Origin: Candidatus Aenigmatarchaeota archaeon | GTDB lineage: Archaea; Aenigmatarchaeota; Aenigmatarchaeia; QMZS01 | Direction: 5' to 3' | Length of the DNA stretch: 64,000 nt | NCBI GenBank assembly: GCA_016932615.1 | Contig: JAFGCN010000027.1 | Span: 1-64,000 of the forward strand | In this document: positions 1-64,000 of the stretch, in pieces | Layout of the letters: the number at the start of each line of letters is the position of its first letter | Numbering within the stretch: position 1 is the stretch's first letter | Notes under the pieces: generated by a model | Told to the model about the DNA's origin: nothing | Seen by the model: the letters and a program-made list of their open reading frames with translations, nothing else | Databases searched by the model: none | Made by a program: the position numbers and the translations under genes

Positions 1-19
1 GGATAAATCGCCCAAATAA

Positions 20-27
20 GTTATATA
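20..27 (+). promoter_or_regulatory. TATA-like box of the first gene
   Basis: An AT-only element (TTATATAT) lies 24 bp before the ATG at 44, so transcription would begin at or just before the start codon. This is the leaderless arrangement seen before many genes in the window. Inferred from spacing only. Confidence 0.5.
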
Positions 28-43
28 TGCCCAAAGGGTTATT

Positions 44-1546
44 ATGGCAGCGGATTTGTCGGTGGGCATTGCTATACTTTTTCTTGCAGTAATTTTCTTA
101 GATAGGTTAACCGGTTTCTTTAATAATATATTTAATTTTTTTAGTGGGGTTAGGTCTTGTTTGAGCAACAGTAAGGAAGATGAAAAGCAAAAATTCAAGG
201 AAATACATACTAGGGGAGTCCTAAATGCTGTCGGGCAGAAAAAGCCGGAAAAACGCACGTACGCTTACCTTTATCAGGAATTATCTAGACATCATTCCGA
301 AGATATAAAAAGAGCCAAAAACAAGTATTTTCAGGTAAACCCCATATACTTCCAGAAAACTCTTTCGGGCGTAAATTTGGACATCAAGGACAAATCTTTG
401 TACAGTTATCCTCTGTTCTATAAGAAAAGTTGGATTAGAAGCATGAGCAAGGGTAGATTTGGAGTAAGCTTAACACCTCTTGATTTGGGTTATCTGGAGA
501 GAGAGCTTGGACATGAAGATTCAGACAATGCCAAAGGTCATGAGCTTGGCGGGGGAAAAGGAAAGCAATTCCTTAAACACTTTGGCATTTCTGATTACGT
601 AGATTTTCTGAGGAAGGACTGCGAAATGGGGGATAATTTCTGGGATCAGGATACCTACGATATATTTAAAGTAAGGGAGGTTAGTGATGGTATTGTCTTG
701 TCCTGTTGCAGTGGAAGTTACTTCAATTTTATAAAGACCTATGAATTGTGCCAGAAAGAATTTTATTATAATCATGCTCACAGGAAAAATACTTTTGTCC
801 TTAGAAAAGCCATAAAATTCAATTTCCTTGAGGATTTCAGAAAAAGACCTGCAAAAGTCGGGCTGAATGTTTTTTTGATAATGAAGCGAAAGGACGGGGG
901 TTACTCAACATTCCTTCAACAGAGAAGTGATAGGTTGATGGAATATCCGGGATACCTTGGAGTCGTGCCCTCAGGTACTTTTCAGCCGATGAGCGCAGTT
1001 AGGGGAGCTTACGAGGAGTACTCTTTTGCGTACTCCATTTTCAGAGAATTGTTGGAAGAATTTTTTAAGCTTGAGGGGGCAGTCAAAACTTATGATGGAG
1101 GAGACCCTCTCGGCATTTTTTGCTTACCTGTTGAAAAGAAATCTCTCAAACAGGTTTTTCCAGGAAAATATTTCCTTGAAGGCAATCCTAATCTGAAAAA
1201 GCTGTCTACAAAGAACTATGAGATAATTCCTACTGGATTCTTTATAGATATATCTTCATTTAAGCCTGAATTGACATTCATTTTACATATCAAAACTCCT
1301 GAACTTCATAACATAGTGCAAAAGTACCTTCTTTCGAGCTGGGAGGGCGGAATTGTAGAATATGATTTGGCTGGCAACATGGGGGGTGGAGATTTTTTCG
1401 AAAAGTTCTTAAGAATCCACCTCAATAATGGAAAAACAGTTCCGGCAGGAGCAGTTGCAATATGTGAGGGTATGAGATGGTATCTGGATAATTTGGCTAA
1501 AGATTTTCCCATAGAAAGCAAAAAATTCTTGCGAGGTAAAAAGTAG
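44..1546 (+). CDS. Membrane-anchored Nudix-like protein
   Basis: A 500-residue protein. Residues about 5-25 form one hydrophobic segment, followed by a basic and Asn-rich stretch, so the protein is probably anchored with most of its mass in the cytoplasm. The C-terminal third (about 270-480) looks like a Nudix hydrolase fold: a beta-strand start VGLNVFLIMKRKDGG and, after G311, a box-like FRELLEEFF (334-342) that matches the REXXEE core of the Nudix box. The spacing between the glycine and REL is unusual, so the box is degenerate or carries an insertion. Residues 60-265 match nothing I recognise. Nudix enzymes cleave nucleoside diphosphates linked to other groups; the substrate cannot be read here. 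The start at 44 is supported by a TATA-like element 24 bp upstream. Confidence 0.6.
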   Translation: MAADLSVGIAILFLAVIFLDRLTGFFNNIFNFFSGVRSCLSNSKEDEKQKFKEIHTRGVLNAVGQKKPEKRTYAYLYQELSRHHSEDIKRAKNKYFQVNPIYFQKTLSGVNLDIKDKSLYSYPLFYKKSWIRSMSKGRFGVSLTPLDLGYLERELGHEDSDNAKGHELGGGKGKQFLKHFGISDYVDFLRKDCEMGDNFWDQDTYDIFKVREVSDGIVLSCCSGSYFNFIKTYELCQKEFYYNHAHRKNTFVLRKAIKFNFLEDFRKRPAKVGLNVFLIMKRKDGGYSTFLQQRSDRLMEYPGYLGVVPSGTFQPMSAVRGAYEEYSFAYSIFRELLEEFFKLEGAVKTYDGGDPLGIFCLPVEKKSLKQVFPGKYFLEGNPNLKKLSTKNYEIIPTGFFIDISSFKPELTFILHIKTPELHNIVQKYLLSSWEGGIVEYDLAGNMGGGDFFEKFLRIHLNNGKTVPAGAVAICEGMRWYLDNLAKDFPIESKKFLRGKK

Positions 1547-1608
1547 TTTTATAAACATATTGCAGATAAAAAACTACTCCCAAATATATATTTTAATGTA
1601 GTGTTAAA

Positions 1609-1824
1609 TCACTCTTTTTTCTCAATCGTCATAAAGCACTTTCCGCAGTAGTGCCTGATTTTGCCGTCAGCAAGCTTCCTTTTGCCCATAAAGACACCAG
1701 GGCCGCATTTTGGGCAGAATTCCCTGCTCCGGACCACTTTTTCGCCTTCCACCTTATAGAAGGAACTCTTCTTTACAAGCTTGTGCTTGGACTTTGACGG
1801 GTTCTTCTTCTCTTTCTTTGCCAT
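1609..1824 (-). CDS. rps27ae: 30S ribosomal protein S27ae (eS31)
   Basis: A 71-residue basic protein of the archaeal and eukaryotic small ribosomal subunit. It has a Lys-rich N-terminus and a four-cysteine zinc ribbon: FCPKCG near residue 38 and YCGKC near residue 59. In eukaryotes this protein is made as a ubiquitin fusion; the archaeal form, as here, stands alone. It is divergent from the S3 gene with only 32 bp between the two start codons, so both promoters must lie in that AT-rich gap. S24e, a frequent partner in other archaea, is not next to it. Confidence 0.92.
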
Positions 1825-1856
1825 AATCTAGATTTAAAAATTTTATAAGATAAGTA
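1825..1856. promoter_or_regulatory. Compact bidirectional promoter between S27ae and S3
   Basis: Only 32 bp separate the divergent start codons of S27ae and S3. The gap is almost pure A/T and includes TTTAAAAATTTTATAA, which can be read as TATA-like on either strand. Both transcripts would have to be leaderless or nearly so. Confidence 0.45.
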
Positions 1857-2438
1857 ATGAAAGAAAAAATCTTCATAAAAAACGGAGTTCTGGAAGAAGA
1901 GATTTATGATTATCTTGTCGCACGGCTTAAGGACGTCAATTTCGAGGACGTACAGGTCCAACACCTGCCGACTTCCCTCAGGGTTCTTATATACACAACC
2001 CAGCCGGGAATGATTATCGGTGAGGGTGGCCAGACCATATCCTTGCTTACGGATGAAATAAGGAGGAAATTTGGGATTGAAAACGCTCAGATAGATATCC
2101 AGAGGATTGCTAACGACGTTTTAGCGCCAAGGATTATCGCCCACAATATCGCAAGAGGCCTTGAAAACAGGAAAAACTACCGAAAGCTGGCGGAATTCCA
2201 CATGAACCGGATAATGAGAAATGACAACGTCCTGGGGGCGGAAATAATCTTCCAGGGCAAATTCAGCGGCGCAAAGACGCACAAGGACAAGTTTATGAGG
2301 GGCTACATGAAGAAATCCGGGGATATGGCCGACAAATACGTAAGAAAGGGCTATGCGATGGCTCTTCCAAAGATGGGCTCAATAGGAGTCAAAGTCAACA
2401 TTTTCATGAAGCCGGAAGCAGTCGAGATGAGGAAATAG
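1857..2438 (+). CDS. rps3: 30S ribosomal protein S3 (uS3)
   Basis: A 193-residue protein. The N-terminal half is a type II KH RNA-binding domain with the GxxG loop in GMIIGEGGQTI (about residues 51-61). The C-terminal S3 domain contains ARGLENRKNYRK and GYAMALPKMGSIGVKV. It is slightly short for archaeal S3 and lacks a long C-terminal tail. uS3 shapes the mRNA entry tunnel of the 30S subunit. In most archaea it lies between L22 and L29 in the S10-type operon; here none of those genes is adjacent, so the operon has been broken up. Confidence 0.93.
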   Translation: MKEKIFIKNGVLEEEIYDYLVARLKDVNFEDVQVQHLPTSLRVLIYTTQPGMIIGEGGQTISLLTDEIRRKFGIENAQIDIQRIANDVLAPRIIAHNIARGLENRKNYRKLAEFHMNRIMRNDNVLGAEIIFQGKFSGAKTHKDKFMRGYMKKSGDMADKYVRKGYAMALPKMGSIGVKVNIFMKPEAVEMRK

Positions 2439-2486
2439 GTTTTCCTGTTTAATGCTCTGGTTTTTGCTGATTTTTATGAATTTGGC

Positions 2487-3539
2487 TTAAAATGCCTTAG
2501 AGGATTGCTTCTGGCTCTTTATTCCAAATATTGAACCTAGTAGCCCGGTTAGGGGGAAATCCATATCCAGGCGCCGTTTCCTGCCAAAAAGCAGATCTAA
2601 AAACCAGCATTTCTGCGGATCACCCATAAGCCGGTACGCTTTTCTCAACCAGTTTTGAAGCAATACCTCGCGTCCGAAGGCCTTTTTGCACCGTTTTTCG
2701 TACCTCAAAAATCCAGAGGGTTTTGCGCCTTCCAGCTCTTCTGAGGCGATACCAGCAGCGATAAGGGAGTAGATGATACCGCCCCCAGTGAGGGGTTTTG
2801 TCTGTCCCGCAGCGTTTCCCAGAAGAATTCCTTTGCCAAAAGAAGCCCGCTGGAGACCTACAGGGATTGTCCCGCAGCCGTCTTTGATAATCCTTAGGGG
2901 CATCTTTTCCCCCAAAAATACCTTTCCGTACCTTTTGGGGTCCTTTTCAGAGATAAGCCCGTATTCGACATGCCCTTTGCGTGGGGCAGTCCAGGCGAAA
3001 AGGTCGGAATACCGGGAGTCGAAAAAGACCTCATAAGCGTCTCCTGGCGGCTCTTTTGAGTAAAAAAACTGCCCCAGGTAGGTTTTTTTTGGCATATTTT
3101 TCAGAAAATGTCTTCCCACTAGGGAATTTGCCCCGTCACAGCCGATAATGTACTTTGCCTGGTGAGTGCCTCTGTTCGTGTGGACCGTGGCGCAGTTTTC
3201 GCTTTCTGTAATCTTAATAGCCCTCTCGGGCATTACCTCCAGGTTTTTCCTTGCCTGCTTCAAAAGGGATTTTTCGAGCTTTTCCTTGTCCAGCACAAGG
3301 GAGTCTATGTTAAGTTCATATCTTTTGGGGCCGCACCTGATAATCGCCTGTTTGACCTCTTTTTCGATTATGCCCCGTTCAAGGTCGAGAAAATCATGTA
3401 TTCGTGAGGAAACCAGCCCGGAGCAGCGCAGGGGCCCAAGGTTTTTGTGCTCTTCCAGCAGGAGGGCATTCTTGTTTCTCAGGATGCTCCCAAGCCGGAG
3501 CCCAGCAACACCGCCCCCGACAATTAGGTAGTCGTGCAT
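2487..3539 (-). CDS. Geranylgeranyl reductase family flavoprotein
   Basis: A 350-residue FAD-dependent oxidoreductase. The N-terminus has the dinucleotide-binding motif YLIVGGGVAGLRLG (residues 4-17), then LGPLRCSGLVS with the cysteine characteristic of geranylgeranyl reductases, and later GCDGANSLVGR and GNAAGQTKPLTGGG, the second and third FAD contacts. The family saturates double bonds of geranylgeranyl chains, in archaea mainly those of ether lipids such as digeranylgeranylglycerophospholipid. The role fits with the mevalonate genes at 44-47 kb. The exact substrate is inferred. It is followed by S3 in convergent orientation. Confidence 0.82.
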   Translation of the reverse strand: MHDYLIVGGGVAGLRLGSILRNKNALLLEEHKNLGPLRCSGLVSSRIHDFLDLERGIIEKEVKQAIIRCGPKRYELNIDSLVLDKEKLEKSLLKQARKNLEVMPERAIKITESENCATVHTNRGTHQAKYIIGCDGANSLVGRHFLKNMPKKTYLGQFFYSKEPPGDAYEVFFDSRYSDLFAWTAPRKGHVEYGLISEKDPKRYGKVFLGEKMPLRIIKDGCGTIPVGLQRASFGKGILLGNAAGQTKPLTGGGIIYSLIAAGIASEELEGAKPSGFLRYEKRCKKAFGREVLLQNWLRKAYRLMGDPQKCWFLDLLFGRKRRLDMDFPLTGLLGSIFGIKSQKQSSKAF

Positions 3540-3655
3540 TTATTTATCCCTTAAGGAATGACTTTGGCATTCCATTAATAACACTGCAGCCCAAATGGCT
3601 TATACCTGCCGCTAAACTGAGCTAAAAATTACCTAAGAATCAAATTAAAAGTGGC

Positions 3656-4210
3656 TTAGATTGACTTGTACTTGGAAACTGAGTCCTTGAATTCCTGAAC
3701 CTTGTTCTTGAGTATGACCAGGCCCCTTTTGATAATCTCTTCTTCCGGCAGGGTTGAGCAGCTTTCGACGCAGAGCTTTATTTTAGAAGGGTTTTTGTAC
3801 TCGTATGAAACCACTGCTGCCTGCCATTTGGCGTGCTCTTTTCCGGTTCCTGTCTGGGTCTTGCAGGTTAGGTCAAGCCGCTGGTTTTCAAGCAGCTCTA
3901 CGATAGGTATTTCCAGGTTCTCTATTGATACGTTTCCGTCTATTGGCTGCATATTGGCAGACATTACGGTCAGAGGCCCCTCAACCTTTAGCTTGAAGCT
4001 TCCTTCCCCCTTTACAGGGATGAGCCCAAGCCGGTGGGAGAGCATCTCGTCCTGGAGTGCTGAGTTGTTTTCCGTAATATTTACCTCCTCTATGGCGTTA
4101 AGCGGTATTTCGCTTATCATTATCCTTCTGAGAGCATTTGCGAAGCTGGGGGTTGAGTCTGTAAACTCTATTTCAGCACAGCTCTTGCTCTTTTTAACCT
4201 TCATTTCCAT
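3656..4210 (-). CDS. rpo3: DNA-directed RNA polymerase subunit Rpo3 (D), short form
   Basis: A 184-residue alpha-like subunit that dimerises with Rpo11 and starts assembly of archaeal RNA polymerase. Family signatures are FANALRRIMISEIP (about residues 23-36), the EMLSHRLGLIPV segment (about 54-65) and GTGKEHAKWQAA. Archaeal Rpo3 is usually about 250-270 residues. The difference lies after GKEHAKWQAAVVSYEY: the cysteine-rich ferredoxin-like domain that binds an Fe-S cluster in some archaea is absent and the chain goes directly to the C-terminal dimerisation helix. ATG codons at 4210 and 4204 are both possible starts. The usual neighbours S13, S4 and S11 are absent. Confidence 0.9.
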   Translation of the reverse strand: MEMKVKKSKSCAEIEFTDSTPSFANALRRIMISEIPLNAIEEVNITENNSALQDEMLSHRLGLIPVKGEGSFKLKVEGPLTVMSANMQPIDGNVSIENLEIPIVELLENQRLDLTCKTQTGTGKEHAKWQAAVVSYEYKNPSKIKLCVESCSTLPEEEIIKRGLVILKNKVQEFKDSVSKYKSI

Positions 4211-4306
4211 TTATTAACTACCGAAGAAAACCTTTTATAGCGGTGAAATCTTCACAAGACAAGCATTTCAAGCATTATCCATAAATTTATCGCTTGTTAT
4301 AGTTAT

Positions 4307-4543
4307 GGGCCTGTAGCTCAGCTGGTAGAGCGCTGCGTTTGCAACGCAGAGGCCGTGGGTGAGCCCTTTTCTTGCGAAGAAAAGGTTTCAATCCCAAAAG
4401 AAAGCAGTTTCCGCTTTGCGGAATAGCACCGTGAATTTAGTGGAACGCCGATAAGGCCTCCGTTAAGTTTACTTTTGGGGTGAAGACCTTTTTAGCCAAG
4501 TTATCCGGAAAAGGGTTTCCACAATCGAATCCCACCGGGTCCA
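4307..4543 (+). tRNA. tRNA-Ala (UGC) interrupted in the T-loop by about 164 nt
   Basis: Bases 4307-4360 supply a complete acceptor 5' strand (GGGCCTG), D-arm, anticodon arm CTGCG-TTTGCAA-CGCAG with anticodon TGC, variable loop and T-stem 5' strand GTGGG plus T54. The rest, TCGAAT, CCCAC, CGGGTCC and A, is at 4525-4543. Joining 4360 to 4525 gives the standard T-loop TTCGAAT and a paired acceptor with two G-U pairs. The 164 nt between (4361-4524) are structured. The ends pair as CCCTTTTC (4364-4371) with GAAAAGGG (4508-4515). A 10-bp helix joins 4391-4400 to 4472-4481, and hairpins form at 4409-4423 and, competing with the end pairing, at 4365-4385. I could not fit a canonical bulge-helix-bulge site. 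It could be an unusual intron or an insertion that kills the gene. Confidence 0.75.
4361..4524 (+). other. Structured intervening sequence in the tRNA T-loop
   Basis: This 164-nt segment splits the tRNA between positions 54 and 55. It has no ORF of note. Its ends are complementary (8 bp), and an inner 10-bp helix and a perfect TTCCGC-TTT-GCGGAA hairpin suggest a folded RNA. CCAC at 4519-4522 can also pair with the exon bases GTGG at 4355-4358, extending the stem across the junction. Confidence 0.6.
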
Positions 4544-4614
4544 TTAGTCTTATTTCATAATCGAACCTGAAGCCCCGAAGATGCTTTGGGTGCCATCCGA
4601 GCTTTAGTGAAGAA

Positions 4615-4639
4615 CGAGCATCCCACCAGGTCCATTAGT
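4615..4639 (+). repeat. Second, degenerate copy of the tRNA-Ala 3' end
   Basis: CGAGCATCCCACCAGGTCCA plus TTAGT repeats CGAATCCCACCGGGTCCA plus TTAGT at 4526-4548, 91 bp downstream. Its CAGGTCC pairs with the acceptor strand GGGCCTG with one wobble fewer than the first copy, but its T-loop has an extra base pair of letters and lacks TTCGA. Such duplications of a tRNA 3' end are typical scars of site-specific integration. Confidence 0.6.
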
Positions 4640-4693
4640 TTTTATATTTCTTCCTCTTACAGTAGGTTTACGTCTAAATTAAAGCTATATTTT

Positions 4694-5281
4694 ATGGCTT
4701 TGCAGGCTTTTTTGAAGGTTAATCCCAGCAGTATGGCGCAGAAGCTTAAGTACCCAAAGCTCCTTTTGCTCTGCTTCACGTTTGTCCTGGCTTTCTGGAT
4801 TTTCTCTTCCAGGAGCATGTTTTTGGTGAGGGAAACTCTTGCTTCTTTGGGCTATGCCGGGACTTTTCTTGCCGGAGTCGGCTATGCATATGGGTTTACC
4901 GCTGCCCCTGCAACTGCAATCCTGCTTGTGCTCGGGAAAAGCCAGAATCTTGTTATTGCCGGGCTGATTGGCGGCATCGGCGCGCTGGTTGCAGACCTTA
5001 TCATCTTCCGGTTCGTAACTCACTCTTTTTCGGATGAGCTTAAGATGCTTTCGGAAGAAAAGGTCTGTGTCCGCATAGGCAGCTTTGTGCCGTGCTTTCT
5101 TAGGAGCCACCTCATAATCCTTCTTGCCATTTTCGTGATGGCTTCCCCCCTTCCCGATGAAATGGCCGTCCTTCTTTTCGCGGCTACCGGAGTTGTTTCT
5201 ATAAGGACATTTTCAATGCTCTCTTTTATCCTGAACACTGCGGGGATTTTTACAGTTCTGGCCCTTGGCGGAATGATTTAA
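4694..5281 (+). CDS. Small polytopic membrane protein, possibly VTT/DedA-like
   Basis: A 195-residue protein with about five hydrophobic segments (roughly residues 20-38, 50-75, 80-105, 138-155 and 165-193). The stretch AGLIGGIGALVADLIIFRFV resembles the glycine and aspartate pattern of VTT/DedA-type domains, but the match is weak and I do not assign a function. The reading frame is open upstream to a TTG at 4586, but that part runs through the duplicated tRNA 3' end. The ATG at 4694, preceded by CTATATTTT, is therefore chosen. It converges with the next gene. Confidence 0.6.
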   Translation: MALQAFLKVNPSSMAQKLKYPKLLLLCFTFVLAFWIFSSRSMFLVRETLASLGYAGTFLAGVGYAYGFTAAPATAILLVLGKSQNLVIAGLIGGIGALVADLIIFRFVTHSFSDELKMLSEEKVCVRIGSFVPCFLRSHLIILLAIFVMASPLPDEMAVLLFAATGVVSIRTFSMLSFILNTAGIFTVLALGGMI

Positions 5282-5324
5282 GGGATCAAGCTATCGAACT
5301 TATACATCAAGAATTATGCCTGGG

Positions 5325-6497
5325 TTAGATTATGTTTAATGCTTCGCATAGACGAATCAGTTCTGTTTCCTTTATCGGTTCGGGAGAACCTGTTCTATAA
5401 GCTTCGAAAAATATTCTGTCAGTGTCTCTAATGAGCTTCTTTGTGTGGGGTGTGATTTCTACGCGTCTATTAGGCTCTCCATCAACATAGCACTGCTCTG
5501 CAGTGTAATAGCATTTTCCTCCGGATGGGAAGGGACCCATATCAGGAATAGACGAGCCTTCATCAAGCTCTAAGCTTTGGGTGGCCAGAGACAACTGGGC
5601 CATGCAGCTTTTGATGTCTGGAACTACAGGAAATATGCACGAGGTTAGGGCGGCAGAACCTTTCTTTTCACTTAACTCGTGGTCAATTCTGGATAGACCT
5701 ATTTCTCCTTTTGAAACATTCCCCAGGACATAATTCTGCATTCGGTTTGATCCTATGGAGGGGTTTATCCCGCAATCATTCATAAGCTTGCATTCGAATC
5801 CGTGACCTCGAAGGAGCTTTTCGTAAAAGTCCATCACCATCCCACCATATTTTTCAAGCTTGTCGTAGGGGGCCCTGAATAATTCTCTCCAAATTTGGGA
5901 CATAATCTCCTCTTCCCTCAGGTCGCTTCCAGCGTTTGGAATCAGGAATATCATTGTAGAAACGGGGCTTCCTTGCCATAGTACTTTGTCGTAAACTATC
6001 CTGCCTACGTATTGGCAGGGGTGAGTTAGGCCCCAATTTTCATATTTTTTAGACAGATCCTGTAAAGCAGTTTCTTCCCAATGTGCGCTAGTTAGGTTAA
6101 GAAAGTTGAAAGGCAGGTTCCTGTTGTCGAGGCAGAAAGGATAATCCCCGCCATTAAGTATAACCCTTTCAGATAACGTTTTATCGGGAATAGACGAACG
6201 TGCAATATTTACAAAGTCTATTCGGTTTTTGTCGGAATCGGAGACAAGCTTGGTTGTGAATCCAAAGGGGTCGGCGCCTTTAATCCGATAGCATTCCTCT
6301 GAATTTTTTCTGCCTGGGCTTGTGATGATGGCTCCCCTGCCCCCAGAATTAGTGTAAGCATCTCCATTTCTTGAACCGAAGAGGGGAAGCATCTCGGCGA
6401 GATGGGACGGTACCTCTCCTTCAAAGCGGCAACTAGCGTCGTATCTCTTCATAGGGACCTGGATCCGAAAGTTTTTCAATATTTTTGAGCGCACCAT
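5325..6497 (-). CDS. Unknown protein, about 390 residues
   Basis: I do not recognise this family. From the ATG at 6497 it reads MVRSKILKNFRIQVPMKRYD. It is rich in charged and aromatic residues, with no signal peptide or membrane segment from this start. Conserved-looking blocks include GGRGAIITSPGRKN and YRIKGADPFGF near residues 55-85, and GGMVMDFYEKLL near residue 225. The glycine-rich block followed by a lysine could be a nucleotide- or phosphate-binding loop, but that is only a guess. An upstream start at 6617 would add 40 hydrophobic residues and overlap the divergent DUF424 gene, so 6497 is preferred. The 104 bp to that gene would hold both promoters. Confidence 0.6.
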   Translation of the reverse strand: MVRSKILKNFRIQVPMKRYDASCRFEGEVPSHLAEMLPLFGSRNGDAYTNSGGRGAIITSPGRKNSEECYRIKGADPFGFTTKLVSDSDKNRIDFVNIARSSIPDKTLSERVILNGGDYPFCLDNRNLPFNFLNLTSAHWEETALQDLSKKYENWGLTHPCQYVGRIVYDKVLWQGSPVSTMIFLIPNAGSDLREEEIMSQIWRELFRAPYDKLEKYGGMVMDFYEKLLRGHGFECKLMNDCGINPSIGSNRMQNYVLGNVSKGEIGLSRIDHELSEKKGSAALTSCIFPVVPDIKSCMAQLSLATQSLELDEGSSIPDMGPFPSGGKCYYTAEQCYVDGEPNRRVEITPHTKKLIRDTDRIFFEAYRTGSPEPIKETELIRLCEALNII

Positions 6498-6600
6498 AGT
6501 AAAACTAATCCTTGAAGGTATTAAGTCTTCGGAAACATAGATATTTAAGCAAATACCCGGACCGACCAGCGCCCCAAGATAAAGCATCGGGAAATATATT

Positions 6601-6894
6601 ATGCAAATCGCATGCAAATTCTACCCTGGAAACCCTTCACTCCTAGCCGCATGTGATAGGGAGCTTCTCGGAAAAACATTGAAGAATGGGGAGCTTGATT
6701 TTCTGGTGCGGGAGAGCTTTTACTTCGAGCGTTTTGTTGGGTCACCTGAATTGGCTGAACTCCTTCGGGCCAGCCACATCGTAAACCTTGTCGGGGAAAA
6801 AGCCGTCGAGTGTTCCATAGCAAGCGGCATTGTTAATAGGAATAGCGTTAAACTTATAGATGGGGTACCCCATGTCCAGATTTACCGGATTTAA
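6601..6894 (+). CDS. DUF424 family protein
   Basis: A 97-residue protein of the archaea-specific DUF424 family. Diagnostic features are CDRELLGKTLKNGELDFLVRESFY (shown here only as its parts CDRELLGK and ESFYF), NLVGEKAVECSI near residues 62-73, and the C-terminal GVPHVQI. The function is not established; the family is broadly conserved in archaea and often lies near translation genes. The ATG at 6601 follows TATT in the leaderless-like context. Its 3' end overlaps the start of the next gene, so the two are probably co-transcribed. Confidence 0.85.
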   Translation: MQIACKFYPGNPSLLAACDRELLGKTLKNGELDFLVRESFYFERFVGSPELAELLRASHIVNLVGEKAVECSIASGIVNRNSVKLIDGVPHVQIYRI

Positions 6895-9547
6895 AAAATT
6901 CCTCAGGAAAGGCCGGATTCAGAAAGGCCAGTGGTACATAATCGCCGCAGTTCTGTTTTCATATTCGCTCCTGACTTTTTTCAGCATCTTCAACAGCTAT
7001 TCCCAGATAGATTACACCTCAATTGTGCGAAGGGACGAAGATCTACTTTATTACAATATCTTCACAGGTCTGGAGCACATAACGCAAACTACTTATTCGG
7101 AAAACCGCCAGGGGGACCTGTCGGATTACGCGCAAATGGTGAGGGGAAACCTCCTTGGCAAGGGGGTTCTATTCAACTATGAGCTTAAAAGCATCGGTGG
7201 GCTGATAAACATAAAAAATTTTGAGATGTATGGAAAAGACATCCGGCTTGGCGAGATTTCGCAGAGCAATTCAGGTTCCGATGAATGCACGGTTTTGGGC
7301 TCCTATTGCGAAGGTGACACGAAATGGACGTGCGGCGATTTTGGCTCTGGGTACTTTGAGCTTATAAGCGACACCTGCTCTGGCGACTGCTCATGCCAGT
7401 GCGGAGGTTATGGAGTTACAGAAGCGGGACATTGTGATGATGGCATAGACAACGATTGCGATGGCCGGACAGATTATGCAGACAGCAGCGAGTGCAGTTA
7501 CACGGAGCTTTGCAATGTTCCCGGTGATGAGGATAATGACGGCAAATCGGACTGCTACGATGAGGAGTGTGCGGGGAAGAATGATTCTTCTGGATGGGTC
7601 TGTTGCCCGGGTGGGGTCTCGCAGTGTGTCCAGGACGACTGCATTGTCGAAAATTGTAATTCATCCAAGCAGTGCGAATATGTCAATCGGCTCAAATGTG
7701 CCTATGACGAGTGTACCGGGCAGGGAAGGTGCGAATCGGCTGGGGGGAACTGCGCCGACCCTGATCTGAGCCCTACTGTCTGCACGGACTGCTATTCTGG
7801 GACATGGGACCCGATACAGATGAAGTGTTGTGGGGATGACCCGACAGACAATTGGTGCAATACGGGCAACGGCTCGTGCGTGAATGGAGTCTGGACTTCA
7901 TTCCACTGCAATGACCTGGTTCAGAACTGCGACGAAACAGGGCTTAACTGCGGCGGCAGCTACTGCGGGCACTGCGGGCTTCCTGGATATGCCTATAAGA
8001 TGCCAGTTTACATCAGTAATCTTGGAACCTCTGGCCTGACCAATTATCAGGTTCGCCTCGAAGTGCCTCGTGCAAGTGCCATGCAAGCCGATTTTGACGA
8101 TGTGCGCTTTACGCTTTCGGACGGTTTTACGCTTGTCGACTACTGGCGGGAAAGCGCCAGCATGGGATCTTCTGGAACCCTTTACCTCGCGTATGATGAT
8201 GGAGTAAGGTGTTACCTGAACGATCAGATGGTTGTAAATGTGCTTTCGGAAGCTCATGGGCCCGGTTGGTGGAACAAGCAGGTGGATGTTTCAAGTGCCC
8301 TGCAATCCGGGGAAAACACTCTTGCCTGCTGGGTTGCAAATGGAGGTGAGAACACGGGCACTGTCCAGGGGGGCCTTGACCTTAAGCTGGTTGTTGATGG
8401 GAGGACAGTAATCGCCCAGTCGGATGATGATTCAAGCGCGTCTACAAAGGATTCCAGTTGTTCTTCAAACCCTTCCTTCAAGTATTATACCTGCAGCCAT
8501 CCGTGCGAGCCGACAAACTGGTACAAGAAGGCCTACGATGACTCTGCTTGGAATACCGGCTATGGGCCTTTTGCTCCAACATCCACCTGGGGATGCGCGA
8601 ATGCGCTGACTTCTGCCCCGGATGATGTCTTTATCAGGAAAAAATTCACTTTGGGCGCCGTATTCTGGGTAGAGGTTCCCTCGATTCCTTCCAGCGGCTC
8701 GTCAACTTCAACTAAGTGCTGTTCGGCGTCTGAAGGAGGCACCTGCACTGCGACCTGTCCGGCAGGCACGACTGTATCGCAAGTAAAGTATATAAAGTAC
8801 GGTGCATCTGCCTGCAGCAATCTTGGTGCCTGTGATAGTTCTGCGGGCGCAAGTTGTGCCGGCCAGCCAAACTGCATTGGGCAAAGTTCGTGCACCTGGA
8901 CTTTTAACAATGCCAACTGTGGCGATACCTGCTATGGCTATGTAAAGACGGGATACCTTACTGTTGTTTGCAGCAGCCCTGCAACCACGAACACGACAAT
9001 CTATATGTATTATGGGAATGCCACCGTAAGCACGACAAGTAATTTTGCAGGCACATTTGATTCCCTGCCCGACTGGAAGACTATCTGGACGCGTACTCAG
9101 AACAGTGCTTGTTCTGGACCTTCCGGTTGGACAAATGTCGGCTATGACGACTCCCCATGGACTGCAATTACGGATGTTTCTGCGGACTTTTGGAACCAGT
9201 GTGAGGATTGCGACATGTATATCCGGACGAAAATTATGTTGCCTTCGGTTTCTGCATCGACTATCTCAGTTTTAAGCGACGACGGCCAGTGGGTTTATGC
9301 CGGTGACGGCACATACATACGAAATTGCGGTTGCGGCAGTTGCCATTGCCCTGGAACATGCAGTTCCTCTGCAACAATTACCTCAGGCCTTCGGGTTGGC
9401 GAGAATGCAATTGCAATATGGTGTACTGAGCACCAGGTGGCTGAAACCTGTTCAGTTACTGCCTGGAATGTCCCCAATGCCAGAGTCCGCAAATACGCTT
9501 CGCCTGAGCCCACATACGCCTATGGGCCTGCGGAATACCTTGGCTAG
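6872..9547 (+). CDS. Large cysteine-rich surface protein with split DUF2341, jelly-roll and SUEL-lectin-like domains
   Basis: About 891 residues. Positions below are counted from the alternative ATG at 6860. Residues 20-47 form a pilin-like N-terminal helix after a basic stretch (KGRIQKGQWYIIAA), so the protein is probably inserted in or carried across the membrane. Residues 140-375 are cysteine-rich with a MopE-like CDDGIDNDCDG motif (192-202) and acidic DEDNDGKSDC. A DUF2341-like domain starts at YAYKMPVYISN (378) and reaches DVRFTLSDGF and VDYWRES (426-432). It appears to resume at VFWVEVPSIPSSGS (601-614) and end at TTIYMYYGN (712-720). The gaps hold a jelly-roll-like region (about 441-599) and a SUEL-lectin-like domain (about 619-706; CPAGTTV, KYGASAC, CGDTCYGYVKTGYLTVVC). 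A second jelly-roll follows (about 735-890). Predicted role: extracellular carbohydrate binding. Confidence 0.7.
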   Translation: MSRFTGFKKFLRKGRIQKGQWYIIAAVLFSYSLLTFFSIFNSYSQIDYTSIVRRDEDLLYYNIFTGLEHITQTTYSENRQGDLSDYAQMVRGNLLGKGVLFNYELKSIGGLINIKNFEMYGKDIRLGEISQSNSGSDECTVLGSYCEGDTKWTCGDFGSGYFELISDTCSGDCSCQCGGYGVTEAGHCDDGIDNDCDGRTDYADSSECSYTELCNVPGDEDNDGKSDCYDEECAGKNDSSGWVCCPGGVSQCVQDDCIVENCNSSKQCEYVNRLKCAYDECTGQGRCESAGGNCADPDLSPTVCTDCYSGTWDPIQMKCCGDDPTDNWCNTGNGSCVNGVWTSFHCNDLVQNCDETGLNCGGSYCGHCGLPGYAYKMPVYISNLGTSGLTNYQVRLEVPRASAMQADFDDVRFTLSDGFTLVDYWRESASMGSSGTLYLAYDDGVRCYLNDQMVVNVLSEAHGPGWWNKQVDVSSALQSGENTLACWVANGGENTGTVQGGLDLKLVVDGRTVIAQSDDDSSASTKDSSCSSNPSFKYYTCSHPCEPTNWYKKAYDDSAWNTGYGPFAPTSTWGCANALTSAPDDVFIRKKFTLGAVFWVEVPSIPSSGSSTSTKCCSASEGGTCTATCPAGTTVSQVKYIKYGASACSNLGACDSSAGASCAGQPNCIGQSSCTWTFNNANCGDTCYGYVKTGYLTVVCSSPATTNTTIYMYYGNATVSTTSNFAGTFDSLPDWKTIWTRTQNSACSGPSGWTNVGYDDSPWTAITDVSADFWNQCEDCDMYIRTKIMLPSVSASTISVLSDDGQWVYAGDGTYIRNCGCGSCHCPGTCSSSATITSGLRVGENAIAIWCTEHQVAETCSVTAWNVPNARVRKYASPEPTYAYGPAEYLG

Positions 9548-9590
9548 TGACAGATAATTTAGTTTTAGTATTCAAACCATTGAAGTGTGG

Positions 9591-11921
9591 CTACAGGTGG
9601 CCTTGAGCGCTGAGTTCTCCTTCACACAACTTTACCGATTTAGCCCTTGAAATCATCTTCACATCCGTTTCGATTTTTTTGATTCTCTCAAGGTCTTCTT
9701 TAGGGAGCGATACCTCGACCATTTCGACTTCCTTTCCAAGGGACACTTGCTTCGAGATTTTCCATTTTCTCACCTCGGATATTGCCTTCTTAAGGGCTTC
9801 CCCAGTTTTCAGGGATTCCTCGTCGAACACTTCTATGCTTGGGAATCTTCTCTGGTGAATCGAGTCTTCCTCTTCCTTTTCCGAGAAAAGCTCAGAGTAG
9901 ATGGAGTCGGTTATGTAAGGGAAGAATGGGGCAAGCATTTCTATTACGGACAGCAGGACTGTGTAAAGAGTTGACTTTGCGCCTGCCGCGTCCATGTCCT
10001 GGTAAATCCTATATTTGATGAACTCAAGGTAATAATCGCAGAATTCCGACACGAAGAACTGCTCGGTTTCAAGCATTGCTTTTGAGATTTCATAGTCCTC
10101 AAGGTGTTTTTTCACCCTTTCATTTGTCTCCTTGAGCCGCGACAGTATCCAGAGGTCAACTGGCATCAGTTTTGGGTTTTCTGTCTTTTCCATCATCTGC
10201 GAGCAGAACCTTGCAGAGTTCCATAGCTTTATCAGCAGGTATTCCCCTCTCTTAATCTGGTCTTCAGAGTAGATAATGTTCGAGCCGGGGGTTGCAAGGT
10301 ATGTCCAGTACCTTACCGCGTCAACAGGATACTTTTCAAGAAGCTCCTTTGCAGTAACATAATTTCCAAGCGATTTTGACATTTTCTTTCCGTCTGCCCC
10401 CAAAACCATTCCATTTATGAGGCAGTTTTCATATGGCCTTTTGCCTAGCCACATAAGGTGCCTAAGCATCAGGTAATAGTCCCATGTCCTGATTATGTCG
10501 CTTCCGTTTGGCTGGAGGTCTGCCGGGTACATCTTGTCAAATTCTCCCTTAAGTGAGCAGATGTAGGCAATAGTGACTGAAGAGTCCATCCAGGTATCAA
10601 GCGTGTTTGTCTCTCCCCTCATAAGAGAGCCGCACTTGCATTTTATCTCCCTAGTGTCTGTTGCGGGGTCGACAGGAAGCTCCTCGGCTTTAGGCAGGTA
10701 AAGCTCTCCGCACCGTGGGCAGTACCAGACCGGGATGGGCGTGCCGTAAACCTTTTTTCTCGAGATGCACCAGTCCCAGTTCATGTTGTTTGTCCAGTCT
10801 ATCTGGCGGTGCTGCATGTAATCAGGAATCCAGTTGACTTTCTTTGTCTCCTCGATAACCTTGTCCTTGAATTTTGTGGCAGCTACAAACCACTGCTCCC
10901 TGCTCAGTATTTCTATTGGCTTGTGGCACCTCCAGCAGGTTCCTACCTTTTGCTGCAAGGGCTCGATTTTTGTTACAAGCCCTTTTTCCTTAAGGTCTGC
11001 AAGAATTTTCTCCTTTGCTTCTGCTGTAGTGAGCCCTTTGTAGGGTTCGACAACCATTTTCCCCTCTTCGTCGATGCTCTCGATTATCGGAAGATTGTTT
11101 GACAAAATCCACTCGACATCCTGCTTGTCGCCAAAAGCGCAAATCATTACGACCCCTGTTCCAAACTTTGGGTCTACCTCTTTTGAGGCAATAATCTTTA
11201 CCTGCCGCCCAAATATCGGGACTTTTATTTTCTTTCCGACAAGCTCTGGCCTATCTTCAGGGTTTACCGCGACAGCGACGCAGCTTGCCATCAGCTCAGG
11301 CCGGGTTGTTGCAATCTCCACCTTTTCCCCGCCTTCTGCTTCGAAAATTATGTAGCTGATTTTTGTCGCCCTTTCAGCATACTCTACCTCAGCGTCGGAT
11401 ATGGCAGTGCTGCAGGTAGTGCAGAAGTTTACCGGGTGCTTTGCCTGGTAGATGTACCCCTTTTTCTGGAGGTCAAGGAAGGATTTTTGCACGTGCTTGA
11501 TGTAATTGGGGTCAGATGTTCGAAATTCGCTTGACCAGTCGATAGAGGAGCCAAGCTTTATTATCATCTCTTTCATCCCGGAAATATTTTTCTCGGACCA
11601 GTCCCTGCACATCTTTCTCCACAAAGTTCTTTCGACCTCGTGGGCTTTCTTTCCAAAGGCCATCTCGACTTTTACCTCGGTTGGCATCCCATGGACGTCC
11701 CAGCCCTGGGCAAAGAAAACATCCTTTCCGCTCATTCTCTGGAACCTTGCAATCGCATCCATCCATGTCCAGTTAAGCGTGTTTCCCAGGTGAAGCTCGC
11801 CTGAGGGGTATGGCGGAGGGGAGTCAATCACGTATTTTTCGCCCTTGTTTTTGAAGTTTGAAACCTCAAGCTTCTCCCATTTTTTAATGAGTTCCGGGTT
11901 CTCCTTGTAAGATTTATCCAT
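9591..11921 (-). CDS. valS: Valyl-tRNA synthetase
   Basis: A 776-residue class I aminoacyl-tRNA synthetase that charges tRNA-Val. The opening SPPPYPSGELHLGN (about residues 34-47) carries the HIGH-type signature as HLGN and the archaeal ValRS form of the surrounding sequence; the second signature is KKMSKSLGN near residue 545. An editing (CP1) domain with ATTRPE lies between them. Zinc-ribbon cysteines appear as CWRCHKP, CPRCG and CKCGS. The C-terminal part has the anticodon-binding helical domain. The start at 11921 is the ATG just before the conserved N-terminus. The strand and spacing suggest its own transcript. Confidence 0.95.
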   Translation of the reverse strand: MDKSYKENPELIKKWEKLEVSNFKNKGEKYVIDSPPPYPSGELHLGNTLNWTWMDAIARFQRMSGKDVFFAQGWDVHGMPTEVKVEMAFGKKAHEVERTLWRKMCRDWSEKNISGMKEMIIKLGSSIDWSSEFRTSDPNYIKHVQKSFLDLQKKGYIYQAKHPVNFCTTCSTAISDAEVEYAERATKISYIIFEAEGGEKVEIATTRPELMASCVAVAVNPEDRPELVGKKIKVPIFGRQVKIIASKEVDPKFGTGVVMICAFGDKQDVEWILSNNLPIIESIDEEGKMVVEPYKGLTTAEAKEKILADLKEKGLVTKIEPLQQKVGTCWRCHKPIEILSREQWFVAATKFKDKVIEETKKVNWIPDYMQHRQIDWTNNMNWDWCISRKKVYGTPIPVWYCPRCGELYLPKAEELPVDPATDTREIKCKCGSLMRGETNTLDTWMDSSVTIAYICSLKGEFDKMYPADLQPNGSDIIRTWDYYLMLRHLMWLGKRPYENCLINGMVLGADGKKMSKSLGNYVTAKELLEKYPVDAVRYWTYLATPGSNIIYSEDQIKRGEYLLIKLWNSARFCSQMMEKTENPKLMPVDLWILSRLKETNERVKKHLEDYEISKAMLETEQFFVSEFCDYYLEFIKYRIYQDMDAAGAKSTLYTVLLSVIEMLAPFFPYITDSIYSELFSEKEEEDSIHQRRFPSIEVFDEESLKTGEALKKAISEVRKWKISKQVSLGKEVEMVEVSLPKEDLERIKKIETDVKMISRAKSVKLCEGELSAQGHL

Positions 11922-11995
11922 AAATTATTGCTGATTAAAGCTTTTTTAGGTCAGTTTCTGGAAGAGGCCCCTCTCTGAGACGGATATATGGGTTT

Positions 11996-13432
11996 TCAGG
12001 ATTTTGCTGACTCATAGAACATTTTTCTTACCCCTCTCCATTCCGGGCCTGTGCAACTGTCTAGCACCTTGAGTATTTCTGGCCCCTGGCCGTTGTAGCC
12101 GTGCCGGTCCAGGTAAGTCCTGCATAGTCTAGAAAACTCTTCGTCACCGGTGGACAGGGCTTCTGTTTTTAATTTTCTTAGGTCATAACTTGCTAAATGA
12201 CTACCCGTGGCTTCCAAACGGTATTCCAGAGCTAGTCTTGCCAGAGGATATATCCTGGATATGATTTCTGGGTTTCCCGGTGAGGGCGGTGAGATGAGGG
12301 GCTCTGAAACCTTAGGGCTTTCTCCCAATGCAGGTTTAGTCTTTCGAGACCGTCTTCTTTTTATGGGTTCATTGGTGGGGGAAGTACTGAGGTTTAAAGG
12401 CATAAGCTTCTCTGGTGGCTGACTCGCACGTCTTGGAATATCCTGATAGAGGTCACTTTCCGGGTGCTCTGGCGTGAGAGTTGGTGCTGGGCTTAGTGGG
12501 GTTTCTTGTTGATCGAGCCGCTCTCTGTACTTTTTCCGAAACTCGGCATTTCTCGATGAGCTTCCGGTTCCCTGTGCAGTTCCGGTGTGGAAGCGATCTA
12601 GAAGTGAAGCGGCAGGGTCAACATCTAGCGGGCCATACAGGCTTCCTGACTGCTGAACTACTGACCTTCTTGCTATTTGGTCGTTTGCAACCCCCATAGA
12701 TTTTCCCGGGTCTTCGTATGGCTTAATATCAATTATGCTTTTGCCACTTTTCTGAAGTTCCCTAAGCCGAAGTTCTCTTGCGGCGCTTCCTGTGCTAGTC
12801 GCAGAAAAACCGCCAAGATGTCTTTTTAGCAGCGGGCTTTCCGGGTCGAATGTCGGGTATGCATACAAGCTATTCATGAATTGTACAGAACCTCTTGCCT
12901 TGGGGTCTTTTGCGGGACCAAGAGATTTTCCCGGGTCGCCATATTCTTTGAATTTGATTTGGGCGATTTCTGCATTTGAACTTACAGGTGTCTCTTGAGC
13001 TTTTTTCAAGTCAACCTGGGTTTGGGGGGTTCGCTTAATTCTTGGCTTCTGGGGGGGTGTTTTTCTCTTTTTTACAGGTTTGGTTTCTTTCCCCCCTCCA
13101 TTCAATTCTTGCATATGCTCTTCGTATATGCTTCTTCCCAGTAGGGTCATGGGGTCTTCGCGAAGTGCTTTATAAGGCGTACGCCCATTCCTCCACATAA
13201 AATCTTCCAGCGACTCCTGCTCATAGTCAGGCCCACGCAGCAATGTGTGGTCCAGGCCCATCTCGTAAGCAGCGCCTTGCATAAGGCCTTCAAAGAAGGT
13301 TTTCGGCCCATTGAGTTTTTCTTGTATGTCCAAAGGGTAATGTCTTGCAATTCTTTGGGCCTTATCGACTGTTTTCTCGGACATAGGAAGGGCAGGCATC
13401 CTAAGGAATTCAGCCATTTCGGCATCCAGCAC
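11996..13432 (-). CDS. C-terminal part of a frameshifted repeat protein
   Basis: This frame carries about 480 residues of a protein whose first 140 residues lie upstream in another frame (13441-13860). Residues up to about 110 are helical and globular-looking. Then come a Lys/Pro-rich linker (TKPVKKRKTPPQKPRIKR) and two copies of a roughly 65-residue repeat: YGDPGKSLGPAKD...SLYAYPTFDPES and YEDPGKSMGVAND...SLYGPLDVDPAA. A second Pro-rich linker and a helical C-terminal domain (from about residue 395) follow. No family is recognised. The nominal start at 13432 is a GTG inside the apparent continuous protein, not a convincing start. Whether this is a pseudogene, a sequencing error or programmed frameshifting cannot be decided here. 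Confidence 0.6.
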   Translation of the reverse strand: MLDAEMAEFLRMPALPMSEKTVDKAQRIARHYPLDIQEKLNGPKTFFEGLMQGAAYEMGLDHTLLRGPDYEQESLEDFMWRNGRTPYKALREDPMTLLGRSIYEEHMQELNGGGKETKPVKKRKTPPQKPRIKRTPQTQVDLKKAQETPVSSNAEIAQIKFKEYGDPGKSLGPAKDPKARGSVQFMNSLYAYPTFDPESPLLKRHLGGFSATSTGSAARELRLRELQKSGKSIIDIKPYEDPGKSMGVANDQIARRSVVQQSGSLYGPLDVDPAASLLDRFHTGTAQGTGSSSRNAEFRKKYRERLDQQETPLSPAPTLTPEHPESDLYQDIPRRASQPPEKLMPLNLSTSPTNEPIKRRRSRKTKPALGESPKVSEPLISPPSPGNPEIISRIYPLARLALEYRLEATGSHLASYDLRKLKTEALSTGDEEFSRLCRTYLDRHGYNGQGPEILKVLDSCTGPEWRGVRKMFYESAKS

Positions 13433-13440
13433 AAGAGATC

Positions 13441-13860
13441 GGGGCTCATCATCACCATGTCCTCATTTACAATAAGCCCAAATTTATCGAGGGTATGTTC
13501 TATATCCCGGTCGGGGTTTTCTCGTTTTGAACTAATGAGCTTCTTGCCATCACGGGCGGTGTAAAGAAGGAATTTTGTTGTATTAATGGGACCATCTTCC
13601 AGAAATTCATCAAAACCCCTCAGCTCACGGACGAATTGGCCTAAGGGAGAAGCTCCTGAGCTATAGGTAGCCCTTGCTTGTTCAATGCCGTAAAGTTCTG
13701 TTAGGGTGGTTGCATTGTTGACACGGTCCGAATAAAGCCTTCTGGTGCTTTCCTTGGGTTGATGCCAGTAAAAATCTATTTCTTTCGGTGCCCCTGTAGT
13801 GGATATGGTGCTCTTTGGAGGATTTGGCATAGTTGCAATCTGTCTGCTGCTTAGCACCAT
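13441..13860 (-). CDS. N-terminal part of the same frameshifted protein
   Basis: From the ATG at 13860 the frame reads MVLSSRQIATMPNPPKSTIS and gives about 140 plausible residues, ending with DKFGLIVNEDMVMMSP. It then runs on for 98 residues of cysteine- and tryptophan-rich sequence that look like a wrong frame. The neighbouring frame takes over at RSLVLDAEMAEFLRMP. The switch point is a run of four C (GAGCCCCGAT on the coding strand, about 13450); one extra C would restore a single frame of about 620 residues. The function is unknown; there is no signal peptide. Confidence 0.55.
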
Positions 13861-13947
13861 AATAATCCAAATGAAAACTGTAAATACTTGGAGGTAGTTT
13901 CAGATTTTAAAACTGGCTGATTTTTTGCCTCTCCAAGAGAGATTCCC

Positions 13948-14418
13948 TTAATTTGGGGGAGCATCCTGCCGGGGGCTTGCTTCAGGCGTTTTGGTTTGCT
14001 CTGCAGGCCCCTCTTCCTTCTTTTCGGATATTCCCGAGAACCGGATTTTCTCCGGCGCAATAGTCATCTGCACTTCCCCTTTCTCGTTTGCCCTGGAAAT
14101 GAGGGCGACTTCGTAAAAGCACGTGACAGTTACCGTGAAGTCGTTTACCACGAAGTTTTTCACCTTTCCCGCGAAGTTGTTTGCGTAGCAGTAAATGTCC
14201 AAAAGCGGCTTTCCATCCATTTCTGAGATGACCCCCTCGATGATGCCGTCTCCGCCGTCCACGATTTTGTTTTCCCCCTCCATCACCTTGAGATTGCCAA
14301 AGCCCCTCAGGGTGCCTGAGGTAATCTCGTGCACTTCGATGGCGTTCTGGAGGTCATTTAAGCTTTCATTTCCGGAGAGTTTTATAAATAAGGTATCCCG
14401 CTCCTTCGCAGATATCAT
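13948..14418 (-). CDS. PPC/DUF296-like protein
   Basis: A 156-residue protein. Residues 8-120 resemble the PPC (DUF296) fold: LFIKLSGNESLNDLQNAI, then ITSGTLRGFGNLKV with the Gly-rich turn typical of the family, and later IYCYANNF and VTVTCFYEVALIS strands. The C-terminal 25 residues are a Pro/Glu-rich tail. Prokaryotic PPC proteins form trimers and are often called DNA-binding by analogy with plant AT-hook proteins, but their role is poorly known. The assignment rests on pattern only. A TATA-like TTTATA about 20 bp before the ATG suggests its own leaderless transcript. Confidence 0.5.
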   Translation of the reverse strand: MISAKERDTLFIKLSGNESLNDLQNAIEVHEITSGTLRGFGNLKVMEGENKIVDGGDGIIEGVISEMDGKPLLDIYCYANNFAGKVKNFVVNDFTVTVTCFYEVALISRANEKGEVQMTIAPEKIRFSGISEKKEEGPAEQTKTPEASPRQDAPPN

Positions 14419-14612
14419 AATATAGCTTCCTATAAATACAATGCAGTGTTTTGCCAGAAATTAGTTGGTGCTGAAAAGGCCTTATGGGCAAATAGGGTCT
14501 TGCTCCTTCATTTTACGAGAGTGTTTTGGAATTGATGAGAGAATGCTTCCTATAGCATCGTTTCTTTCAAGGTGCAATTTTCAACCAAAAATCAGGCCTC
14601 TTGGCATTAACC

Positions 14613-15599
14613 CTAACTAAAGTGCCGATAGAGGTCTTGCCAATAGACTTCTCCGTCTTTTGCAATCAGCGTGTCTCCCAAGTATATTTCCCCGCCCTTA
14701 AAATCTTTGCTTATAAGCCCTACATTGCATTTGCCTTTTAACCCCAGATATCTCTTTTTGTCCGTCAGGTCTATTATCTTGCCTTCGATGGTTATTTTTC
14801 CACCCGTCATTCCCGCCCCAATTTGAGGGCCAGCATTTTCCGATACAAGTAAATTTCCCTTTACGAGTATTTCTCCACCGCTCATGTCGCGCCCCAGAGA
14901 ATGAGCATCTCCTTCAACAAGCACATGTCCACCCTTCATTCTGCTCACGTCGTCTGCTTTGCCGTTGACAGTTATTCTTCCGCCTTTCATTTGATTGCCC
15001 AATTTATGCCCCGTGTTCCCATTCACGGTGATTTCTCCTCCAGTCATCAATTGGCCAACATTCACGGACGCATTTCCTTCCAGAATTATTTTCCCCCCAC
15101 TCATCCTATATCCTAAATCGTGGAGGATATTCCCTCCCGGATTAATAACTTTAATTGTTCCTTCAGAAGTATTCATGCCAAAATAGCACCAGTCATGAAG
15201 GAAAATATTCTTTGATAGATACTGGGCTAGCTGGTTTTCAAAGGTACCGCTTGGCGGTATCTCCAGAGTGATAGTTTCGCTATCTTTGCAGTTGTTTATA
15301 AGGCAGGACAGATAAATTCCATCCTCTTGAATATGTTTCCAGTTTCCACCAATCTTCCGGGCGACGATGGGGATTCTTTCAGGAGGCAAATCTGTAGAGT
15401 ACAATAAGTCCTTAGCGTTATCATAAAATGTGGCAACTTCAGCTTCCTCAAGGCCTCTCCCCCAAACGGGTCTAATTTCCTCTTCCAACATGTACTTTCT
15501 GAGCTCTCCCCTCCATTTAGAATAGTTCTGAAGCACTTCTCTTTCCTTAAGGCGGCTGGAAATGCCTTCTGTTAATCCCCCATATGTTTTGCTGGACAT
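14613..15599 (-). CDS. GXGXG beta-helix protein (GltB-C / FwdC-like domain)
   Basis: A 328-residue protein. Residues about 150-300 contain at least six turns of the motif M-x-GG-x-I-x-V-x-G (for example MSGGKIILEG, MTGGEITVNG, MKGGRITVNG, MSGGEILVKG and MTGGKITIEG), which folds as a right-handed beta-helix. This is the GXGXG domain found at the C-terminus of the glutamate synthase alpha subunit and in formylmethanofuran dehydrogenase subunit C. Here it is attached to a roughly 140-residue N-terminal helical region of unknown kind, and no glutamate synthase or Fwd gene is nearby. It is therefore a stand-alone scaffold or assembly protein of unknown function. Confidence 0.75.
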   Translation of the reverse strand: MSSKTYGGLTEGISSRLKEREVLQNYSKWRGELRKYMLEEEIRPVWGRGLEEAEVATFYDNAKDLLYSTDLPPERIPIVARKIGGNWKHIQEDGIYLSCLINNCKDSETITLEIPPSGTFENQLAQYLSKNIFLHDWCYFGMNTSEGTIKVINPGGNILHDLGYRMSGGKIILEGNASVNVGQLMTGGEITVNGNTGHKLGNQMKGGRITVNGKADDVSRMKGGHVLVEGDAHSLGRDMSGGEILVKGNLLVSENAGPQIGAGMTGGKITIEGKIIDLTDKKRYLGLKGKCNVGLISKDFKGGEIYLGDTLIAKDGEVYWQDLYRHFS

Positions 15600-15722
15600 A
15601 TACGATAACTACACAAAAATGATTAATACTCATATTTGCAAGACTCTGGCGCCTATGCGCATTCTGGCTTGAAACCAGCGGGCTAAAAAGTAGCTTGCTA
15701 TATTAAAATCCCCATTTTTATT

Positions 15723-17279
15723 ATGGCGCAGGTAGAGAAAGAGAAGGTCGAAACACTCCAGAAAATTGCGAATTTATGCAAAAGGAGAGCGTTTGTTTTT
15801 CCTTCCTGCGAGATTTACGGCGGTTTTGCCGGGTTTTATGACTATGGCCCGCTTGGCTCCGAGATGAAGCTTAACCTGAAGGAATCCTGGTGGAAGAGGT
15901 TTGTAAGAGGCAGGGAAGATGTTGTGGGGGTTGACGCCTGCACGGTAAACCACCCCCAGGTCTGGACCGCATCAGGCCACGTCGACGGCTTTGCTGACCC
16001 GCTTGTGGACTGCAGGAAGTGCGGCTACAGGATACGTGCAGACCACCTGATTGAGGATGTTCTTGGAGTTTCAGCCGACGGCTGGACTTTGGAGCAGTTC
16101 AACGAAAAGATAAGGGAGTGCAATCTTGTCTGCCCCAAGTGCAAGGGGGAACTGAGCCCTGCAAGAAAGTTCAACCTGATGTTCAAGACTTTTGTCGGGC
16201 CAATCGAGGACGATGCGCACATAGCATACCTTCGCCCTGAAACCGCGCAGATGATTTTTACCAACTTCAAGTCCGTTGTCGAGACGGCAAGGGTAAAGCT
16301 TCCATTTGGAATCGCCCAGATGGGAAGGGCTTACCGAAACGAGATTTCGCCACGGGACTTTTTGTTTCGCTTGCGGGAATTCGAGCAGATGGAAATCGAG
16401 TTTTTTGTCCACCCAAAAAAGCTTGACGAGTGCCCATATCTCAAGGGCGATGTCCTGAAGTTTGAAGTGATGATTTACAGCGCAGAAGCCCAGGAAAAGG
16501 AGGGCGAGCCGGTGAAAATGACAATTGGCTCTGCTGTTGAAAACAAGGTGATAAGCACGGGCTGGCACGCCTACTGGCTTTATGAGACTCTTAACTGGTT
16601 CTTGGAACTTGGCATTTCGCCTGAGAAGCTCCGTCTTCGCCAGCACTTGTCTGACGAGCGGGCGCACTATGCAGTGGACTGCTGGGACATAGAATACAAG
16701 TTCCCTTTCGGCTGGAAGGAAATACATGGCATGTCCAACAGGACTGACTTCGACTTGAAGCAGCACATAAAATTCAGCGGAAAAGACCTCACTTACTTTG
16801 AGGAGGAAACGCACGAAAAAGTCATACCTCATGTCATCGAGCCGTCACAGGGTCTTGACCGGGCGTTTTTGTCAGTCCTGATAGACGCTTACAGAGAGGA
16901 TGGAGAACGGGTTTACCTTAAGCTTCACCCGACTTTAGCTCCAACAAAGATTGGCGTTTTCCCGATTGTCAAAAAAGACGGGCTTGCCGAGAAAGGAAGG
17001 GAAATTTACGAGTCCCTGAAGGATTGCTTTTCAAGCATGTACGACGACAAGGGAAGCATAGGGAAAAGGTACGCAAGGTCTGATGAGGTTGGAATTCCCA
17101 TCTGCATCGCCGTGGATTATGACACGCTCAAGGATGATACCGTGACCCTGAGGGACAGGGACACGACAAAGCAAATCAGGGTCCCGATAGCTGAGCTTAA
17201 GAGTATTTTGTGGGGCCTCCTCTACACAGGAGGGGACTTCGAAAAGGCGGGGGAAATCGCCGAGACGAGGAAGAAATAA
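15723..17279 (+). CDS. glyS: Glycyl-tRNA synthetase (dimeric class II type)
   Basis: A 518-residue class II synthetase. Evidence: the N-terminal RRAFVFPSCEIYGGFAGFYDYGPLG, given here in parts as FPSCEIYGG and FYDYGPLG, is the hallmark of alpha2 GlyRS. Motif 2 is seen in GRAYRNEISPRDFLFRLREF, and motif 3 in EPSQGLDRAFLSVL. CRKCG and CPKCKG provide a zinc-binding insertion. The C-terminal anticodon-binding domain is complete (AELKSILWGLL). The start follows TTTTTATT, leaderless-like. The gene is followed 49 bp later by porB on the same strand, with its own TATA-like sequence between them. Confidence 0.95.
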   Translation: MAQVEKEKVETLQKIANLCKRRAFVFPSCEIYGGFAGFYDYGPLGSEMKLNLKESWWKRFVRGREDVVGVDACTVNHPQVWTASGHVDGFADPLVDCRKCGYRIRADHLIEDVLGVSADGWTLEQFNEKIRECNLVCPKCKGELSPARKFNLMFKTFVGPIEDDAHIAYLRPETAQMIFTNFKSVVETARVKLPFGIAQMGRAYRNEISPRDFLFRLREFEQMEIEFFVHPKKLDECPYLKGDVLKFEVMIYSAEAQEKEGEPVKMTIGSAVENKVISTGWHAYWLYETLNWFLELGISPEKLRLRQHLSDERAHYAVDCWDIEYKFPFGWKEIHGMSNRTDFDLKQHIKFSGKDLTYFEEETHEKVIPHVIEPSQGLDRAFLSVLIDAYREDGERVYLKLHPTLAPTKIGVFPIVKKDGLAEKGREIYESLKDCFSSMYDDKGSIGKRYARSDEVGIPICIAVDYDTLKDDTVTLRDRDTTKQIRVPIAELKSILWGLLYTGGDFEKAGEIAETRKK

Positions 17280-17328
17280 ATCTGAAACTTAATATTTGCC
17301 TTGATAATTATTTTATCTACATATACTT

Positions 17329-18279
17329 ATGAACGCCAAGGAAATCGTGGCAAAAAAATGCGGGCTCGAGCCGGGCCACAGCATGTGCGCGGGCTGCGGA
17401 GTTCCGATAATTGTAAAGCAGATTCTTTCGTCGGTCGATAATCTTGTCGTTGCTAACGCGACCGGCTGCCTTGAGGTTGCAACAACCGCTTACCCTTACT
17501 CTTCCTGGAAAGTTCCCTGGATTCATAACGCTTTTGAAAACGCAGCGGCAACAATTTCCGGTGCGGAAGCTGCTTATCAGGTCTTCAGGAGGAAAGGCAA
17601 GATAAAAAAGAAGATTAACTTCCTTGCAATAGGCGGCGACGGGGGCTTTTTTGACATTGGCCTTCAGTCCCTTTCAGGCGCCCTTGAGAGAGGACATGAT
17701 TGTGTTTACATTGTTTACGACAACGAGGCCTACCAAAATACCGGAAGCCAGAGAAGCTCTGCAACCCCTCTTGGCGCAAGCTCCACGACAACCCCCGCCG
17801 GAAAGGTGAGCTACGGAAAGGAGGTTCCAAGAAAAGACCTTGCAAAGATTGCGATTGCCCACAATATACCCTATGTAGCGCAGATGGCGCTTCACAACTA
17901 CGCAGACCTTACCAGAAAGGTAAAAACCGCCTTTGAAAACACCCCTGCTGTTCTTGTGGTGCTCCAACCGTGCCCCACAAACTGGAAATTCGACTCCGGA
18001 AGGACAGTCGAGCTTTCAAAGCTTGCCGCCGAAACCTGCTACTGGCCGCTTTACGAGTACAACCGGGGAGTTTACAAGATAAATTACGTCCCCAAGAGAA
18101 AGGCGCCTGTTGAGGAATTCCTGAGGATGCAGGGGCGCTTCAGGCACCTTCTGACCGAACAAAACCGCCATGTGGTCGAGAAAATCCAGGAGGAAGTCGA
18201 CAAAAACTGGGAAAACCTGCAGAAATTGGAGGAATTTACCAGGGTTTCCACCTCTGAAGCCATAGAAGAAATTAATTAA
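17329..18279 (+). CDS. porB: Pyruvate:ferredoxin oxidoreductase, beta subunit
   Basis: A 316-residue thiamine-diphosphate-binding subunit. CAGCG near residue 21 begins the cysteine set that binds an Fe-S cluster. The TPP/magnesium motif is GGDGGFFDIG followed by DNEAYQNTG (about residues 104-137). ATGCLEVATTAYPY and HNAFENAAAT are PorB signatures. With the alpha, gamma and delta subunits it interconverts pyruvate and acetyl-CoA with ferredoxin. A probable delta subunit is at 22791-23090 on the other strand; alpha and gamma subunits are not in this window. The substrate could be another 2-oxoacid, but similarity is strongest to PorB. Confidence 0.88.
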   Translation: MNAKEIVAKKCGLEPGHSMCAGCGVPIIVKQILSSVDNLVVANATGCLEVATTAYPYSSWKVPWIHNAFENAAATISGAEAAYQVFRRKGKIKKKINFLAIGGDGGFFDIGLQSLSGALERGHDCVYIVYDNEAYQNTGSQRSSATPLGASSTTTPAGKVSYGKEVPRKDLAKIAIAHNIPYVAQMALHNYADLTRKVKTAFENTPAVLVVLQPCPTNWKFDSGRTVELSKLAAETCYWPLYEYNRGVYKINYVPKRKAPVEEFLRMQGRFRHLLTEQNRHVVEKIQEEVDKNWENLQKLEEFTRVSTSEAIEEIN

Positions 18280-18298
18280 AACTTATACAGCACTATTT

Positions 18299-18445
18299 AT
18301 GGCAGAAAAGAAAACCCATGAAACTCCAGCTACCTGCAGGAGATGCGGATGCACCACAGGAGTGATATCTAAATACAAGCTTTTCTACTGTAGGCACTGC
18401 TTCAGGCAGGTCGCCCAGAGAATTGGGTTTAAGAAGTATAATTAG
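18299..18445 (+). CDS. rps14: 30S ribosomal protein S14 (uS14, zinc-binding type)
   Basis: A small 48-residue gene starting at ATG 18299, 19 bp after porB. It contains the two CxxC pairs of zinc-type S14, CRRCG and CRHCF, and ends in the conserved QRIGFKKYN. The family length in archaea is about 50-55 residues. In most archaea S14 lies between L5 and S8 in the spc-type operon; here it is alone behind porB. Its last bases overlap the stop codon of the convergent gene at 18442. Confidence 0.93.
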   Translation: MAEKKTHETPATCRRCGCTTGVISKYKLFYCRHCFRQVAQRIGFKKYN

Positions 18446-18711
18446 GTCTTATCTGCGATTTTTACTAGCTTATCCGTCAGTTCCATAAATAATCCCTTTG
18501 CCTTTTCCCGGTTCTCCTCGTCGTAGGGAATCCATAGGGAAGCAACCTCTTCAGCCATTTCCCTGATTCGTTTCATCTCCTGGTTGAGCTTCTTGCACTT
18601 TCTAAGCTCCATTATGATACTGGCGCAGACCCCATCCGGCTCGATGTCGGTTCGTTCGACAAGTGCCAGAAATTTTTCAGCAAGTTCCCTTTCTTTTTCT
18701 GTGCAGACCAT
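18442..18711 (-). CDS. Small helical protein of unknown function
   Basis: From ATG 18711 this encodes 89 residues, MVCTEKERELAEKFLALVER onward, predicted almost entirely alpha-helical with many Glu and Lys. There is no membrane segment or known motif. It starts 19 bp after the arginine decarboxylase stop codon and is probably in the same transcript. A longer frame to 18789 would overlap the decarboxylase and is not supported. I do not recognise the family. Confidence 0.6.
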   Translation of the reverse strand: MVCTEKERELAEKFLALVERTDIEPDGVCASIIMELRKCKKLNQEMKRIREMAEEVASLWIPYDEENREKAKGLFMELTDKLVKIADKT

Positions 18712-18730
18712 AAATACAGAAAGCCAAACC

Positions 18731-19336
18731 TTATTCAAGCACAGGATAAACGTAATTGACAAAGCCGATGACCACCATTGCTGTTCCAAACTTCTTTTTG
18801 GGGACGAAGCTTTCCGCCAGGAGCTTTATGTTTTTTAGCTCGTACTTTTCCGAAAACCCGTTGAAATACAATTCTTCTATGCTTGAGCGAAGCTGCTTTT
18901 CTGCCTCCGCTTCAGGCAGGTCGCCGTTGTACTCGCAGACAAGCCCGCCGAACTTTTCTCCGGTTTTCCTGTCATAAAGCCAGCCGAAAATTATCGCGGC
19001 AGTTGCGCGCGTTCCTTTCTCGGCAGTTGAAACCGCCATTATGGTTTCCATGACCGAGCCGTGGGCAAGCTCGTTTGGCCGCTCGATTTCTCTTGCTATT
19101 CCTGGAAGGATGGACGAGTAAGTCATGATGTTGCACATTTCAATTCCGGCATCCTTGAGGGCGAGGTGGTACGAGCCGGCGTGGACCGTTATGTCGCTTT
19201 CGCCCTTTCCCTGGGTCGTAAAAAAGTCCTTTGGAATTCTGCACCCTATGAGCGGTCCGTTTAGCTGCGCCTTCTTTTCATTGCTAGTTTCACCAGCACA
19301 AAAAGTTTTTCCCGTCATCTTTAGCGCAACATACAA
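18731..19336 (-). CDS. pdaD: Pyruvoyl-dependent arginine decarboxylase
   Basis: A 201-residue proenzyme that makes agmatine, the first step of archaeal polyamine synthesis. The chain is expected to cleave itself between the two serines of MTYSSILPGIA (S74 and S75), leaving a pyruvoyl group on the new alpha subunit. Other family features are PKDFFTTQGKGESDI, HLALKDAGIEMCNI and the glutamate-containing REIERPNELAHG region. The length is somewhat longer than the usual 160-170, mostly at the two ends. The downstream helical gene starts 19 bp later on the same strand. Confidence 0.92.
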   Translation of the reverse strand: MYVALKMTGKTFCAGETSNEKKAQLNGPLIGCRIPKDFFTTQGKGESDITVHAGSYHLALKDAGIEMCNIMTYSSILPGIAREIERPNELAHGSVMETIMAVSTAEKGTRATAAIIFGWLYDRKTGEKFGGLVCEYNGDLPEAEAEKQLRSSIEELYFNGFSEKYELKNIKLLAESFVPKKKFGTAMVVIGFVNYVYPVLE

Positions 19337-19423
19337 ATATGATTATGCGTAAATTGATTTAAAATTAAAATCGGATTCTGCTTGCCAAATAGCTCCACTA
19401 CAGCATATTTCCTGAAAAGTCGC

Positions 19424-21103
19424 TTACCTCATCTTGCCTGCTTCCCATTCCTTCATCTTGCCCTTTCCTACGGCCTGCCCTCCGATGAATCCGTGCTGCT
19501 CTTCCACGACCTGCAAGAGCCCCTTTATCGGGTCCATGAAGTGCTCCTGGATTTGGGTTTCCTGCATCTTGATGGCCGAATCCTCCAGCCCGTAAAAATG
19601 TAGATTTTCGGGCTCGGAAAGCTTTTCGGGGGGAACATCTTTTCGGAGAAACTCCACGTTTTTCTTGAGGGACATCGTGCTCTGGTCAACAGGGTCGCCG
19701 CCGACGCCGCCGGCTCTCTCGAAAATTATGAATCTAGTTTCGCTTTCGTCAAAGCCCCTTTTCCTGAGCATATACATCCACCTGTAGAGCTGCTCCTGCT
19801 GCTCGGAGCCAAGGTAGATTGGGACGTGAGCCGGGCCAAGCGGAGTGGGCCAGCCGACGTGAAGCGTGTTCACATACCTTGCGCTTCCAGAGCCCATTTC
19901 TTCTATGAACTTGTCAGGGTCAAGCTCGGCTCCAAGGCAGTGCTCAAAGTCGATTGCAGTCCTAAACCACTTGCACCCTGCCTTTTCCATCTCCCTGCAA
20001 AGTATCACAAAGTGCGCGGGGTTGGCAGCTCTTGGCAGGTCCTCCATTCCTGACTTCATTGTTTCGGTCTCGATTACGAATGGGATTTGGTATTGGCTTA
20101 GGAAGGGTTTAGGGTCCTTGAAGCAGTGCTCACCGCACTTCCCTTTTGCCTCTTCCGGGAAAAAATGCCCCCAGATATACTTCAGCGAAACTGCCGGGAC
20201 CCAGATGTAAGGGTCGTTTTTCACGTTTTCCATCTTTTTGCCTTTTGTAATGTCTTTCCAGAGCGGGTCGCCCTTGTCGGACATCCACTTTCCAATCGAG
20301 AGATATGCCAGTCTTTCAGGGCCATAGCTAAGCTCAGATCTTTTTAGCTTTTCTACAGTATAGAACTTTACAATTTCTGGAGCGGATTTCTCAATAAGCT
20401 TTTTTATCCTTTCGTCAACCCTCTTCTGGAATTCCTGCAATAGTTTCTGAGCCTGTTCGGGTGGCGTTGACTGTGTAATAGTTTTCCCTTCTTTGTCCAT
20501 TTCAGCTTTTACTTCTTCCTTGGCCTTTGGGCTGTATTTTTCTGGGTTCCGGGGATCTTCTATGATGTCTTCCACAGTGCTTCCTGCAACTATCCTTATC
20601 TCTTCCTGGTGTATGAGCCAGTTGAAGACATTCTCGTTTTCCTGCAGGAAAATCCAGAGCGGCCTTCCCCAGATATCAACTACCTGAGTTGACTGGAAGT
20701 CTTTACCAAGCCAGCCATAGGGCTTGGTTTCAGAGGCGTGCTGAAGAAGGTACATTGCTTTTGCCTTGCCGCTTCTCTCTATATCACGAAGGAGGCATGC
20801 GTGCGTCCTTTCCCAGTCTTCTTTTACAGCCGAATCCAGGAGGATTCCGTTTGCGCCCATTGCAGTGGAGAGGCCGTGTATTCCGTAATGGATATTCATC
20901 TCCCTTAGCTGCTCTAGCTTTTTCATGACTCCTGGCGCAAGAAACTCTGCGGAAGTTTCGAGGTCAATCTGTGTAAATGTAACGCCCTTAAATGCAGTAT
21001 AAAAGCCCTTCTGGGCAAGGTCAATCTGGCCTATCTTTTCCTGCGGAGACGCCATGCTGAAAACCCCGGAGCTTACGCCTATGGTATAACCCAGATTGGC
21101 CAT
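19424..21103 (-). CDS. Large TIM-barrel-like protein of unknown function
   Basis: A 559-residue protein. The N-terminus, MANLGYTIGVSSGVFSMASP, and blocks such as FTQIDLETSAEFLAPGVMKK, MNIHYGIHGL, FVIETETMKSGMEDLPRAAN (in parts) and FRTAIDFEHCLGAELDP look like the strand-loop pattern of xylose-isomerase-like or AP-endonuclease-2-like TIM barrels, which bind metals through His, Glu and Asp. A charged helical insertion occupies about residues 175-260. No signal peptide is present. The reaction is unknown. A TATA-like CTAGTATAATT immediately precedes the ATG, consistent with leaderless transcription. Confidence 0.6.
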   Translation of the reverse strand: MANLGYTIGVSSGVFSMASPQEKIGQIDLAQKGFYTAFKGVTFTQIDLETSAEFLAPGVMKKLEQLREMNIHYGIHGLSTAMGANGILLDSAVKEDWERTHACLLRDIERSGKAKAMYLLQHASETKPYGWLGKDFQSTQVVDIWGRPLWIFLQENENVFNWLIHQEEIRIVAGSTVEDIIEDPRNPEKYSPKAKEEVKAEMDKEGKTITQSTPPEQAQKLLQEFQKRVDERIKKLIEKSAPEIVKFYTVEKLKRSELSYGPERLAYLSIGKWMSDKGDPLWKDITKGKKMENVKNDPYIWVPAVSLKYIWGHFFPEEAKGKCGEHCFKDPKPFLSQYQIPFVIETETMKSGMEDLPRAANPAHFVILCREMEKAGCKWFRTAIDFEHCLGAELDPDKFIEEMGSGSARYVNTLHVGWPTPLGPAHVPIYLGSEQQEQLYRWMYMLRKRGFDESETRFIIFERAGGVGGDPVDQSTMSLKKNVEFLRKDVPPEKLSEPENLHFYGLEDSAIKMQETQIQEHFMDPIKGLLQVVEEQHGFIGGQAVGKGKMKEWEAGKMR

Positions 21104-21165
21104 AATTATACTAGATATTATCTATTTTTTGGAAAACCTTCTTAAACCGCCAAAAATCATTTCTT

Positions 21166-21495
21166 TCAGTCGTTTAGCGCCTGTATTATCTCGCCTCTTG
21201 ACTTTAAAACGGTAATGCCTCCCTTTTTGAGCTTACCTATGAGCTGCTTGTCAAGCGTTGCTACGCTGCACCTGTATTTTGAAGCCGCCTCGACAATCGA
21301 CAGGTCTGCATTTTTTGCCTCAGTTTCTACGACTTTTACGCCTTCGACAAGGGTAAGGAGAACTTTTTCATTTTCCTCCCCCGCAAGCCGCTTTATTTCT
21401 CCAAGCACTGGGCCGGTGAACGCTATCTGGCTCTTGTGGAAAAACAAGGGTATTTTTTTGTACTCCAAAGCAACATTTGCGTCAACCAGTATCAT
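21166..21495 (-). CDS. PIN domain protein (Fcf1/VapC-like)
   Basis: A 109-residue stand-alone PIN domain. MILVDANVAL has the first catalytic Asp (D5), GEIKRL the conserved Glu (E33), and CSVATLDKQLIGKLKKGG the later Asp and the lysine-rich end typical of the archaeal Fcf1/FAF1-like group. PIN proteins are Mg-dependent ribonucleases. No antitoxin gene is adjacent, so a housekeeping RNA-processing role is more likely than a toxin-antitoxin pair. It sits in the long minus-strand gene run. Confidence 0.75.
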   Translation of the reverse strand: MILVDANVALEYKKIPLFFHKSQIAFTGPVLGEIKRLAGEENEKVLLTLVEGVKVVETEAKNADLSIVEAASKYRCSVATLDKQLIGKLKKGGITVLKSRGEIIQALND

Positions 21496-21530
21496 AACTT
21501 TAGGTATTGGCTAATAAGTAAGAAGCGCTT

Positions 21531-21935
21531 TTACATTGCGTAAGTAACTGAGCATTTGTTTTTAAGGCACTGTGGGAAGAAGTCGCACCGGATGTCTTCG
21601 GGCGTAATATCCGGGCAGGAAAACTCCTTGCACTCAGGCACCAGTTTTTTATTCCAGTAATCAGCATATTTTGCGTTTATTGCAATGGAGCTTCCGCCAA
21701 GCTCGCAGCCGCAGCAGTCTCCGTTAACCATCAGGCAGTCGCTGTCTGACTCGCATGCATAGAGCTCTTCTTCTGAGGGATCAAGGTCCTGGCTTGAATT
21801 GTCCGGCTTTTGCACATCGTCAGTTGATTTAAGGGAAATAAAGGCGAAAAAGCCGATTGCAATCAGGACGACCCCGGAAATGACAATGAATTTCAAAACC
21901 TTTTCAGGGTCTTTCCTCATAAAGTTATATCTCAT
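21531..21935 (-). CDS. Membrane-anchored cysteine-rich protein
   Basis: A 134-residue protein. Residues about 14-35 form a single membrane helix (FIVISGVVLIAIGFFAFISL), followed by an acidic linker and an outside domain with nine cysteines, including CESDSDCLMVNGDCCGCELGG. The pattern C-x-D-x-D-C...CCGC with a following GG and AIN resembles small disulfide-rich secreted domains common in bacteria and archaea, whose function I do not know. It lies between HAD and PIN genes with short spacers, so it is probably co-transcribed. Confidence 0.6.
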   Translation of the reverse strand: MRYNFMRKDPEKVLKFIVISGVVLIAIGFFAFISLKSTDDVQKPDNSSQDLDPSEEELYACESDSDCLMVNGDCCGCELGGSSIAINAKYADYWNKKLVPECKEFSCPDITPEDIRCDFFPQCLKNKCSVTYAM

Positions 21936-21957
21936 AATATATATTCCCTGCTCCCAC

Positions 21958-22719
21958 TTAATCCCTGCAGAAATGCTTGCTTAAGTCCCAGACATTCTGG
22001 AATATGTGGTCTGGGTTTTCTTTTCTGAGGTGGTGGTCGAGGCCCGTTCCGCAAAGAATGGCTGCCGAAAGGCATCCTGCATCTTTGGCGGCGCGTATGT
22101 CGACTGCTGAGTCTCCAGTGTGCAGAGTTTCCTCAGGACCCATACCTAGAGAGTCCATGAGCTTTTTTATGCCTTCTCCTGACGGCTTGTTGCCGGGCAG
22201 GTCCTCTTTTGCAACTATTCCGGAAAATCCCTCCAGGCCAAGGTGATTTAGGTCTCGCCTGACAGTTTCAATCCCGGAGTTTGTAAGTATTGCAACCTTG
22301 TAATTTTTGCTTTTGAGTAGGTCAATTGCCCCAACTCCATAAGGGTAGACCTCTATGAGTTGTCGCGCCATGCTGGTTGTAAGAAACTTTGTGCTTATCT
22401 CGCAGATTTTCTCTATTCTTGCCCTGTCGGCGTCATTTAGGTTGTTTTGTGTCATGTAGTCCAGCTCTTTTTCGGCATCGGGGTTTGAGAGAATTTCATT
22501 TATGTCTTTTTTGAGCATGCTGATGGCGTAAAGCGCTTCAATTAGCTTTAAGCGGGAGTTGTACTTTCCAACCCCCATCAGGTTCCAGACTTCCTTTGTC
22601 TTGTAAGGGTATCTCTGGCCTATAGAAATAAAACCCGAGGAAATGCCTTCGCTTATGGCTTTAGATGAATCTCTAAATGAGCCGTCTACGTCGAAAATAA
22701 ATAGCTTGGGTTTTGCCAT
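21958..22719 (-). CDS. HAD-family hydrolase (phosphoglycolate phosphatase-like)
   Basis: A 253-residue haloacid dehalogenase-like phosphatase. Motif I is FIFDVDGS (nucleophile D10, acid D12), motif II is ILTNSG, motif III includes the lysine of GNKPSGEGI, and motif IV is HTGDSAVDIRAAKDAG. An alpha-helical cap (about residues 20-125) lies between motifs I and II. The substrate is not evident; phosphoglycolate phosphatase and related sugar phosphatases share this layout. The ATG follows AATATACTT in the usual leaderless-like context. Confidence 0.8.
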   Translation of the reverse strand: MAKPKLFIFDVDGSFRDSSKAISEGISSGFISIGQRYPYKTKEVWNLMGVGKYNSRLKLIEALYAISMLKKDINEILSNPDAEKELDYMTQNNLNDADRARIEKICEISTKFLTTSMARQLIEVYPYGVGAIDLLKSKNYKVAILTNSGIETVRRDLNHLGLEGFSGIVAKEDLPGNKPSGEGIKKLMDSLGMGPEETLHTGDSAVDIRAAKDAGCLSAAILCGTGLDHHLRKENPDHIFQNVWDLSKHFCRD

Positions 22720-22790
22720 AAGTATATTGGCTGCAAGATATATTTACGGTTTTATGATTTCAAAATTGAGCCTTTCCTGGGGTTCCCTAC

Positions 22791-23090
22791 TTATTTATGC
22801 TCCATCTTTATGGCTTTGACCGGGCATTCCAGAGCGCAGATTCCGCAGCCTTTGCAGTGTGTCAGGTCTGTCTCGAGCCGCTTTCCATCCTTCTCCGGAA
22901 TGCAGCTTTCGGGGCAGTAGAGTGCGCAAAGCATGCAATTAACGCATTTTTTCTTGTCCCATACGGGCTTTACGGAACTCCAGCTTCCAGTATTTCGGGT
23001 TCTTGAAATGGACTGTGGAATTACGGCTCCCTCAGGAAGGGCTTTCCATCCGGGCTTCTTGAAGGGGGCCTGCTTTTTCTTAGCTGCCAT
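22791..23090 (-). CDS. porD: Pyruvate synthase delta subunit, 2[4Fe-4S] ferredoxin
   Basis: A 99-residue ferredoxin-like protein. Two cluster motifs are visible: CVNCMLCALYCPESC (about residues 49-63) and CKGCGICALECP (about 78-89). The N-terminal extension with the WSSVKPVWDKKKC region matches the PorD or VorD delta subunit rather than a free ferredoxin. It would pass electrons from the TPP-containing PorB to external ferredoxin. PorB is 5 kb away on the opposite strand, so the por operon is split. Confidence 0.85.
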   Translation of the reverse strand: MAAKKKQAPFKKPGWKALPEGAVIPQSISRTRNTGSWSSVKPVWDKKKCVNCMLCALYCPESCIPEKDGKRLETDLTHCKGCGICALECPVKAIKMEHK

Positions 23091-23113
23091 AATAAATATC
23101 TATACCTAACTTA

Positions 23114-23662
23114 TTACTTGAGATACTTCACCATTGTTATCTGGTCATAATATTTTCCGTTTCTTTTGAGTGCCCGTTTTATGGTTCCCGCTTCCCTAAA
23201 GCCCATCTTTTTGTAAAGCCCGATTGCCGCCTTGTTTTGGGAAAACCCCTGAAGTTCGAGCATTTCAATTCTGAGGCGCTTTTTTGCCTCTTTGATTATT
23301 TCTTCCATCAGCGCCTGCCCCAGGCCTTTTCCGCGAAGAGCTTTGTCGAGGTTTATTCCCAGTTCCCCGACATGGCTTTTGACGCCTGTCTTTTTGTCTA
23401 CCTTTGCTTCTCCGAAGATTCTGCCCTCATGCTCCACCAGCAGGAGGACTTTTGTTTTCCCTTCAATTCTTTTGAGGGTGGCTGCAGTATGCTCCATCTC
23501 TTCACTTGTGCTGCTTTTCCGGTCAGAGCCAATCATTGCGCCTTCCGCTATAAGCCGGTTGAAATATTTTCTCGTTTCAGGGTAGTCTTCAAAACAGGGG
23601 TAGCGGAAAGTGTATTTTTTCCCATCACTCTCAATAACCCTGACAACTTTGCCGCAGAGCAT
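23114..23662 (-). CDS. GNAT-family N-acetyltransferase
   Basis: A 182-residue protein with the GNAT acetyl-CoA-binding motif A, LDKALRGKGLGQALMEEII (about residues 127-145), and motif B, GFSQNKAAIGLYKKMGFREAGTIKRA (in parts QNKAAIGLYKKMGF). The sequence resembles RimI/RimJ-like and ribosomal-protein or small-molecule acetyltransferases; the substrate is unknown. It is 23 bp upstream of porD and 22 bp downstream of the next membrane protein, so it is probably part of a transcript with them. Confidence 0.8.
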   Translation of the reverse strand: MLCGKVVRVIESDGKKYTFRYPCFEDYPETRKYFNRLIAEGAMIGSDRKSSTSEEMEHTAATLKRIEGKTKVLLLVEHEGRIFGEAKVDKKTGVKSHVGELGINLDKALRGKGLGQALMEEIIKEAKKRLRIEMLELQGFSQNKAAIGLYKKMGFREAGTIKRALKRNGKYYDQITMVKYLK

Positions 23663-23684
23663 AACCTAATATCAAACTCTGCTA

Positions 23685-23993
23685 TTATTTGCGCCTGCTG
23701 CAGGGATTTTTGCCTTTTGCAAGATTCCTGAGGGTGTTTAGCCCGAAGAGCTCCATCACAAGGATTGAGGCTCCAAATAGGTAAGTATCATAGATGCTTC
23801 TGCCGTAAACGTTCATAAGTTCCACTGGTGGCTGGTGGAGATAACAGTTGGCAATAGGTAGCCCGCCAAGAACTATGGCGCCCGCAGCAACTCCCTTGGA
23901 AACATACGCCTTTGGAGTGAGCTGGGCCATTTCCGATTTGGCCTGTATAAACCGGTTTGCAGAATCCCTGTACTGTCCAAGCCGCTCAAACAT
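23685..23993 (-). CDS. Small membrane protein of unknown function
   Basis: From ATG 23993 this gives 102 residues, MFERLGQYRDSANRFIQAKS onward. Two hydrophobic segments are visible, about residues 33-52 (GVAAGAIVLGGLPIANCYL) and about 72-90, with a charged C-terminal tail. No family is recognised. The open frame reaches 24035 but that would overlap the FKBP gene end; 23993 lies 20 bp after it and is preferred. Probably co-transcribed with the FKBP gene. Confidence 0.5.
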   Translation of the reverse strand: MFERLGQYRDSANRFIQAKSEMAQLTPKAYVSKGVAAGAIVLGGLPIANCYLHQPPVELMNVYGRSIYDTYLFGASILVMELFGLNTLRNLAKGKNPCSRRK

Positions 23994-24012
23994 AATTCTT
24001 AAAAACGCCTTT

Positions 24013-24651
24013 CTAGAAAACCCGCTTAAACTCAACCTTCTCGACAGGAACGTATTTTTTCATAAGTTCCGCCACTCTTTGCTTCAGGGCTTCCGGAAGC
24101 TGGGTTTTCTCCTCGATTACTGCTACTTTCTCCTCAACCTTTACCGGGGCATCCTTGCAGAAGAATTCCGATATCGCCGCGGCTTTTTCAGGCGCGCCTT
24201 CGAGCTTCTTGTTGACTTTTACGACATACTCCACGTCCCTTCCCGCAAGGGGATTGTTGAAGTCAATCCTTACCCTTCCGGAGTTTACTGACTGGATTTT
24301 TGCCTTTACCTCGCCCATATCAAGAATCATTCCCGGGTAAGGCATAATCTTCTGCCGCCTCAACTCCGACTCGGACACGACTTTTATGAGGTCTGCCTTT
24401 CTTTCGCCAAACGCGTCTTTTGCCTCAAGCTCTATTTTTTTCTCCTCGCCCACTTTCATCTGCCTTATGGCATCTTCAAGACCTTTTATCACAAAGCCCT
24501 CGCCCATTATAATTTTGAGCGGACCGTAGCGGGCGTCCTTGTTGTAAATGTCCTTTTCTTTTGCAAGCGATTCGCTTGTAAGGTCAAAAATCTCTCCGGT
24601 GTCCTTTAAAGTCCCGGTATATTCGATTTCCACAAAGTCTCCGTCCTGCAT
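24013..24651 (-). CDS. FKBP-type peptidyl-prolyl cis-trans isomerase (SlyD-like)
   Basis: A 212-residue protein-folding enzyme. The N-terminal FKBP domain shows DFVEIEYTGTLKDTGEIFD, MGEGFVIKGLEDAIRQMKVGE and an insert-in-flap (IF) chaperone domain from KDAFGERKADLI to FNNPLAGRDVEYVVKV, as in SlyD and the archaeal long FKBPs. The C-terminal 60 residues are a helical extension seen in archaeal members. It would assist folding of cytoplasmic proteins. Confidence 0.92.
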   Translation of the reverse strand: MQDGDFVEIEYTGTLKDTGEIFDLTSESLAKEKDIYNKDARYGPLKIIMGEGFVIKGLEDAIRQMKVGEEKKIELEAKDAFGERKADLIKVVSESELRRQKIMPYPGMILDMGEVKAKIQSVNSGRVRIDFNNPLAGRDVEYVVKVNKKLEGAPEKAAAISEFFCKDAPVKVEEKVAVIEEKTQLPEALKQRVAELMKKYVPVEKVEFKRVF

Positions 24652-24764
24652 AACAAGACTTTGAAAAGTTTTAATTAGCCAGAAGCTCGCCAGGAAGGCA
24701 TCTTGACAATTCGGGCTGGATTTTGCCGACAGGTGTATTATTTTTAGGAAATGGGTCTTAAATT

Positions 24765-26180
24765 ATGTCCCGCCAGATTTACGAGGAAACCCTTCTCTTT
24801 GCAGGCATACTGAAATGGTCCCTTCTGGCAGGAGCAGTTGGGATTCTGGTAGGCCTTTCCACGGCATTCTTTCTCAGGGTTTTGGAATGGGCGCTCCGGC
24901 TTGGGGCAGGCCACCCGATGTATTTTCTCTTCCTCCCCTTTTCGCTGTTTCTGGTCGCTTTCATAAGAAAATATGTCTTTCCCGAGGCGGACGCATGCAG
25001 CACGGATGGGGTCATAAAATACGTGCACCACCTGAAGAAAATTCCGGCCATGTCGATTCCAAAGGCCTTTATTATGCCGATACTCACTATTGCTTCCGGC
25101 GGCTCCGCGGGAAAAGAAGCGCCGGCGGCGGATGTCGGCGCGGGTCTTGGCTCTCTTTTTGGGAGCTTCATGAACCTGAATGACGAAGACAGGCGAAAGC
25201 TTACTATCTGCGGCATAAGCGCGGGATTTGCGTCTGTCTTTGGAACGCCGATTGCAGGCGCGATTTTCGGAGTCGAAGTGCTTTTTATGGGAAGCCTTCT
25301 CTATGAAATTCTTCTGCCGGCGTTTATTGCGGGGGTTATTGGCTACCAGGTTTCTTCTGCAATGGGCATAACTTATTTTTACCAGCCAATTGACATTGTG
25401 CCTGTATTCAGCCAGAGCTTCTTTTTTGACCTTATAATTGCTGGACTGTTTTTTGGCGTGTGCTCAGCGTTTTTCATGTTTGCCTTGAAAAGCTGCAAGT
25501 CCTTTTCAGGCAAGTTCAACATCTGGGCACCCTTGAAGGGCTTTGTGGCGGGGCTTGTCCTGGTTGTCCTTGCATTCTCTTTTTCCACCCAGTATCTGGG
25601 CCTTGGCCTTGGCTCGGTGCAGTCCTCCTTGCAGGGAAACCCGGCCGACCCGGAAGCTTTCGCGCTTAAGACGATATTTACTTCGATAACTCTCGGATTT
25701 GGGGGAAGCGGGGGGGTAATCACTCCGGTGTTTTTTGTCGGGGCGACTTCAGGAAATTTTTTTGCGCAGGTTTTTAGTGAGGACATGGCCACCTTTTCTG
25801 CAATAGGGCTTGTCGCGGTTTTGGCGGGCGTTACCGGAACGCCGATTGCCGCAAGCATTCTTGCAGTCGAGCTTTTCGGCTCCCACGTCGCGCCTTACGC
25901 TGCAATTGGCTGCCTCATCAGTTTCATAGTCGTGGGAAACAGGAGCATTTTCCCTTCGCAGGTGACGTCGGTCAAGAGGACATATGTGCCTATAAGCATT
26001 GACGAGGAAATTGGAAGGGTCAAGCCCCACATTGACAAGGGCTACCAGCTCCTGGTGGGTGCGGGCGAAGCGCTGAGCGAAAAGGTGCGCCCGGGAAAGT
26101 ATGAATTTCGGAGGAAGACGCTGAAGCAGAAGATTTCCGACAAGGTGAAAAAGGCGAAAAGCTATGTCTGGGAGGACTGA
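24765..26180 (+). CDS. CLC-family chloride channel or Cl-/H+ antiporter
   Basis: A 471-residue integral membrane protein with about ten to twelve hydrophobic segments. The central filter sequence is SGGSAGKEAPAADVGAGLGS (residues 111-130), corresponding to the CLC GKEGP motif; the gating glutamate is E118, but the usual glycine after it is alanine. The second signature is GFGGSGGVITPVFFVGATSGN, and the internal repeat is visible in TPIAGAIFGVE and TPIAASILAVE. A charged C-terminal tail of about 70 residues lacks CBS domains. Whether it is a channel or an antiporter cannot be told. Confidence 0.9.
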   Translation: MSRQIYEETLLFAGILKWSLLAGAVGILVGLSTAFFLRVLEWALRLGAGHPMYFLFLPFSLFLVAFIRKYVFPEADACSTDGVIKYVHHLKKIPAMSIPKAFIMPILTIASGGSAGKEAPAADVGAGLGSLFGSFMNLNDEDRRKLTICGISAGFASVFGTPIAGAIFGVEVLFMGSLLYEILLPAFIAGVIGYQVSSAMGITYFYQPIDIVPVFSQSFFFDLIIAGLFFGVCSAFFMFALKSCKSFSGKFNIWAPLKGFVAGLVLVVLAFSFSTQYLGLGLGSVQSSLQGNPADPEAFALKTIFTSITLGFGGSGGVITPVFFVGATSGNFFAQVFSEDMATFSAIGLVAVLAGVTGTPIAASILAVELFGSHVAPYAAIGCLISFIVVGNRSIFPSQVTSVKRTYVPISIDEEIGRVKPHIDKGYQLLVGAGEALSEKVRPGKYEFRRKTLKQKISDKVKKAKSYVWED

Positions 26181-26242
26181 AAATTTTGCCTTTTTTGGAA
26201 TTTTTTAAAAAAGAAAAAATTGCTTTGCAGGTGTGGTTTGGG

Positions 26243-26548
26243 CTACTTTTTGGTCACTTTCTCTTCCTTTAGGACCATCTTTGCGATTAGGAATACAACT
26301 GCGGCTATTATGACGAAATTTATGAGCTCGGCCAGGAAAGGCCCCCACCCAATTATGACAGGGCCTAACGCAAAGGTTGCTGTTTTCCATGCGCCTCCGG
26401 GTATGAAAAACGTCACCACGGGCATTATGACATTGTCGACAAGGGACTTGACAAGAGCAGTTACTGCAACGCCCATTATGAACGCCACTGCAAGCCCCAC
26501 AACCTTGTATTCCTTCAGGAAATCCTTGAATTCTTTTACTAGTGCCAT
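26243..26548 (-). CDS. mscL: Large-conductance mechanosensitive channel MscL
   Basis: A 101-residue protein with the MscL layout: an N-terminal amphipathic helix (VKEFKDFLKEYKVVGLAVAF), a glycine- and alanine-rich first membrane helix ending VDNVIMPVV, a short outside loop with a GGAWKTATFALGP segment, a second helix (ELINFVIIAAVVFLIAKMV), and a short charged cytoplasmic tail. The channel pentamer releases solutes on sudden hypo-osmotic stress. The length is shorter than the bacterial 130-150 because the tail is cut back, as in many archaeal members. Confidence 0.92.
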   Translation of the reverse strand: MALVKEFKDFLKEYKVVGLAVAFIMGVAVTALVKSLVDNVIMPVVTFFIPGGAWKTATFALGPVIIGWGPFLAELINFVIIAAVVFLIAKMVLKEEKVTKK

Positions 26549-26612
26549 AATTATCCAAGTGCCTGCTATATATGCTGTTTGGGAGAGAGCCGCAGAATAA
26601 GTGAGGGGGTGT

Positions 26613-27170
26613 TTAGGAAAGTCTTAATTTTGGGTGCTTAGAGGAAAGTTTTGCACACCAAAGCGACTCAAACCAAAGTTTTTTTTCGGCAATTATTTCC
26701 AGCCCGTATTTTTTCTTCAGCATTTCCACTTGGTTAAAACTTGAAAGCAGAACTATTGCCTCGCCCGTATTTTCTAGGTGATTTCCGACATTCTGCAAAA
26801 ACCTTTCTGTCACCTCCTGCCCGTTCTTTCCGCCGCAGAGGCATTTTTCCCCCTTTCCCGGCAGGTATGGCGGGTTGAAGAAAACAAGGTCAAATTTTCC
26901 GGCTACTTTTTCGAACAGGTCGCTTTCGGCAAACTCGATGTTTTTTGCTCCTTTTTCCAATGCCTCCTTTTTTGCGCGCTTCAGGGCATCCGGATTGATG
27001 TCTATTGCGATAATCTTCCCTATTTTTGGGGAAAGTGCAATCGAGATGATTCCGCTTCCAGTGCCTATTTCAATCGCACTTTCAATTTTCCGGCTTCCAA
27101 TTTCCTTTTCGATGCACTCCAGAAGAAAGTAGGTGTCTTCGCCCCCCTCGTATACGATTTCCTTCTCCAT
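26613..27170 (-). CDS. HemK/PrmC-like protein glutamine methyltransferase
   Basis: A 185-residue SAM-dependent methyltransferase. The SAM-binding motif I is AIEIGTGSGIISIAL (about residues 32-46), followed by AIDINPDAL, and the catalytic NPPYLPG (about 99-105), which in the HemK family contacts the target glutamine. The short single-domain form resembles the eukaryotic and archaeal Mtq2/HemK2 group that methylates the GGQ glutamine of class I release factor aRF1, usually with a partner protein. The substrate is inferred from family. Confidence 0.82.
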   Translation of the reverse strand: MEKEIVYEGGEDTYFLLECIEKEIGSRKIESAIEIGTGSGIISIALSPKIGKIIAIDINPDALKRAKKEALEKGAKNIEFAESDLFEKVAGKFDLVFFNPPYLPGKGEKCLCGGKNGQEVTERFLQNVGNHLENTGEAIVLLSSFNQVEMLKKKYGLEIIAEKKLWFESLWCAKLSSKHPKLRLS

Positions 27171-27197
27171 ACTGATATATATGGCTGTTTTTTCTAG

Positions 27198-28286
27198 ATG
27201 ATTATGCCTAAGCGGTTTTTGTCGGCAGGCGTTTTTTCAGGTCACTTGCCAGTGCTTGCCCTTCTGCTTTTCCTGCTGTTCTCACAAGCTGCTTTTGCCC
27301 TGGAAGTTATTTCCGGAGATACTGTCTATGTAAGCGAGCCCATTCAGGATGATATATTCGTAACTGCAGGCACAATCTATGTGGATGCTCCCGTCAGCGG
27401 CGCAATACTTGGGGGAGGCAAGGTTGTGCTGAACGAGCCGGTTCAAGGAGACGTGCTGGCAATCGGCGGGGATATTGACGTTAATTCTGAGGTATATGGC
27501 CGGCTGGTTGCTATTGGGGGGACAGTTAACGTCAAGGGAAACGTTTCCACGAACCTGCTATTTGCTGGCGGCTCGGCAAAAATCCTTCCAGGCGCAGTTA
27601 TCGGGCGTGACGCAGTTTTCTATGCGGGGATGGTTTCAAATGAGGGGGAAGTTGGAGGTAATTTGAGAGTCGAGGGCGGAAACCTCGAAAACAACGGAAG
27701 CGCAGGAGAAGTTATCGTTAAAAAGAGTAACGGAACAAGCGACCTTGAGCTTTTGGCCCAGGCGCTAAACATTCTCCTTCTTGTGAGCATATTCGTAACC
27801 GGGCTTATAGTCCTGGCGGTATTTCCCTCTCTTTTCACCAGCACTGAGGAGACTGTCAGGGAGTCGCCGGTAAGGTCATTTCTCATGGGTTTTGTCCTTG
27901 CCTTTGTTTCCCCACTGCTTGTTATCCTGTTTCTCCTTTCCATAGTCGGCATCCCGGTCGCCTTTTTCCTTGCCCTTGCATTTGTCTTCTCACTCATGGT
28001 TTCCGTCCTCGTTATTTCTTATGCTGTTGGGGGGTACATTTTCCGCGCTCTTGGCTTGAAAAACCACAATTTTCTGGCCTATATCATCGGTTACTTCCTG
28101 TTTATCCTGGCGGTCAGGGAGCTTCCTTTTGGCGGGTGGCTTCTTGCTATATCGATGCTTATGGGCGGAGGGGCGCTGTACTTTGCCGGAAGGGAGGGAT
28201 TTGGCAGGAACAAGGGCTGGCGACTTCTGGCCGTTTTGAGGGAATTATGGCCGAAATTTTCGGGCAAAAAGCCCCCTTCAGAATAA
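27198..28286 (+). CDS. Bactofilin-like beta-solenoid protein with a polytopic membrane domain
   Basis: A 362-residue protein. It begins with a signal peptide or anchor (hydrophobic 17-35, ending QAAFA). Residues 36-175 form short hydrophobic repeats such as IFVTAGTIYVDAPVSGAI, GDVLAIGGDIDVNSEV and GRLVAIGGTVNVKGNV, the pattern of a polymer-forming cytoskeletal (bactofilin) solenoid, here outside the cell. Residues 185-330 contain about five membrane helices. This combination is known in uncharacterised archaeal and bacterial proteins; the function is unknown. An ATG at 27204 fits the TTATG start context better than the one at 27198. Confidence 0.7.
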   Translation: MIMPKRFLSAGVFSGHLPVLALLLFLLFSQAAFALEVISGDTVYVSEPIQDDIFVTAGTIYVDAPVSGAILGGGKVVLNEPVQGDVLAIGGDIDVNSEVYGRLVAIGGTVNVKGNVSTNLLFAGGSAKILPGAVIGRDAVFYAGMVSNEGEVGGNLRVEGGNLENNGSAGEVIVKKSNGTSDLELLAQALNILLLVSIFVTGLIVLAVFPSLFTSTEETVRESPVRSFLMGFVLAFVSPLLVILFLLSIVGIPVAFFLALAFVFSLMVSVLVISYAVGGYIFRALGLKNHNFLAYIIGYFLFILAVRELPFGGWLLAISMLMGGGALYFAGREGFGRNKGWRLLAVLRELWPKFSGKKPPSE

Positions 28287-28338
28287 CACCCGCCCCTGCG
28301 GGAATATCTGGCTAATTTATTTCTTTCGGCTCTATGTT

Positions 28339-28716
28339 ATGGGAAAGGTCAGGAACAGGAAGTTTCGCGGTTCAAACACCTGCGGATACGGGTCTAAGAA
28401 AAAGCACCGGGGAAAGGGCTCAAGAGGAGGAGTCGGCTTTGCGGGCTCTAAAAAGCACAGGATGCAGATGTTCAAGATGAAGTGCCCGGAGCACTACGAC
28501 CACAGGGCTTTGAAAAAGAAGGCAGTATGCAGAGTCATAAACCTGGAAGACCTTAATAAGTTCGAAACGCCTGAGGTAAACCTGACCGAAATGGGCTATG
28601 AAAAGCTCCTTGGCTTGGGCGAGCCGAAAAAGAAGCTTAAAGTCACCGTTGCCCGATGGAGCAAATCCGCCGAGGAAAAGATAAAGGCAGCAGGCGGCGA
28701 GATAATTGAAGGTTAG
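28339..28716 (+). CDS. rpl15: 50S ribosomal protein L15 (uL15)
   Basis: A 125-residue protein of the large subunit. The N-terminus is the basic Gly-rich MGKVRNRKFRGSNTCGYGSK and KKHRGKGSRGGVGFAGSKKH typical of L15, followed by a globular domain with VCRVINLEDLNKF and a C-terminal KIKAAGGEIIEG. In most archaea uL15 is directly followed by secY; here secY lies 2.7 kb downstream with secreted and HD-domain genes between. The gene has its own leaderless-like promoter. Confidence 0.93.
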   Translation: MGKVRNRKFRGSNTCGYGSKKKHRGKGSRGGVGFAGSKKHRMQMFKMKCPEHYDHRALKKKAVCRVINLEDLNKFETPEVNLTEMGYEKLLGLGEPKKKLKVTVARWSKSAEEKIKAAGGEIIEG

Positions 28717-28819
28717 CTCATAGTATACTTTACTTCTGGATGATTTTCTCTTCTGGGATAATATCCTATTCTTTTTGGCTTTTAAAACTATTTATTCTTT
28801 TAAAGTAGCAATTATTTAG

Positions 28820-29317
28820 GTGAAAAAGATGGCAGGTATCAATAATTCGGAGATAGTTCATGTAGGGTTGCCTTCAGATAAAGGCATGGTCACCATCAAT
28901 AGAACTGGAGACACATACCTCATTAACTTTTCAAGGATTATTGGAGACAGAAGCTATAGTTCAAATCTGGAGCTGGGTGATGGTCGTATCCTTAGGTATT
29001 CTTCCTGGGTTGATGCTGACGAGCATAGGGCTATCCCTGGGTCTAGTACTACCCTTACAGAGGGTATTATCTCGGAGGGGTATTATGGATATAATGACAC
29101 TTCGTATGATTCTAGGTTGGGCCGTGCGAGAGATAGATTGAAAGATATGCGATTGCTTCAGGAATCGATCCTGCCGGCTCAGGTTCCGGAATTGGACCAG
29201 GCGGTACTTACTTTGGGCCTGATTGCCTCAGATATGGGTAACCCTCTTAGCAATCTCGAATATACACCAACTACACCTCCACCAAGCCCTCTGTCGGATA
29301 GGCCGTTTGTAGGATAG
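28820..29317 (+). CDS. Unknown protein, 165 residues
   Basis: The frame starts at GTG 28820 or ATG 28829; ATTTATTCTTTTAAAG upstream could be the promoter. There is no signal peptide and no membrane helix. The first 90 residues look like beta-strands (VHVGLPSDKGMVTINRTGDT and YLINFSRIIG), followed by a helical segment and a Pro/Thr-rich C-terminal tail (TPTTPPPSPLSD). I recognise no family. It is inserted between uL15 and secY. Confidence 0.5.
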   Translation: MKKMAGINNSEIVHVGLPSDKGMVTINRTGDTYLINFSRIIGDRSYSSNLELGDGRILRYSSWVDADEHRAIPGSSTTLTEGIISEGYYGYNDTSYDSRLGRARDRLKDMRLLQESILPAQVPELDQAVLTLGLIASDMGNPLSNLEYTPTTPPPSPLSDRPFVG

Positions 29318-29503
29318 TCTTTGTTAGTTTAAGAGGGCGAATAATTGAAGGGTGATTTTGGCGTTTGTCGCTTTCTGATGGATAATTGTTGGACTATTCT
29401 GTCTATTTTTCCCTTCTTGTTTGCCAAGGGTAGCCAAATAGACCAGGCCCGTATCTTTGAAGGGCACCCATAAAAACAGTTTAATAAGGGCTATAAGTAG
29501 CTA

Positions 29504-29564
29504 GGGGGTCTTATTCGTCACGAAACGTATTTTTTACAGACCCCTCCTTTTTGTGAGGGGTTTT
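29504..29564 (+). promoter_or_regulatory. Attenuator-like pair of alternative hairpins
   Basis: GGGGGTCT (29504-29511) pairs with AGACCCCT (29538-29545). CCCCTC (29541-29546) pairs instead with GAGGGG (29555-29560), which is followed by TTTT. The shared bases 29541-29545 make the two folds exclusive. A small TTCG-TCA-CGAA hairpin lies in the first loop. The function is inferred from geometry only. Confidence 0.45.
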
Positions 29565-29756
29565 CATAGCGCGCCAATTATGTTGCCTTGCAGTAGTTTC
29601 TATCTCTAAGGATGTGCTTTTTTCCCGATATGCATCTCCTCTCAGTTTCCAGCCATTTGCCTTGTAAATAACTACCCTTTAGTAAAATTACAAAGTAAGC
29701 TACCTCTAAAATGGCTCTAAACGTCAATTAGCCGGCTTTTAAGCGGTTTGGTGGTG

Positions 29757-29764
29757 TATATAAG
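29757..29764 (+). promoter_or_regulatory. TATA box of the cysteine-repeat gene
   Basis: TATATAAG lies 29 bp before the GTG at 29786 and 38 bp before the ATG at 29795. Transcription would start close to 29783, supporting the GTG start as a leaderless one or the ATG with a very short leader. Confidence 0.5.
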
Positions 29765-29785
29765 CTAAATATACATTATTATTTA

Positions 29786-30742
29786 GTGACAACTATGAAA
29801 GTAACCACTATTTGGTTGGACCTACTTGCCTTAGCAATAGTCGCAGGAATAGTCCTGCCGGGATTTGCAATGGCAGAAGGGCGCAGCGATGTAGAGACAG
29901 GAATTGCCTGGGCAAGACCATATTATCTTGCAATGCTTTCGGCCAGAGCTGAAACTGGAGCATGCCTTGATGAATTGGCAGTTTGCAACGAAACTCTCAA
30001 TAAAACCCAGACAAAGCTTAAAAGGGTTATGAAACCACGCTCAAGCGGGCCCATAACCTCAGAAGGGCAGCGCTACTATGATATGTGGCAGTCATGCCTT
30101 AGCGGAAGCCCAAATGGAGAAGGCACCGAGTGTGAGGACTGCACACCCGCAAACGAGGAGAACTGTGAGCAGTATTGCCCAGAACAGGACTGCGAGACAG
30201 ATGAATGCACCCCGGTAAATGAGGAAACCTGCAGCGAATACATAAACGAGGATACTTGTGCGCAATACTTCCCAGAGGAAGAAGGATGCACCCCGGTTAA
30301 CTACCAGACATGCCGGCCTTACATCAACGCTAACACCTGCAGCGGATACATCAACGCTAACACATGCAGACCTTACGTAAACATGAATTCCTGCAGACCC
30401 TACATAAACATGAACACCTGCAGCGGATACATCAACGCCAACACCTGCAAGCCATACATAAATGAAGACTCCTGTGAGGAATATTGCCCGGACCAGGCCT
30501 GCAACGAGATAGAGATAGAAGTAACGCTTGACAAGTCAGAATCAATAACAATTGATGGAACAAAACTGACTTCTTCAGGGACAGAAACTTCGTGCGGACA
30601 TAAGAAGGTAACAATAAATGGCGTCAAGATTGCAGAGCACGCAAGCCATACGTTTGGTCAGGTAACTGTTAAGGTAGAGGACATATCCGGAAATACTGCA
30701 GATTTAGAAATCTCAATTCAGGACTGCACGGATGAAAGATAA
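29786..30742 (+). CDS. Secreted protein with tandem 9-residue cysteine repeats
   Basis: A 318-residue protein. Residues 7-30 are a signal peptide ending PGFAMA. Residues 31-110 are helical with few cysteines. From about 116 to 238 cysteines recur; between 175 and 237 there are seven near-identical 9-residue units of the form (T/S)C-x-x-Y-(I/V)-N-x-N, for example TCRPYINAN, TCSGYINAN and TCKPYINED, with the last, SCEEYCPDQ, diverged. Each has one Cys and one Tyr at fixed positions. The C-terminal 80 residues are beta-rich (VTLDKSESITIDGTKL). Predicted extracellular; no known family. Confidence 0.65.
   Translation: MTTMKVTTIWLDLLALAIVAGIVLPGFAMAEGRSDVETGIAWARPYYLAMLSARAETGACLDELAVCNETLNKTQTKLKRVMKPRSSGPITSEGQRYYDMWQSCLSGSPNGEGTECEDCTPANEENCEQYCPEQDCETDECTPVNEETCSEYINEDTCAQYFPEEEGCTPVNYQTCRPYINANTCSGYINANTCRPYVNMNSCRPYINMNTCSGYINANTCKPYINEDSCEEYCPDQACNEIEIEVTLDKSESITIDGTKLTSSGTETSCGHKKVTINGVKIAEHASHTFGQVTVKVEDISGNTADLEISIQDCTDER
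30308..30469 (+). repeat. Six tandem 27-bp coding repeats
   Basis: The units encode TCRPYINAN, TCSGYINAN, TCRPYVNMN, SCRPYINMN, TCSGYINAN and TCKPYINED. They are contiguous, in frame and without spacers, so this is an expandable coding minisatellite and not a CRISPR array. Confidence 0.8.
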
Positions 30743-30768
30743 TTTTCTTTTGAGGTTTTGTAATAGTT

Positions 30769-31326
30769 TTACAAGAGAGCTTTCTTTATTGCTTCATATT
30801 TTTCGCTAAGCATTTCCTGTGCCTCAGGCATAAGCTTTTCCCAGCTTCTTTCAAGCTTTCCCAAAACCCAGTCCCTGCCTTCATCTATTCCCATTTCGTG
30901 CTTTGTGTAGGCAAGGTAGAGCAGGGAAGCGACATTGTCAAAATGCGCCATGGCGTCGCTACTGGCGACAATTTCGGCCTCAAGGGTCTCTCTTGGAATG
31001 TTTTTGCTTGCCCGGTGGGCCAGAATGCAGTGCTGCACGCGCTTTATGCGGTCTTCAGGGTAGTACATACTATAAAGGACCTCTCCGGCAAGCCGGGCGC
31101 TGTGTATGTGGTGCTCTGGGTATAGCTCTTTGTCCAGAACAGATGAATAATCGTGAAAAAGGGCTCCAAGCTCGCAGATTTCCTCGTCACCGCCGGTCTT
31201 TCGTGCCAGGGCTTTAGAGTATTTTACGACCGACTCTATGTGGTGCGTCCACGCCCCGTAGCCATAGGCATTGTTTTCACTCCTACAGGCCGATTCCACG
31301 AGGTTTCTGGCTTCTTCAGCAATCAT
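30769..31326 (-). CDS. HD-domain phosphohydrolase
   Basis: A 185-residue HD-superfamily protein. The metal ligands are visible: WTHHIESVVKYSKALA (first His), GALFHDYSS (His-Asp doublet), and the later HIHSARLAGEVL and ILAHRAS histidines, ending with SSDAMAHFDN. This is the layout of stand-alone HD/HDIG hydrolases that act on nucleotides or phosphorylated substrates; the specific substrate is unknown. It is antisense between two plus-strand genes and lies within the segment separating uL15 from secY. Confidence 0.8.
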   Translation of the reverse strand: MIAEEARNLVESACRSENNAYGYGAWTHHIESVVKYSKALARKTGGDEEICELGALFHDYSSVLDKELYPEHHIHSARLAGEVLYSMYYPEDRIKRVQHCILAHRASKNIPRETLEAEIVASSDAMAHFDNVASLLYLAYTKHEMGIDEGRDWVLGKLERSWEKLMPEAQEMLSEKYEAIKKALL

Positions 31327-31392
31327 AAGCTTATAAGGAAAGCTTTATCTACGATTCTTTCGAGCAATTATTATTTTTAAAAGAGTTATTTA

Positions 31393-32760
31393 ATGAACCT
31401 AGTGAACAAGATGCCGGGAGTCGTAAACCCTAAATCCCGGCTTAACTTCAAGGACCGGCTTAAATGGACTGTGCTTGTTCTTGTTCTTTTCTTTTTGATG
31501 GGTGAGACCCCGCTTATCGGAGTCGCACAGCAAAGCTATGATTACTTCAAGAATATATCCGTGCTTTTGGGTTCAGAATTCGGGACTCTTGGGACACTTG
31601 GTATTGGCCCGATTGTTACCGCTTCCATTCTTCTTCAGGTTTTGGTCGGGGCCAAGATTCTTGGTTGGGACCTGAGCAAAAGGGAAGGTAGGGTCAAGTT
31701 CCAGGGCACGCAGAAAATGCTTGCAATCGCTTTTTGTTTCCTTGAAGGTTTTGCGTACGTAATGTTTGGGGCCGTACAGGCGGAAGTTCCGTCAATGGTC
31801 CTGTTTGTTGGCCTGCAGATTGCGGCAGGCGGCCTTATAATCCTATTCCTTGATGAGGTAAGCACAAAATGGGGCCTTGGGCCGGGTGTTTCCCTGTTTA
31901 TTGCCGCAGGGGTTTCTAAAGTCATATTTGTCCGGATGCTGTCCGTTGTCCCATCAGGAGAATACTTTGCAGGCGCCATTCCAAGCCTTCTTGCAAGCCT
32001 TCCCGTGGGAAGAATTGACTTGGCCGCATTTTACCTGACCGCCATTCTTGCAACGGTTCTTATATTTGCCCTTTCATTGTTCGCACAGTCCATAAAGGTT
32101 GAAATCCCTCTTGCTTTCTCGCAGGTGAGGGGCTTTGGAAGAAGGTGGCCTTTAAACCTGTTCTATACCTCCAACATGCCGGTAATCCTTGCTTCTGCCT
32201 TCCTTATTAACATTTCCCTTTTCGGCTCAATTCTCGATAATCAGGGCATAACATCTATTCTTGGCACTTATGATGATACCACGGGCCAGCCGATAAGCGG
32301 GCTTGGTTATTACCTTTCAGCGCCGCACAACCTTCTTCCAACAGTAATGTCTGGCCTTGTGTCCGGAGCAGAGATTCCTACCGCAGAGTTTGTGCGTGCG
32401 ATAACCTATACGATATTCCTGACGGCTCTTTGCGTCGTATTTGCCTTCTTCTGGGTCGAAACCACCAATATGGGCCCTGAGCCGGTGGCAGACCAGATTA
32501 CTTCGGTTGGTATGCAGATTCCGGGCTTTAGAAAGGACAAGAGAATCCTGGTTGGGATTCTGTCGAAATATATTTACCCGCTTACAATAATGGGCGCCAT
32601 TGCCGTTGGGCTTCTGGCAGCCATTGCCGACCTTACCGGCGCTTTTGGAACCGGAACCGGAATCCTTCTTACGGTAATGATTCTCTACAACTTCTACGAG
32701 AGAATCGGCCAGCAGTATGCTGAAGACATGAACCCTGCGGTCAGGAAGTTCTTCGAATAA
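31393..32760 (+). CDS. secY: Preprotein translocase subunit SecY
   Basis: A 455-residue channel subunit of the Sec translocon with ten membrane helices. Features: the N-terminal KDRLKWTVLVLVLFFLMGETPLIG, in parts LKWTVLVL and GETPLIGV, the plug region after it, GTLGIGPIVTASI, the long cytoplasmic loop with PLAFSQVRGFGRRWPLNLFY, given as RGFGRRWPLN, and the C-terminal IGQQYAEDMNPAVRKF. It exports the many signal-peptide proteins encoded nearby. A TATA-like TTTTTAAAAG precedes the start. Terminator-like hairpins follow. Confidence 0.95.
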   Translation: MNLVNKMPGVVNPKSRLNFKDRLKWTVLVLVLFFLMGETPLIGVAQQSYDYFKNISVLLGSEFGTLGTLGIGPIVTASILLQVLVGAKILGWDLSKREGRVKFQGTQKMLAIAFCFLEGFAYVMFGAVQAEVPSMVLFVGLQIAAGGLIILFLDEVSTKWGLGPGVSLFIAAGVSKVIFVRMLSVVPSGEYFAGAIPSLLASLPVGRIDLAAFYLTAILATVLIFALSLFAQSIKVEIPLAFSQVRGFGRRWPLNLFYTSNMPVILASAFLINISLFGSILDNQGITSILGTYDDTTGQPISGLGYYLSAPHNLLPTVMSGLVSGAEIPTAEFVRAITYTIFLTALCVVFAFFWVETTNMGPEPVADQITSVGMQIPGFRKDKRILVGILSKYIYPLTIMGAIAVGLLAAIADLTGAFGTGTGILLTVMILYNFYERIGQQYAEDMNPAVRKFFE

Positions 32761-32776
32761 AACTGCAAACAGTTTT
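32759..32776 (+). terminator. Hairpin overlapping the secY stop codon
   Basis: AAAACTG-CAAA-CAGTTTT is a perfect 7-bp stem with a 4-base loop that begins within the TAA stop codon and ends in T-rich sequence. It may end the secY transcript. Confidence 0.45.
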
Positions 32777-32847
32777 ATCATTTAGGGCATCTTCACCTTC
32801 GGTTCGACACCCTGAAAGGGCCGACACCTCCAAAAGAAGCAGATTCG

Positions 32848-32868
32848 AAAAAGCCCCGGGCTTTTTTT
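32848..32868 (+). terminator. Intrinsic-terminator-like hairpin after secY
   Basis: AAAAAGC-CCCGG-GCTTTTT followed by more T residues: 7-bp stem, 5-base loop, T tail. The A/T stem with G/C top and T-run is a classic terminator form. It lies 90 bp past secY and before the next plus-strand gene. Confidence 0.55.
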
Positions 32869-32951
32869 AGTAAACACTTTGCCTTGATTCCCCTAAACGG
32901 CCACAATATCAAAAGGATTGAGCAGGGCAAATATCTTGAAGGATATTAGTT

Positions 32952-34304
32952 ATGGCTCCTGATTTGCGCGCTCTGGCAATTGTTGCTGCCATCATTTTCC
33001 TGCCAGCGGCAGCTTTGGCTGTGGACACAGGCGCGCCTTATTTTCAAAATCCTTCTTCTGCAGGTTCCTGTATTGACGTGCCCCTGACAGTGGACGTAGA
33101 GGAAAGGTGCAGGATGAATCGGCTTGAGGCAAGCCCAAGGGTTCAGGGCGGCTGCGTCGTTGGGTATGACTGTGTTTACCCCTCCAAGGTTGGCTCTGTT
33201 GCAGGAAACAGCGCAAACTTAACGGTCCTTTCAATTGAGCCCTGTCTTGAAATCTCTGTTGTTTCAAACATCAGCCGCATTTTGGAGGAAATGAAGGCAG
33301 CAGAAGATAGCGGCGACAAGGCGGCTTATGATGAACTTTCCAGGGAGCTTGAGAAGCTAAGCTTATCGGTGGAAGCAGCAAGAGCCCGGTGTATTGCCAA
33401 GCTTCCGGCAAGGCCTTCAGAGGACCCAGACCACCTTCTGGATACCCCGGTGGCTGCCCAGATTAGGGCCTGCGACGCTTTAGAATCGAGAAGGGCGAAA
33501 GTTGCTTACCTTCAGGGCATCCTTTCAGACCAGCAGAAGCAGAAATATTCCGGAGTTTCTCCCGAGGCGATTTCTGCAACAATTGGGCAATTGGAAGCCC
33601 AGTCGGCTTTTCTGGGGGAGGGCTGCAAAGATTTGGAGAAAGCAGGCCTTGGCGAACTTCTGATGGAGGCGGTAGGGGAGAGTACCTCAGGAGCAGGAGA
33701 TATACTTGTCTACTACCAGATGCGCCTTTCCGAGATTTCTGCCTCTAATGAGACTCCTTCTGCAAAGGCAGGGCAATTTATCGGGCTTAAGAATGAAACA
33801 AATCAGCTGGCGGCACTTCTTGTGGAAAAGCAGGGCCAGGTCAATGTCAGTGAACTCCGCCCCCTTGTAAGGAAAATTTCCGTAATGCAGGGGGCAACTG
33901 AGGTGGAGGGCATAAGAGTTTATCCTAAGGCAGGCAGCATTGTTTTCAGGGCGAATGGGCTTCCCACTGCAATAAGGTACAACCTTTCTGGAATATTCCT
34001 GGATTCTGAAGGCATTTACGCCAAAATTGATAATATTACGCTTAATGAGGGTAAGCTCTTTGCAGAGGGAGTGGAAATACGAGTTCTCCCTTCACAGGTA
34101 ACAAGAAAGCTTGGCATTACGCCAAAGGAAATGCGGGTCGTGCCCAGGGGGGAAGGTCTGGCTTACCGGCTCACTCAGGAAGAGAGAGGAAAATTCCTGT
34201 GGCTTTTCCCGGTAGAGTATGAAAGGATAATCGAAGCCAGTGCGGAAAGCGCAAGCGTAGTGGCTAATAACGCCCCCTGGTGGTCAGTATTTGTAGTAAA
34301 ATGA
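32952..34304 (+). CDS. Secreted protein with coiled-coil and beta domains, unknown function
   Basis: A 450-residue protein. The signal peptide (residues 1-23) ends AALAVD. Residues 35-90 contain six cysteines. Residues 95-290 are mostly helical with heptad-like Leu and Glu patterns (ISRILEEMKAAEDSGDK and YDELSRELEKLSLSVEAARA), suggesting a coiled coil. Residues 300-425 look beta-rich (IRVYPKAGSIVFRANGLPT). The C-terminus is hydrophobic (WWSVFVVK) but too short for a membrane anchor. No family is recognised. Its promoter would be the AAATATCTTGAAGGATATTAG region. Confidence 0.6.
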   Translation: MAPDLRALAIVAAIIFLPAAALAVDTGAPYFQNPSSAGSCIDVPLTVDVEERCRMNRLEASPRVQGGCVVGYDCVYPSKVGSVAGNSANLTVLSIEPCLEISVVSNISRILEEMKAAEDSGDKAAYDELSRELEKLSLSVEAARARCIAKLPARPSEDPDHLLDTPVAAQIRACDALESRRAKVAYLQGILSDQQKQKYSGVSPEAISATIGQLEAQSAFLGEGCKDLEKAGLGELLMEAVGESTSGAGDILVYYQMRLSEISASNETPSAKAGQFIGLKNETNQLAALLVEKQGQVNVSELRPLVRKISVMQGATEVEGIRVYPKAGSIVFRANGLPTAIRYNLSGIFLDSEGIYAKIDNITLNEGKLFAEGVEIRVLPSQVTRKLGITPKEMRVVPRGEGLAYRLTQEERGKFLWLFPVEYERIIEASAESASVVANNAPWWSVFVVK

Positions 34305-34331
34305 AGCAAATAGGTTTTAAGGGCCTGTGAG

Positions 34332-34640
34332 CTAAATGTAGGTTTTAAGCTTCTTTTTGAGCGCCGGCTCAGGGTAGAAGCCGACAATCTGGTCTATTAG
34401 CTTTCCGTCTTTGAAGACAAGGATATTGGGAATTGACCTTATCTCGTACTCACCTGTCACCTCGGGGTTTTCGTCAGTATTCAGCTTTCCAAACTTTATC
34501 TCGGTAATCTCTCCAGACAGATTTTCAAGAACGGGGCTGAGCATCTTGCATGGAGGGCACCATTCGGCAAAGCAGTCGACAACAGATACGCCTTCCTTTA
34601 CGAAATTTTTGAAGTTTTTGTCCGTTACTTCTTTTATCAT
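34332..34640 (-). CDS. trxA: Thioredoxin
   Basis: A 102-residue thioredoxin. The redox motif is WCPPC (about residues 28-32) where most thioredoxins have WCGPC. Other hallmarks are VDCFAEWCPPCKMLSPVLE, given in parts as DCFAEW and PPCKMLSP, the conserved cis-proline in SIPNILVF, and GFYPEPALK at the end. It reduces protein disulfides in the cytoplasm. The gene starts 2 bp before the stop codon of rpo10 downstream on the same strand, so the two are likely in one transcript. Confidence 0.92.
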   Translation of the reverse strand: MIKEVTDKNFKNFVKEGVSVVDCFAEWCPPCKMLSPVLENLSGEITEIKFGKLNTDENPEVTGEYEIRSIPNILVFKDGKLIDQIVGFYPEPALKKKLKTYI

Positions 34641-34641
34641 C

Positions 34642-34836
34642 TTATACCTTAAATTTGGCTATTTCCTTGATGTTGTCCGAGTGCGTAAGAAATGTTGTTC
34701 TGCAGCAGTATCTTTTAAGCCCTATCTGGTCCATGACCTCTCCGGGCTTTTCTCCATTCTCGGTCTTTTTCTTGTAGTCAGACCAAAGATGGCCGATTAC
34801 TTTTCCGCAGGTGAAACATCGAACAGGTATTATCAT
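34642..34836 (-). CDS. rpo10: RNA polymerase subunit Rpo10 (N)
   Basis: A 64-residue subunit of archaeal RNA polymerase. MIIPVRCFTCGKVIGHLW has the N-terminal CFTCG zinc ligands, and KRYCCRTTFLTH the CC pair, the standard Rpo10 signature (CxxC...CC). It holds Rpo3 in place. In most archaea it is in one operon with L13 and S9; here it is divergent from L13, whose start is about 100 bp away. An open frame extends upstream to 35220, but this is only the reverse frame of L13; the start at 34836 is clear from conservation. Confidence 0.93.
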   Translation of the reverse strand: MIIPVRCFTCGKVIGHLWSDYKKKTENGEKPGEVMDQIGLKRYCCRTTFLTHSDNIKEIAKFKV

Positions 34837-34936
34837 TAAATATACTTGGCTAAATAATTTAAAAAGGCATTTTAGCCCCTTTAGCTTTCCAAAGCCGTGG
34901 AAAACACCATTAAAAGCTTTTCCTCCATATAATGAA

Positions 34937-35356
34937 ATGAGAGTTATAAACGCTGAAGGGTGCGTCCTTGGGAGGATGGCCGTTGAAGTGGCAAAACTTG
35001 CCCGTTCCGGAGAGGAAGTGGCAGTCGTAAACGCAGAGAGGGCCATAATTTCAGGCGCAAGGGATGCGGTTTTCCATAAATATGAAGTAAGGAGGCACAG
35101 GGGTTGCCCTGAGCATGGCCCTTTTTTCCCAAGAGGCCCTGCAGAGATAGTTAGAAGGTCGGTTAGGGGAATGGTCCAGATAAGGTCTCCTGAAGGAAAA
35201 CAGGCCTTTTCAAGAGTCAAGGTTTACGTTGGCGTCCCTGAGGAGTTCAAGGACAAAAAACTGGAGGTTTTCGGGAAGACCGCAGATAAGATAGACTGCG
35301 AGTTTGTCCTTATCGGCGAATTAAGTAAGCATTTGGGTTATGATTATGGCAAGTGA
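34937..35356 (+). CDS. rpl13: 50S ribosomal protein L13 (uL13)
   Basis: A 139-residue protein starting MRVINAEGCVLGRMAVEVAK, with the conserved GRMA segment, VVNAERAIISGARD, and RGPAEIVRRSVRGMVQ, in parts FPRGPAEIVRRSVRGM. It begins assembly of the 50S subunit. The open frame extends upstream to 34811 but the conserved N-terminus begins at 34937. Its last 17 bases overlap the start of S9, indicating translational coupling. Confidence 0.93.
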   Translation: MRVINAEGCVLGRMAVEVAKLARSGEEVAVVNAERAIISGARDAVFHKYEVRRHRGCPEHGPFFPRGPAEIVRRSVRGMVQIRSPEGKQAFSRVKVYVGVPEEFKDKKLEVFGKTADKIDCEFVLIGELSKHLGYDYGK

Positions 35357-35738
35357 AATCTTCGTTGGCAAAAGGCGTTTGGCAGTTTCAAGGGTAAAGC
35401 TTACCCCCGGAAACAAGAGGATTGTCCTTAATGACAAGCTCCTTGAGGCCTACCCGAAGACAATTCAGCTCAAGATTCAGGAGCCGCTTATAGTTATTGG
35501 TGAAGATGGCTTTGACATCAGGATAAACGCTGCAGGAGGCGGAATAATCTCCCAGGCAGAGGCAGCAGCCCAGGGCATTGCCCGTGCAATTGTCTCCCTT
35601 AAAGGGGACGAGGCAAAAAAGGCATTTTTGGATTATGACCGGGCTCTCTTGGTTCAGGACCCCAGAAGGGCCGAGCCGCACAAGCCCTCCAGGTCAAAGA
35701 AGGGAGCCAGGCGCCACAAGCAGAGAAGCAAGCGATAG
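35346..35738 (+). CDS. rps9: 30S ribosomal protein S9 (uS9)
   Basis: A 130-residue protein that contacts the P-site tRNA with its C-terminal tail. Evidence: VGKRRLAVSRVKLTPGNKRI at the N-terminus, INAAGGGIISQAEAAAQGIA in the middle, and the C-terminal RSKKGARRHKQRSKR, whose final arginine is the P-site contact. The ATG at 35346, in the context TTATGGC, is chosen over the ATG at 35340. It overlaps the end of L13. Confidence 0.93.
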   Translation: MASEIFVGKRRLAVSRVKLTPGNKRIVLNDKLLEAYPKTIQLKIQEPLIVIGEDGFDIRINAAGGGIISQAEAAAQGIARAIVSLKGDEAKKAFLDYDRALLVQDPRRAEPHKPSRSKKGARRHKQRSKR

Positions 35739-35786
35739 TTTAGCCAATTTGTAGAGATGGGCTTTTGAACTTTTTTTAAATAAGTT

Positions 35787-38700
35787 ATGGAATCTGAGGA
35801 TAAAAGCTATGACCCAAAAATTGTCGAAAAAAGGGTTTCTCTGGCGTGGAGTGAAAAGAAAGTCCCCGAGAGCATAGTTTCCTCAAAAAGGGAGAAAAAA
35901 TTTTACCTTCTTGACGGCCCTCCTTACGTAAACGCCCCGGCTCACGTGGGACACGTAAAGACAACAACCTTCAAGGATATCTGGGGAAAATTCAAGTTCA
36001 TGCAGGGCTATGGCGTGTGGTTTCAGCCGGGATTCGATTGCGGCGGGCTTCCAATTGAAAACAAGGTGGAGCAAAAGCTTGGCCTCCGGTGCAAGGCAGA
36101 TATCGAAAAGGCGGGAATCGGGAAATTCATTAAGGAGTGCAGGGTTTTTGCCAGGGGGCACGAGACCGAATGGCTTGACCTCTACAGGAAAATCGGCGCC
36201 TGGAGGGGATACGTCGAGCCGTACCTGACTTCTGAAAATTACTACCGGGAGAGCGGCTGGTGGACAATAAAGAAGATTTTCGAGAAGGGGCTTTTGGCGA
36301 GGGGCGAAAAGCCGACCTTCTGGTGCCCGCACTGCGAGACCGTGCTAAGCGGCTATGATGTTACCGACTCCTACAAGGAAATCGAAAGCCCTTCGATTTA
36401 CATTAAGTTCAAGGCCAAGGGAAAGGAAAACGAGTTCTTCCTTGCCTGGACTACCACCCCCTGGACGCTTCCTGCCAATGTTTCCCTGTGCGTCCACCCG
36501 GACGAGACTTATGTAAGGGCTGAAGTGGGCGGCGAGATTTTCATAATGGCAAAGGACCGCCTTGACCTTCTTGAAAATTTGGGGTGGGGCTACAGAATCT
36601 TAGAGGAGTTCCCTGGAAAGAAGCTTGAAGGAACCCCTTACGAGTCGCTTATTGACATCCCAATCCAGGCGGAAATAGACCACCGCGTAATTCTTTCGAT
36701 TCCTTTGATGAAAAAGAAGGTGTCCGGAAAAGTGGCTGCCAAAAAGGAAACTGCGGCAGACGAGGAGACACAGTTTGGCCACCTTGTTGACATAAGCACC
36801 GGAACAGGAATTGTCCACATCGCCCCCGGGCACGGTGAGGAGGACTACCGGATTGGAGAGCACTATGGCCTTTCGTCAATCTCCCCGGTTGATGAGGCGG
36901 GAAAATTGTCTGAAGGCACCGGAAAGTTCGAGGGAATCACGACCGACGAGGCGAATGTCTCAGTTTTGGATTATCTGAAGGAGAAAAACGCGCTTTTCCA
37001 CAGCGAAAGAATCGTCCACTCGTACCCGCTTTGCTGGAGGTGCAAGACCCCGCTTATCTACAGGAAGACCAAGCAGTGGTTTTTGAAGCTTGATACGATT
37101 AGGGACAAGATGCTTCACGAAAACAAGTCTGTGAGGTGGCTTCCTTCATTTGCCGGCGAGCAATACCACAATGTCGTAGCGTCTTCCCCTGACTGGGCGA
37201 TAACTAGGCAGAGGTACTGGGGAATTCCTTTCCCTCTCTGGGTCTGCAGGGATTGCGGCAGGATGAAGATGATTGGAAGCGTCGAGGAACTGAAGGAAAA
37301 TGCAGTTTGCAAAGTGCCAGACGACCTGCAGCTTTCAGTCGACTATGTTGATGGCATTAAGTTCAAATGCGAGTGCGGAGGCGTTATGGAAAGGGAGAGG
37401 GAAGTTATGGATGTATGGTTTGATTCAGGAATTGCCCCCTGGGCATCTATTGGTTACCCTTACCAGAACAAGGATCTGTTTGAGAAGATGTGGAAGGTGG
37501 ATATGATTACGGAAGGGATAGACCAGATAAGGGGTTGGTTTAATTCCCTGATGGTCTATTCGGTTGCTACCTTTGGGGAGGGATCTTACAAGGCAGTTGG
37601 GCTTAGTGGCTGGAACCTGGACGAGAAGGGGGAGAAAATGTCGAAATCCCTTGGAAACGTCGTTTGGGGGAAAGATGCATACAATGACCTTGGGGCTGAC
37701 ATCCTGCGGCTATATGTTTGCTACACAAATGCCCCCTGGGAGGCACAGAGGTTTTCGCTTGAGGAAGCAGGCCAACTCAAAAATACCCTGAACACCCTCT
37801 GGAACCTTTCGGCTTACCTTGAGACTTATGGCAGGAAAATCGAGGGCGGAAATGGTGTGGCGCTTGAAAATATCGCTGACCTTTGGCTTGTTTCAAGAAT
37901 CAACACCCTGGTCGAGGAAGTAACTGACGACCTGGAGAACTTCCGGTTTCACTACGCGTCAAGAAAGCTCATGAAGTTTTTGATAAACGACTTTTCGCGG
38001 CTTTATGTGAAGCTTGTCAGGAGCAGGATTGCAAAGGAAGAGGAAGTCTCCTGCGCCTTCCAGTACGCTCTTATGCGGCTCGTAAAGCTTCTTGCGCCTT
38101 TTGCCCCGTTTTTGTCAGACGAAATCTGGATGAGGTCATTTGAGGGCTCGGTCCATATGTCAGAGTGGCCGGAGTGTGACAAAAAGAGGGTTGACAAAAA
38201 GCTCGAGGAAAGCTTTGAGCTTGCCAAAGAGATAACCGAGGCGATAAACGCCGAGAGGCAGAAGAATGGAGTGGGCTTAAGGCACCCGGTCCTGAAGGCA
38301 ACCGTTTATGGAGGAAAAAACGTAAAGGAAGCGGTCAATCAGACCAAAGAAATTGTGCTTACTTTGTCAAACCTGAAGAACGTGGAGTTTACGGAAAGCG
38401 ACAATGTCGAGATAAAGCCGAACTTTGCAACCCTTGGAAAGAAATTCGGAAAAGACACTCAAGCTGTTGCAAAGCTGATTTTGGCGCTTACTTCAAGCCA
38501 GGTCAAGGACGAAATGGACCTTGGAGGATTTAAGGTGGAAAAGTCTGACCTCATAATCAGACAAAAGCCGGTTGAGGGGACAACCTTTTCTGAAGGGTAT
38601 GTGGCACTTGACCTGACCGAGACGCAGGAGCTTAAGGAGGAGCGCCTTTTAAGGGAGCTTGTCAGGGAAATCCAGAAGGCAAGAAAAGACGCGGGGCTAA

Positions 38701-38873
38701 AGGTTTCCGACAGCATAGCACTGGGACTTGAGGACAAGCCGTTTTTGAAGCGGTTCGAGGAGGAAATAAAGGAGGAAGTCGGGGCTTCTTCAGTGAAATA
38801 TTCCGTAACTGACGGGAAGGGCTTTGGGGAGTACAAGGACCTGAAAGTCGGGTTTGGGTTTAAGAAGGCGTAG
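35787..38873 (+). CDS. ileS: Isoleucyl-tRNA synthetase
   Basis: A 1028-residue class I synthetase. The HIGH-type signature is in DGPPYVNAPAHVGHVKTTT (about residues 37-56), and KMSKS in DEKGEKMSKSLGNVVWGKDA, given as GEKMSKSLGN (about 613-622). The editing domain with WTTTPWTLPANVSL and the GHGEEDYRIGEHY block lies between. Zinc-ribbon cysteines occur as CPHCE, CWRCKTP and CRDCG. The DCGGLPIE segment is the IleRS form of the amino-acid site. It is eukaryote/archaea-like (extended C-terminus). S9 ends 48 bp upstream. Confidence 0.95.
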   Translation: MESEDKSYDPKIVEKRVSLAWSEKKVPESIVSSKREKKFYLLDGPPYVNAPAHVGHVKTTTFKDIWGKFKFMQGYGVWFQPGFDCGGLPIENKVEQKLGLRCKADIEKAGIGKFIKECRVFARGHETEWLDLYRKIGAWRGYVEPYLTSENYYRESGWWTIKKIFEKGLLARGEKPTFWCPHCETVLSGYDVTDSYKEIESPSIYIKFKAKGKENEFFLAWTTTPWTLPANVSLCVHPDETYVRAEVGGEIFIMAKDRLDLLENLGWGYRILEEFPGKKLEGTPYESLIDIPIQAEIDHRVILSIPLMKKKVSGKVAAKKETAADEETQFGHLVDISTGTGIVHIAPGHGEEDYRIGEHYGLSSISPVDEAGKLSEGTGKFEGITTDEANVSVLDYLKEKNALFHSERIVHSYPLCWRCKTPLIYRKTKQWFLKLDTIRDKMLHENKSVRWLPSFAGEQYHNVVASSPDWAITRQRYWGIPFPLWVCRDCGRMKMIGSVEELKENAVCKVPDDLQLSVDYVDGIKFKCECGGVMEREREVMDVWFDSGIAPWASIGYPYQNKDLFEKMWKVDMITEGIDQIRGWFNSLMVYSVATFGEGSYKAVGLSGWNLDEKGEKMSKSLGNVVWGKDAYNDLGADILRLYVCYTNAPWEAQRFSLEEAGQLKNTLNTLWNLSAYLETYGRKIEGGNGVALENIADLWLVSRINTLVEEVTDDLENFRFHYASRKLMKFLINDFSRLYVKLVRSRIAKEEEVSCAFQYALMRLVKLLAPFAPFLSDEIWMRSFEGSVHMSEWPECDKKRVDKKLEESFELAKEITEAINAERQKNGVGLRHPVLKATVYGGKNVKEAVNQTKEIVLTLSNLKNVEFTESDNVEIKPNFATLGKKFGKDTQAVAKLILALTSSQVKDEMDLGGFKVEKSDLIIRQKPVEGTTFSEGYVALDLTETQELKEERLLRELVREIQKARKDAGLKVSDSIALGLEDKPFLKRFEEEIKEEVGASSVKYSVTDGKGFGEYKDLKVGFGFKKA

Positions 38874-38982
38874 GGATTATCGGGCTTAAGGCAGAACGTT
38901 TTTATGAATCATTGAGCAGTGCGTCGATTGCACTCCAAGCCACCTGGCTTTAAGGGTTAAATAGTATCCGGTTTCTAATTAT

Positions 38983-39744
38983 ATGGCGGAAAACAAAACC
39001 TTCAATGGAATAAATGTGACCCTGGTCGAGGATAAGGAAGAGATGACAAAAGTTGCAGCAGAGATTATCCTGGAAAGGATGAAATCAGCAAATCCGCTAA
39101 AGCTGTTGGTGCCGACAGGGACAACTCCCGAAGGGGTTTATGAGCTTTTAAGCCGGCAGGGCGCAGAGGTCCTTTCCAATGCCATTTTTTTCAATATGGA
39201 CGAATACGGCCATCTGGAAAATGGGGTTTTCAGGTTTGTTTCCGAAGACCACCCGGCATCATACAGAAAATATATGAATGAGCGATTATTCTCGAAAATT
39301 GCCCCCCGGCCAAGGCATTATTTTCCGGGAATCGAGAACGCAAAGACGCCCGGCCATTACGATGAATTGATTGAAAACCTGGGAGGGATTGACCTGTGCC
39401 TGAATGCTATGGGCGAGGATGGGCACATCTTTGGATTTAATTCCCCGCCCGAATCGGGCTTTGGCTCTGTGACAAGAATGGTCAAATTGACCGAAGACAC
39501 GCAAAGCGTCAACCAGGGCTTGACGGGGCTGGAAACGCCCAGCCACGCTGTCACGGTTGGCCTGAAAACGGGGATGGCTTCAAAGGAAATCCTGTTTTTG
39601 GTGTGCGGGGAGAGAAAGGCGGATATTCTCCGAAAAGTCCTGTATTCCCCTGAGCCCACAGAAGAAATTCCAGCCACGATACTTGCAAAACACCCCAACT
39701 GCCACTGGATTGTGGACAAGGCAGCGGCCAGCAAGCTTAACTGA
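38983..39744 (+). CDS. Glucosamine-6-phosphate deaminase / 6-phosphogluconolactonase family
   Basis: A 253-residue sugar-phosphate isomerase fold protein. Features: LVPTGTTPEGVYELLSRQG (phosphate loop), FFNMDEYGHL with the catalytic Asp, and the later LNAMGEDGHIFGFNSP, equivalent to the G-x-DGHIAFNEP of NagB. SHAVTVGLKTGMASKEILFLV is the C-terminal family signature. Members convert glucosamine-6-phosphate to fructose-6-phosphate plus ammonia, or hydrolyse 6-phosphogluconolactone. The GED-for-GxD form and the NSP-for-NEP change leave the exact activity open; NagB-like is more likely. Confidence 0.78.
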   Translation: MAENKTFNGINVTLVEDKEEMTKVAAEIILERMKSANPLKLLVPTGTTPEGVYELLSRQGAEVLSNAIFFNMDEYGHLENGVFRFVSEDHPASYRKYMNERLFSKIAPRPRHYFPGIENAKTPGHYDELIENLGGIDLCLNAMGEDGHIFGFNSPPESGFGSVTRMVKLTEDTQSVNQGLTGLETPSHAVTVGLKTGMASKEILFLVCGERKADILRKVLYSPEPTEEIPATILAKHPNCHWIVDKAAASKLN

Positions 39745-39776
39745 AGGGGCCCTAAGTCAGCAGAGCAAAAAGAACG

Positions 39777-40442
39777 TTATTGCTTTTCATTGATGACAAA
39801 CCATTCACCTTCGCTAATCACTTCAATCTTATTGCCAATAATTTTCAGCGCGGAATTATCGTCAAGCGCATAGATTTTTCTGCTTATTTCCTGCCCGACT
39901 TTTTCTATGTTTTCTTTCCTCACTTTCTTGAACCATTCGGAGTTCAGGTGCGGCAGGAAATAAAAATCTACGAAATTCAGGCCCTTTAATTCTTCGGTTT
40001 CCAGCATGTCTTCTTCAAAGAGCTCTTGCGATAGCTTTAATGACAGGTCGGGGTTTGTCACCATGCTTCCGGCGCTAAGGCCGACATACACCTTATCCTT
40101 CAATAGTTCGGGCAATGCCTTAGCCAAGCCGGACTTGTTCAGCCATCTCATCAGGTGGTAGGTGTTTCCGCCTTCAAAAAACAAAACGTCCGCCCTTTCC
40201 AGGCTTGGCTTCCAGATGGTTTCATCGACTGCCGAGATGTCAGTAATCTCGATGGCCTTGAAATTCAGTTTTTTCAGGTTAATCAGGTCGGCAATTAGCC
40301 AGCTTTTGTCCCCGGCTTCAGCATTGCTTGCGGTTGGAATAAAAACAAGGGTTGTTTCTTCTGGTCTTTTGCCAGTCATTTCAAACAGGGCACTGGCGAT
40401 TGAATCATTGGTAAGCCCCATTGATGTCAGCAACAGTTTCAT
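39777..40442 (-). CDS. Peptidase S51 family (dipeptidase E-like)
   Basis: A 221-residue class I glutamine-amidotransferase-like fold. The nucleophile serine is in YVGLSAGSMVTNPDL (S123), and a preceding FFEGGNTYHLMRWL block holds the oxyanion region. PHLNSEW carries the catalytic-type histidine. Family members cleave Asp-X dipeptides; many archaeal members have unknown substrates. The gene is convergent with the NagB-like gene and lies before an intergenic gap with nothing else visible. Confidence 0.8.
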   Translation of the reverse strand: MKLLLTSMGLTNDSIASALFEMTGKRPEETTLVFIPTASNAEAGDKSWLIADLINLKKLNFKAIEITDISAVDETIWKPSLERADVLFFEGGNTYHLMRWLNKSGLAKALPELLKDKVYVGLSAGSMVTNPDLSLKLSQELFEEDMLETEELKGLNFVDFYFLPHLNSEWFKKVRKENIEKVGQEISRKIYALDDNSALKIIGNKIEVISEGEWFVINEKQ

Positions 40443-40612
40443 AATATTAGGTGGGGGAGGTATTAAAACTAACCTGAGGGGAGGTGGTGAAGTTTTTGCA
40501 GACCAAAAGCCGGCTTAGCCAAAGGACAAGGGAATTTGGGAGAGGCGAGGGTGGGCTGCTAAATTCTGGAGTAGGTCTTCGTTAATACAGCTAAGATGTA
40601 AACGGAGTGTTT

Positions 40613-42193
40613 CTAATCGGTGTACAGATTCATCAAGTCTTTTGCTTTAGCCATGATTAAACTGGCTCTTTGGTCAATAAAGGAGTCATAATCGAGGTCT
40701 GCAAAATCTCTTGGAATTAACGATTCGTCGATATACTCATTAAAATGGCGCCTGTCAATTCGCCGAATATATTCGCTTGGTGCCTCATCCTTTATGGTAT
40801 TGTTATCTCCTCGGGTTAAGAAACAAATATTGGCCAGCACATTTATTTTTCTTTTCTCAACACTACTTCGCTCCAAATGCTTTTTGGGAAAAATGTGGTG
40901 AAATTCATGGGTATTTACTTTATTTAATACCCTTTCCAGCTTTATCGTTGTACCACTTACAAAAGAATGTGGCTCAAGTGAACCTAGTAAAAGAATTAAC
41001 GTTTTTGAATCGGCACTTCCAGATGAGAACTTACTGTTCTTAAAGTCTACCTTAATTTCATCCAAAGGGTAATTGAAGCTATGATTTTCGTCATCCTTTA
41101 AAGCTTTAAACTCAGTAATATCAACAGCTTGCTTTTCATTAACGCCTGCAGAAAATCTTCGAGTAAAGACCGATCTCCAAAACCATTTCATCATTTTTTG
41201 TTTTTGCTTATCAGTATAAGGTGAACCTTCGGTTCTACAAGTTTCAAAGAAAACACTTAATGGGACAATGAGACCTGGGAACGGGAGCAATTTGTAATTC
41301 TTAATGTTTAATTCCCCTTTTAAGAAGTCAATTGCACCCAACATACCTCTCCTAATGTCTTCAAATCTTTCTCTAATTTCTTGACCTTGCATTTCAAGGA
41401 TTGCCTTGGGAGTAGTTTCTCCTCTAATAATCCCTGCACATATCCTTAATTGTAGGTCTCTATCTTTACACAACCCTTCGTACCCATGCTCTGCAATTTC
41501 TTCTTGAAGTTCGTCAAATTTTTCAACCAGGTCAAAATCTTCCGACCAGCTCCATGCGGACAAAAGTTGAAAGATGTCTAGCTCTGTACCCGCCCGATTT
41601 ATTCTTTCAAAAACAATGGCTACACTATTCCGATCTTGTGACTCAAATGTCTCGTTGGGTATTAAGTATTCCTTAAATCGGTCTTGAAGATTATCGATTT
41701 CTAATTTTTGCTTATCGGATAGCTTTTCCGTTGCTTTTCTATAACCTACCGTATCAAATAATACCTTCATGGGAAAATATCTGTTTGAATCAACCTCTGA
41801 TTCGTCAAGCGCTACAAATAACGATTCTTGGATACTTTCTTTAGCCTCCAAGTCAAAATATATATCCACCCATTCATCATCTACTGGTGTAAGAGTGGTT
41901 TGAAAAACGCTAAATAAGCTAGTGATTCTTTGTTGCCCATCTAACACATAATTTACAGGATAATCTTTTAGCGGTTGAGGCAGAACAAATCTTCCCAGAT
42001 CTTTTTCTGTTGTAAGGCGAGTATCAGTTTTCCATAAAATGATGGTTCCTATCGGAAAACCTTTGTAAATGCTATCTAGCAAAAATGCTACTTGATCAGG
42101 TTCCCAAACAAAATCTCGTTGAAAGGCCGGGATTCTTATATCTCCTGAAGAAATTCTCTCAATCAACTTCCTAATCGTAAGAGGGTCTCCCAT
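40613..42193 (-). CDS. DUF262/DUF1524 protein (GmrSD-like nuclease family)
   Basis: From ATG 42193, 526 residues. The N-terminal DUF262 domain is clear: RIPAFQRDFVWEPDQVAFLL and VNYVLDGQQRITSLF with the DGQQR motif, an NTPase-type site in this fold. The C-terminal DUF1524 domain has the His-Asn-type nuclease motif in EFHHIFPKKHLE followed by NVLANICFLTRGDNNTI. Both domains occur together in GmrSD, a type IV restriction enzyme against modified phage DNA, and in related defence proteins. The coding sequence is more AT-rich than its neighbours, consistent with transfer. An upstream TTG at 42274 also opens the frame but is not favoured. Confidence 0.82.
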   Translation of the reverse strand: MGDPLTIRKLIERISSGDIRIPAFQRDFVWEPDQVAFLLDSIYKGFPIGTIILWKTDTRLTTEKDLGRFVLPQPLKDYPVNYVLDGQQRITSLFSVFQTTLTPVDDEWVDIYFDLEAKESIQESLFVALDESEVDSNRYFPMKVLFDTVGYRKATEKLSDKQKLEIDNLQDRFKEYLIPNETFESQDRNSVAIVFERINRAGTELDIFQLLSAWSWSEDFDLVEKFDELQEEIAEHGYEGLCKDRDLQLRICAGIIRGETTPKAILEMQGQEIRERFEDIRRGMLGAIDFLKGELNIKNYKLLPFPGLIVPLSVFFETCRTEGSPYTDKQKQKMMKWFWRSVFTRRFSAGVNEKQAVDITEFKALKDDENHSFNYPLDEIKVDFKNSKFSSGSADSKTLILLLGSLEPHSFVSGTTIKLERVLNKVNTHEFHHIFPKKHLERSSVEKRKINVLANICFLTRGDNNTIKDEAPSEYIRRIDRRHFNEYIDESLIPRDFADLDYDSFIDQRASLIMAKAKDLMNLYTD

Positions 42194-42309
42194 TATAGTA
42201 GTTATATGGAATACCTCTGTACTCGGTCGTTTTCTGTTGATTTTAGACCCCTTGTTGAGTGCAACACTGTTCAAAAAACACGCAATAAATAACTCAAAAA
42301 AGGTTTTTT

Positions 42310-43386
42310 ATGGCGGAAAATGGAAATCCCCCCGGCGTTATGATTGTTGGCTATGGAGACATGGGAAAAATCCACTACAAAAACCTTTTGCCCCTTCAGG
42401 AGGAGGGAAAGGTAAAAATTTCCTCGGTTGTTGACAGGGACTATTCCAAGGTGGAGGGGCTTGGCCCAATAGGATACGAAAGCGTGCAGCAGGCGCTTGA
42501 AGAGACAAAGCCAGACATCGCCCTGGTCGTGGTCAACACGGATACTCACGCTGAGGTTATCGGCGAGCTAATCGAATACGCCGGTAAGGAAAAATCCCCC
42601 GCAATCTACTGCGAAACCCCTTTCGCGGAGTCTCTTTCTGAGGCGCTTCCCCTGGCAGAAAAGCTTACCGCTCTTGGCTATGGAAGCGAAATCCCCCTGG
42701 GCTTTGCCTACCTCATAAGGTATTCTCCGGCCACCGATGCCCTTATTTCTTACATAAACGACAAAAACCTTCCGGTCGAAAGCGTTGACATCGCCTGGAG
42801 AAAGCTTCGAAAGCCGGCCCGCCCGTCTGCGGGAGTCCACATAGACGAGACGACCCACTCGGCGGACACGGCTCTGCAGTACATACTTCCGATGACCGGA
42901 AACCGCGTAAAGGGAGTAGCCCTTGAAAAAATCCGCCAGGTTTACACCGACAGCATCATCGACAAGGAAAAGCAGACCGAGCTTTACGGAAAAGGTTCAG
43001 AGAAGATGGTCCCGATGGCGGAAGTTGAGTACACATTGAAGTGCCTGACCGAAGGCGGGAAGCTGATTCCTCTTCACGGCTTTTCGTCTTACATGAACCC
43101 TGATTTTGTCAGGAGAATCTCGGTTTCATGCGAAAACGGCGAAACCCTGACCACCTATTACGACAAGGCGGGAAAGGACGAGCTGACAGTCAGGAGAGAG
43201 GGTAAAGCTGGGGAGGAGATGCTCGGCTCGTGGAACATGAGCACCCCCGGGAAAAACCGCGTCCGAATGGAGCTTGAGGACTTCCTTGATTACTACAAAA
43301 CCGGAAAGCGCTCTCCAAGAATCGCCGGCCTCGATAGTGCGCTCTTTGACCTTCAGGTGACGGGTCTTCTTGAGTCTTCGCCCTGA
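42310..43386 (+). CDS. Gfo/Idh/MocA-family oxidoreductase
   Basis: A 358-residue NAD(P)-dependent dehydrogenase. The Rossmann start is VMIVGYGDMGKIHYKNLLP (about residues 9-27), with VALVVVNTDTHAEV-type sequence as IALVVVNTDTHAEVI and ICY-E-TPFAES (IYCETPFAESLSEAL) representing the conserved EKP-like block, here ETP. The C-terminal domain is the usual beta-sheet with HIDETTHSADTALQYI. The family oxidises or reduces sugars and related substrates. The change from EKP to ETP, where the lysine is usually catalytic, is notable. Confidence 0.78.
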   Translation: MAENGNPPGVMIVGYGDMGKIHYKNLLPLQEEGKVKISSVVDRDYSKVEGLGPIGYESVQQALEETKPDIALVVVNTDTHAEVIGELIEYAGKEKSPAIYCETPFAESLSEALPLAEKLTALGYGSEIPLGFAYLIRYSPATDALISYINDKNLPVESVDIAWRKLRKPARPSAGVHIDETTHSADTALQYILPMTGNRVKGVALEKIRQVYTDSIIDKEKQTELYGKGSEKMVPMAEVEYTLKCLTEGGKLIPLHGFSSYMNPDFVRRISVSCENGETLTTYYDKAGKDELTVRREGKAGEEMLGSWNMSTPGKNRVRMELEDFLDYYKTGKRSPRIAGLDSALFDLQVTGLLESSP

Positions 43387-43466
43387 AGCTGAAAATAAGC
43401 AGCCCTAATAAGCGCAGCAACGCCAACTTATGGTTTAAAGCCAATCCAGATAATGAGGGTTTCAAT

Positions 43467-44105
43467 ATGACAAAAATTTTCATCTTTGGAGACAGCTTGC
43501 CTTATGGCAAGTGGGACTCTGAAAAAGCCGGGTGGGCAAACCGTTTGAGGGTCTGGCTTGACGAGAAAGTCCTTTCAGGCCACGGCTACTACGAGACGTT
43601 CAACTTCGGCGTGCCTGGCGACTTTTCGGAAGGTCTTTTGAACCGATTCGAGTCAGACCTGAAGCCAAGGTTTCGGGATGGCGAGGACATCGCGATAATT
43701 TTCCAGATTGGGATAAATGATACGCAGTTCATCCCCGCAAAAAGCGTCCTAAAGTCCACAAAGGAAGAGTTCGAAAAAAACATAGGCCACTTGGCGGCAA
43801 TCGCCTTGAAGTACACGTCGAAAGTTGCTTTTCTGGGGCTCACCCCGATAGACGAGGAGAAGACGCTTACCGTTCCCTGGTACCACGACAGCTACTACAA
43901 GAACAAGTCCATCCAGGAATACAATGAAATTATAAAAGAAGTATGCGAGAAAAAACAGGTTTATTTCCTCGGCCTTTTCGAGAAATTAAACCAGAAAAAA
44001 TATTTCGACAACCTTGTCGACGGGCTCCACCCGAACGCGCTCGGCCACGAGTGGCTTTTCAAGTTCGTAAGGGATTTTGTGCAGGACAAGAACTTCCTTG
44101 GGTAG
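43467..44105 (+). CDS. SGNH/GDSL-family hydrolase
   Basis: A 212-residue lipase/esterase-like fold. Block I, IFGDSLPYGKW, has the catalytic serine (S9). The Gly of block II is in FGVPGDFSEG, block III is QIGINDTQF with the Asn, and block V is DGLHPNALGHEWL with the catalytic Asp and His. No signal peptide, so probably cytoplasmic. Substrates range from esters to acylated sugars; the actual one is unknown. It is preceded by the oxidoreductase gene, about 80 bp away, on the same strand. Confidence 0.88.
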   Translation: MTKIFIFGDSLPYGKWDSEKAGWANRLRVWLDEKVLSGHGYYETFNFGVPGDFSEGLLNRFESDLKPRFRDGEDIAIIFQIGINDTQFIPAKSVLKSTKEEFEKNIGHLAAIALKYTSKVAFLGLTPIDEEKTLTVPWYHDSYYKNKSIQEYNEIIKEVCEKKQVYFLGLFEKLNQKKYFDNLVDGLHPNALGHEWLFKFVRDFVQDKNFLG

Positions 44106-44208
44106 GGATGTGGTGTTTTTATCTCTCAGGTATTTTTGGAAAAATTTTCCTGCCAAATATGACGTAGTCCGAAAGTAACACTGCCGTATCCTTTTGCAAC
44201 CACAAACC

Positions 44209-44226
44209 CTAAGTCAATTGACTTAG
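44209..44226. promoter_or_regulatory. 18-bp perfect palindrome upstream of the thiolase gene
   Basis: CTAAGTCAATTGACTTAG is a perfect inverted repeat ending 14 bp before the TATA-like element at 44240-44247 and 40 bp before the ATG. This position, just upstream of the promoter, suits a dimeric transcription regulator. No such regulator gene is adjacent. Confidence 0.6.
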
Positions 44227-44239
44227 TTGGGCAAAACAA

Positions 44240-44247
44240 TATTTAAT
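44240..44247 (+). promoter_or_regulatory. TATA-like box of the mevalonate-pathway operon
   Basis: TATTTAAT lies 27 bp before the ATG at 44267, indicating a leaderless or near-leaderless transcript for the thiolase and HMG-CoA synthase genes. Confidence 0.5.
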
Positions 44248-44266
44248 TACTTGCCTAAGATTACCT

Positions 44267-45460
44267 ATGGCTATTGCTATAATAGGCACAGGCATTACGC
44301 AGTTTGGCGAGCTTTGGGATTCCTCCTGGGAGGAGCTGGTGAGAGAAGCATGCATGGAGGCGATAAAAAATGCCAATGTTGAAGTTAACGAAATTGATTG
44401 CGGATATTTTGGAAACATGAACCTTTCAAGGTTCGATGGGCAGGACCACTTAGTTGCGAGGATAAATGAATTTTTGGGGCTAAGCCATGTATTCAGGACA
44501 GAGGCCGCCTGCGCATCCGGAAGCGTTGCACTGAAGCTTGCGGCAACACAAGTCGAGCTTGCAGCACTCCGGGGAGAAAATGACGTTGCCCTTGTCTGCG
44601 GATTTGAAAAAATGACCGACCAGATGACGGGCAGGACAACAAACATCCTTGCAAGCGCTTCCCACTTTGACACTGAGGTCATGAATGGCGCTACCTTTCC
44701 GGGGCTTTACGCGCTTCTTGCCCAGAGGTACCTGCACGAGACAGGCGCAACAGAGCAGGACCTTCATGCAATTGCAATAAAAAACCACAAGAATGCAACG
44801 CAAAACAAGAAGGCGATGTACAGAAAGGAAATTACGATGAGCCACTTCAAGAGCCATGTTGCAACCCCGCTTTCGCTTTTCGACTGCTCTCCGATTTCAG
44901 ACGGCGCAGCGGCGATGCTGGTGACTACAGAAAAGTGCGCCAAGTACCTTGGAGTTGAGTACGTGAAGCTCGAGGATATTGAGGTCTGCAACTCCTCGAT
45001 TTCACTGGCAAAAAGGTTTGACCCTCTTGTGCTTGATGCCGGGGTTTGCGCGTCAAAGCGTGTTTACAAGCGAATGGGCATTTCACCTAGGGACATTGAC
45101 CTGATAGAAGTTCATGACTGCTTTACTATTAACGAGATTTTGTGCCTTGAGGCGGCGGGATTTGCAAAGCGCGGTGAAGGGTACAATCTCATAAGGAGCA
45201 TCCTTCCATATGACAGCATAAACCAGCTTACCCCGCCGGTTCCTTATACAGTGGATGGAAGGCAGCTTTATGTCAACACTTCAGGCGGGCTGAAGGCAAA
45301 GGGACACCCTGTCGGGGCGACGGGAGTTGCACAGATTATCGAAGTCTGCGACCAGATTCTTGGAAAGGCGGGCGGCAGGAACGTAAACCCCAATATTGGG
45401 GCAGCCCTCAATATCGGAGGGACCGGAGGAACAGCGGTTTTTTCTGTTCTGAGGAGGTGA
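44267..45460 (+). CDS. Archaeal-type thiolase (acetyl-CoA C-acetyltransferase)
   Basis: A 397-residue thiolase, first enzyme of the mevalonate pathway, joining two acetyl-CoA. Catalytic Cys is C82 in TEAACASGSVALKLA; the histidines are in LIEVHDCFTINEI and GGLKAKGHPVGATGVAQI. The sequence belongs to the archaeal SCP2-like group that forms a complex with HMG-CoA synthase and a DUF35 protein so that acetoacetyl-CoA is passed on directly. Immediately downstream, overlapping by its stop codon's SD-like bases, is the DUF35-HMG-CoA synthase fusion. No transit signal; cytoplasmic. Confidence 0.9.
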   Translation: MAIAIIGTGITQFGELWDSSWEELVREACMEAIKNANVEVNEIDCGYFGNMNLSRFDGQDHLVARINEFLGLSHVFRTEAACASGSVALKLAATQVELAALRGENDVALVCGFEKMTDQMTGRTTNILASASHFDTEVMNGATFPGLYALLAQRYLHETGATEQDLHAIAIKNHKNATQNKKAMYRKEITMSHFKSHVATPLSLFDCSPISDGAAAMLVTTEKCAKYLGVEYVKLEDIEVCNSSISLAKRFDPLVLDAGVCASKRVYKRMGISPRDIDLIEVHDCFTINEILCLEAAGFAKRGEGYNLIRSILPYDSINQLTPPVPYTVDGRQLYVNTSGGLKAKGHPVGATGVAQIIEVCDQILGKAGGRNVNPNIGAALNIGGTGGTAVFSVLRR

Positions 45461-45461
45461 T
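45453..45461 (+). promoter_or_regulatory. Shine-Dalgarno for the DUF35-HMG-CoA synthase gene
   Basis: GGAGGTGAT overlaps the thiolase stop codon and sits 5 bases (from GGAGG) before ATG 45463. It is the strongest ribosome-binding site I see in the window and decides this start over GTG 45457. Confidence 0.7.
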
Positions 45462-45462
45462 T

Positions 45463-46827
45463 ATGCCAAGGCCAGCAAAAGCTCAGCGGATAAACCATTT
45501 TGAAAACGTGGGTCTTGAGGGAGAGGTCTACTCGAAGACAAAGCTTCATGTGGCGTCCGACCTGTTCCAGTTCGAAAAAAAGCTCCCCTATGTAACTGCG
45601 CTTATAAAGACCGAGACCAAGACGATATTCGGTCTTGTCGATGAGCACAACGTCGAGATTGGTGACTGGGTTGTTTCAAGAGCCGGGCTTATTGGGGTTA
45701 ATGACAGGGGTCTTAGGATTTACGGTTCTGTCTGGGAAAAGAAGCACTACTTCGAGGAGCCGCTTATGAAGCCGCCAACAACCAAAAGAGAAGCTCCCAA
45801 GTACAACTTTGTAGGCATCGAGGGATATGGAGTATATGTCCCGCGCCACCGGCTTGACCTGTCACAGCTTGGAAAAGTCTGGGGAAAGGATGCAGCCGGC
45901 TTCAAGAGTTTTCCCGGAAGCTTCGATGACCAGGCGAGCTACGCGTGCAATGCAACTCTTTCGGCAATGAGGCACGCCGGGGTAGACAAGCAGCAGGTTC
46001 GCTTTATTGAGGTCGGAAGCGAAAGCAAGGTCTATGCTGTAAAGCCGACGGCAAGCATAATCGCGGGAATGCTTAGGACAAGCAACTGCTTTGCAGCGGA
46101 TAACGAGTTTGCGTGCAAAGCGGGCCTGCAGAGCTTTGTGAATGCGCATAATTTTGTCATGGCTCATGGGGGCTTTGGAATTGCAGTCGGGGCGGACTCC
46201 GCGCAGGGGGAGCCGAATGACGTGCTTGAAATGACTGCCGGGGATGGGGCTGCTGCATTCGTACTTGGAGCGGAAAGCCCTATTGCGCTTGTCGAGGGCA
46301 TGACAAGCTACACGACAGACACGGCAGACTTCTGGAGAAACGAGGGGGATAGATTCCCGCAGCATGCAGGAAGGTTTTCGGGCGAGCCGGCTTATTATAA
46401 GCACGTCCTTGCTTCGGCAAAGCACTTATTCAACAAGCTAAAGCTTGAGGCGCAGGACTTTGATTTTGTAGTCTTCCACCAGCCAAACGCGAAGTTCCCG
46501 AGAATCGCAGCCACAATACTTGGCTTCAATAAGGAGCAGTTCGAGCCGGGAATTGTTTTTGACTGGATAGGAAACACCTATTCTGCAAACTGCATGCTAG
46601 GGCTTGCAAAGGTCCTGGATATTGCAGGGCCTTACCAGAGAATACTTGTGGTTTCCTACGGGTCAGGCGCAGGAAGCGATGCCATGTCTCTTGTAACAAC
46701 TCCTGAGATAGAAAAAAAGCGCGGCAGAAGGGCAAGGTCAGTAAAGAGCTGGATAGGCCAGACAGATATAGGAAACCTCATTGTTGAGGGGTATGGAAGG
46801 TACCTTCGGAACAAAGGGCTTATCTAG
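45463..46827 (+). CDS. DUF35 OB-fold fused to hydroxymethylglutaryl-CoA synthase
   Basis: About 454 residues; positions are counted from the upstream GTG (45457). Residues 10-105 look like a DUF35 OB-fold (VTALIKTETKTIFGLV, GDWVVSRAGLIGV), without the cysteine zinc ribbon often present. Residues 115-456 are HMG-CoA synthase: YGVYVPRHRLDLSQLG, IEVGSESKVYAVKPTASII, the catalytic Cys C220 in NEFACKAGLQSF, and H341 in FHQPNAKFPRI. The usual catalytic-glutamate block D-E-D is GSFDDQAS (155-162), with Asp aligned to the Glu. In other archaea thiolase, DUF35 and HMGCS are three separate chains that form a channelling complex. Here two are one polypeptide directly behind thiolase. It makes HMG-CoA for isoprenoid lipids. 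Confidence 0.88.
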   Translation: MPRPAKAQRINHFENVGLEGEVYSKTKLHVASDLFQFEKKLPYVTALIKTETKTIFGLVDEHNVEIGDWVVSRAGLIGVNDRGLRIYGSVWEKKHYFEEPLMKPPTTKREAPKYNFVGIEGYGVYVPRHRLDLSQLGKVWGKDAAGFKSFPGSFDDQASYACNATLSAMRHAGVDKQQVRFIEVGSESKVYAVKPTASIIAGMLRTSNCFAADNEFACKAGLQSFVNAHNFVMAHGGFGIAVGADSAQGEPNDVLEMTAGDGAAAFVLGAESPIALVEGMTSYTTDTADFWRNEGDRFPQHAGRFSGEPAYYKHVLASAKHLFNKLKLEAQDFDFVVFHQPNAKFPRIAATILGFNKEQFEPGIVFDWIGNTYSANCMLGLAKVLDIAGPYQRILVVSYGSGAGSDAMSLVTTPEIEKKRGRRARSVKSWIGQTDIGNLIVEGYGRYLRNKGLI

Positions 46828-46831
46828 AACG

Positions 46832-47215
46832 ATGTTTCAGGATTTTGTTGAAGAGCTAAAGCAGCTTAATCTTCCAATGGGTGAATATGCGATATTTGGG
46901 AGCGGGCCGCTTGCTGTCAGGGGAGTCAGGGAGTCTCAGGACATAGACCTTGTCGTAAAGGATGGGCTCTGGCAGGAACTGTCCCAAAAATATGCTCCGG
47001 AAGGCAGGAGAATTTACGTGGGAAATGTTGAGATATATGCCGACTGGAGCCCCTGGACGGACACGGGCTTTCTGGTGGATTCTGCGGAGATTATAGAGGG
47101 CATGCCTTATGTCCGGCTTGAGTATGTGCAGGAGTGGAAAGCATACCTGAGTCGGGATAAGGATAAGGCAGACCTAAAACTGATTGAAAAGTACCTTTCA
47201 GAGGGAGGAAGGTAA
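46832..47215 (+). CDS. Nucleotidyltransferase-fold protein
   Basis: A 127-residue protein from ATG 46832, four bases after the HMG-CoA synthase stop codon. AIFGSGPLAVRGVRESQDIDLVV matches the nucleotidyltransferase pattern GS...R...SxDIDL, given here in parts as FGSGPLAVRG and SQDIDLVV. A further Asp/Glu is in VEIYADW. The rest is short, so this is a minimal domain like those in MNT/HEPN pairs or in DUF4269-like proteins. No HEPN partner is adjacent. Whether it is active is uncertain. Confidence 0.65.
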   Translation: MFQDFVEELKQLNLPMGEYAIFGSGPLAVRGVRESQDIDLVVKDGLWQELSQKYAPEGRRIYVGNVEIYADWSPWTDTGFLVDSAEIIEGMPYVRLEYVQEWKAYLSRDKDKADLKLIEKYLSEGGR

Positions 47216-47235
47216 GTATTTTTTTGGTATGGCGT

Positions 47236-50200
47236 TTAGCTTGTAACTTCCATGACGAGCACTGAACCGGAATAAATCAGGTACTCCGAATCGCTGCTTA
47301 TGTCAGCAGTAATTTTTGCCTTGTATATGAAGGGCACAGTAGTCTCATAGCCGCTACCCGATAAAGGGAGCTCTATCGATTCAAGCGCGATGCCTTCATA
47401 ATCCAAGGCCCCTACGGGGCTTTCCGTCATTCTTATTTCAAGACTGCCGCCGAAGTTTCCGGTCTGGAAGTAATGGTAGACCTTTATTTTCACTCTTTCG
47501 CCAGGGTTTATATCGGACTTTGTGACGCTAAGCGTTATGTCTTTTTCAGGATTTTTCTTTGAAAGGACCGCCGTTTCGTAGCTTGATTTTATCCTGATTC
47601 CAGACCCCTCCCAGGCACCTTCCCTGCACACATAGAGCGAGCCCTTTCTCATTGCAGTGTATCCGTTTCCGACACAGGAATTTTCAAGGGCGCATTGTCC
47701 ATTGAAGCAGCATATGCTTTTTGATTCATCTATGAGGGTGGGCGAGCAAGTGTAATCTGACGTTCCGGGAAGGTTGCAGTCGCAGTCATGAAGGCACTCC
47801 GCGTTTCCGACTCCGCCTTTACCCCAGACGCCGTTCTTGCACATCCACATGCACCCGTTAAGGTCGTTTTGCCCTTCCGGGTAGCACTCTATATTTGTAG
47901 GGCCTGTGGCGTGAGCGCACTGCCCCTTAGGGCAGCAGTAAAAGCAGGTGTCGTTTTTTATGGAAGTGTCCGTTTCGTAGAAACCGGGTTTGCCGGAAGT
48001 ATATCCGCTTAGCCGATAGGTCACCATCTTGTAGGTCTGGCAGGTTTTTTCTCCGGGGCTTGAAAGAGTCGAGGGGCTGTCCTCCACACAAAACGAGTTT
48101 GGATAGCAGTCGGGGCTTTCAGAGTAGCAGAATGTCTTGTCGGGGGTATAGCAGTCGACGGTAATATTATATACATTTTCGGTTGGCTTTCCTGCAAAGC
48201 TGATTTCATATGAGCCTGTTGCCTCCTTCAGCTCAAGCTTTTGCTTTCCGTTTGACTCAGGAACGGCAGGAACTTCTTCTTTGTTTTCGCTGAGCTCATA
48301 GATGTAGTCGCTGAAGGGGCTGTTGCCGTTATCCTCATACTGCTCGTATCCCTGCATTGAATGGCTAATCTTTGAAGCTTTTATCTGTATTTCATCATCA
48401 GCGCTTGGCTGTGGAATGACGTAGGCAATGGCGTCCCTTGGCCTGTCGAAGATTATGCTGTAGCTTAAGGGAGCATTGCTGAAGCTGCTCTTCGGTGTGT
48501 TTACTCCATTGCAAAGGTTATAGTATTTATAATAATGGTCTGCCCGGTGATTGTCACACGGGTGGCTTATTTCGGTGTAGAGGGGTATTTTTTCAGTTTC
48601 TGATTCAAGTTTATAATTGAATATGGTTTCGCCACAGCTCTGGGAGTTAGTCCACTTGCCGTTATCACACTTTAGCTTTAGCCCCCCATATAGGATTTCA
48701 GTTCCATGCCTGTAGCATCCGACAGATGAATCTTCGTTAAGCGATTCGTAGCCATCCGTTCCTAAAACCTGCTTGCAATCTTTCCAGGTCGAATCTGAGC
48801 TGTCCCAGCATAGGGTAGGGCTGTCTGGGATTTCCACATGGGCGCAGTATGAAACCGTGCTGGTGAAGTCGCTCCAGGACTCCATTCCGGGGGATATAAC
48901 TACGCCATCGTCTTGGACATTGCTGATTTGCTCTGTCGGGCAGCAAAAGCTCTGCCCGCCGGCAAAGTCTGCTGCGCAGTTTCCGGATGCACAGGGGTGA
49001 GAGTCATCGATTACCGTGTCTTCGCATTCGTAGAAATCCTTTATGGCAAGATAATTGCAGTAGCAGGCTTGTTTTGAGTTGAGGTAGGCATCCCTTTCTC
49101 CAATGCAGCTGCTGTGGTCTGAGCTTCCCGTTACACTCTCACAGCGGTAAGTTTTGCCTACGCTTGTCGGGCTGTCCCGGGGGTCAGCAATCATCGTGTA
49201 CTTCTCGTTGTATATGAAATCTTCCTCGTCGGAGGCCTGCTCTTCTACCGGAACGCAGCAGTATTCGCCGTCAGGGCAAAGGGAGCCCTTCACTACTCCC
49301 CCATTTTTAACCACGGAAATTTTCCAGGAATATCTATTTGGATAATCACCGTAGTCAAGAAGGGGCTGGTTGCAGTACTGCCAGTTGTTTACGGATAAGC
49401 TTGTTCTCTTGTACCAGGGTATGCTGGAGTCCACTTCCATACAGGTGCCACCTATGTCAGAGCAGGTTTTGGACTCATCGATTGTACACTTGACTCCTGC
49501 CGGGCACATATTTGTGCCAACCCCTCTGGAAATAAAAAGCTGCTTTCCGCTTCCCCCGCACTCTCCGCCAAGCTTTACTTCACAGAAGGCCTCATCGGGG
49601 TTGCTGTCCTGCATGTCTTTATAGTTCTGGCTTTGGTCGCTGCATCCTGCAAACCCGTCATAAACAGGGGCGTTATCCATGCACCAGCCCTTGCAAAGTT
49701 CGTCCTCACACAGGCAGCCTGTTGAGCCGTCTTCTCCGCCGGGGCAGCCGGTGAAGTAGCGGGTGAGAAAGGAGCCGTCATGGTAGTAGTGACCCTCTGG
49801 ATCGCCGCTGGGGAAGTGGTCCAGGCTAGAACTGTAGCCGCATCTATCCGTGCAGGTTACTTTTTTATTTGCATTGTCGTCTATGCACGTTTGCCATGGC
49901 TGGCAGTCTTTTACTGAGGAACTTCCCTCAGTCATTGCTGCTATTTTGCATAAATTGTCGCACCCGTCCTCACAGTAATAGAAATAGAGTTTGGTTTTAT
50001 AGTCCGTGAACTTACTCATTGTCTCAAGGTAGTTTTTTGGGTCATAGGAGATCAGCTGGCTTTCCGTCCCACTAGAGTACCAGACCTCTTTGGCTTCAGA
50101 ATAGGTTGGGTTTCCATCAGTACATTGGTCATCGAAGGGTGTGCAGTCAAACGTCCTGCTAAGACTGTCGCAATAGTTACAATCTCCTTCACAGTGAAAC

Positions 50201-50292
50201 CCTTCAGAGTCGTCTTCACAGTGCGCTGTCGGGGCTATTAAGGTCAGGGTTATGAACAGTACAATCAAAGGTAAAACTATCTCACTTCTCAT
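47236..50292 (-). CDS. Large secreted cysteine-rich protein
   Basis: About 1018 residues from ATG 50292. The signal peptide, MRSEIVLPLIVLFITLTLIA, is followed by a very long extracellular chain with dozens of cysteines in motifs such as CEGDCNYCDSLSRTFDC, CPGGEDGSTGCLCEDELC and CDCNLPGTSDYTC. A beta-sandwich-like region lies near residues 650-760. The last 100 residues are low in cysteine with beta strands (ITLSVTKSDINPGERVKIKV), like an Ig-like or CARDB domain. No known enzymatic motif is seen. The start at 50292 overlaps the end of the coiled-coil gene upstream by 11 bases, so the two are coupled. Confidence 0.65.
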   Translation of the reverse strand: MRSEIVLPLIVLFITLTLIAPTAHCEDDSEGFHCEGDCNYCDSLSRTFDCTPFDDQCTDGNPTYSEAKEVWYSSGTESQLISYDPKNYLETMSKFTDYKTKLYFYYCEDGCDNLCKIAAMTEGSSSVKDCQPWQTCIDDNANKKVTCTDRCGYSSSLDHFPSGDPEGHYYHDGSFLTRYFTGCPGGEDGSTGCLCEDELCKGWCMDNAPVYDGFAGCSDQSQNYKDMQDSNPDEAFCEVKLGGECGGSGKQLFISRGVGTNMCPAGVKCTIDESKTCSDIGGTCMEVDSSIPWYKRTSLSVNNWQYCNQPLLDYGDYPNRYSWKISVVKNGGVVKGSLCPDGEYCCVPVEEQASDEEDFIYNEKYTMIADPRDSPTSVGKTYRCESVTGSSDHSSCIGERDAYLNSKQACYCNYLAIKDFYECEDTVIDDSHPCASGNCAADFAGGQSFCCPTEQISNVQDDGVVISPGMESWSDFTSTVSYCAHVEIPDSPTLCWDSSDSTWKDCKQVLGTDGYESLNEDSSVGCYRHGTEILYGGLKLKCDNGKWTNSQSCGETIFNYKLESETEKIPLYTEISHPCDNHRADHYYKYYNLCNGVNTPKSSFSNAPLSYSIIFDRPRDAIAYVIPQPSADDEIQIKASKISHSMQGYEQYEDNGNSPFSDYIYELSENKEEVPAVPESNGKQKLELKEATGSYEISFAGKPTENVYNITVDCYTPDKTFCYSESPDCYPNSFCVEDSPSTLSSPGEKTCQTYKMVTYRLSGYTSGKPGFYETDTSIKNDTCFYCCPKGQCAHATGPTNIECYPEGQNDLNGCMWMCKNGVWGKGGVGNAECLHDCDCNLPGTSDYTCSPTLIDESKSICCFNGQCALENSCVGNGYTAMRKGSLYVCREGAWEGSGIRIKSSYETAVLSKKNPEKDITLSVTKSDINPGERVKIKVYHYFQTGNFGGSLEIRMTESPVGALDYEGIALESIELPLSGSGYETTVPFIYKAKITADISSDSEYLIYSGSVLVMEVTS

Positions 50293-50626
50293 ACTCCTTA
50301 AGCTTCCCCTCAAGTTTTTCGACACCCTCATTTTCCTTGACTTTAGCTTCTTCAGTCTTTATCTCCTCGACAATTTTCTCAAGCTCTATTTCGACCTTTG
50401 CTGCCATGTCTTTTTTTGCCCAGCGGTTCATCCCTTCCTCTTCTTCAAGGGTCCTGATTTTCTGCTCGGCCACGTCGAGTTTCTGTAGAAGGTCTTTCTT
50501 TGAGGCATACCCTTTCTTGTCGACTTTTTCCCGGAGGCGGTCCCATTTTTTCCGAAGTCTACTTATTCTCCTCCTGAAGGCGCCTTCAGAGTTGAACATG
50601 CAGAGTACCGATGAGAGGAAACCCAT
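50282..50626 (-). CDS. Coiled-coil protein, 114 residues
   Basis: After a short start (MGFLSSVLCMFNSEGAF), the protein is an uninterrupted, highly charged helix: RRRISRLRKKWDRLREKVDK, EQKIRTLEEEEGM and EIELEKIVEEIKTEEAKVKE. It ends in a Lys/Glu-rich tail. No membrane segment is convincing. It overlaps the start of the large cysteine-rich gene by 11 bases and is presumably translated with it; a structural or anchoring role is possible but unproven. Confidence 0.6.
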   Translation of the reverse strand: MGFLSSVLCMFNSEGAFRRRISRLRKKWDRLREKVDKKGYASKKDLLQKLDVAEQKIRTLEEEEGMNRWAKKDMAAKVEIELEKIVEEIKTEEAKVKENEGVEKLEGKLKEYEK

Positions 50627-50686
50627 AAATATAGCAATATAGAATCTATTTGGCTTTTCTCTTATAGATTAGTTAGCTATACTTTT

Positions 50687-52939
50687 ATGGCTCATTTGAA
50701 GGGCATGGACACCTGGATTTGGCTTGTCGGAGGAATTATCGTTACAATCCTTTCCATGTTTCTGTTCTTAAACCTTTTTGCGAGCATCAATCTTCAAAGC
50801 CACACACAGGCCTCAGTTGAGACCTCTGGAAACCTTGCTTCTGACATAAACCGGCTTTGCTCGATGAAGGAGGGCGAGGCGATGAACCGGGAAATGAAGT
50901 TCTCGACCATTGTAACAGAGTTTTATGCTTCACATAATGGCTCTATTGAAATTGATTCCGGGAGGACATACGGGCAGCTTTTGTGCGTAAATATATCCGG
51001 GAAAAGCTCCTGCAGCGAGCTTGACTGCCCCCTTGAGATTTCGACGATAATAACAGAGAAGAAAATCCTCTCCCTCATCGACAAAATGCGAGGCGACATA
51101 AGCTACAGGGACTATTCCGTGGAAGCAGTAAGGACTTCCTGTGGGGTGTCAGTACTTTTGAAAGGTGAGCGGTCTGGCTGCATCTGCGGGCTCGGGGAGT
51201 TTGATACCCCGGTTTACTGCGACTATAACGGTCACCAGCCCATAGTTATTTCCAAGGATCACTCGGTTGTCCTTGCCGATACCGAGCCATGGCTTTCTCC
51301 AGATGAAGACTCACTTCAGCTCTTCTCTAACATTGCCGGATACCTTGGCGGAAATTCAATTCTCATCCTTTATGATGATGATTCAGTTGACCCTGCCCTG
51401 ACCCAGGCGTCTCAGGTAATAGATCAGGTAATCTCTGAAGGGTATAGCGTAGACTCTGTGCTCCATGAAGCCGCTGTTGACTTTTCAGCGTATGACCAGG
51501 TCTGGCTAGTCACACCTGGATTTTGCGAGCTTTCTTCGAGGAACTGCAGCCAGCATTACCGGTGGAGCGTTAATGAGGAAAAGCGGCTTATCGAATATGC
51601 GGATTCCGGAGGCAAAATTTTGCTTGTCACCGATTCTGGTCTTGTAAATGGGGTTTATGGCCAGATGGGGCTTGACTTAATAAACTCCCTCCTGATTGAG
51701 CTGGGCTATCCTCTTGAGCAGTTGCCGAGTTGTGTCTGCGGCTGTGAAGGAAGGCCGACTAACCAGACCGTTCTTGAAGCGGGCGGCATTGGCGATGGGC
51801 TTAGCGTTCTTAACGTGCTTGGCGCGGCTGTCTTCAGGGAGACTTGCATATATGACCCGAAGGAAAGCGGAGGCGATTCCGGCGTTGGTGGGTGCGGCTC
51901 TGACAGGCTATGTTACCCGAACTGCCCTTCGGGAGACCCCGACTGTTCCTGCATAGAGCAAAATGGCTTTGTCTGCGACGAGGAAAAGGACTGCCCTGGA
52001 ACAAAGCTAAAGCATGCCGGCGGGCGTACCTGCTGCTCTGAGCAATGTTCCGCTTCAGGCCCGCAGGTCTGCCAGAATACAAGCGATGTTCCGGAAGGGG
52101 GCCTGTGCGTTTGCACAGGGCAGTGCCAGCCCGGCCTGTCTTGCGGGGATAAGAAGCGCTGCTGCCCTGCTGGAGCCGAATGGAACGGTTCTAAATGCTC
52201 AAAATCCGAAATCTGCTCGAGTTCTATTTCAAAGTGCTATGGCCAGGGCCATTGGGAGCATTATGGCTCACGGAATTTTTTCAGTAATGTGGGCCGCGCC
52301 TGCGAATGCAAAATATATTCTGGCATGACAACGCCAGCGCCGCAGTCTCAGCGGTGCTATGGCTGCGATTATGTTGAAGTCTGCCAGTCCAGCGTGGTCA
52401 AGCCCATTGCAGAGGAAATCATAAATTGCTGCAATTCAAAATGCACTGATAGCGGAGGGCATGGAAGCTGCATGAAGTATTGTTCCAATGCAGTCCAGAA
52501 TTCAGGGCTTTCCTCGACAGAAACTGACGACACACTGAAGAAATGCTATGGCCTTTACGCAATATATGGGATGGGCCCTGGCGCCAAATGGACAAGGGGA
52601 TACATGCTCCATATAGAGGCGCCTGCTTCGGTCATGTTTAGCGGCGGAACATGGATGTGCAGCGGGTATTCCCTGATGCTCACCACGCTTTTGAGAAGCG
52701 TGGGCTACACGACTTCAGAGGCATATTCAATTTCTTCAGATGACCATGCATACAACCTGGTGAAATTTCCTGGCGACACGAAATATACTCTTGCAGACAC
52801 GGTTAATAATCGCCCCAGTCCTGTTAGGCTGGGGTCTGTTCCGGGCGGATACCTTCACTGCAGCTATATCTCCAACACCTGCGGCAATGATGCCGGGATG
52901 TTCACATGCCCTTCAAGGGGCAATGTTTATGGGTGCTGA
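50687..52939 (+). CDS. Membrane-anchored cysteine-rich protein with a transglutaminase-like domain
   Basis: A 750-residue protein. A pilin-like N-terminus (MAHLKGMDTWIWLVGGIIVT) gives one membrane helix, residues 10-33. Residues 210-355 form a Rossmann-like domain (ILILYDDDSVDPALTQASQV, IEYADSGGKILLVTDSG), resembling class I amidotransferase-like folds without an obvious nucleophile. Residues 390-540 are cysteine-rich. The C-terminal part holds a transglutaminase/cysteine-protease-like triad: C658 in GGTWMCSGYSLMLTTLLRSVG, in parts GGTWMCSGYS, H687 in SSDDHAYNLVKF and D704 in YTLADTVNN. Predicted extracellular cross-linking or peptide cleavage; the activity is inferred from motif. Confidence 0.7.
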   Translation: MAHLKGMDTWIWLVGGIIVTILSMFLFLNLFASINLQSHTQASVETSGNLASDINRLCSMKEGEAMNREMKFSTIVTEFYASHNGSIEIDSGRTYGQLLCVNISGKSSCSELDCPLEISTIITEKKILSLIDKMRGDISYRDYSVEAVRTSCGVSVLLKGERSGCICGLGEFDTPVYCDYNGHQPIVISKDHSVVLADTEPWLSPDEDSLQLFSNIAGYLGGNSILILYDDDSVDPALTQASQVIDQVISEGYSVDSVLHEAAVDFSAYDQVWLVTPGFCELSSRNCSQHYRWSVNEEKRLIEYADSGGKILLVTDSGLVNGVYGQMGLDLINSLLIELGYPLEQLPSCVCGCEGRPTNQTVLEAGGIGDGLSVLNVLGAAVFRETCIYDPKESGGDSGVGGCGSDRLCYPNCPSGDPDCSCIEQNGFVCDEEKDCPGTKLKHAGGRTCCSEQCSASGPQVCQNTSDVPEGGLCVCTGQCQPGLSCGDKKRCCPAGAEWNGSKCSKSEICSSSISKCYGQGHWEHYGSRNFFSNVGRACECKIYSGMTTPAPQSQRCYGCDYVEVCQSSVVKPIAEEIINCCNSKCTDSGGHGSCMKYCSNAVQNSGLSSTETDDTLKKCYGLYAIYGMGPGAKWTRGYMLHIEAPASVMFSGGTWMCSGYSLMLTTLLRSVGYTTSEAYSISSDDHAYNLVKFPGDTKYTLADTVNNRPSPVRLGSVPGGYLHCSYISNTCGNDAGMFTCPSRGNVYGC

Positions 52940-52967
52940 GGATATTAGTTAAAGATAAGCTAATATT

Positions 52968-53834
52968 ATGCATTGCAAAGATGCTTTCAAGGTAAGGGTC
53001 TTTTGCGCCCTGGTTTTTTGCCTTATCCTGGCCCCCATTTCTTTTGCTGAAAGTGTTCATGTCTACCGAGACTTTCCTGGCGAAGCCCGGATTGGCTCTG
53101 TGATTCAGATAAACCTGACCGTGGAAAATTTAGGGGCTTCTGTTATAGAAGCAACCATTCAGGAAAACGTGGGTGACTATACTGTTATTGAGCCCACGCC
53201 AGTGTCTTATGTAGGCACTCCTGGAATTATTGGGTTTAGGCTGCCTTATTTTGAATGGAATGTTACGGTTGGCCCTATGCAGAATGAAACAGTCTATTAC
53301 CGTGTAAACCTTACCTCTCCCGGGGAGGTGCTGCTTTCTCCTGCAACTGTCATTGTCGGGGACGAATATATTTATTCGGATTCGGGAAGTATCAGCGTTA
53401 TTTGCAATCAGAATGGGGACTGCGAGTCCCTTTTGAATGAGAACTGTTTCAACTGTCCTGAAGACTGCCCTACAGGCGCCAGTGACGGAATATGTGACCT
53501 TGTAGCGGACGGCAGATGCGACCCTGATTGCGAAGAGGGATCCGACGAGGATTGCCCGTATTGTGGGGATGGTATTTGCAGCCCGAAAGAAGATGAGTCA
53601 ACTTGCCCTGGGGACTGCCGGGTAGATAGGCCACAGGATCCGGAGGAATCAGGAGATACAGAGTCGCCTGGTTCGGAAGGAATGGATTATGGCCTTATCC
53701 TGGGCATTGTTTTTGCCTTAGCCATTCTCATTTTAATTGCAGTTTACCTTAAGAGGCGAGCCTCCAAAACTTCTGAGATTCCTCCTGAAGCGCCTGCACA
53801 AAGCCAACCTATTTACCCGGAATATCCTCAATAG
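52968..53834 (+). CDS. Surface protein with beta domain, cysteine repeats and C-terminal anchor
   Basis: A 288-residue protein. The signal peptide ends at about residue 27 (LILAPISFA). Residues 28-145 form a CARDB/DUF11-like beta-sandwich (IQINLTVENLGASVIEATIQ). Then come cysteine repeats CGDGICSPKEDESTCPGDC (about residues 198-216) and related units such as CFNCPEDC and CDPDCEEG. A membrane helix, YGLILGIVFALAILILIAVY, with KRR after it, anchors the C-terminus (about 242-265), followed by a Pro-rich tail. It lies 28 bp after the transglutaminase-like gene and is probably co-transcribed. Confidence 0.68.
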   Translation: MHCKDAFKVRVFCALVFCLILAPISFAESVHVYRDFPGEARIGSVIQINLTVENLGASVIEATIQENVGDYTVIEPTPVSYVGTPGIIGFRLPYFEWNVTVGPMQNETVYYRVNLTSPGEVLLSPATVIVGDEYIYSDSGSISVICNQNGDCESLLNENCFNCPEDCPTGASDGICDLVADGRCDPDCEEGSDEDCPYCGDGICSPKEDESTCPGDCRVDRPQDPEESGDTESPGSEGMDYGLILGIVFALAILILIAVYLKRRASKTSEIPPEAPAQSQPIYPEYPQ

Positions 53835-53899
53835 GCCTCTGGTCTTCGCTTTGAAGACTCAAGCCGCTTTTTCAAACCTCCCTCTTGTTAACTTGCAGA

Positions 53900-54583
53900 T
53901 TAATTTGTGCTTTCAACAACTGTTCCGTTTTCAAGCACGATTGCTGGCTCAACCCCCTCTTGGCTTTTCAGGGATACGAATACTTCAATGCCGACTTCGT
54001 TTTGGTAGGTTACTGTTGTGTTCGTTATCGTGAAGTTTGAGAGGGCCATGCCTTTTGCGGAGTAGTGGGCATCTAGGACTTCGCCAATCCGCATTTCCGA
54101 AAGGGTGAATGCCTTCTCTACGCAGGAGTCAGCAGCGCTGTCGTAAACCTGGCCTTGCCAGCACCCGCAGTCCTTGTTGCAGTTGTTTGGGTCTTCAAAA
54201 TATTCGCATTCTCCGTTTCCGCAGATTGGAGATACGCAGGATTTTTTCTCAAGCGAGCAGTACTCTCCCTGCCGGCAGGTGCAGTCTTCCCTGTCGTCAA
54301 GGCAGTTTTCTCCGGATTCACAGACCCCGTTATTTTTGACGCTCTGCAGTTTTTCCGTTTTTTCACTATTCTCCTGGGGGATGTCTTTATTGTCATCAAG
54401 ATTTTCACCACTTCCTCCAAATAGGTAGCTGCTTAGAAATGCAATCGAAACAATTACGATGATGATTCCAATCACGGCCAGAAGGTATTTCTTCCGGCTT
54501 GTGGAATAGTTTTTCTGGTTTTCCTCCGGGGGTGGGCTTTGGGGCGGCGGATCCTGAGGGACAATTGGATATATTTCATCCAT
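53900..54583 (-). CDS. Anchored cysteine-rich protein with Pro-rich cytoplasmic tail
   Basis: A 227-residue protein. The N-terminus is Pro-rich (VPQDPPPQSPPPEEN), followed by one membrane helix (about residues 33-53, YLLAVIGIIIVIVSIAFLSS). The outside part has cysteine motifs NNGVCESGENCLDDREDCTC and CGNGECEYFEDPNNCNKDC, the same kind as in the neighbouring surface protein, then a C-terminal beta domain. The topology is the mirror of its convergent neighbour at 52968, which has a C-terminal anchor and Pro-rich tail. Function unknown. Confidence 0.65.
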   Translation of the reverse strand: MDEIYPIVPQDPPPQSPPPEENQKNYSTSRKKYLLAVIGIIIVIVSIAFLSSYLFGGSGENLDDNKDIPQENSEKTEKLQSVKNNGVCESGENCLDDREDCTCRQGEYCSLEKKSCVSPICGNGECEYFEDPNNCNKDCGCWQGQVYDSAADSCVEKAFTLSEMRIGEVLDAHYSAKGMALSNFTITNTTVTYQNEVGIEVFVSLKSQEGVEPAIVLENGTVVESTN

Positions 54584-54613
54584 AACTTACTATTGGAAGT
54601 ATTAAACTAGATT

Positions 54614-55153
54614 ATGGTGGAGCAAAAGCCCTTTGAAAATTATCCCTGCCGGACTTTGGCGCTTTCCAATTTGCTGACACTTTCGATTTACTTTCTGGGC
54701 GGATACATTCTCTACCAGTTTGGTGCCCTGTGGCTTGGGCTTTACCTCCTTTATGCCCTTGCCCTTGAATTCCGGGTGATGAAAAACAGTTGCGTGAGCT
54801 GCCACTACTATGGCAAAACCTGCGCCTTTGGGAAGGGAAAACTCGCCGCATTGTTTTTCAAAAAGGGAAGCCCCGGCAAATTCGCCAAAAGGGAAATTTC
54901 CCCGAAGGACCTAATTCCTGAGCTTCTCGCGTCACTCGTTCCGTTAATTGCAGGCCTCGGGCTTTTAATATTCAGTTTCAGCTGGGCGGTGCTGGCTTCT
55001 GTTGTCCTGCTGGCAGTTCTTACTTCTGCTGGGAACGGCTTTGTCCGGGGAAAACTTGCCTGCAGGTTCTGCAGGCAGAGAGAACTTGGCTGCCCTGCCG
55101 AGAGGATGTTTAGGAAGGGCAGAAAGTTGGGTCGAGCGTTAGCGAGCCGCTAA
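54614..55153 (+). CDS. Conserved membrane protein with CxxCxxYGK motif
   Basis: A 179-residue protein. Hydrophobic segments span about residues 16-50 and 103-143. Between them lies NSCVSCHYYGKTCAFGKGKL, with a CxxC pair and a third Cys that could bind a metal, followed by LFFKKGSPGKF. A second set, CRFCRQRELGCP, is near the C-terminus. I recall this CxxCxYYGK...CAFG pattern in uncharacterised archaeal and bacterial proteins, so the family is conserved but unnamed. The ATG follows TTAGATT, as elsewhere. The divergent surface protein starts 30 bp away. Confidence 0.6.
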   Translation: MVEQKPFENYPCRTLALSNLLTLSIYFLGGYILYQFGALWLGLYLLYALALEFRVMKNSCVSCHYYGKTCAFGKGKLAALFFKKGSPGKFAKREISPKDLIPELLASLVPLIAGLGLLIFSFSWAVLASVVLLAVLTSAGNGFVRGKLACRFCRQRELGCPAERMFRKGRKLGRALASR

Positions 55154-55159
55154 ATTCCT

Positions 55160-55223
55160 GTTAGTTTCGTTTCCAGTTACGAAGTTCTGGAAACCTGCGT
55201 CCGCAGAGTCGGGAGAAAGGGCG
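55160..55223. repeat. Left inverted-repeat region of the AT-rich cassette
   Basis: GTTAGTTTC (55160-55168) and TCGGGAGAAAGGGC (55209-55222) together are the reverse complement of 56585-56609. Between them lie 40 extra bases forming two perfect hairpins, GTTTCCAG-N10-CTGGAAAC and CTGCG-TC-CGCAG. Confidence 0.7.
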
Positions 55224-55317
55224 TTCTATCAAATGAGCGAATGCTATACATCAAGAACAAGAATCTAGAGGCGTTTGCAATTATATTTATATAGAAGTAA
55301 GCATTATTAAATTTATA

Positions 55318-56559
55318 ATGGAAAAAGATGAAATATTGAAAGAGATAACAGATAAATATCTTGGTTCAGAAGAATTCAATGGTTATGCTCTTTATAATTT
55401 GGAAAATGAAATACAAAAGATAATTGAATTAGTTAAGGATGAAAAAATTGAAATAAATTTTGGTGATGGGCATCCGAATTTTCATATTAAAGCATTTGAT
55501 TGTGATAATGTAGATACTCAATTAAAAAAAATTGATTCAATGGGACTTAATAATTCATGTGCATATCCAACAAAAAAATATCTCAAAACAAAAATACCTT
55601 ATGGAAAATATAAAGATAAACCATTTACGAGATTGATTGCATTAGGTGAAGCAACACTAAACTTTGCGGTGTTTGATTTAAGTGTTCTAGAAATATATAG
55701 AAATGATCCTAGGTTTTCATATTCTACTGATGATGTTGGTGGGCAAATTAACATCTCTGATGATTACTATAAATCTACAGAAGTAAAATCCTCCGATAAA
55801 ATTTTACTTCAGACGTTTGGTTTTTGTTATGAAAAAGAAAAGTTTAATAGAGCAGTTGCAGTATTTTATAGATATCTGGCTAATTTATCTGATGAACATC
55901 AAAAAATATGGCATGCTAAACTTTTGAGTGGAGATTATTTTTTACACCCGGATTATGCCCGAAGTTCTATGGGACATTGGCCTGAAAAAGTTTCAATTTT
56001 TGAAGCATTTATTGAAGAACTAAAAACGATTAATGAGTTTTCTAAATTAATGAATAGACCAACTTTATTTAAGGAAGATTTCAAAAATAATAAACCTAGA
56101 GATTTTGCATTTTTAATCCGACCAACACTTAAAGAATTTAATTCATTTATTCATTTGTTAGATAAAATGATTTCTGACAATATCAATAAAGATTTTTTTA
56201 AGGATGATATTGAGTTAGAATCTGAAGAAATTAGAACAGATGGTAAGATTATTGTTAGACAAAAAGCAACGATTACTCTACTGAAAGACTGGTTAGATAA
56301 AGTAGTCAAATTTCCTGATCCAAAACCTAAGGAAGAAATGATAAAAACAATAAGAAATATTAGAACTATGCGTCAACATCCTGCTCATAAAGTTGATGAA
56401 GATGTTTTTGACCAAAAATATTTCAAAGAACAAAGAGAGTTAGTTATTGAAGCATATAATGCAATAAGAACTTTGAGATTAATTCTTGCAAATAATCCTA
56501 GAACCAGATCTTATGAAGTGCCAGATTGGTTATATAAAGGAGAAATTTGGTCATTTTGA
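55318..56559 (+). CDS. AT-rich HEPN-like protein, probably foreign
   Basis: A 413-residue protein with base composition unlike anything else in the window (for example 14 of 60 bases are G/C in 55381-55440) and with AAA, ATA, AGA and TTA codons preferred. The C-terminal region, about residues 330-400, is helical and contains NIRTMRQHPAHKVDEDVF. RQHPAH fits the R-x4-6-H ribonuclease motif of HEPN domains, and the following long helices match that fold. The first 320 residues match nothing I know. HEPN proteins are common in toxin-antitoxin and abortive-infection systems. No partner nucleotidyltransferase is adjacent. The gene sits between inverted repeats, so it is likely a recently acquired cassette. 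Confidence 0.6.
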   Translation: MEKDEILKEITDKYLGSEEFNGYALYNLENEIQKIIELVKDEKIEINFGDGHPNFHIKAFDCDNVDTQLKKIDSMGLNNSCAYPTKKYLKTKIPYGKYKDKPFTRLIALGEATLNFAVFDLSVLEIYRNDPRFSYSTDDVGGQINISDDYYKSTEVKSSDKILLQTFGFCYEKEKFNRAVAVFYRYLANLSDEHQKIWHAKLLSGDYFLHPDYARSSMGHWPEKVSIFEAFIEELKTINEFSKLMNRPTLFKEDFKNNKPRDFAFLIRPTLKEFNSFIHLLDKMISDNINKDFFKDDIELESEEIRTDGKIIVRQKATITLLKDWLDKVVKFPDPKPKEEMIKTIRNIRTMRQHPAHKVDEDVFDQKYFKEQRELVIEAYNAIRTLRLILANNPRTRSYEVPDWLYKGEIWSF

Positions 56560-56584
56560 TGTAAACGCCCCCTTCTATTTTTTA

Positions 56585-56609
56585 GCCCTTTCTCCCGATT
56601 GAAACTAAC
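56585..56609. repeat. Right inverted repeat of the AT-rich cassette
   Basis: The 25-bp segment GCCCTTTCTCCCGATTGAAACTAAC (20 or fewer shown: GCCCTTTCTCCCGATTGAAA) is the reverse complement of the two left blocks at 55160-55168 and 55209-55222. AACGCCC at 56564-56570 also mirrors GGGCGTT at 55219-55225. Confidence 0.7.
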
Positions 56610-56677
56610 AACTGTTTAACGAACTTTATTCTCCTTTGCCTCGTCTTTTATGAGTATTAACGAAATAAGCGGTTAAC

Positions 56678-58798
56678 TTAATACACAAACAGCATCTCCC
56701 TGAACTTGGGCACAGGCCAAAGCTTGTCCTCGACTTCTCCTTCAAGCCCGTCGATTGCTTCCCGAAGGTTTGCCATTACGTTCAGCACTTCGCTGGTCTT
56801 TCCTGCTTCGATAATTCTTTCAAGGTTTTCCGATTCATGCATGGCCTTTGATATGAGGTTTGAAACCCTGTTCAGTCTCTTTTCCATTCCGGATATGCTT
56901 TTGGCGTTTTTGTTTGCTTCTTTTAGGAGCAAGACCTCTCTGCAAAGATTTCTCTGGTGGCGAAGGGCGGCAGGCAGAATCATTGTTTTTGCAAGGTCGA
57001 GCATGCACTTTCCCTCGAGGTCGATTGTTTTTTCATACATCTCCCAGAGTATGTGGTACCTTGACTCAAGCTCCCTTTTTGAGTAGACCCCGTACTTTTC
57101 AAAAAGCTTTTGGGCTTTTTCGGACCTGAGGTATTCAAGGGCTTCGGGAGTTGCCCTGATGTTTAAAAGCCCCCTTCTTTTTGCCTCTTCCTGCCACTCG
57201 GGGCTGTAGTTGTCGCCGTTGAAGATTATCCTCTTGTGCTTTCGTATTGTTTCAAGCAGCACTTTCTGAAGCGCCTGATTGAAGATTTCCCCTTTTTTGG
57301 TAAGGGCTTCGGCTTGGCTGCATATTTCGTCCAGCGCTTCTGCGATAATTGTATTGAGGACCGTGTTTGCTCCCGCGCATGACTGGCTTGAGCCAACTGC
57401 CCGAAACTCGAATTTGTTTCCGGTAAAAGCAAATGGAGAAGTCCTGTTTCTGTCTGTCGTGTCTTTTGGTATCGGTGGAATTGAGCTTACACCGATTTTC
57501 AGCATTTCCTTTGGCTTTCCGGTGCCATTTCTGCCGCTTTCAATCCGAGAAATTATCTCCGTAAGCTCGTCGCCAAGCGAGATGGAGATTATTGCTGGAG
57601 GCGCTTCATTTGCGCCGAGCCGGTGGTCGTTTCCGCTTGAAGCAACTGACGCGCGAAGAAGGTCTGCGTGCTTGTCAACAGCCATAATGACCGCGCAAAT
57701 GGCTGTGAGGAATTTTGCGTTTTCCTGCGGGTTGTGCCCCGGGTCAAGCAGGTTTTTTCCGTCAGGGCCAAACAAGCTCCAGTTGTTGTGTTTTCCGGAG
57801 CCGTTTACTCCCTTGAATGGCTTTTCGTGAAGCAGGCATACAAGGCCGTGCTTTTCTGCGGTTTCTTTCAGTATCTGCATGATCAGCATGTTGTGGTCCA
57901 CCGCAAGGTTTTGCTCCTCATAGAGGGGCACTATCTCGAACTGGGCGGGGGCGACTTCATTGTGCCTCATCTTTGCGGGTATGCCAAGCTTCCAGCACTC
58001 CTTGTCAACTTCCTCCATGAAGCAAATGACTCTTTTCCTTATGCTTCCGAAATAATGGTCTTCCATCTGCTGGTGCTTTGAGCCGATTCTTCCAAAAAGA
58101 GACCTCCCCGTCAGTATGATGTCCGGCCTTTCCAGGTAAAAGTCCCTGTCGATTAGAAAATACTCCTGCTCTATTCCCACCATCGGGACGGCTTTCTTGT
58201 CTGGAAGTTCTTCGCCGAATAGCTTCAGAAGCCGCCTCGTGGACTTGGAAAGCGCTTCGGCAGACCTTAGAAGAGGGGTTTTCTTGTCAAGCGCATCCCC
58301 GTTGTAAGAGTAGAACGCGGAAGGAATGCAAAGTGTCGGGCTCTCGCCGATGTACTTTATGAATGCCGGGCTTGTCGGGTCCCAGGTTGTGTGGCCTCTT
58401 GCCTCGAATGTTGCGCGAAGTCCGCCTGAGGGAAAGCTTGAAGCATCCGGCTCCCCGGAAACGAGGTTTTTGGCCGAAAATTTCATTATTGCCCTTCCGT
58501 CCGAAAGGGGCTCCAAAAATGCCTCGTGTTTTTCTGCAGTGAGTCCCGTCATCGGCTGGAACCAGTGGGTGAAATGCGTTGCGCCTTTTGAAATCGCCCA
58601 GTTTTTCATGCCTTCAGCGACGTCACCCAGCAGCTCTTCAGGGAAAGGGTCTCCCCGGTCCAGGGTGTTTTTGAGCGCGGTAAAAGCGGGGGTTGGCAGA
58701 TATGCGCTCATTGCATTAAGCCCAAAGGAATTCTCGCCGTAGGTTTCCGTGATTTCTGTTTTTCCGGCGTTATCTGCGGCCATACCTAATCTTTCCAT
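56678..58798 (-). CDS. glnN: Type III glutamine synthetase (GlnN)
   Basis: A 706-residue enzyme making glutamine from glutamate, ammonia and ATP. The length and N-terminus (SFGLNAMSAYLPTPAFTALK, KGATHFTHWFQPMTGLTAEK) mark it as GSIII, not the 440-470-residue GSI usual in archaea. The active-site region shows MVGIEQEYFLIDRDFY, RHNEVAPAQFEIVPLYEEQN, in parts HNEVAPAQFEIVP, NGSGKHNNWSLF and GNDHRLGANEAPP. Its hexamers are twelve-subunit double rings. No glutamate synthase or GlnB gene is adjacent. Likely gained from bacteria; the G+C content does not differ visibly from its neighbours, so any transfer is not recent. Confidence 0.93.
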   Translation of the reverse strand: MERLGMAADNAGKTEITETYGENSFGLNAMSAYLPTPAFTALKNTLDRGDPFPEELLGDVAEGMKNWAISKGATHFTHWFQPMTGLTAEKHEAFLEPLSDGRAIMKFSAKNLVSGEPDASSFPSGGLRATFEARGHTTWDPTSPAFIKYIGESPTLCIPSAFYSYNGDALDKKTPLLRSAEALSKSTRRLLKLFGEELPDKKAVPMVGIEQEYFLIDRDFYLERPDIILTGRSLFGRIGSKHQQMEDHYFGSIRKRVICFMEEVDKECWKLGIPAKMRHNEVAPAQFEIVPLYEEQNLAVDHNMLIMQILKETAEKHGLVCLLHEKPFKGVNGSGKHNNWSLFGPDGKNLLDPGHNPQENAKFLTAICAVIMAVDKHADLLRASVASSGNDHRLGANEAPPAIISISLGDELTEIISRIESGRNGTGKPKEMLKIGVSSIPPIPKDTTDRNRTSPFAFTGNKFEFRAVGSSQSCAGANTVLNTIIAEALDEICSQAEALTKKGEIFNQALQKVLLETIRKHKRIIFNGDNYSPEWQEEAKRRGLLNIRATPEALEYLRSEKAQKLFEKYGVYSKRELESRYHILWEMYEKTIDLEGKCMLDLAKTMILPAALRHQRNLCREVLLLKEANKNAKSISGMEKRLNRVSNLISKAMHESENLERIIEAGKTSEVLNVMANLREAIDGLEGEVEDKLWPVPKFREMLFVY

Positions 58799-58880
58799 TT
58801 TGGGATATATCCCCCGGTAATATGAAATATTACCTGTCGTTGATATTCTGCTTTGTGATTAGTTATCTATTGATTTAGTT

Positions 58881-59594
58881 ATGAACCTCTACGGAAAGCG
58901 GCCGGTAATCGAAAGAATGAGGGTTGACCCCGAAAGCATAAGGGCAATCTATGTTGAGGGAGGAACCCATATCGAGGAGCTCTCAAGGATTGCCCATGAA
59001 ATCGGCTTTCGCCTTAACAAAATACCGAGGGACAAGTTCTACCGCATGTCGAGGGGGCTTAACACCCAGGGTGTGATTGCAGAGGTCGAGGACTTTGTTT
59101 ACAACGATTATGAGGACATAGTCTCCGCGCCTGACGAAATAAAGCCGATACTGGTTTTTCTTGACGGGGTCACTGACCCGCAGAACCTTGGCTCGATTAT
59201 CAGGAGCTTGGCGTGCCTGGGCGGCTTTTGCCTTGTCCTTCCCAGAAGAGAATCCGTTGACGTAAATGAGACGGTTCTCCGGGTCGCTAGCGGCGGCGAA
59301 AGCCACATGCCCATTTGCCAGGTTTCAAACCTCAGCAATGCGATTATCCGCGCTAAACGGGAGGGCTACTGGATTGGCGCAACAGTCGTAGAGGGGGGAG
59401 TGAACCCTGCCAAAGCCCGCTTGAATTTTCCGCTTGGCCTGATTTTCGGCTCGGAAGGCCAGGGGATAAGGCCGGGGCTGATGAACAGGGTGGACTATAT
59501 GCTCACGATTCCAATGAAGGGCGCTGACCTGTCCTTCAATGTCGCGGTGGCGGCAACCCTTTTCTGCTACGAAGCTGCAAAACAGAGGGAATGA
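58881..59594 (+). CDS. SpoU/TrmH-family RNA 2'-O-methyltransferase
   Basis: A 237-residue enzyme. The N-terminal substrate-binding domain reads LYGKRPVIERMRVDPESIRA, and the catalytic SPOUT knot has the three motifs: FLDGVTDPQNLGSIIRSLAC with the active arginine, GLIFGSEGQGIRPGLM, and IPMKGADLSFNVAVAATLFC. This is the RlmB/TrmH type, which methylates guanosine or other ribose in rRNA or tRNA. It is divergent from glnN by 82 bp. Confidence 0.9.
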   Translation: MNLYGKRPVIERMRVDPESIRAIYVEGGTHIEELSRIAHEIGFRLNKIPRDKFYRMSRGLNTQGVIAEVEDFVYNDYEDIVSAPDEIKPILVFLDGVTDPQNLGSIIRSLACLGGFCLVLPRRESVDVNETVLRVASGGESHMPICQVSNLSNAIIRAKREGYWIGATVVEGGVNPAKARLNFPLGLIFGSEGQGIRPGLMNRVDYMLTIPMKGADLSFNVAVAATLFCYEAAKQRE

Positions 59595-59662
59595 TTTCCA
59601 AAAGCCCATCTTTTGACTTTTTCTGGGCTTCCTGAAAAATAACTTATAAATAATAGCTATTT

Positions 59663-59980
59663 ATGGACAGCCCTGAAACAAGGCCCACCGCAATAAAGGA
59701 TTCTGTAACTGATGCGGGCATCTCAAGAAATGAGCTTAAGCGGCTTTATTCCGAATTCCGCTCTTTTGGCGAAGGCGAGCAGGCAATGCCCATAGGTGAC
59801 CCCAAGGGACTTATGGGCAGGTTCAAGTACCGTGAAGGGGACTTCAAGATGTTTATGCGTGCTTTCAACAAGGCGGCAATGGAATTCAATATTCCCATCT
59901 TCATAAAGCTTGACAGAAACACGCATCGCTCTTTTCTCTGCTACGAGAACAAAGGAGGGGTCTTATTTAGCGTTTTCTAG
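59663..59980 (+). CDS. Small unknown protein, 105 residues
   Basis: The ATG follows ATAATAGCTATTT with TTATAAATAA about 25 bp upstream, a good leaderless promoter. The protein has a short acidic N-terminus, a helical centre (ISRNELKRLYSEFRSFGEG) and a beta-rich end (FNIPIFIKLDRNTHRSFLCY). No signal, no cysteine pairs and no recognised family. It is followed by another small unknown gene on the same strand. Confidence 0.5.
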   Translation: MDSPETRPTAIKDSVTDAGISRNELKRLYSEFRSFGEGEQAMPIGDPKGLMGRFKYREGDFKMFMRAFNKAAMEFNIPIFIKLDRNTHRSFLCYENKGGVLFSVF

Positions 59981-60015
59981 GTTATCTAGAATTTTATTTA
60001 TTTTTCAGTAGTTTT

Positions 60016-60366
60016 ATGGAAGGAACTTACAAGGTTCAGTTGCTTGACGCCGGCCCCAACAGCCCGTTTGGAAATGGTATGATGGTATATAAGGAGAATT
60101 CTCCTTTTGCCTGGATTAAAGTACCTTCAGGCAGTGGTGAGCTTAAGGAAGGTTTGCCGGGTTTCCTGAAAAATTCATTCAAACTGCCTGAAAAGCCGGT
60201 TATGAGCGTATTGAAGCCCTTTGGCCATTTTGGCAAGGAACTTGCCTGGGAAACAAAGCCCTTTAATTTTAGATGCGGATTGGGCTTGGTGTATAGTTTG
60301 ATTGATTATGCCACCCGTAATAAATTAAAGCCCTCAGACCCAATTTACCTGAACGCAAGCCCATGA
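60016..60366 (+). CDS. Small unknown protein, 116 residues
   Basis: The ATG follows TTATTTTTCAGTAGTTTT. Blocks include YKVQLLDAGPNSPFGNGMMV, FAWIKVPSGSGELKEGL and a C-terminal helix GLGLVYSLIDYATRNKLKPS. Probably a small cytoplasmic alpha/beta protein. I recognise no family. It lies 40 bp before tyrS, which has its own promoter-like sequence. Confidence 0.5.
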   Translation: MEGTYKVQLLDAGPNSPFGNGMMVYKENSPFAWIKVPSGSGELKEGLPGFLKNSFKLPEKPVMSVLKPFGHFGKELAWETKPFNFRCGLGLVYSLIDYATRNKLKPSDPIYLNASP

Positions 60367-60406
60367 AAATTGCAAAACCAAATATCTACTTTAAACTCAT
60401 TTGATT

Positions 60407-61492
60407 ATGGACGCCATGCAGAGGATGGATCTGGTAAAACTTGACCCTATAGAGGAAATTATAACTGAGGATGAGCTTTTGGAGCTTCTGAAGATAAAGG
60501 AGCGGCCCATTGTCTATGACGGCTTTGAGCCTAGCGGAGTAGCCCACCTTGGGACAGGAGTTCTCCGGGCGATAAAGATTCAGGACCTTCTTGATGCGAA
60601 CTGCCGGTTCAAGCTTCTTCTGGCTGACTGGCACGCAATGCTTAACAACAAGATGGGCGGCGACCTTGAAAGGATACAGAAGGCGGGAAAGTACCTTATC
60701 GAGGTCTGGAAGGCCTGCGGAGTCGACACGAGCAAGGTCGAGGTCGTATGGGCGTCTGAAATGGTCAAAAACCCCGACTACTGGAAGCGCGTCCTGGAAA
60801 TCGCAAAGCTTACCACTGTGAGCAGGATGGTGCGCTGTTCGACGATAATGGGGAGAAGCGAGGGTGAAATGCAGTATGTTTCCCAGCTTTTCTACCCCGC
60901 GATGCAGGCATCTGACATTTTCGAGCTTGAAGTCGACATCTGCCAGCTTGGAATAGACCAAAGAAAAGTCAACATCCTTGCAAGGGAAATCGCCCCGAAG
61001 CTTGGCTACAATAAGCCGGTTTGCGCCCACCACCACCTTCTTATGGGTCTTCAGGGAGCAGCCAAGATGAATTACGGCGAAGGCGAGGAGGAAAATAAGG
61101 AGATTGACGCGAAGATGAGCAAGTCAAAGCCAGAAACCTGCATATATGTCCATGATTCGCCTGAAGACATTGCAAAGAAGCTGAAAAATGCCTACTGCCT
61201 TACAAAAGTTGTCGAGGGAAACCCTGTCCTTGAGCTTTCGCGCTACATAATATTCAGGAAGCAGAAAACCCTGCTGATTGAGAGGCCGGAAAAGTTTGGC
61301 GGAAACACAGAGTACTCAAGCTACAGCGAGCTTGAAAACGCCTTCAGGGAGGGATTAGTCCACCCCATGGACCTTAAAACTGCGGTTTCAAGGGACTTAG
61401 CAAAGATACTTGAGCCAGTAAGAGTGCATTTTGAAAACAACCCTGAGGCGCGGGAATTATATGAAATTGTAAGGGGAGGAATCACCCGCTAA
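60407..61492 (+). CDS. tyrS: Tyrosyl-tRNA synthetase, archaeal type
   Basis: A 361-residue class I synthetase. The HIGH-type motif is in YDGFEPSGVAHLGTGVLRA (HLGT), and KMSKS is in KEIDAKMSKSKPETC. VYDGFEPSG and MQASDIFELEVDICQLGIDQ, given as ASDIFELEVDICQLGIDQRK, hold the tyrosine and ATP contacts. The lack of a bacterial S4 domain makes it the archaeal/eukaryal type. The open frame starts at TTG 60401, but ATG 60407 is the likely start in the usual TTATG context. Confidence 0.95.
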   Translation: MDAMQRMDLVKLDPIEEIITEDELLELLKIKERPIVYDGFEPSGVAHLGTGVLRAIKIQDLLDANCRFKLLLADWHAMLNNKMGGDLERIQKAGKYLIEVWKACGVDTSKVEVVWASEMVKNPDYWKRVLEIAKLTTVSRMVRCSTIMGRSEGEMQYVSQLFYPAMQASDIFELEVDICQLGIDQRKVNILAREIAPKLGYNKPVCAHHHLLMGLQGAAKMNYGEGEEENKEIDAKMSKSKPETCIYVHDSPEDIAKKLKNAYCLTKVVEGNPVLELSRYIIFRKQKTLLIERPEKFGGNTEYSSYSELENAFREGLVHPMDLKTAVSRDLAKILEPVRVHFENNPEARELYEIVRGGITR

Positions 61493-61516
61493 AAAGGGCT
61501 TCCCGGGTGTTCGAGT

Positions 61517-61762
61517 ATGCGCGCAGAGCTTAAGCCGGTGGACTTAAAGCCGGGCTATCTTGAATGGGTTGGGCTAAGGCAGCCGTTGGAGTTGGCGGAA
61601 ATAGATTATGGTGTGGCGAGGGAACTTGCTGGGGAACTGAATGCTCAGATGACTGGAAACAAATACCACGTTTATTTTCTTCCTTCAAAAGGAATTTTTG
61701 ACCCGTGGGATAGCGGCTGGAAGGGCTTTAGACAACCACTTGAAGTGACTGGGGTGGACTAA
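61517..61762 (+). CDS. First half of an unknown protein ended by an in-frame TAA
   Basis: 81 residues beginning MRAELKPVDLKPGYLEWVGL. It contains LRQPLELAEIDYG and FRQPLEVTGVD, a near-repeat of one motif at each end of the frame. The TAA at 61760 is followed without frame change by 83 more open codons that look like protein (61763-62011). The two parts are probably one gene of about 164 codons, broken by a nonsense mutation or read through. No family is recognised. Confidence 0.5.
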   Translation: MRAELKPVDLKPGYLEWVGLRQPLELAEIDYGVARELAGELNAQMTGNKYHVYFLPSKGIFDPWDSGWKGFRQPLEVTGVD

Positions 61763-62011
61763 GCAACTCTTTGCCCAACTTCGGGAAGGGGGATTAGGTT
61801 CGAGTTTGGCAGCAAAGTTTACTGCCCCAGCCCGTTTACATGCGTTGCCGGACGTATGCTGTCAGGCAATGCCTCAATTTACCTTGCGCTTGGGGTCCGC
61901 ACCGAAAATAATCCTGAAGTCTATATTGAAGGGTCTCCTGAAGTCCTTAAAGTCTCCAAGAAAAAGGGGCCGAATTTTGACAGCAGTATCTTTGACGGGC
62001 GTTTTGTATAA
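61763..62011 (+). pseudogene. In-frame continuation of the preceding gene
   Basis: Directly after the TAA at 61760 the same frame stays open for 83 codons and ends with TAA at 62009. It reads GIRFEFGSKVYCPSPFTCVA, then MLSGNASIYLALGVRTENNP and FDSSIFDGRFV. An internal ATG at 61856 could start a 51-residue protein, but the sequence before it also looks coding. Nonsense disruption is the simplest reading. Confidence 0.45.
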
Positions 62012-62023
62012 AAAGATTATATT

Positions 62024-62647
62024 ATGGCATTTAGCGTCAGGCAGAATATTCTTACCGCAGGAATCGCCATTCTGATGGTGTTTTTTGTCTCTTATGGGAT
62101 TGGCTCTTTTTATCCCGCCCCGGAGTATTCCGACTTCTGCACGCAGGGAATTTTGGGCTTTGCAATAGAGTCGGAAAGCCAGTGCCAGGAGTATGGAGGG
62201 AAGTGGATGAATTACACGGCTCTGCAGATTCCCACCCTTCAGGAGCAGTATGTCTGTACGCGCATGCCTTCGGACAACCAGACCGAGGTTCGCCTTTCAT
62301 GCACAGTTGCACCCGAAAGGAGCGGGTACTGCGAAGTCGACTATTACTGCTCAAAAGATTTCGAGGCGGCAAATGAAATTTACCGGAGGAACTTTTTTGT
62401 CGCTTCCGCCTTTTTAGGCATAATTGTTCTTGTCCTTGGAGGAGCCGTCCTGAAGCTTGAAAACGTTGGAGCAGGGATAATGGGCGGCGGCCTTCTGGTA
62501 ATTCTCTACGGGATAGTCAAGTACTGGGGGCTTGCAACAGACATGATTAAGTTTTTGATGACCGGAATTGCCCTGGCAGTTCTGCTGTGGCTTGGTTACA
62601 AAAAGCTGAATCCGGAAAAGAAAAAGAAAGGCAGATTTCTGAGATAA
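62024..62647 (+). CDS. Membrane protein with cysteine-bearing loop, unknown
   Basis: A 207-residue protein. One hydrophobic segment near the N-terminus (about residues 10-28, TAGIAILMVFFVSYGIGSF), then an outside loop of about 90 residues with six cysteines (FCTQGILGF, SQCQEYGGKW, YCEVDYYCSKDF), then three further membrane segments (about 126-142, 148-166 and 172-190) and a Lys-rich tail. Seems to be an uncharacterised small membrane protein of this lineage. The ATG has the usual TTATG context. Confidence 0.6.
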   Translation: MAFSVRQNILTAGIAILMVFFVSYGIGSFYPAPEYSDFCTQGILGFAIESESQCQEYGGKWMNYTALQIPTLQEQYVCTRMPSDNQTEVRLSCTVAPERSGYCEVDYYCSKDFEAANEIYRRNFFVASAFLGIIVLVLGGAVLKLENVGAGIMGGGLLVILYGIVKYWGLATDMIKFLMTGIALAVLLWLGYKKLNPEKKKKGRFLR

Positions 62648-62678
62648 CCTCCCACTAGTATTGATTGTAGCTAAATTT

Positions 62679-63935
62679 ATGGAGCCGGACAGAAAACAAA
62701 AGGTTCTAAGGAAGGGGGAGCGGGCGGTACAGGTTTCTGCGGCAGTTTCGATAGTGCTTATTGTTTTGAAGGCGGCGGCGGGGCTTTTGTCCGGAAGTAT
62801 AGCCCTTCTTTCAAGCGCGCTTGACAGCTTTGTCGACACCCTGGGGATGCTTGCGGGCTGGCTTGGCCTTAAAATCGCCCAGAGAAAGCCGGACAAAAGA
62901 TTCCATTACGGGTATTACCGCGCCGAAACGCTTGCAACGCTTTTCATGTCCTTTATCATCCTTTATGCGGCATTAAGGTTGCTCCTGGAGGGGTACTCCC
63001 GCCTCTTTTCTGCAGCGGACATTAGCTATCCCCTTTTGGGCCTTGCTGTTGCGGCAGTAAATATCCTGGCCTCTTTTTTTCTCTCCCGATATCTGGCTCG
63101 GGTGGGAGAAGAAACTTCCTCTCCACTTCTTACAGTTGCCTCAAGGGAGCGCCTAACGGACATCCTTTCGGGCATTGTTGTTTTTATCGCGGTCCTTACA
63201 AGCTACCTTAAGGTTCCTTATGTTGAGGGGCTTGTGGTAATTGGAATTTCGCTTCTTATTCTCAGGGTGGGCATGGCATCTGTTAAGGATTCGGTTTTGG
63301 TGCTGATGGACGTGTCCCCCAGCAAGGCATTTGCGTCAAAGATCGGCGAGGCGGTTATGTCTGTCGGGGGCGTGTCGTCTTACAATCACCTTCGCATGAG
63401 AAAGAGCGGGCCCTTCGTGTTTTGCGAGCTTAGCATCAGGGTTAAAAAGTTGGCAAGCGTATATAAAGCCCATGAGATAGCTGAAACTGTAGAAATGAAG
63501 ATTAAGGAGAAATTGGGCGAAATCGCTTCAGTGACAGTCCATATAGAGCCAGACAATGAAGGCAAAAGCAGGATTGCAATTCCCGTAAGCTCTTGCGTCG
63601 GCCTTGAGTCCAAAATATACCCGGATATTGCCGAAGCGCCATGCATACTTTTTGTGGATGTCGACCGTGATGGAGGTAAAATAGATAGGCATTATGTGCG
63701 AAAGAATCCTGCGCTTGGGCTTAAGGAGAAAAAGTGCATAAAAGCCGCGAAGATGATTCTAAAGGAAAAGCCGGATGTTCTCATCGTTTCCCGGATGTGC
63801 GTACCTCCGTTTCACCTTCTAAAAGAGCAGGGGCTTGTTGAAATATACTCCTCGAGGGGAGCCACAGCCAAATCTGCAGTAAGCAATTTTCTTAAGGGAA
63901 ACTTGAAAAAGATGAAGACAAAGCAACTGGATTAG
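62679..63935 (+). CDS. Cation diffusion facilitator fused to a NifX-like domain
   Basis: Positions are counted from the TTG at 62661; ATG 62679 is the likely start. Six membrane helices (about residues 24-205) form the CDF transporter. Metal ligands: D55 and D59 in SSALDSFVDTLG, the H82 of FHYGYYRAE, and in helix 5 RERLTDILSG, where D167 is present but the usual His four residues earlier is E163. The cytoplasmic domain follows (about 215-300). Residues 305-424 (RIAIPVSSCVGLESKIYPDI, VDVDRDGGKIDRHYV) are a NifX/NifB-C/NafY-like domain, a fold that binds metal cofactors. CDF-NifX fusions occur in other archaea. Exports divalent metals; the specific ion is unknown. Confidence 0.85.
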   Translation: MEPDRKQKVLRKGERAVQVSAAVSIVLIVLKAAAGLLSGSIALLSSALDSFVDTLGMLAGWLGLKIAQRKPDKRFHYGYYRAETLATLFMSFIILYAALRLLLEGYSRLFSAADISYPLLGLAVAAVNILASFFLSRYLARVGEETSSPLLTVASRERLTDILSGIVVFIAVLTSYLKVPYVEGLVVIGISLLILRVGMASVKDSVLVLMDVSPSKAFASKIGEAVMSVGGVSSYNHLRMRKSGPFVFCELSIRVKKLASVYKAHEIAETVEMKIKEKLGEIASVTVHIEPDNEGKSRIAIPVSSCVGLESKIYPDIAEAPCILFVDVDRDGGKIDRHYVRKNPALGLKEKKCIKAAKMILKEKPDVLIVSRMCVPPFHLLKEQGLVEIYSSRGATAKSAVSNFLKGNLKKMKTKQLD

Positions 63936-64000
63936 GGTGCAATTTTGTGTTTATGGTTTTGGCTAGTCTGCTTTTTTAAGAATGTCTTTTGTAAGGAAAT

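Follow-up and report, generated by a model that had tools for sequence, protein, structure and literature searches.

A structured insert in the T-loop of an archaeal tRNA-Ala(UGC) gene, most likely an EndA-spliced intron, carries a dispersed mirror-repeat element

Described archaeal introns and intrastrand triplex motifs

Noncanonical archaeal introns with a relaxed bulge-helix-bulge (BHB) site have been described from Thermoproteales, Thaumarchaeota and Nanoarchaeota (PMC4090602), and large-scale intron transposition in Thermoproteales is attributed there to Fujishima et al. 2010. The insert treated here interrupts a tRNA-Ala(UGC) gene in a 64,000-nt stretch of DNA (the window) from an Aenigmatarchaeota genome. 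It resembles the described introns in the BHB at its junctions, and its genome likewise holds several introns per tRNA and similar introns in unrelated tRNAs and at different positions. It differs from them in coming from another phylum and in its length (164 nt, with 219 nt in the sister intron L031); furthermore, its body holds a mirror-repeat hairpin element that is also present outside tRNA genes.

This element has the arrangement of a class II intrastrand triplex motif (Y-R-RH; class III/IV on the opposite strand), with a Y stem, a complementary R stem and a mirror purine stem as third strand, all on one strand of the DNA. As in the BoxC or TMECO elements of E. coli (PMC4666352; Hoyne and Maher), the copies are dispersed and numerous. 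TMECO, however, is G/C-rich with a second loop of 3 nt, whereas the archaeal element is A-rich, possesses a base helix and usually has a longer turn (6-20 nt). Also unlike TMECO, its copies keep to gene and exon boundaries and to tRNA introns, and the third strand covaries with the duplex across many genera. Set against the ITxF definition (stem 6-15 nt, loops 1-6 nt), the Ala copy fits in its stem of ~7 nt and its first loop of 3 nt and exceeds the limit in its second loop of 10 nt, a length that falls within the loop limit of 0-10 nt reported for Hoyne et al. (PMC4666352).

The interrupted tRNA-Ala(UGC) gene and its splice site

Joining 4360 to 4525 gives a perfect T-arm, GTGGG-TTCGAAT-CCCAC, in a tRNA with the anticodon TGC and a G3.U70 pair, as read directly from the sequence (Table 1). 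ARAGORN detects zero tRNAs in the unspliced window and calls a tRNA-Ala(tgc) once 4361-4524 are removed; as in archaeal BHB introns, the junctions restore an intact tRNA. The first-pass annotation had described a tRNA-Ala with its T-loop interrupted after T54 and restored to TTCGAAT by the same joining, and this description is borne out, as are the pairings it gave (4364-4371 with 4508-4515, 4391-4400 with 4472-4481, and the hairpin at 4409-4423) and its view of the insert as long and structured: the predicted fold reaches -62.4 kcal/mol vs -39.4 +/- 3.7 in shuffles (z -6.3) and beats 200 of 200 dinucleotide shuffles.

Table 1. Features of the tRNA-Ala(UGC) locus (window positions; a slash marks the predicted cut)
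Feature	Positions	Strand	Basis
tRNA-Ala(UGC) 5' exon, nucleotides 1-54	4307..4360	+	Rfam RF00005 match; ARAGORN tRNA-Ala(tgc) after excision
BHB 5' half: central-helix strand GTGG 4355-4358, bulge GT/G 4359-4361	4355..4361	+	minimum-energy fold pairs GUGG with CCAC
Intron, 164 nt, between T54 and T55	4361..4524	+	tRNA-defined junction, perfect 4-bp BHB central helix; fold z -6.3
Inner intron helix, 5' strand GAGCCCTTTTC, partner 4508-4518	4361..4371	+	fold
Element strand Y (CCCTTTTCTT), hairpin partner of R1	4364..4373	+	hairpin family of the same genome
Element strand R1 (AAGAAAAGG), complement of Y	4377..4385	+	hairpin family
Element strand R2 (AAAAGAA), mirror of R1, via turn 4386-4395	4396..4402	+	mirror covariation
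Internal hairpin TTCCGC-TTT-GCGGAA, perfect	4409..4423	+	direct reading, fold
Degenerate inverted second element copy (CTTTTGGGG .. CCTTTTT .. GGAAAAGGG), toward the 3' splice site	4472..4515	-	inverted repeat 4380-4403/4469-4492; sister introns L013, L031
Inner intron helix, 3' strand GAAAAGGGTTT	4508..4518	+	fold
BHB 3' half: central-helix strand CCAC 4519-4522, bulge AA/T 4523-4525	4519..4525	+	direct reading, fold
tRNA-Ala(UGC) 3' exon, nucleotides 55-73	4525..4543	+	direct reading, exon search, ARAGORN after excision

A broken tRNA gene (pseudogene), an option considered in the annotation, would also agree with the failure of ARAGORN on the unspliced gene. It is nevertheless regarded as very improbable: both exons are intact, the intron ends in a complement of the T-stem, and a search with the exons found no second tRNA-Ala(UGC) in this genome (G000; 1.26 Mb, rated 97% complete). 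In the relative G037 the tRNA-Ala(tgc) is continuous, and that genome has no match to the element patterns.

A self-splicing ribozyme representing a new intron class, to which the length, stability and structure of the insert would be suited, appears less probable still. At gathering and relaxed thresholds, Rfam returned only tRNA and two weak CRISPR-repeat matches, with no group I/II intron or other ribozyme core in the insert; the intron bodies of the family extend from ~51 to 219 nt and share little apart from the element; a BHB lies at the junctions; and the element also occurs in untranslated regions. Likewise, the embedded guide RNA suggested in the annotation receives no support from Rfam, the intron having no match to box C/D or H/ACA families. 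One sister intron contains TGATGA and CTGA, readable as box C/D.

Downstream of the gene, window positions 4620-4642 resemble 4529-4551 (91% identical over 23 nt), so that a second tRNA-Ala 3' end with the downstream ATTAGT lies 91 nt further on; 4553-4565 is in turn similar to 4517-4529. The copy at 4620-4642 looks like a duplicated 3' half with a T-loop insert of its own, or an integration scar. Recurrent duplication of tRNA 3' ends was discarded as a general pattern, being strong at the Ala locus only.

Where the first-pass annotation could fit no BHB, a 4-bp central helix (4/4 pairs) with correctly placed 3-nt bulges is found exactly at the tRNA-defined junction, with the cuts inside the bulges at the canonical place, and nearly all sister introns are alike. 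The minimum-energy fold of the locus includes this central helix. The inner intron helix comprises 11 bp, its three basal pairs being G.U or A-U, and whether the 5' bulge measures 2 or 3 nt turns on a terminal G.U. This locus lacks the outer exon helix, which gives the site the relaxed hBH form. The intron 3' end is complementary to the host T-stem, as GTGG:CCAC in Ala and GCAG:CTGC in Arg-UCU. Among the 19 tRNAs of the genome solved by one excision, 17 show at least 3.5 of 4 central pairs, a distribution slightly favoured by the selection of the best BHB among the junctions accepted by ARAGORN. Controls on the wrong strand (0/140 tRNAs) and at shifted positions (0/129) yielded nothing, and consequently the tRNA part of the reconstruction is not a matter of chance.

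EndA is represented in the genome by one gene found (L154, G000:C18:45567-45839), of the alpha, single-unit type, with the M. jannaschii enzyme as its nearest match. The enzymes usually associated with relaxed BHB substrates are of the alpha2beta2 type (PMC4090602), and the finding of the alpha type alone is therefore a point against relaxed-BHB splicing. The L154 protein has a long N-terminal extension, acidic and lysine-rich, and the genome is nonetheless full of noncanonical BHB introns. Since the BHB fits the tRNA-defined junction, the insert is most likely an archaeal intron that EndA splices from the only tRNA-Ala(UGC) gene detected in the genome. The pre-tRNA would fold a relaxed BHB at the T-loop, with the T-stem GTGG pairing with CCAC near the intron 3' end; EndA would cut at GT/G and AA/T, and a ligation of the RtcB type would restore the T-loop. 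As a BHB intron the insert belongs, as far as can be read from its letters, to a known kind, and what is new would be the element carried inside it.

The element family and the covariation of its strands

On one strand, the Ala element places Y at the intron start, followed by R1, a 10-nt turn and R2; the intron body holds this one copy and a decayed inverted copy of an element dispersed through the phylum. Searched by itself, the hairpin pattern has 29 sites in the genome vs 2 for the reversed pattern, nearly all of the 29 lying in tRNA genes, in the T-loop (53/54, 54/55, 59/60) or the anticodon loop; in tRNA-Thr(UGU) the element apparently sits in the D-loop. One- and two-excision reconstruction places elements in the introns of at least 22 tRNA genes, several of which carry two, with some two-excision solutions (L031, L038) being ambiguous. 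The introns include subfamilies with fixed starts, TGAAGC and AAAGAC, at differing tRNA positions. In total, the genome contains about 40 element copies. A Y1 transposase (PF01797), as in IS200/IS605-mobilised (REP-like) elements, was discarded as the mobiliser, having no match in the genome despite these copies, and no transposase linked to the element was found.

By pattern searches of 156 genomes of the phylum, the 4A form of the element was detected in 41 and the 3A form in 38, with 0 for a reversed-pattern control in the 156. The copies of relatives lie in tRNA introns, in a 23S rRNA gene, and immediately behind stop codons or ahead of start codons. The 23S rRNA copy (L137, G058:C18) is on the same strand as the rRNA, whose model match of 1,911 positions is spread over 3,031 nt and hence implies much inserted sequence in this gene. 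Viral contigs gave 3 and 22 matches, mostly unrelated or coding; three of these contigs (L221, L222, L223) share an A-rich GGCTACCTTTTCTTTT..GGAAAGAAAAGGTAG(A/G)CCAAAAGAAAACAGGCCCC, whose strands likewise follow the Y-R1-R2 mirror order. In one relative (L274, G002), the tRNA T-loop insert is another tandem hairpin repeat (GGAACTTTTAGAAAAAGTTCC ATCAAAAAAAG), apparently of a different intron family. Contig LH_S4, an Rpo3 neighbour, stops short of any tRNA.

R2 is the mirror image of R1, neither its complement nor a direct repeat. When the hairpin was fixed and R2 left free as 3A or 4A, 4A hairpins were followed by an R2 of 4A in 96 cases, 3A in 4 and 6A in 1 (n=101), and 3A hairpins by 3A in 139, 4A in 1 and 6A in 2 (n=142); the totals were summed from the result tables, and a few of the 3A hits overlap. 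The 3A/4A switch recurs in many genera; genome G011 has 3A and 4A elements that share one turn, GGTCTTTGTAAACCCC. Where the hairpin reads A(m)GA(n)G, the retrieved loci show n as the length of the first R2 run in 106 of 121 cases and m as that of the second run, left free by every search, in 84 of 106. The asymmetric hairpins, in which m and n differ, rule out a direct repeat (mirror 81, direct 4, n=92). One locus set had been collected by a strict 4A/4A search and is biased toward n=p=4; for this reason the mirror test was repeated within the genome of the Ala intron alone, where 52 of 64 run lengths match (permutation maximum 39/64 in 20,000) and the mirror order prevails 25 vs 2 over the direct one, at loci found mostly by hairpin or tRNA searches. 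The element copies being related, none of these counts represents independent events. Pairing of R2 with a downstream complement was also rejected, one lying within 220 nt in only 24 of 140 elements.

We know of no copying process that makes mirror images. The plain reading of the covariation is that R2 contacts the Y:R1 duplex, along which it would lie as a third strand; the pattern fits a three-stranded structure of the known intrastrand triplex arrangement, here in an unreported setting. Shared ancestry could instead explain the hairpin and the A-rich motif if the insert were just another noncanonical BHB intron from a transposed family, with no triple helix formed. Intron transposition between tRNAs is indeed known (PMC4090602), and the TGAAGC and AAAGAC subfamilies do sit at different tRNA positions. 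Nevertheless, the mirror covariation of both A-run lengths, the 3A and 4A forms with one turn in a single genome and the copies outside tRNA genes make this alternative unlikely. The favoured reading, held with moderate confidence, is a noncanonical BHB intron spliced by EndA and carrying a dispersed mirror element, with R2 as third strand, that has spread among tRNA genes. Such spread is proposed because an insert whose 3' end is complementary to the exon would be spliced out harmlessly.

Strand, orientation and copies outside tRNA genes

On the tRNA strand, the triple helix would have to be built from A.A-U and G.G-C triples, those of class II in PMC4666352. As in intrastrand triplex motifs generally, a class II strand faces a pyrimidine-motif class on the opposite strand, and the complement would form U.A-U and C+.G-C triples, the better-known motif. 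Purine-motif triplexes are stated to be unable to form in RNA (PMC4666352), which is a point against a triplex on the tRNA strand; for the Ala intron, moreover, the predicted RNA fold favours a long rod over the Y:R1 hairpin. Base helices with one mismatch show A.C when read along the tRNA strand, hence G.U on the complement, in 41 cases, and G.U on the tRNA strand itself in 5, with about 10.6 (A.C) and 5.3 (G.U) expected from shuffled pairs and with related copies included in the counts. Between the base helix and Y:R1, the element often has an internal loop that reads TC/TC on the tRNA strand and GA/GA on the complement. The mismatches and the loop both indicate that constraint probably acts on the complement, whether as DNA or as RNA. 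The small selfish RNA envisaged in the first-pass annotation is supported in part: a selfish element gains indirect support, since the intron belongs to a dispersed repeat family, while the copies outside RNA genes and the mismatches that are G.U only on the complement argue against a selfish RNA on the pre-tRNA strand.

In the RNA triple helices of MALAT1 and PAN ENE, the strand order is Hoogsteen U-strand, Watson-Crick U-strand, A-strand, and the complement of the element has the same order. Unlike in those RNAs, a role in 3'-end protection is not attributed to it; the A-strand overlaps the ribosome-binding region in leaders, and in tRNA introns the sequence is antisense. In relatives, the leader copies (L140, L163, L167, L175, L179, L194, L195, L204, L205) lie directly upstream of the start codons of uS3, uL2, RFC, Rpo1N, EF-2, eS1, eS6, eL40 and uS12, and the complement A-strand is found 6-8 nt upstream of the start codons of uS3, uL2, eS1, eS6, uS12, EF-2, Rpo1N, RFC, an aIF2-beta-like gene and others, all names having been assigned by reading translations. 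In these leaders the complement is the mRNA strand and the copies overlap the ribosome-binding region, which makes them a candidate regulatory RNA. One copy outside tRNA genes in the genome of the Ala intron (L036, G000:C11:42456) has the leader orientation, 8 nt upstream of an RFC-large-subunit-like gene.

These positions 6-8 nt upstream of translation-gene start codons, the excess of G.U on the complement (41 vs 5) and its GA/GA internal loop are what would be expected if the complement acted as RNA, a U.A-U triple helix in the leader masking the ribosome-binding site of translation genes and tRNA introns serving as a dumping ground in the other orientation. This possibility is given some weight, although it remains rather doubtful, as the copies in the genome of the Ala intron are mostly in tRNA introns in the opposite orientation and the wobble counts include related copies. 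A wider proposal, advanced only tentatively and with somewhat less than even confidence, is that the elements across the phylum form a real three-stranded structure under selection, that one strand acts in the leaders of translation genes, and that the elements spread as BHB introns in tRNA and rRNA genes, with the base helix at exons, stops or starts.

The orientation of the element follows a rule: its base end faces an exon, a stop codon or a start codon. At 34 ORF-boundary contacts, the base end is in contact in 29 and the R2 end in 5; the orientation is identical in all solved tRNA introns, and the degenerate inverted copy of the long introns (Ala, Arg(UCU), L031) faces the 3' splice site. 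The base end sits flush with the sequence that is kept, be it exon, stop codon or start codon.

To our knowledge, genome catalogues of intrastrand triplex motifs go back some 25 years and have given little evidence of selection on the third strand. A third strand that changes together with its duplex in many genera constitutes covariation evidence of this kind, and the natural 3A and 4A variants are ready-made compensatory mutants. For the organism itself, the family explains why standard finders miss most of its tRNAs, and it ties the gain of tRNA introns, in an archaeal phylum that has received little study, to a dispersed element.
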